Positions 1 through 12,139 of a stretch of DNA of 12,139 bases are shown one piece after another (the stretch's first letter is position 1; each line of letters opens with the position of its first letter). The notes beneath the pieces are model-generated. The model was not told the DNA's origin. It worked only from the letters and a program-made list of their open reading frames with translations, and searched no databases. The DNA comes from Actinomycetota bacterium. GTDB taxonomy: Bacteria > Acidobacteriota > Blastocatellia > Chloracidobacteriales > Chloracidobacteriaceae. The translations under genes were made by a program, and so were the position numbers. Location: positions 1 through 12,139 of the forward strand of contig JAAFHI010000033.1 in assembly GCA_013298335.1 (NCBI GenBank), given 5' to 3'.

Positions 1-44
1 TGGGACGGCAAAAACTCGGGAGGACCGGTTTTCGGCCAAAAATA

Positions 45-118
45 TGGCTGGCGAGCAGGGAGTCGAACCCCGATTCTACGCTCCAAAGGCGCATGTCCTA
101 CCATTGGACGACTCGCCA
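45..118 (-). tRNA. tRNA-Gln (anticodon TTG), CCA encoded
   Basis: The minus strand folds into a full cloverleaf. The acceptor stem is TGGCGAG/CTCGCCA, the D stem GTCC/GGAC has loop AATGGTA, the anticodon stem is TGCGC/GCGTA, and the T stem CGGGG/CCCTG has loop TTCGACT. The seven-base anticodon loop CTTTGGA puts TTG at positions 34-36, which reads CAA glutamine codons. The weak first pair U1-A72 and discriminator G73 match the known identity elements of bacterial tRNA-Gln. The 3' CCA is encoded (bases 47-45). It lies 25 bp downstream of ispE on the same strand and may be co-transcribed with it. From general knowledge, ispE followed by tRNA-Gln and then prs is a recurring bacterial gene order; prs would lie beyond the left edge. 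Confidence 0.95.
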
Positions 119-143
119 GCAACCCGGCGCGGCGGGCGGTTTC

Positions 144-1037
144 CTACAGACGACCGACCCGCTCCGCGTATTCCGCGCGGCTGACGCTTCGACAGGACCA
201 GACCCGCCACCCGTGTTCGGCCAGTGCATTTTCAGCCGTTGCGCCCGCCGCCGCATTCTCAAAAAAACCGAAAACCGTGCTCCCGCTGCCCGACATCCGC
301 GCCACCGTCGCACCGGCTTCGACGAGCGTTTCGCGAACCCGCCCGACGACCGGAAAGTCCCGAAAAACAGGCACTTCCAGGTCATTTACAAACACAGTTC
401 GGGCGTCGCCTTCCGGCGGGAAAGCGATGAATATACGGCTCGGTTCGGGGCTTGTCAACGGCATATTCAAACTTCGGAACACCGGCGCGGTCGGCACGGC
501 GACCTTCGGATTGACCAGCAGAAGCACCGGAACCTCAACGTCCGGAAGGGGTTCGATGATGTCGCCGCGACCGGTTCCGAGCGCCGTCCCGCCGTAGAGG
601 AAGAACGGAACGTCGGCTCCGAGCGAGGCCGCGATGCCGAGCAGCGTTTCATCGGGCACGGTCGCGTTCCAGAGCCGGCGCAGGGCGAGCAGGGTCGCCC
701 CGGCGTCGCTGCTCCCGCCGCCGAGACCGGCTTCCATCGGAATCCGCTTTTCGAGACGAATCGCCGCGCCGCGCGTCACGCCCGCCGCCGCCTGAAGCGC
801 GCGCGCCGCCCGGACGACCAGATTCCGTTCATCGGTCGCCAGTTCCGGACGGTCGCATTCAAGGCGGATGTCGGACGTCTCCAGCCGCGAAAAATGGAGC
901 GTATCGGCCAGACTCACCGTTTGAAACACGGTGCGCAGTTCGTGGTAGCCGTCGGGACGCCGCCCGACCACTTCGAGCGACAGATTGATCTTGGCAAACG
1001 CCGGAACGCTCACCGTGGGGAGGGATTCGTGGGTCAC
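144..1037 (-). CDS. ispE: 4-diphosphocytidyl-2-C-methyl-D-erythritol kinase (IspE)
   Basis: This is the cytoplasmic GHMP-family kinase that phosphorylates the 2-hydroxyl of CDP-methylerythritol with ATP, the fourth step of the MEP isoprenoid pathway. At 297 residues it has the normal family length. The N-terminal AKINL motif carries the catalytic Lys16, and PDGYHEL (28-34) is the substrate region. The glycine-rich ATP loop PMEAGLGGGSSDAGA spans 100-114, GADVPF holds the catalytic Asp142, and MSGSGSTVFG is the C-terminal GHMP motif. The start is GTG at 1037: an in-frame TAA lies only three codons upstream, and no Shine-Dalgarno sequence is visible. A later in-frame GTG (codon 9) is possible. 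The whole gap to the upstream PilZ-like gene is a heptad repeat element, so ispE probably depends on read-through from that gene. Confidence 0.97.
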   Translation of the reverse strand: MTHESLPTVSVPAFAKINLSLEVVGRRPDGYHELRTVFQTVSLADTLHFSRLETSDIRLECDRPELATDERNLVVRAARALQAAAGVTRGAAIRLEKRIPMEAGLGGGSSDAGATLLALRRLWNATVPDETLLGIAASLGADVPFFLYGGTALGTGRGDIIEPLPDVEVPVLLLVNPKVAVPTAPVFRSLNMPLTSPEPSRIFIAFPPEGDARTVFVNDLEVPVFRDFPVVGRVRETLVEAGATVARMSGSGSTVFGFFENAAAGATAENALAEHGWRVWSCRSVSRAEYAERVGRL

Positions 1038-1045
1038 GTTTTTTT

Positions 1046-1140
1046 AGCAGTCAGCAGTCAGCAGTTAGTGGTCAGTGGAAGAAGAAGAACGCGGATTCAG
1101 TCAAACGCCACTAACTACTAACGACTAACCACTGACTACT
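1046..1140. repeat. Heptad repeat element, family A copy 1 (inverted arms)
   Basis: The left arm (1046-1078) reads AGCAGTC, AGCAGTC, AGCAGTT, AGTGGTC and a partial AGTGG, in exact 7-bp register. The right arm (1108-1140) reads partial CCACT, then AACTACT, AACGACT, AACCACT and GACTACT. These are complements of the same degenerate heptad AGYRGTY. The arms are in inverted orientation around a 29-nt A/G-rich core (1079-1107). The right arm overlaps the stop codon (1138-1136) of the minus-strand PilZ-like gene, and the left arm ends about 9 bp before the ispE start. Pairing of the arms is imperfect, with G-U pairs and some mismatches, but a long hairpin is possible. Confidence 0.9.
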
Positions 1141-1708
1141 GGTTTTCAAAATCGTCCGGCAGCAGCCACTTGCCGGCCAGTGTCGAAAATTCGACGCCGA
1201 TGCGGAACCGGTCGCCTTCCGCCGTCCGGCGGAGGTTGCGGACGGTCGCCTGAATCATTTCCTCAGGTTCCCCGCCCGTCCCGAACAGATGGATGGTTTC
1301 CCCGATGGAGACTTCGGCCCGAACCGAAAGCTGCGCGCCCTTGATGCTCGTGACCTCGACGACCGCGAGTTCGGCAAAGACCTTCCGCCGCGTGTCGCCC
1401 GTCACGAGGATGACCGCCCGCGAGAGCGGAAAGCGCGGCACTTCCCGGTTGCCGGTCGCCGGACTGAGCGGAGTTGTCGTTTTTTTGGTCCCGCGCGAGA
1501 AGGCGACTTCCTCGACCGCGCCGCGCAGCAGACCAAGCTTGTCCCGGTCGAGTCGCTGGGCTTCGAGCACTTCCCACAAAAGGAGGTGCGCCTGCGGGTC
1601 ACGGGTGTCATTCCAGAGTACGCTGTACAGTTCAATCAGCGCCTCGTTGTAATGCCCGCTCTGGAAAAGTTCACGGGCGCGTTTGCAAGTCGCAGGTGCA
1701 ATCGTCAT
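1136..1708 (-). CDS. TPR-like/PilZ-like domain protein
   Basis: This 190-residue soluble protein has no signal peptide or membrane segment. Residues 1-70 look like one or two TPR-type helical hairpins (ARELFQSGHYNEALIELYSVLW, with a DPQAHLLL helix following). After a Thr/Ser/Pro-rich linker (72-90), residues 92-176 resemble a PilZ beta barrel: a short Arg-containing lead-in, a beta-rich middle with VTSIKG where PilZ has (D/N)xSxxG, and the typical closing strand FRIGVEF. PilZ domains often bind cyclic di-GMP, but the RxxxR and D/N residues are not canonical here, so ligand binding is doubtful. The start at 1708 gives the full TPR segment; no strong ribosome binding site is visible. It is divergent from the CobW gene and upstream of ispE. 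Its last codon and stop run into a heptad repeat. The PilZ assignment is moderate. Confidence 0.75.
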   Translation of the reverse strand: MTIAPATCKRARELFQSGHYNEALIELYSVLWNDTRDPQAHLLLWEVLEAQRLDRDKLGLLRGAVEEVAFSRGTKKTTTPLSPATGNREVPRFPLSRAVILVTGDTRRKVFAELAVVEVTSIKGAQLSVRAEVSIGETIHLFGTGGEPEEMIQATVRNLRRTAEGDRFRIGVEFSTLAGKWLLPDDFENQ

Positions 1709-1801
1709 GCGGCACTCGTCACAAGAAGGTTCGGGTCCGGTCCGGAAGGCGCGAAACTATACACGAAAATCCGTCGCGGGGAGAAAATCGTGCGAAAGGG
1801 A

Positions 1802-1831
1802 TTGTGAAACGAACAGACCGGATGCTAGCAT
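1802..1831 (+). promoter_or_regulatory. Possible sigma70-type promoter and 12-bp palindrome before cobW-like gene
   Basis: TTGTGA (1802-1807) and TAGCAT (1826-1831) are separated by 18 bp, a fair but weak match to -35/-10 boxes, about 50 bp before the GTG start at 1886. A perfect 12-bp palindrome, GATGCTAGCATC (1821-1832), overlaps the -10 box and could be an operator. It does not resemble the known proteobacterial Zur box. This is inference from motif match only. Confidence 0.3.
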
Positions 1832-1885
1832 CGCCGTTTTCGGTGGAGACGCCGAAGAGCTTTGTATTGTCCCGGAGAACGCCCC

Positions 1886-2899
1886 GTGAAACCTGAAAAC
1901 GTACCTGTCGCCACCGCGTCGCCGATACCGACGTACGTCATTTCCGGTTTCCTCGGAAGCGGAAAAACGACGCTGCTCCTTGAAATCCTGCGCCACATGC
2001 GGTCCATCGGACGCAAGGTCGCCGTCCTGATGAACGAATTCGGCGACATCAGCATTGACGGCGAACTGCTCAAGGGCGAGGGGTTCAGCGTGATGGAACT
2101 CAGCGACGGCTGCATCTGCTGCCAGATCGGCGAGGATTTCGTTCAGGCATTCACGGATGTCGCCTCGCGCGGCCCGGAAATGATTTTCGTCGAGGCGACC
2201 GGCCTGGCCGACCCGGTGGACCTGATCGATCAGGCGACCGCGCCGCACCTGCTCGAAAAAGTCCGCATCGAGAAGATGGTCACCGTCGCCGACCCGAAGA
2301 ATTTCCCCCGGCTGTCGAAAGTGTTGAAGGCGATCGTGAAGCGGCAGACGCAGTTCGCCGACGTCCTGATCATCAGCAAGGGCGACGAAGCGCCCCCCGA
2401 ACAGATCGCCCAGATTCGGGAATACGTCGCGGAGCACAACCCCCACGCCCCCGTGCTGCTCGTGACCAACGGCGTCGTCTCGGGCGACGAGGAGTTCCGC
2501 TGGCTGCTCGGCGAAACCGACACCGCCGATCAGGAACGCAAGCGGGCGGCGATGCGCGCGGCGCTGGTGGCCCTGAGCGACGAGGAATACAAGGCGCATA
2601 CGGGATTTCACACCCTGTCGTGCCAGTTGGTCCGCGCGCTCGACCGGACGAAGTTTGAAACGTTCATGCGGACGCTCCCGCCGGAAATCCTTCGTGCGAA
2701 AGGATTTACCCGGTTCGAAGGCGAAACCGGCCTGTGGGTCGTGATGTATGTCAACGGCGATCTCTACATCCGCCCCGTGACGCTCGCGCCCGCGCCCGAC
2801 GAACATCTGGTTTTCATCGGCTCGCACCTCGACCACGCGGCGCTCGCCGGGGCCCTGACGGCCTGCGAAGCGAAGCGGCGCTCGCTGGCGGTGCTTTGA
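1886..2899 (+). CDS. COG0523/CobW-family G3E GTPase (putative metallochaperone)
   Basis: The protein is about 337 residues and belongs to the G3E GTPases, cytoplasmic GTP-driven metal chaperones that include CobW, YjiA and ZNG1-type zinc chaperones. Visible motifs are Walker A GFLGSGKTT (21-29), NEFGDISIDGELL (about 50-62), the metal-binding CxCC motif as GCICCQ (Cys76, Cys78, Cys79), the EATGLADP segment, and SKGD in place of the canonical NKxD guanine motif. The C-terminal part (about 230-330) matches the CobW C-terminal domain, with GETGLWVV and an LVFIG segment. I chose the GTG at 1886 because GGAG (1874-1877) sits 8 bp before it; a TTG at 1862 would add eight residues but lacks such a site. 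The metal specificity cannot be read from the sequence. A TPR gene and rpsR follow on the same strand. The context with a cysteine-poor bS18 hints at zinc. Confidence 0.9.
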   Translation: MKPENVPVATASPIPTYVISGFLGSGKTTLLLEILRHMRSIGRKVAVLMNEFGDISIDGELLKGEGFSVMELSDGCICCQIGEDFVQAFTDVASRGPEMIFVEATGLADPVDLIDQATAPHLLEKVRIEKMVTVADPKNFPRLSKVLKAIVKRQTQFADVLIISKGDEAPPEQIAQIREYVAEHNPHAPVLLVTNGVVSGDEEFRWLLGETDTADQERKRAAMRAALVALSDEEYKAHTGFHTLSCQLVRALDRTKFETFMRTLPPEILRAKGFTRFEGETGLWVVMYVNGDLYIRPVTLAPAPDEHLVFIGSHLDHAALAGALTACEAKRRSLAVL

Positions 2900-2942
2900 G
2901 ACGACCGAGAGACACGGCAGGAAATTGACCCGTAGTAACGAT

Positions 2943-4052
2943 ATGGCCAACAAATCACGCAAGAACAAGCCCCGCGACGCCGAACGTCGCGGCCCGAGTT
3001 TCGAAGAATTGCTCCAGCACGGAGAAGAAGCGCTCGAAGAGGATGATTTCGAGGAAGCCGAGGCGGCCTTCGCGGCGGCGCTCGAACTCTCCCCCAATTC
3101 ACCCGAAGCCCACGTCCGGCTCGGGGCCCTGCTGCTTGAAACCGACGAGTTCGAGATCGGCGTCAGACACCTCAAGGAAGCCGAACGGCTCGCGCCCGAC
3201 GACGTCCGCCCGCTGCACCTGCTCGGCGCGTTCTACATGGAAGAAGGCGAACTGAAAACGTCCGAAGCCTATTTCCGCCGCGCGCTCGACATCGCCCCCG
3301 AGGATTCCCTCAGCCACCACAACTTCGGCAACCTGCTCGCCGAAATGGGACGGTTTCAGGATTCCGAAGCGAGTTACCGCAAGGCGATCGCGCTGAACCC
3401 GGAAGAGGCCCTCCACTTCCTCGGACTCGGCGGCCTGTTCGCCGATCAGGAAAACTACGAAGCCGCGCTCGATCAGTTCAACCGCGCGCTCAGACTCAGC
3501 CCGGACGATTCGCGCATCCACCACGACCTGGCGGATCTGCTGATGACGCTCGAACGCCGTGACGAAGCCATCTCGCATTACCGCGAAGCCGTCACCATCG
3601 ATCCGAAGAACACGCTCGCCCGCTACGGACTGGGCAATGCCCTGCTCATCGCCGGCGACAGCGCCAGTGCCGAATTCGAAATGAAAGAGGCCATTGCTGA
3701 CGGACTCGAAGTGCCGCTCGCGTTCATCAAGCTCGGCATCGCGCTCCGGATGCAGAAGAAGGATGACGAATCAAGCGCCTCCTTCCAGATGGCGCTCGAC
3801 CTGCTCGACGAGGAACACGAAACGAGCAGCGACACGATTGAAAGCCGCTACGAACAGATCGTCGCCGAACTCGGCATCGGCAACGGAACGGCTGCTCTGG
3901 AAAGCGCCGAACTGCTCGTCGAGGAAGATCACGATCCGACCGCGGTTTCGGAATTGTCCGTCGACTTGAAACGACTGGCCGAACTCGGCGTCGCCGGGGC
4001 CGAAGAGGTCCTGAAACTGCTGAACCGCCAGCCGGAAGAATTCATCAACTAG
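2943..4052 (+). CDS. TPR-repeat protein
   Basis: This roughly 369-residue protein begins with a basic tail (ANKSRKNKPRDAERRG) and is then almost entirely tetratricopeptide repeats of about 34 residues. About eight are recognisable, with the usual G/A/P spacing (for example HNFGNLLAEMGRFQDSEASYRK, then ALDQFNRALRLSPDDSR and EAISHYREAVTIDPKNT). It is strongly acidic. No signal peptide, membrane helix or catalytic domain is visible, so it is probably a cytoplasmic protein-protein scaffold of unknown partner. The ATG at 2943 is the conventional start but has no clear ribosome binding site. A TTG at 2925 directly after AGGAAA would add six residues. It starts 43 bp after the CobW-like gene and is probably in one transcript with it. 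Its stop codon TAG (4050-4052) is the first part of a heptad repeat array. Confidence 0.9.
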   Translation: MANKSRKNKPRDAERRGPSFEELLQHGEEALEEDDFEEAEAAFAAALELSPNSPEAHVRLGALLLETDEFEIGVRHLKEAERLAPDDVRPLHLLGAFYMEEGELKTSEAYFRRALDIAPEDSLSHHNFGNLLAEMGRFQDSEASYRKAIALNPEEALHFLGLGGLFADQENYEAALDQFNRALRLSPDDSRIHHDLADLLMTLERRDEAISHYREAVTIDPKNTLARYGLGNALLIAGDSASAEFEMKEAIADGLEVPLAFIKLGIALRMQKKDDESSASFQMALDLLDEEHETSSDTIESRYEQIVAELGIGNGTAALESAELLVEEDHDPTAVSELSVDLKRLAELGVAGAEEVLKLLNRQPEEFIN

Positions 4053-4139
4053 TAGTTAGTGGTCAGTAGTTAGTAGTGAGTTCAGAAAAGAACTTCTAAA
4101 TGCTAACCACTAACTGCTAACTGCTATCTACTTACTGCT
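4051..4139. repeat. Heptad repeat element, family A copy 2 (inverted arms)
   Basis: The left arm (4051-4082) reads AGTAGTT, AGTGGTC, AGTAGTT, AGTAGTG and a partial AGTT. Its first two bases are the last two of the TPR gene's TAG stop. The right arm (4101-4139) holds TGCT, AACCACT, AACTGCT, AACTGCT, ATCTACT and TACTGCT, the complementary orientation of the same AGYRGTY heptad. The core between them is 18 nt (4083-4100). The right arm ends 5-6 bp before the rpsR ribosome binding site, so the element occupies nearly the whole TPR-rpsR gap. Confidence 0.9.
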
Positions 4140-4155
4140 CGAAAAGGATACGACG

Positions 4156-4443
4156 ATGGAAGAACAGAACACCCGACCGGCCTCCGGGCCGTCTTCGTCC
4201 CCGGCACCCCGCCGGAATTCGAATCAACGTTCGCGCACGTCGCGCCGCAAGAAGCGCTGCCCGCTGCTCGAATCCAAAATTGACTACATTGATTACAAGG
4301 ATACGCGGATGCTCGAGCGTTTCCTCGGCGACAACAAGCGCATCCTTCCCCGCCGTCTGACCGGCGTGAACACGACCATGCAGCGCCGGCTGGCGACGGC
4401 CATCAAGCGCGCCAAGCAGATCGCGCTCCTGCCGTACGTTTAA
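4156..4443 (+). CDS. rpsR: 30S ribosomal protein bS18
   Basis: bS18 is a small-subunit protein of the platform that partners bS6. The C-terminal 60 residues match the family closely: [16 protein letters not shown], then [11 protein letters not shown] and the final [19 protein letters not shown]. At 95 residues it has a Ser/Pro/Arg-rich N-terminal extension of about 30 residues beyond the compact core. AAGGA (about 4144-4148) lies 7 bp before the ATG. Zinc-binding bS18 forms have a CxxC plus a further Cys; here only one Cys remains (KKRCPLLE) and the later site reads TGVNTTMQR, so this is a cysteine-poor, zinc-independent type. It is not in the common rpsF-ssb-rpsR-rplI cluster. It follows a CobW-like and a TPR gene and is closed by a strong terminator. 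Confidence 0.97.
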
Positions 4444-4488
4444 GTCGGATTTCTCGCCATCGTCGGCGGGACGCCAACCGTCCGGAAG

Positions 4489-4527
4489 GCACACCGAAAC
4501 GCACTTTTGCGAGTCGGTGTGCTTTTT
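4489..4527 (+). terminator. Rho-independent terminator after rpsR
   Basis: A perfect 9-bp stem, GCACACCGA (4489-4497) with TCGGTGTGC (4514-4522), encloses an inner CGCA/TGCG stem and is followed by TTTTT (4523-4527). It lies 46 bp after the rpsR stop codon. On the opposite strand there is no U tract after the stem, so it acts mainly on plus-strand transcription and ends the CobW-TPR-rpsR unit. Confidence 0.9.
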
Positions 4528-4546
4528 CGCGTTTGAAAACGGGGAT

Positions 4547-4957
4547 TCAGTTTACCGGGGCCAGCAGAAACGCCAGCACAATCGCCAGACCGGCAATCAG
4601 GCCGCCCCAGAGCAACAGCGGATGCTGCTTTGCGGCCACCGTCCGGAGCCATTTCCAGTGCAGGACAAGATGGGCGGCGATCAGCCCGATGAAGACGACC
4701 GACAGCCAGGAATGAATGTCGCCCCATTCGTGGCGTCCGAGACCGAACGCCTCCGGACGGGTCGGACCACCCCGCCGAGGCGGCAATCGGAGCCAGAGCA
4801 GCAGCCCCGTTCCGGCGAGGATGCAGAAGTTGATGTACAGAAGAAGATTAAGCGCGCGATTGAGCCGGAGATTCAAGCTCGGCGACCGGGATTCGGATTT
4901 GGCGGGCTTTGCGGCGCCGGTTGCGTGGGTGAGCACATTTTTTTCAGCCGTGACCAT
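4547..4957 (-). CDS. DUF4405-like small membrane protein, copy 1
   Basis: This 136-residue protein has a polar N-terminal tail (1-34) and three predicted membrane helices: about 35-57, 80-103 and 113-133. Five histidines lie in or beside the helices (76, 82, 96, 100, 112), in the pattern RHEWGDIHSW, then AAHLVLHWKWL and KQHPLLLWGG. That pattern resembles the DUF4405 family, whose histidine-rich helices look like those of small cytochrome b-type proteins. Heme binding is inferred, not shown. GGAGG lies 9 bp before the ATG, within a leader almost identical to that of the neighbouring paralogue. The two proteins are very similar from the first helix onward, which indicates tandem duplication. 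Confidence 0.8.
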   Translation of the reverse strand: MVTAEKNVLTHATGAAKPAKSESRSPSLNLRLNRALNLLLYINFCILAGTGLLLWLRLPPRRGGPTRPEAFGLGRHEWGDIHSWLSVVFIGLIAAHLVLHWKWLRTVAAKQHPLLLWGGLIAGLAIVLAFLLAPVN

Positions 4958-5161
4958 GGCGATATTCCTCCGTGGTTCGGGATGGGGTTGTTGCTTTCAA
5001 GGTAATCCGCGCACGTTGCGGTTTGACGGGAATTTCGTAAAGGAATAACTCCGGTCCCGAGAAAATTGTAAAGTATTGGTGAAGAACGACATGGGAGCAT
5101 TCCGCCGGGTCGTGACTTGGTCTTGCGAACCGCGTCCCTTATCGTTCAACCCAAGGAGGTT

Positions 5162-5542
5162 TCATCCGACCGGCACCAGAAGCAGTACCAGTACAATGAC
5201 GACACCCGTCGCCAGTCCTCCCCACAGCAGAATCGGATGCTGTTTTGAAACGACCGTCTTGAGCCATTTCCGGTGCATCACGAGATGGGCGACGATCAGG
5301 CCGATGAATACGACCGCGGCCCATGAATGAACCTCGCCCCAGCCGTGACGCGAGATATTGAGCGGGCCTGGCCCCTGGCGCGGCAGTTCCCGCAACCACA
5401 AAAGCAGTCCGCTACCGGTCAAAAGGCAGAAATTCAGGTATAAAAGAAGATTGAGGGCGCGGCTCGTCACGAGATTCCAGCTCGGTGACCGCGTTTCGGT
5501 TTTTGCGGCTTTCGCGCGCGCGTCGGATTGCACGGTAACCAT
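5162..5542 (-). CDS. DUF4405-like small membrane protein, copy 2
   Basis: This 126-residue paralogue of the downstream gene has the same architecture: a polar tail of about 28 residues, then three membrane helices. All five histidines are kept (66, 72, 86, 90, 102) with identical spacing to copy 1, arguing for a structural or cofactor role such as heme ligation (inference). The loop between helix 1 and helix 2 is shorter than in copy 1. The leader GGAGGCATATCGCCATGG differs by one base from that of copy 1, so the duplication included the ribosome binding region. It lies about 200 bp upstream of copy 1 on the same strand and is divergent from the PhyH-like gene, with a 77-bp shared gap. Confidence 0.8.
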   Translation of the reverse strand: MVTVQSDARAKAAKTETRSPSWNLVTSRALNLLLYLNFCLLTGSGLLLWLRELPRQGPGPLNISRHGWGEVHSWAAVVFIGLIVAHLVMHRKWLKTVVSKQHPILLWGGLATGVVIVLVLLLVPVG

Positions 5543-5619
5543 GGCGATATGCCTCCACTTGGTTTCAGTGATCCGCCCGCAAAACTGTCTCTCTCAACCC
5601 TACTCCTGTCGGCGGCGCA

Positions 5620-6324
5620 ATGCTTCAAAGAGATACAAGCCTGAAAATCGGCCCGGAGTTGAATGAACGCGGTTTTTTCATCACGGAAAACGTCGTTTCC
5701 GCCGCCGAATGCGACGCAATGGGCGACGTTCTCTCCCGAATTCCGCGCAGGGACGGACGGGCGGGCCTCCGTCACCTGATGCGCTTCCCCGAAATCGCCG
5801 CCCTCGCCCACGATCCGCGCCTGCTCGCGCTCGCCGGGCAAACGCTCGGCCCAACCGCAATTCCTTTCAAGGCAACGCTTTTCGAGAAATCCTCGACCGC
5901 GAACTGGGCGATTCTCCGGCATCAGGACACCGCGCTCCCGCTTGAAACGGCGTTTGAACATCCGGAATGGGGGCCGTGGTCGGTCAAGGACGGCCTCGCC
6001 TACGCGCACGCCCCCGCGTGGGCGCTCAACCGCGTGGTTGCCCTTCGCCTGCACCTCGACGCCGCGACCGGGGAAAACGGACCGCTTCACATCGTGGACG
6101 GATCGCACGTCCACGGCGTACTTTCCGACGAAACCGTTTTTCGTCTCGGGCGCGAACGTCCCGCCGCCACCTGCCTCGTCGGACGCGGCGGCGTGCTCGC
6201 GATGCGTCCGCTTGTCATTCATGCCTCGTCGAAAGCGAAAACCGACGCACCCCGGCGCGTTCTGCATTTCGAATACGCCGACCGGCTCGACCTCGCGCCC
6301 GGCATCCGCCTCGCACTGGCGTAA
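5620..6324 (+). CDS. Phytanoyl-CoA dioxygenase (PhyH)-like Fe(II)/2-oxoglutarate oxygenase
   Basis: This 234-residue cytoplasmic enzyme shows the jelly-roll iron site of the PhyH superfamily. The metal triad is HxD (LRHQDTALP, His101 and Asp103) with the distal His201 (RPLVIHASSKA), and Arg212 or Arg213 in RRVLHFEYA is placed to bind 2-oxoglutarate. The segment NGPLHIVDGSHVHG (153-166) is the characteristic strand-turn of the family. Family members hydroxylate diverse small molecules, so the substrate is unknown and the name does not imply phytanoyl-CoA. The start at 5620 gives a full-length protein; no convincing ribosome binding site precedes it. A thioesterase gene follows after 39 bp, suggesting a two-gene unit acting on an acyl-CoA or related compound. 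Confidence 0.88.
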   Translation: MLQRDTSLKIGPELNERGFFITENVVSAAECDAMGDVLSRIPRRDGRAGLRHLMRFPEIAALAHDPRLLALAGQTLGPTAIPFKATLFEKSSTANWAILRHQDTALPLETAFEHPEWGPWSVKDGLAYAHAPAWALNRVVALRLHLDAATGENGPLHIVDGSHVHGVLSDETVFRLGRERPAATCLVGRGGVLAMRPLVIHASSKAKTDAPRRVLHFEYADRLDLAPGIRLALA

Positions 6325-6363
6325 ACCCTTGCATTTCAAAAACTTCCAACCGAATCCGCCACT

Positions 6364-6822
6364 ATGAACGAAACCGCTTCGCCACATTTCCGCTACTTTC
6401 TGCGCGTCCGCTACAGCGAGTGCGACAGCCAGAAAGTCGTCTTCAACGCACGCTACGGCGACTACATCGACCTCGCCGTCCTCGAATTCCTGCGGGCCAT
6501 CGGCTTCGGCGAGCCGGTCGTGACGAGCGAACTCGACTACCAACTGGTCAAGCAGACCATCGAATGGAAAGCGCCCGCGCGGTTTGATGATGTGGTGGAA
6601 ATTTCCGTCCGGACGCTCCGTTGCGGCACGACGTCGTTCACGCTCGCCGCCGAATTTCGCCGCGCCGGGTCGGACACCCCGCTCGCGACCTCGGAAACCG
6701 TCTACGTCATGGTCGATGCCGAAACACTTTCGAAGCGCCCGCTTCCGGACGACTTCCGCGCCGCCCTCGAACGCGGCGCACCCGGCGCGACCACCGATCA
6801 CGCGGGGTATTCGGCGCGTTGA
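6364..6822 (+). CDS. Hotdog-fold acyl-CoA thioesterase (4HBT/YbgC-FadM type)
   Basis: This 152-residue protein fits a single hotdog domain. Its N-terminal motif RVRYSECDSQKVVFNARYGDY (15-34) corresponds to the RYxDxDxxGHVxNxxYxxY signature of the 4-hydroxybenzoyl-CoA thioesterase family; Asp21 is at the usual catalytic acid position. The usual Gly-His is replaced by Lys-Val, so the active site is slightly unusual. Later strands (ISVRTLRCGTTSFTLAAEF and SETVYVMVD) match the fold. It would hydrolyse an acyl-CoA or acyl-ACP thioester in the cytoplasm; the substrate is not predictable. It lies 39 bp after the PhyH-like gene and has no visible Shine-Dalgarno site, so it may depend on the upstream gene for expression. 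Confidence 0.88.
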   Translation: MNETASPHFRYFLRVRYSECDSQKVVFNARYGDYIDLAVLEFLRAIGFGEPVVTSELDYQLVKQTIEWKAPARFDDVVEISVRTLRCGTTSFTLAAEFRRAGSDTPLATSETVYVMVDAETLSKRPLPDDFRAALERGAPGATTDHAGYSAR

Positions 6823-6934
6823 ACGTCGAATCCGAGTGAAATATCGCCTGCGGGGCATTGAAGTCGGCCACACCCGGAAGAAACGGGAATAAGGGAAAAG
6901 ATGTGGTCGAATCTCGGCGGGCGTCGCTATACTC

Positions 6935-6940
6935 GGCGAT
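6935..6940 (+). promoter_or_regulatory. Possible -10 box for mnmA
   Basis: TATACT occurs about 40 bp before the mnmA start in an otherwise GC-rich gap, a 5/6 match to the -10 consensus. The sequence 17-18 bp upstream gives a poor -35 box, so this is only a tentative call. Confidence 0.3.
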
Positions 6941-6973
6941 GGTTTGGAAAGCTCTTGAAGGTGAATTTTTGCC

Positions 6974-8164
6974 ATGACGGAACGGATCGCGGTCGCCATG
7001 TCGGGTGGCGTGGACAGTTCGGCGGTTGCCGCCCTGCTCAGGGAACAGGGTTGCGACGTGGTCGGGCTGTCGATGCAGTTGTGGAATCAGCGGCGCATCA
7101 ACGTCGACAAGGACGGCAATCCGCTGGCCTCACGCTGCTGCTCGCTCGACGATCTCTACGACGCGCGCGCGGTCGCCGACCACCTCGGAATGCCCTTTTA
7201 CGTGCTGAACTTCGAAGACGACTTCGAGGAAAACGTCGTCAAGCCATTCGTTTCCAGTTATTTGAACGGCAACACGCCGAGTCCGTGCGTGGCCTGCAAC
7301 AGCCGGTTGAAGTTCAAGACGCTCGTGAAGCTGGCGGAAGACATCGGGGCCGACAAGGTCGCGACCGGCCACTACGCGCAGGTCCGCCACAACGACGCGA
7401 CCGGACGCTGGGAACTCCACAAGGGCCTCGATCCGAACAAGGATCAGTCGTATTTCCTCTTCGAACTGACGCAGGACCAGCTTGCGGTGGCGATGTTCCC
7501 GCTCGGCGAAATGTCGAAGAAGGAGGTCCGCGACCTGGCGCGACGGCACGGCCTCGCGACGGCGGAAAAAGCCGAGAGTCAGGAAATCTGCTTCATTCCC
7601 GACGGGAATTACGCGCAGTTCATCGAACGCTACGTCGCGGAGGCGGGCGGCGAAGTGATCGCCGAGCCGCAGTCGCCGGTCGCGCCCGCGCTCGTGCAGC
7701 TCGGTCTGCGCCGGACGCTTCCCGGCCCCGGCGACGTGGTGACGACCGACGGACGCAAGCTCGGCACGCACGAGGGCACGCACCGCTTCACCATCGGACA
7801 GCGGCGTGGCCTCGGGGTGTTTTCCGGCGACGGCACGCCGCTCTACGTCGTGGGGATTGATTCCGCGACCCGCCGCGTGATCGTCGGCACCGACGACGAC
7901 CTGCCCGGCAAGTCGCTCATCGCCACGCGGATGAACTGGATTTCGATTCCGGAACTCGTCGAGCCGCTCCGCTGCAAGGTCCGCATCCGCTATCGCCACA
8001 CGGAAGCCGACGCGGTGCTGCATCCGCTGCCCGACGGGAATGTCCGGGCGGTGTTCGATGAACCGCAGCGCGCCATCACGCCGGGACAGGCGACCGTTTT
8101 CTATGACGGCGATTCCGTCATCGGCGGCGGCTGGATTCAGGCCGGAGATTTGCCGCAATGCTGA
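6974..8164 (+). CDS. mnmA: tRNA-specific 2-thiouridylase MnmA
   Basis: MnmA puts sulfur on C2 of the wobble uridine (U34) of tRNA-Lys, -Glu and -Gln, using ATP and a persulfide relayed from cysteine desulfurase. The 396-residue length is normal or slightly long. The PP-loop SGGVDSS (10-16) binds ATP. PCVACN places the nucleophilic Cys108, and [11 protein letters not shown] holds the persulfide-carrying Cys206. TGHYAQ and the [12 protein letters not shown] segment are family hallmarks, and the [12 protein letters not shown] segment leads into the C-terminal tRNA-binding barrels. The ATG at 6974 follows AAGGTGA by 9 bp. One of its substrates, tRNA-Gln(TTG), is encoded in the same window. It overlaps the next gene by 7 bp. 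Confidence 0.98.
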
Positions 8165-8418
8165 TTTTTCAAAATGAACGCCCCGAAGACCTCACGGTCA
8201 TCATCGACCCCTGGGGCGGTGACTTCACCCTCGCCCCCGCTGAAGGCATCCGGATTCTGCCGCTCCCGGACGCCAAAGCCTGCTGGTTTCAGATCACCGA
8301 TTTCCCCGACCACGTTTCGATTTCAATCGAGGGAAAAGCCGATTTCTACGAAGTCTTCCACGCCGCCACCGGCGATCTGCTCCCGACCGGCTACGGGCGC
8401 GAGCGGGTGGAGGACTGA
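8158..8418 (+). CDS. Small protein of unknown function, overlapping mnmA
   Basis: I do not recognise this 86-residue protein confidently. It is soluble and acidic with alternating hydrophobic residues suggesting a small beta-rich fold: [23 protein letters not shown], then a WFQITDF strand and [15 protein letters not shown]. It has no signal peptide or membrane helix. The ATG lies inside the last codons of mnmA (ATGCTGA overlap, 7 bp shared) and GGAG lies about 10 bp before it, so translation is probably coupled to mnmA. Codon use matches the neighbours, which supports a real gene. Its stop (TGA, 8416-8418) lies three bases before a heptad repeat arm. Confidence 0.75.
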
Positions 8419-8421
8419 AGT

Positions 8422-8586
8422 GAATGCGGAATGCGGAATATCGAATGCGGAATAAAGAGAAAACCGGTTTTCATAAAGAAATCGCTTGACTCGCGGAACC
8501 TCTGACTACAATTCACCGCATTCCGCATTCCGCATTCCGCATTCCGCATTCCGCATTCCGCATTCCGCATTCCGCATTCCGCATTC
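8422..8586. repeat. Heptad repeat element, family B (GAATGCG), inverted arms
   Basis: The left arm (8422-8453) holds GAATGCG, GAATGCG, GAATATC, GAATGCG and a partial GAAT in exact register. The right arm (8517-8586) is ten perfect tandem copies of CGCATTC, the reverse complement of GAATGCG. A 63-nt unique core (8454-8516) lies between and contains the perfect palindrome GAAAACCGGTTTTC (8459-8472). The element fills the gap between two convergent genes. The left arm begins 3 bp after the TGA of the plus-strand gene, and the right arm touches the TAG of the minus-strand gene with no spacer. Confidence 0.97.
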
Positions 8587-9864
8587 CTATTCGAGTCCGA
8601 GCCGGCTGGAGCACTTGAACAGGGCAATGCCCAGGACGTAGGAAAGAACGATCGAGAAATAGAATTCGAACACCGGGGCAATCAGGCTGCCGGCGATACG
8701 TCCGCCGAGAGCGCCGACGATGTAGCTGATGGTGAAATTCGCTACCCCGATCACGAGGTACATCAGGAAAACCCCGCCGTACGTCGCGCCCATGCGCCGG
8801 ATCGTGTCCAGGCCGACCAGCGGATTGATAACGGCGGTAAAGCTCTGGGAAAACCCCGCCACCAGCAGCGCCATCGGGTAATAGAGTACCGCCCAGACGG
8901 CAGCTACCCCGGCAAAAACCAGCGCCACCACGGCCTTCGCCATGGCCTCCCGCATGCCCGCCTGATCTTCTCCGGCACCCCTGAAAAAGGCGCTGATGAT
9001 TCCGATTCCGGCATAGAGCACCGCCACAATCGCCGGTCCGAAGGAAATCAGGATCACGCCGATGCTTAAAAAGAACGGATGGATGACGTCATCGTAGGCC
9101 GAGCCGAAATCCGGGGCATAACCTTCGTTCACGCGGCCATCGGCCACCCGCCGGATCACCGTCGACATGGTGGCGAAGAGCATGCCGGTGGAAACGACCG
9201 TCAGAATGATCCACCCGAACAGTCCGCCGAAGCCGGCCCCGACTTTCATCACGGCATAGACGATGCAGAAAATAATCAACGCCACGACATCGGTGAAGGG
9301 AAAGCGAAAGCCGTCAAACAGGTCGGTGACTCCGAACCCCGACGTCTGGTAGGCGTCACGGGCCATCTGTTGCGCGATTTCGGCGTAGGGCTGACATAAC
9401 TCGCCGCACACCGAACAGACCGGAACGCGATTGGCGACCAGTTTGACGCAGTTTTTACAGAGGGGCGCCGCGCAGGCGCGACAGACGTAATCCGGGGTCA
9501 CCTGCGGATGGTTGCGACACACCATCAGGTGGGCCGTGGTGGAGGCGGGCACCGTGCCGTACACCGGCGCGCCGGACGATGAATTCGAAAAACCGCCCGG
9601 CACGGGCGCGGGAGGGGGCGGCGCATAGGCGGGAAGGCTCGCACCCGACTGGTGGACCGGATTGGTTGCGCTTGAAGTCAGACCGCCGGTTCCGAAGATC
9701 GGACGCAACATCGGAACATTCGCCGCGGGCGTCCAGTTCAGGTTTCCCTTCTTCACGAAGTCCTGCGGCAACAGGTTCCCCTGCGTCGCCCATTGCTTGA
9801 GCGTCTCGGAATCGGCTTCGTAAATCGTGCCCTGAACCTGTACCTGCCAAACGTCATTCGCCAT
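8587..9864 (-). CDS. GYF-like / zinc-finger / multi-pass membrane protein
   Basis: This 425-residue protein joins three parts. Residues 1-55 resemble a bacterial GYF_2/DUF4339-type domain (WQVQVQGTIYEADSETLKQW, ending NLNWTPAANVPML). A Pro/Ser/Gly-rich linker spans 56-112. Residues 116-157 form a B-box-like zinc-binding region with Cys116, His119, Cys128, Cys131, Cys136, Cys139, Cys150, Cys153 and Cys157. Residues 190-418 hold about six hydrophobic helices and resemble DUF4013-type membrane proteins. No signal peptide is present, so the N-terminal domains are probably cytoplasmic and the protein sits in the inner membrane. AGGTGA lies 7 bp before the ATG. The gene stands alone; its role is unknown, perhaps binding proline-rich partners at the membrane (inference). 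The stop directly abuts a heptad array. Confidence 0.85.
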   Translation of the reverse strand: MANDVWQVQVQGTIYEADSETLKQWATQGNLLPQDFVKKGNLNWTPAANVPMLRPIFGTGGLTSSATNPVHQSGASLPAYAPPPPAPVPGGFSNSSSGAPVYGTVPASTTAHLMVCRNHPQVTPDYVCRACAAPLCKNCVKLVANRVPVCSVCGELCQPYAEIAQQMARDAYQTSGFGVTDLFDGFRFPFTDVVALIIFCIVYAVMKVGAGFGGLFGWIILTVVSTGMLFATMSTVIRRVADGRVNEGYAPDFGSAYDDVIHPFFLSIGVILISFGPAIVAVLYAGIGIISAFFRGAGEDQAGMREAMAKAVVALVFAGVAAVWAVLYYPMALLVAGFSQSFTAVINPLVGLDTIRRMGATYGGVFLMYLVIGVANFTISYIVGALGGRIAGSLIAPVFEFYFSIVLSYVLGIALFKCSSRLGLE

Positions 9865-9928
9865 GCCCGGGTCACCTCAATGCAAAAAAATCCCGTGCGA
9901 CACAACGGAATTCCATCCAGAGCCGGAC

Positions 9929-9959
9929 TTATCATCCGTTTGGAGCCCGACGTCGTCAA
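9929..9959 (-). promoter_or_regulatory. Possible promoter for the GYF-like membrane protein gene
   Basis: On the minus strand TTGACG (9959-9954) is followed after 19 bp by TGATAA (9934-9929). The -35 box is good and the -10 fair, with a spacer longer than the usual 17. It would start transcription about 60 bp before the ATG at 9864. Confidence 0.35.
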
Positions 9960-9966
9960 GAAATTC

Positions 9967-10031
9967 CGTATCCGCCCGCAATTTTCGGGTGCCGGTTTTT
10001 GGCGGCGACTCGAAAATTGCGGGCGGAACGG
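9967..10031 (-). terminator. Long perfect inverted repeat downstream of fabF
   Basis: A perfect 17-bp inverted repeat, TCCGCCCGCAATTTTCG (9971-9987) and its complement (10011-10027), extends by four more pairs (CCGT/ACGG) after one bulged base. The 23-nt loop holds a smaller GCCG/CGGC stem. It lies about 30-95 bp beyond the fabF stop and upstream of the promoter of the next minus-strand gene, where a terminator is expected. On neither strand is the stem followed by a U tract, so it may be a U-less terminator, a 3'-end stabilising hairpin or a repeat. Confidence 0.6.
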
Positions 10032-10060
10032 CGTTCTGAAAATCGGGAAGGAGAGAAACG

Positions 10061-11302
10061 TCAGCCGTCGTAACGCTTGAAGGCGAGCGTGACGTTGGTG
10101 CCGCCGAACCCGAAGGAATTGCTCAGGGCATAGCGAATCTCGGCCTGACGGGCGGTGTTCGGCACGTAGTCGAGATCGCAGTCGGGATCGGGGTCGGTCA
10201 GATTGATGGTCGGCGCGATGCGCTGATCCCGCAGGGTGAGGGCGGTGAAACAGGCTTCGACCGCACCCGCTGCGCCGAGCAGGTGTCCGGTCATGGATTT
10301 CGTCGAACTCACGGCCAGTCGGGCGGGGTGATCGCCGAACAGGGCATGGATCGCCGCCGTTTCGGCGCGGTCGCCGGCGGGCGTCGATGTGCCATGCGCG
10401 TTGAGGTATCCGATGTCGTCGGGCGTTATGCCCGCGTCCGCGAGCGCATTGCGCATCGCGCGCCGCGCGCCGTCGCCGACTTCATCGGGCTGGGTCAGGT
10501 GGAACGCATCGGCGGATTGCCCGTACCCGACGATTTCGGCATAAATCTTCGCGCCGCGCGCCAGCGCCTGGTCGAGGCTTTCGAGGAGCAGAATGCCCGC
10601 GCCCTCGCCCATCACGAAACCGTCGCGTCCCTTGTCGAACGGACGACTCGCTTCGGTCGGCGCGTCATTGCGGGTGGAGAGCGCCCGCATGGCCGCGAAT
10701 CCGCCGATGCCGGTCGCCGTGATGGCGGCTTCGCCGCCGCCGCACAGCATGGCATCGACATCGCCGCGACGGATCATCCGGAAGGAATCCCCGATGGCGT
10801 GCGCGCCCGACGCGCAGGCGGTGGCCGGCGCCGTGTTGGGTCCCTTCGCGCCGAAGCGCATCGAAACCTGCCCCGCCGCCAGATTGATGATGGTTGCCGG
10901 AATGAAGAAAGGCGAAATACGTCCCGGTCCGCCATTGAGAAGTTTTTCCTGTTCGCGCTCGATGATGGCGAGGCCGCCGAGCGCCGAACCGATGTCCACG
11001 CCGATCCGTTCGGCGTTGGATTCGGTAATCTTCAGCCCGCTGTCATCCATCGCTTCCTGCGCGGCGGCGACCGCGAAGTGGATGAACGCGTCCATCTTCT
11101 TGATTTCTTTTTTCTCGATGAATTTCGCCGGATCGAAGTCCCTGACCTCGCCGGCGATACGGGCGCTGAATTTTTCGGAATCGAAATGGGTGATGGGACC
11201 GATGCCGCTCCGCCCGGCCAGCACGGCCGCCCAGGCTTCCTCGGCGGTGTTGCCGACCGGACTCACGATCCCCAACCCGGTGATGACGACGCGACGCTTC
11301 AC
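10061..11302 (-). CDS. fabF: Beta-ketoacyl-ACP synthase II (FabF)
   Basis: FabF is the cytoplasmic condensing enzyme that joins malonyl-ACP to acyl-ACP in fatty acid elongation. The 413 residues are full length. The thiolase-fold active site is complete: Cys163 in [11 protein letters not shown], His303 in [11 protein letters not shown] and His340 in [13 protein letters not shown] with Lys335. These numbers equal those of Escherichia coli FabF. The C-terminal NSFGFGGTN motif (395-403) is also present. The start is GTG at 11302, with GGAGG 5 bp before it. It lies 19 bp downstream of acpP on the same strand and is the last gene of the fabD-acpP-fabF group, followed by a long hairpin. Confidence 0.98.
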
Positions 11303-11321
11303 GGGAGCCTCCGCTTGAAGA

Positions 11322-11582
11322 TTACTTACTGAACTTCGCGTCGCCGAGCTTCGCTTCGATGTAGGTGACGGCTTCGCGGACGCTCAGAATCTTCTCGGCG
11401 TCTTCATCCGGGATTTCGATTCCGAAGTCCTCTTCGAAACGCATCACGAGTTCCACCGTATCGAGCGAATCCGCGCCGAGGTCGTCGATGAAACGCGCGT
11501 TCACCGTCACTTCGGCTTCGTCCACGCCGAGTTCCTCGACGATGATCTGTTTCACTTTCTCTTCAATTGACAAGTCAGCCAT
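11322..11582 (-). CDS. acpP: Acyl carrier protein (AcpP)
   Basis: ACP is the small acidic carrier that tethers growing acyl chains through 4'-phosphopantetheine. The 86-residue protein is slightly longer than the usual 77-80, with a short basic tail (LGDAKFSK). The attachment site is Ser39 in the conserved [12 protein letters not shown] motif, and the helices I ([15 protein letters not shown]) and III are typical. The start MADLSIEEK at 11582 fits the family; an in-frame codon at 11630 would add 16 atypical residues. AGAGGA is about 12 bp upstream, a little far. It lies between fabD and fabF, with a 124-bp gap to fabD that may hold its own promoter. Confidence 0.97.
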
Positions 11583-11656
11583 GGGAAAAACTGTTCCTCT
11601 CTGGGTAAAGAATGAATGCGGCGGGCACACGTACCCGCCCGCAAAAATAAAAGCGC

Positions 11657-11686
11657 ACCATACCGTTTCGGATGCAACGCGCGCAA
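11657..11686 (-). promoter_or_regulatory. Possible promoter for acpP
   Basis: On the minus strand TTGCGC (11686-11681) and TATGGT (11662-11657) are 18 bp apart in the fabD-acpP gap, a moderate match to sigma70 boxes. A GC-rich hairpin (CGGG/CCCG core, about 11619-11642) lies between it and the acpP start, in what would be the 5' leader. High ACP demand makes a separate promoter plausible. Motif evidence only. Confidence 0.3.
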
Positions 11687-11706
11687 GTATGTCGTCTCGT
11701 TACAAA

Positions 11707-12139
11707 CTATGCCGAGGCAAGCGCGGCCTCCGCGGCCTCGAGCGTTTCCGGCGACTCGACCGCCAGCGTCACGGCCTCGGGCGCAATCTGCCGGACCAGT
11801 CCGCTCAGGACGGTCTTGGGACCGACTTCCACGAAGGTGGTCACGCCCTGATTCACCAGCGTCCGAACCGATTCAACCCAGCGCACCGGCGCGCAGACCT
11901 GCGCAATCAGGTTTTGGCGGGCCTGCTCGGCATCCGTCACGACTTCGGCGGAAACATTGGCAACCATCGGGACGCGCGCGTCATGAAAAGTGAGCGCGGC
12001 GAGATCGACGGCGAGTTTTTCCTCGGCGGGACGCATCAGCGAGCAGTGGAAGGGCGCGCTCACGGGCAGTTCGATGGCCCGCGCCTTGCGCGTCTTGAAG
12101 AGCGCCATGGCGCGCGTCACGGCGTCGCGGTGACCGGCG
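11707..12139 (-). CDS. fabD: Malonyl-CoA:ACP transacylase (FabD), C-terminal part
   Basis: FabD loads malonyl from CoA onto ACP to supply elongation. Only the C-terminal 144 or so residues are in the window; the gene continues past the right edge, so the catalytic serine (GHSLG) is not visible. The catalytic His is seen in LPVSAPFHCSLM. The reading frame continues upstream of the internal GTG at 12120 as AGHRDAVTRAMALF, the family's GH(K/R)xAVxxA segment. The C-terminal motifs QVCAPVRWVESV and FVEVGPKTVLSGLVRQI are typical. The acpP gene follows after 124 bp; fabG, which usually lies between them, is absent. Confidence 0.96.
   Translation of the reverse strand, partial: AGHRDAVTRAMALFKTRKARAIELPVSAPFHCSLMRPAEEKLAVDLAALTFHDARVPMVANVSAEVVTDAEQARQNLIAQVCAPVRWVESVRTLVNQGVTTFVEVGPKTVLSGLVRQIAPEAVTLAVESPETLEAAEAALASA

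Follow-up and report, generated by a model that had tools for sequence, protein, structure and literature searches.

Tandem repeats with a period of 7 bp form, in this acidobacterial genome, a genome-wide class of arrays in which unrelated units obey a single layout, with a G-rich arm tied to a stop codon and, in paired gaps, a partner arm in inverted orientation. We tentatively favour the reading that these arrays are lineage-specific, fast-turning-over 3′-end hairpins, REP-like without being REPs, which would act by meeting the terminating ribosome. The original prediction, which started from three gaps of the window (the whole 12,139-nt stretch of DNA analysed), had proposed such a class and several roles for it, and as an interpretation it is partly supported.

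The Three Arrays of the Window

The six 7-periodic arms of the window occupy three gaps, each of which holds two arms in inverted orientation, as had been described (Table 1). With the score threshold set at 11, 7 period-7 segments are found in the window, whereas 300 dinucleotide shuffles yield 0.02 on average and never more than 1; the seventh segment (10444-10472) lies within the coding ORF 10061-11302 on the minus strand. The left arm of array 3 scores 11.2, below the threshold of 12 applied in the counts given further on.

Table 1. Positions of the arms, cores and neighbouring genes of the three arrays in the window.
Feature	Position	Strand	Remarks
IspE-type gene (name IspE presumed)	144-1037	minus	Pfam GHMP kinase domains
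Array 1, G-rich arm	1046-1078	plus	AGYRGTY units; the IspE-type start codon is 9 nt away
Array 1, core	1079-1109		31 nt
Array 1, second G-rich arm	1110-1141	minus	begins 6 nt inside the end of the PilZ-type gene; includes its TAG (1136-1138)
PilZ-type gene	1136-1708	minus	Pfam PilZ, E 1.3e-4
TPR gene	2943-4052	plus	Pfam
Array 2, G-rich arm	4050-4081	plus	AGYRGTY units; first letters are the TAG stop of the TPR gene (4050-4052)
Array 2, core	4082-4090		9 nt
Array 2, partner arm	4091-4139	minus	C-rich on the plus strand
Remainder before the rpsR start codon	4140-4155	plus	16 nt; AAAGGA-like ribosome-binding site
rpsR	4156-4440	plus	Pfam Ribosomal_S18
86-aa ORF left of array 3	8158-8418	plus	TGA stop 8416-8418
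Array 3, G-rich arm	8422-8453	plus	GAATGCG units; 3 nt past the TGA
Array 3, core	8454-8515		62 nt; contains the AAAACCGGTTTT palindrome
Array 3, second arm	8516-8587	minus	about 10 perfect GAATGCG units; reaches TAG 8587-8589
ORF right of array 3	8587-9864	minus	TAG stop 8587-8589

The cores, previously put at 18-63 nt, measure 31, 9 and 62 nt by the arm limits used here. The association of arms with stop codons holds insofar as each of the three gaps has an arm in contact with a stop, while arrays 1 and 2 each also face a start: only array 3 is located between two stops, since array 1 has the IspE-type start on its left and array 2 the rpsR start on its right. On the minus strand, 1038-1141 is predicted to fold at -48.2 kcal/mol (z -7.9) with the PilZ-type stop codon within the stem. 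For array 2 (4050-4155) the values are -35 kcal/mol and z -4.3, with a centroid that retains just a small inner hairpin, and for array 3 (8416-8590) -67.8 kcal/mol and z -7.9, arm pairing being absent from the centroid because several registers compete. An Rfam search of the window at the gathering threshold found a tRNA only and matched no array to a described RNA family.

Genome-Wide Layout

Genes were called with a script of our own. The sample of the source genome (G000) consisted of the window and every tenth contig from C300 to C690, some of it read as N and excluded from base counts, and those of G001, G003 and G026 of low-numbered contigs. Sampling was thus not random everywhere, and 3 of 20 stretches in one set were placed around pattern matches. 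A group of 20 loci picked for matches (L009-L028) was excluded from the gap, edge, single-arm and pair-unit, placement, quadruplex and frame-stop counts, and included in the comparisons of unit consensus, stop contact, folding, flanks, identity, mismatches and gap remainders.

That the arrays are a genome-wide class is borne out by 647 matches of the AGYRGTY dimer, compared to 6 for the reversed control. Period-7 arrays number 48 in the G000 sample, 88 in G003, 34 in G001 and 15 in G026, while periods 4-6 and 8-13 give 0-8 arrays in G000, G001 and G026; G003 is exceptional in having 23 arrays of period 8 and 10 of period 9. Periods 14 and 21 are multiples of 7. In the four samples 155 arrays are intergenic and 14 intragenic, and in gaps with two opposite arms the left one is always G-rich and the right one C-rich (34/34). 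Of 152 arms, 125 have the 5′ end of their G-rich strand closer to the ORF edge; since arms that share a gap depend on each other, the p-value of this count comes out too small. Among the stop-facing G-rich arms, 59 of 80 lie within 10 nt of the stop, while random placement gives 26.2 (maximum 43 in 5000 runs). Start-facing arms, on the other hand, show no pull towards start codons (12/60 within 10 nt, 16.6 by random placement) and lie at a median distance of 49.5 nt. Single arms follow the edge rule in 27 of 32 stop-facing and 12 of 23 start-facing cases. Random placement, a lack of inverted pairing and confinement to three sites, named at the outset as the outcomes that would speak against a class, are thus all absent from the genome-wide and relative samples.

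Paired arms mostly resemble each other in their units, with at most 2 substitutions under rotation in 37 of 40 pairs; the remaining 3 combine unrelated units, and such arms would pair poorly. Furthermore, one genome carries several unrelated units under one layout, in inverted pairs and tied to stop codons, as had been suggested from the two units of the window. The 8-bp arrays of G003 share this layout as well (17/22 fit the edge rule), so 7 bp is not essential, and protein binding in the helical register of three heptads is not supported. Since several unrelated heptads and the octads of a relative occur in one layout, unit sequence and quadruplexes are removed as a common cause; the gene end itself is indicated as the common factor, which makes the question testable.

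Counted by gap type, and with the gaps of the window included, 102 gaps bear arrays, of which 55 have one arm only at the threshold used. Arrays are present in 76 of 297 tandem gaps, 16 of 63 convergent gaps and 10 of 79 divergent gaps, the last having no stop codon at all. Bidirectional intrinsic termination, one of the roles first put forward, would suit the strong predicted hairpins just past stops and the share of convergent gaps with arrays. However, tandem gaps, the tpr-rpsR gap among them, bear arrays equally often and make up the commonest setting (76 of the 102), divergent gaps bear them too, and a U-tract directly after the hairpin is rare: TTTT occurs within 8 nt of the 3′ arm in just 7 of 64 flanks and AAAA in 4. 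Hence we consider terminators quite unlikely. Array-bearing divergent gaps, single-arm gaps and the 3 unlike pairs also count against the hairpin model.

Turnover among Relatives and Mobile Elements

Orthologous gaps have different units or no array. The tpr-rpsR gap is 103 nt long with its array in the source genome, whereas the array-rich relatives G003 and G001 have no array at this site and gaps of 17 and 20 nt, respectively, which fits insertion after the stop codon. Replacement of an older sequence is equally possible, because the gap measures 76-115 nt in six array-free relatives. The equal length of this gap in those six relatives is itself an observation that counts against the hairpin model. 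Another relative locus (L058) proved unsuitable as a gap comparison, mnmA being the sole gene it has in common with the window. In array-free close relatives, 134 kb from seven genomes hold 0 arrays, and among 149 genomes of the acidobacterial phylum, 18 contain the AGYRGTY trimer, with hundreds of copies only in G000 and G003. The turnover of arrays between related genomes is fast.

Some arms are nearly identical in sequence between loci, for example GGGTNTC arms in G000 and, in G003, GATGA arms together with a common downstream stretch. Moreover, non-array parts of array gaps match another array gap in 14 of 59 cases in G000, 36 of 53 in G003 and 4 of 20 in G001, counts that sub-threshold repeats may inflate. 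Such recurrence would be expected from REPIN- or MITE-like mobile palindromes, dispersed by a Y1 (TnpA/RAYT) transposase before slippage extended them, and Y1 genes are indeed present (5 in G000, 11 in G001, 9 in G003). However, array-free relatives have them too (11 in G006), and the many units per genome would require many element families. Among the Y1 loci listed for array-rich genomes (L300-L325, 1.5 kb flanks), 5 of 26 have an array, in each case on just one flank, and in an earlier set of listed loci any array is present at 4 of 29; none of the Y1 loci listed, with 1.5 kb flanks, has one shared-unit array on each side. In the genomes and listed loci covered, Y1 genes do not track arrays, and the transposase was discarded as an array-linked factor on that basis; an origin from such elements is unlikely.

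Folding, Pairing and Unit Sequence

Arm-to-arm spans (n=58) are predicted to fold at -0.45 kcal/mol per nt, compared to -0.22 for mononucleotide shuffles. Pair-specific covariation was not found, the G-U share of mismatches being 0.681 in true pairs and 0.685 between arms of different loci. True pairs (44) show 79 G-U and 37 A-C mismatches; this excess was rejected as a sign of RNA selection, as non-partner arms show an equal share, which therefore reflects base composition. Partner identity (0.900, n=44) is slightly above that of same-unit arms elsewhere (0.867, n=195).

G-quadruplex formation, proposed for GGGNATC repeats in Xanthomonas and Nostoc, could be considered given that 24 of 152 arms have a three-layer and 78 a two-layer pattern. 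Yet the 128 arms without a three-layer pattern keep to the layout, 103 of them fitting the edge rule and 49 of the 72 stop-facing ones lying within 10 nt of the stop. The layout does not require an ability to form quadruplexes, and quadruplex formation as its explanation is very improbable.

Two further candidates were dismissed. A common consensus of the 68 distinct units, T-[CG]-[AG]-[GA]-[GT], scored 2.09 against 1.58 ± 0.07, but was lost once each of the 9 families was represented by a single unit (2.45 against 2.53 ± 0.24). A translation-stop shield is weak, as stops in all three frames occur in 74 of 152 arms, compared to 63.2 after column permutation, and 48 arms have none.

Possible Origin and Function

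According to the hairpin reading, which we hold tentatively, elements would be gained next to stop codons and the arrays would grow and shrink through slippage of the unit. They would be retained for the transcribed hairpin at the terminating ribosome, which could slow termination or recycling, block 3′-to-5′ exonucleases, or loosen the coupling between neighbouring cistrons. The unit sequence would hardly matter, what counts being a purine-rich, C-poor arm beside the stop and a downstream partner arm. Against this model stand the absence of pair-specific covariation, of a U-tract and, among the Y1 loci listed, of a linked RAYT, as well as array-free relatives that manage without arrays.

Neutral slippage in expendable space is a realistic, if somewhat doubtful, alternative. 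Here, polymerase slippage would make the units and only the stretch after the stop would tolerate them, because promoters and ribosome-binding sites precede start codons. The free unit sequence, fast turnover, patchy distribution and absent partner covariation agree with it, as does the distance that start-facing arms keep. Rehm 2015 (PMC4692102) cites a proposal in which the 7-nt unit mirrors the contact length of the polymerase. Slippage alone, however, predicts neither the inverted, strand-ordered pairs nor a pull to within 10 nt of stops beyond random placement.

Alternatively, repeats could be written onto DNA ends by telomerase-like or reverse-transcriptase addition of G-rich units, followed by joining. 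In every arm the G-rich strand does point away from the flank in the 5′-to-3′ direction, which such a process would produce; nevertheless, the units are many while paired units are mostly alike, and no RVT_1 match was found in G000 (5.1 Mb, 90.5% complete), compared to 5 in G001 and 3 in G003. RVT_1 does not track arrays, reverse transcriptase was set aside as an array-linked factor, and end addition is hardly credible. A more general sequence-blind writing, in which C-poor, G-rich repeats of 7-8 nt with any unit are added or maintained outward from stops with a mirrored partner, is improbable. If true, it would mean that architecture and not sequence is inherited or selected, with an enzyme or a structural rule, common to several phyla, setting the 7-8-nt step.

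Relation to Known Repeats

Tandem heptads are familiar from cyanobacteria as STRRs, and in a tRNA-Leu intron stem such heptads pair with complementary ones. That heptamer repeats are over-represented in bacteria has been recognised since 2007, with no consensus on the cause.

The layout was at first taken to be without a name in print. However, Rehm 2015 (PMC4692102), which also cites the STRRs, reports convergent inverted heptad pairs near stops, 70 and 75 GGGAATC pairs in two Xanthomonas genomes, so that the convergent, stop-near heptad layout is already published. According to the same paper, the heptads of Xanthomonas and Nostoc (GGGNATC / GGGGA(T/C)T) lie on average 28 nt from the 5′ ORF and 160 nt from the next one, with few of them between divergent genes; in Xanthomonas most are found on the coding strand no more than 50 bp from a stop codon, and the GGGNATC heptads of Nostoc are mostly unpaired. 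These repeats share with ours the G-rich 7-nt tandem unit, intergenic location, proximity to the 5′ ORF, a coding-strand position close to stops, convergent inverted pairs and scarcity between divergent genes, but as described there they have one G-tract unit per genome and are explained by quadruplexes, whereas several unrelated units, most without a three-layer pattern, occur here. What is new here is the independence from unit sequence, the several units per genome and the tight anchoring at stop codons.

The TAACTGA direct repeats of Beggiatoaceae, Cyanobacteria and Bacteroidetes are likewise, according to MacGregor 2015 (PMC4679880), heptads that are patchy over phyla, strain-specific and mixed with other heptamers. 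In the Beggiatoa genome they closely precede start codons and are forward-oriented, with one indirect repeat in 169 sets (PMC4679880); our arrays are stop-anchored, and the 60 start-facing arms show no comparable start-proximal position.

REP/BIME sequences are also intergenic, palindromic and present in many copies, some of them within 15 nt of stops, where in E. coli they are reported to stall ribosomes (RepRanger paper, PMC12306157). Only 446 of 4,072 predicted E. coli REPs lie that close, and as described there they share a palindromic consensus and not a 7-bp tandem, whereas our units differ widely. Finally, Borg tandem repeats resemble our arrays in evolving fast, arising independently and having a strand composition bias, yet as described (PMC9879509) they are perfect and A-rich, with units of about 18-21 nt in the examples given, and about half of them lie inside ORFs.

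Organization of the arrays at gene ends

Seven segments of the window reached the threshold, six of them being arms (tandem 7-bp repeats) of three arrays, while 300 dinucleotide shuffles gave a mean of 0.02. Domains found in the ten ORFs searched include GHMP kinase, PilZ, CobW, TPR and Ribosomal_S18, among others, and we take three of the genes to be IspE, MnmA and FabF; the closest named relative of MnmA among the matches listed is that of Chloracidobacterium sp. CP2_5A (75%), on which ground we treat the genome as acidobacterial. Two adjoining small membrane-protein ORFs on the minus strand (4547-4957, matching DUF4405, and 5162-5542) have the look of a tandem duplicate.

Inverted arrays and tRNA gene in the window
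Feature	Positions	Strand	Location
Array 1, inverted 7-periodic arm pair	1046-1141		gap between PilZ-type and IspE-type genes, both minus strand
Array 2, inverted 7-periodic arm pair	4050-4139		gap between TPR gene and rpsR, both plus strand
Array 3, inverted 7-periodic arm pair	8422-8587		gap between 86-aa ORF and convergent 425-aa ORF
tRNA gene	48-118	minus	window

In four genomes, 102 array-bearing gaps were identified (76/297 tandem, 16/63 convergent and 10/79 divergent gaps), with 155 arms intergenic and 14 intragenic. The G-rich arm came first and the C-rich second in all 34 gaps holding exactly two opposite arms; four two-arm gaps were like-oriented, and one three-arm gap had the order minus, plus, minus. 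For 125/152 arms, the G-rich strand had its 5′ end nearer its own gap edge (the edge rule). Median arm distance was 4.5 nt when facing a stop codon and 49.5 nt when facing a start. When each cluster was placed at random within its own gap (5000 draws), 26.2 stop-facing clusters were expected at ≤10 nt (maximum 43) against 59/80 observed, and 16.6 start-facing clusters against 12/60. Likewise, single arms obeyed the edge rule when facing stops (27/32) and showed no adherence to it when facing starts (12/23). The anchor of the array is therefore the stop codon, and the second arm is a consequence of pairing.

Choice of unit and period

The pattern AGYRGTYAGYRGTY had 301 + 346 matches, overlapping ones included, in G000, the window's own genome, vs 1 + 5 for its reversal. 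Further units with the same layout were GGGTNTC, GAGAATT, AGGGRTC, GGATGAR and more in G000, GGGTTCA, AGGGATG and AGTGGTT in the relative G003, and AGGACTG and GGGTTCA in the relative G001, where no AGYRGTY arrays (the unit of arrays 1 and 2) were found. At threshold 12, period-7 arrays numbered 48 in 190 kb (G000), 88 in 315 kb (G003), 34 in 137 kb (G001) and 15 in 197 kb (G026, a further relative), and those at each other period from 4 to 13 numbered 0-8 in G000, 0-6 in G001 and 0-7 in G026; for G003 the counts were 23 (period 8) and 10 (period 9). Its 8-bp arrays (GTGACAGG, AGTAGCGA and similar, at loci L158, L160, L161, L165 and L173) are stop-anchored, G-rich first and in plus-minus arm order, with 17/22 arms following the edge rule and 8/15 stop-facing arms ≤10 nt away. 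Since their layout is identical, 7 bp is not required and the architecture is not tied to this period. The layout was absent from the 9-bp arrays of G003 (3/7).

In Xanthomonas, Rehm 2015 (PMC4692102) describes this layout for GGGAATC heptads, and in Nostoc, mostly unpaired, for GGGGA(T/C)T, with quadruplexes as the preferred explanation. Here, 128/152 arms lack a three-layer quadruplex pattern and still obey the edge rule. TAACTGA heptads situated ahead of start codons are described by MacGregor 2015 (PMC4679880). A search of open-access literature, largely without subscription journals, listed no description of a stop-anchored layout that is independent of the unit.

Distribution and turnover

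Period-7 arrays were absent from 134 kb of seven same-family genomes (G002, G004-G009) and from 37 kb of four same-order genomes; samples were also taken from nine other relatives, and four of these (G014, G021, G033, G037) had some. AGYRGTY trimers occurred in 18/149 genomes of the phylum, with hundreds only in G000 and G003. Around mnmA in many phyla (80 named loci, 878 kb), 24 period-7 arrays were found, in 10 loci, and 0-13 arrays at other periods from 4 to 13.

The cobW-tpr-rpsR cluster is conserved. Its tpr-rpsR gap measures 103 nt in G000, where it contains an array, and is array-free in G003 (17 nt) and G001 (20 nt), which carry arrays of differing units after rpsR instead. The 16 nt remaining ahead of rpsR in G000 resemble these short gaps, which suggests that the array was inserted directly behind the stop codon; against insertion counts the gap of 76-115 nt in six array-free relatives. 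By eye, these six gaps (L266-L271) hold apparent GC-rich hairpins without heptads, and a terminator-like hairpin with a T-run follows rpsR in the window (~4490-4535), where G001 and G003 have arrays. The PilZ-IspE gap contains an AGYRGTY array in G000, an AGGACTG array in G001 and no 7-periodic array in G003 at threshold 11.

Some array elements recur near letter-for-letter at separate loci, so copying has a role in at least some families. In G003, GATGA arrays followed by a common stretch near AAACCAATTCTTCAGCCC (L162, L163, L166, L171) suggest a dispersed composite element.

Pairing and possible mechanism

The main rival explanation, neutral slippage in expendable space, accounts for the turnover of arrays and the freedom of unit sequence but leaves the strand-ordered arm pairs unexplained. 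Units matched within two substitutions in 37/40 arm pairs, and 58 arm-to-arm spans folded at -0.45 kcal/mol per nt vs -0.22 in shuffles. In the predicted lowest-energy folds, the stem would include the whole stop codon in array 1 and part of it in array 2, and would begin directly past it in array 3; the centroid folds of arrays 2 and 3 are predicted without long arm pairing, an expected effect of competing registers. Hairpins were not followed by a U-tract as a rule (present in 7/64 flanks).

Our best reading is a REP-like 3′-end hairpin, whose functional steps we infer: an array would be gained beside a stop codon and then resized through slippage, and the hairpin may affect exonucleases or the ribosome during termination. 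REPs ≤15 nt from a stop codon have been described as stalling ribosomes (PMC12306157).

Arm mismatches lean to G-U in sense RNA equally in partner arms (0.681) and in arms from different loci (0.685), thus showing no partner-specific covariation. On the sense strands of tandem gaps, 5′ arms exceed complement-read 3′ arms in G + T, again not partner-specifically; transcription-linked C-to-T change would fit as the source of this asymmetry.
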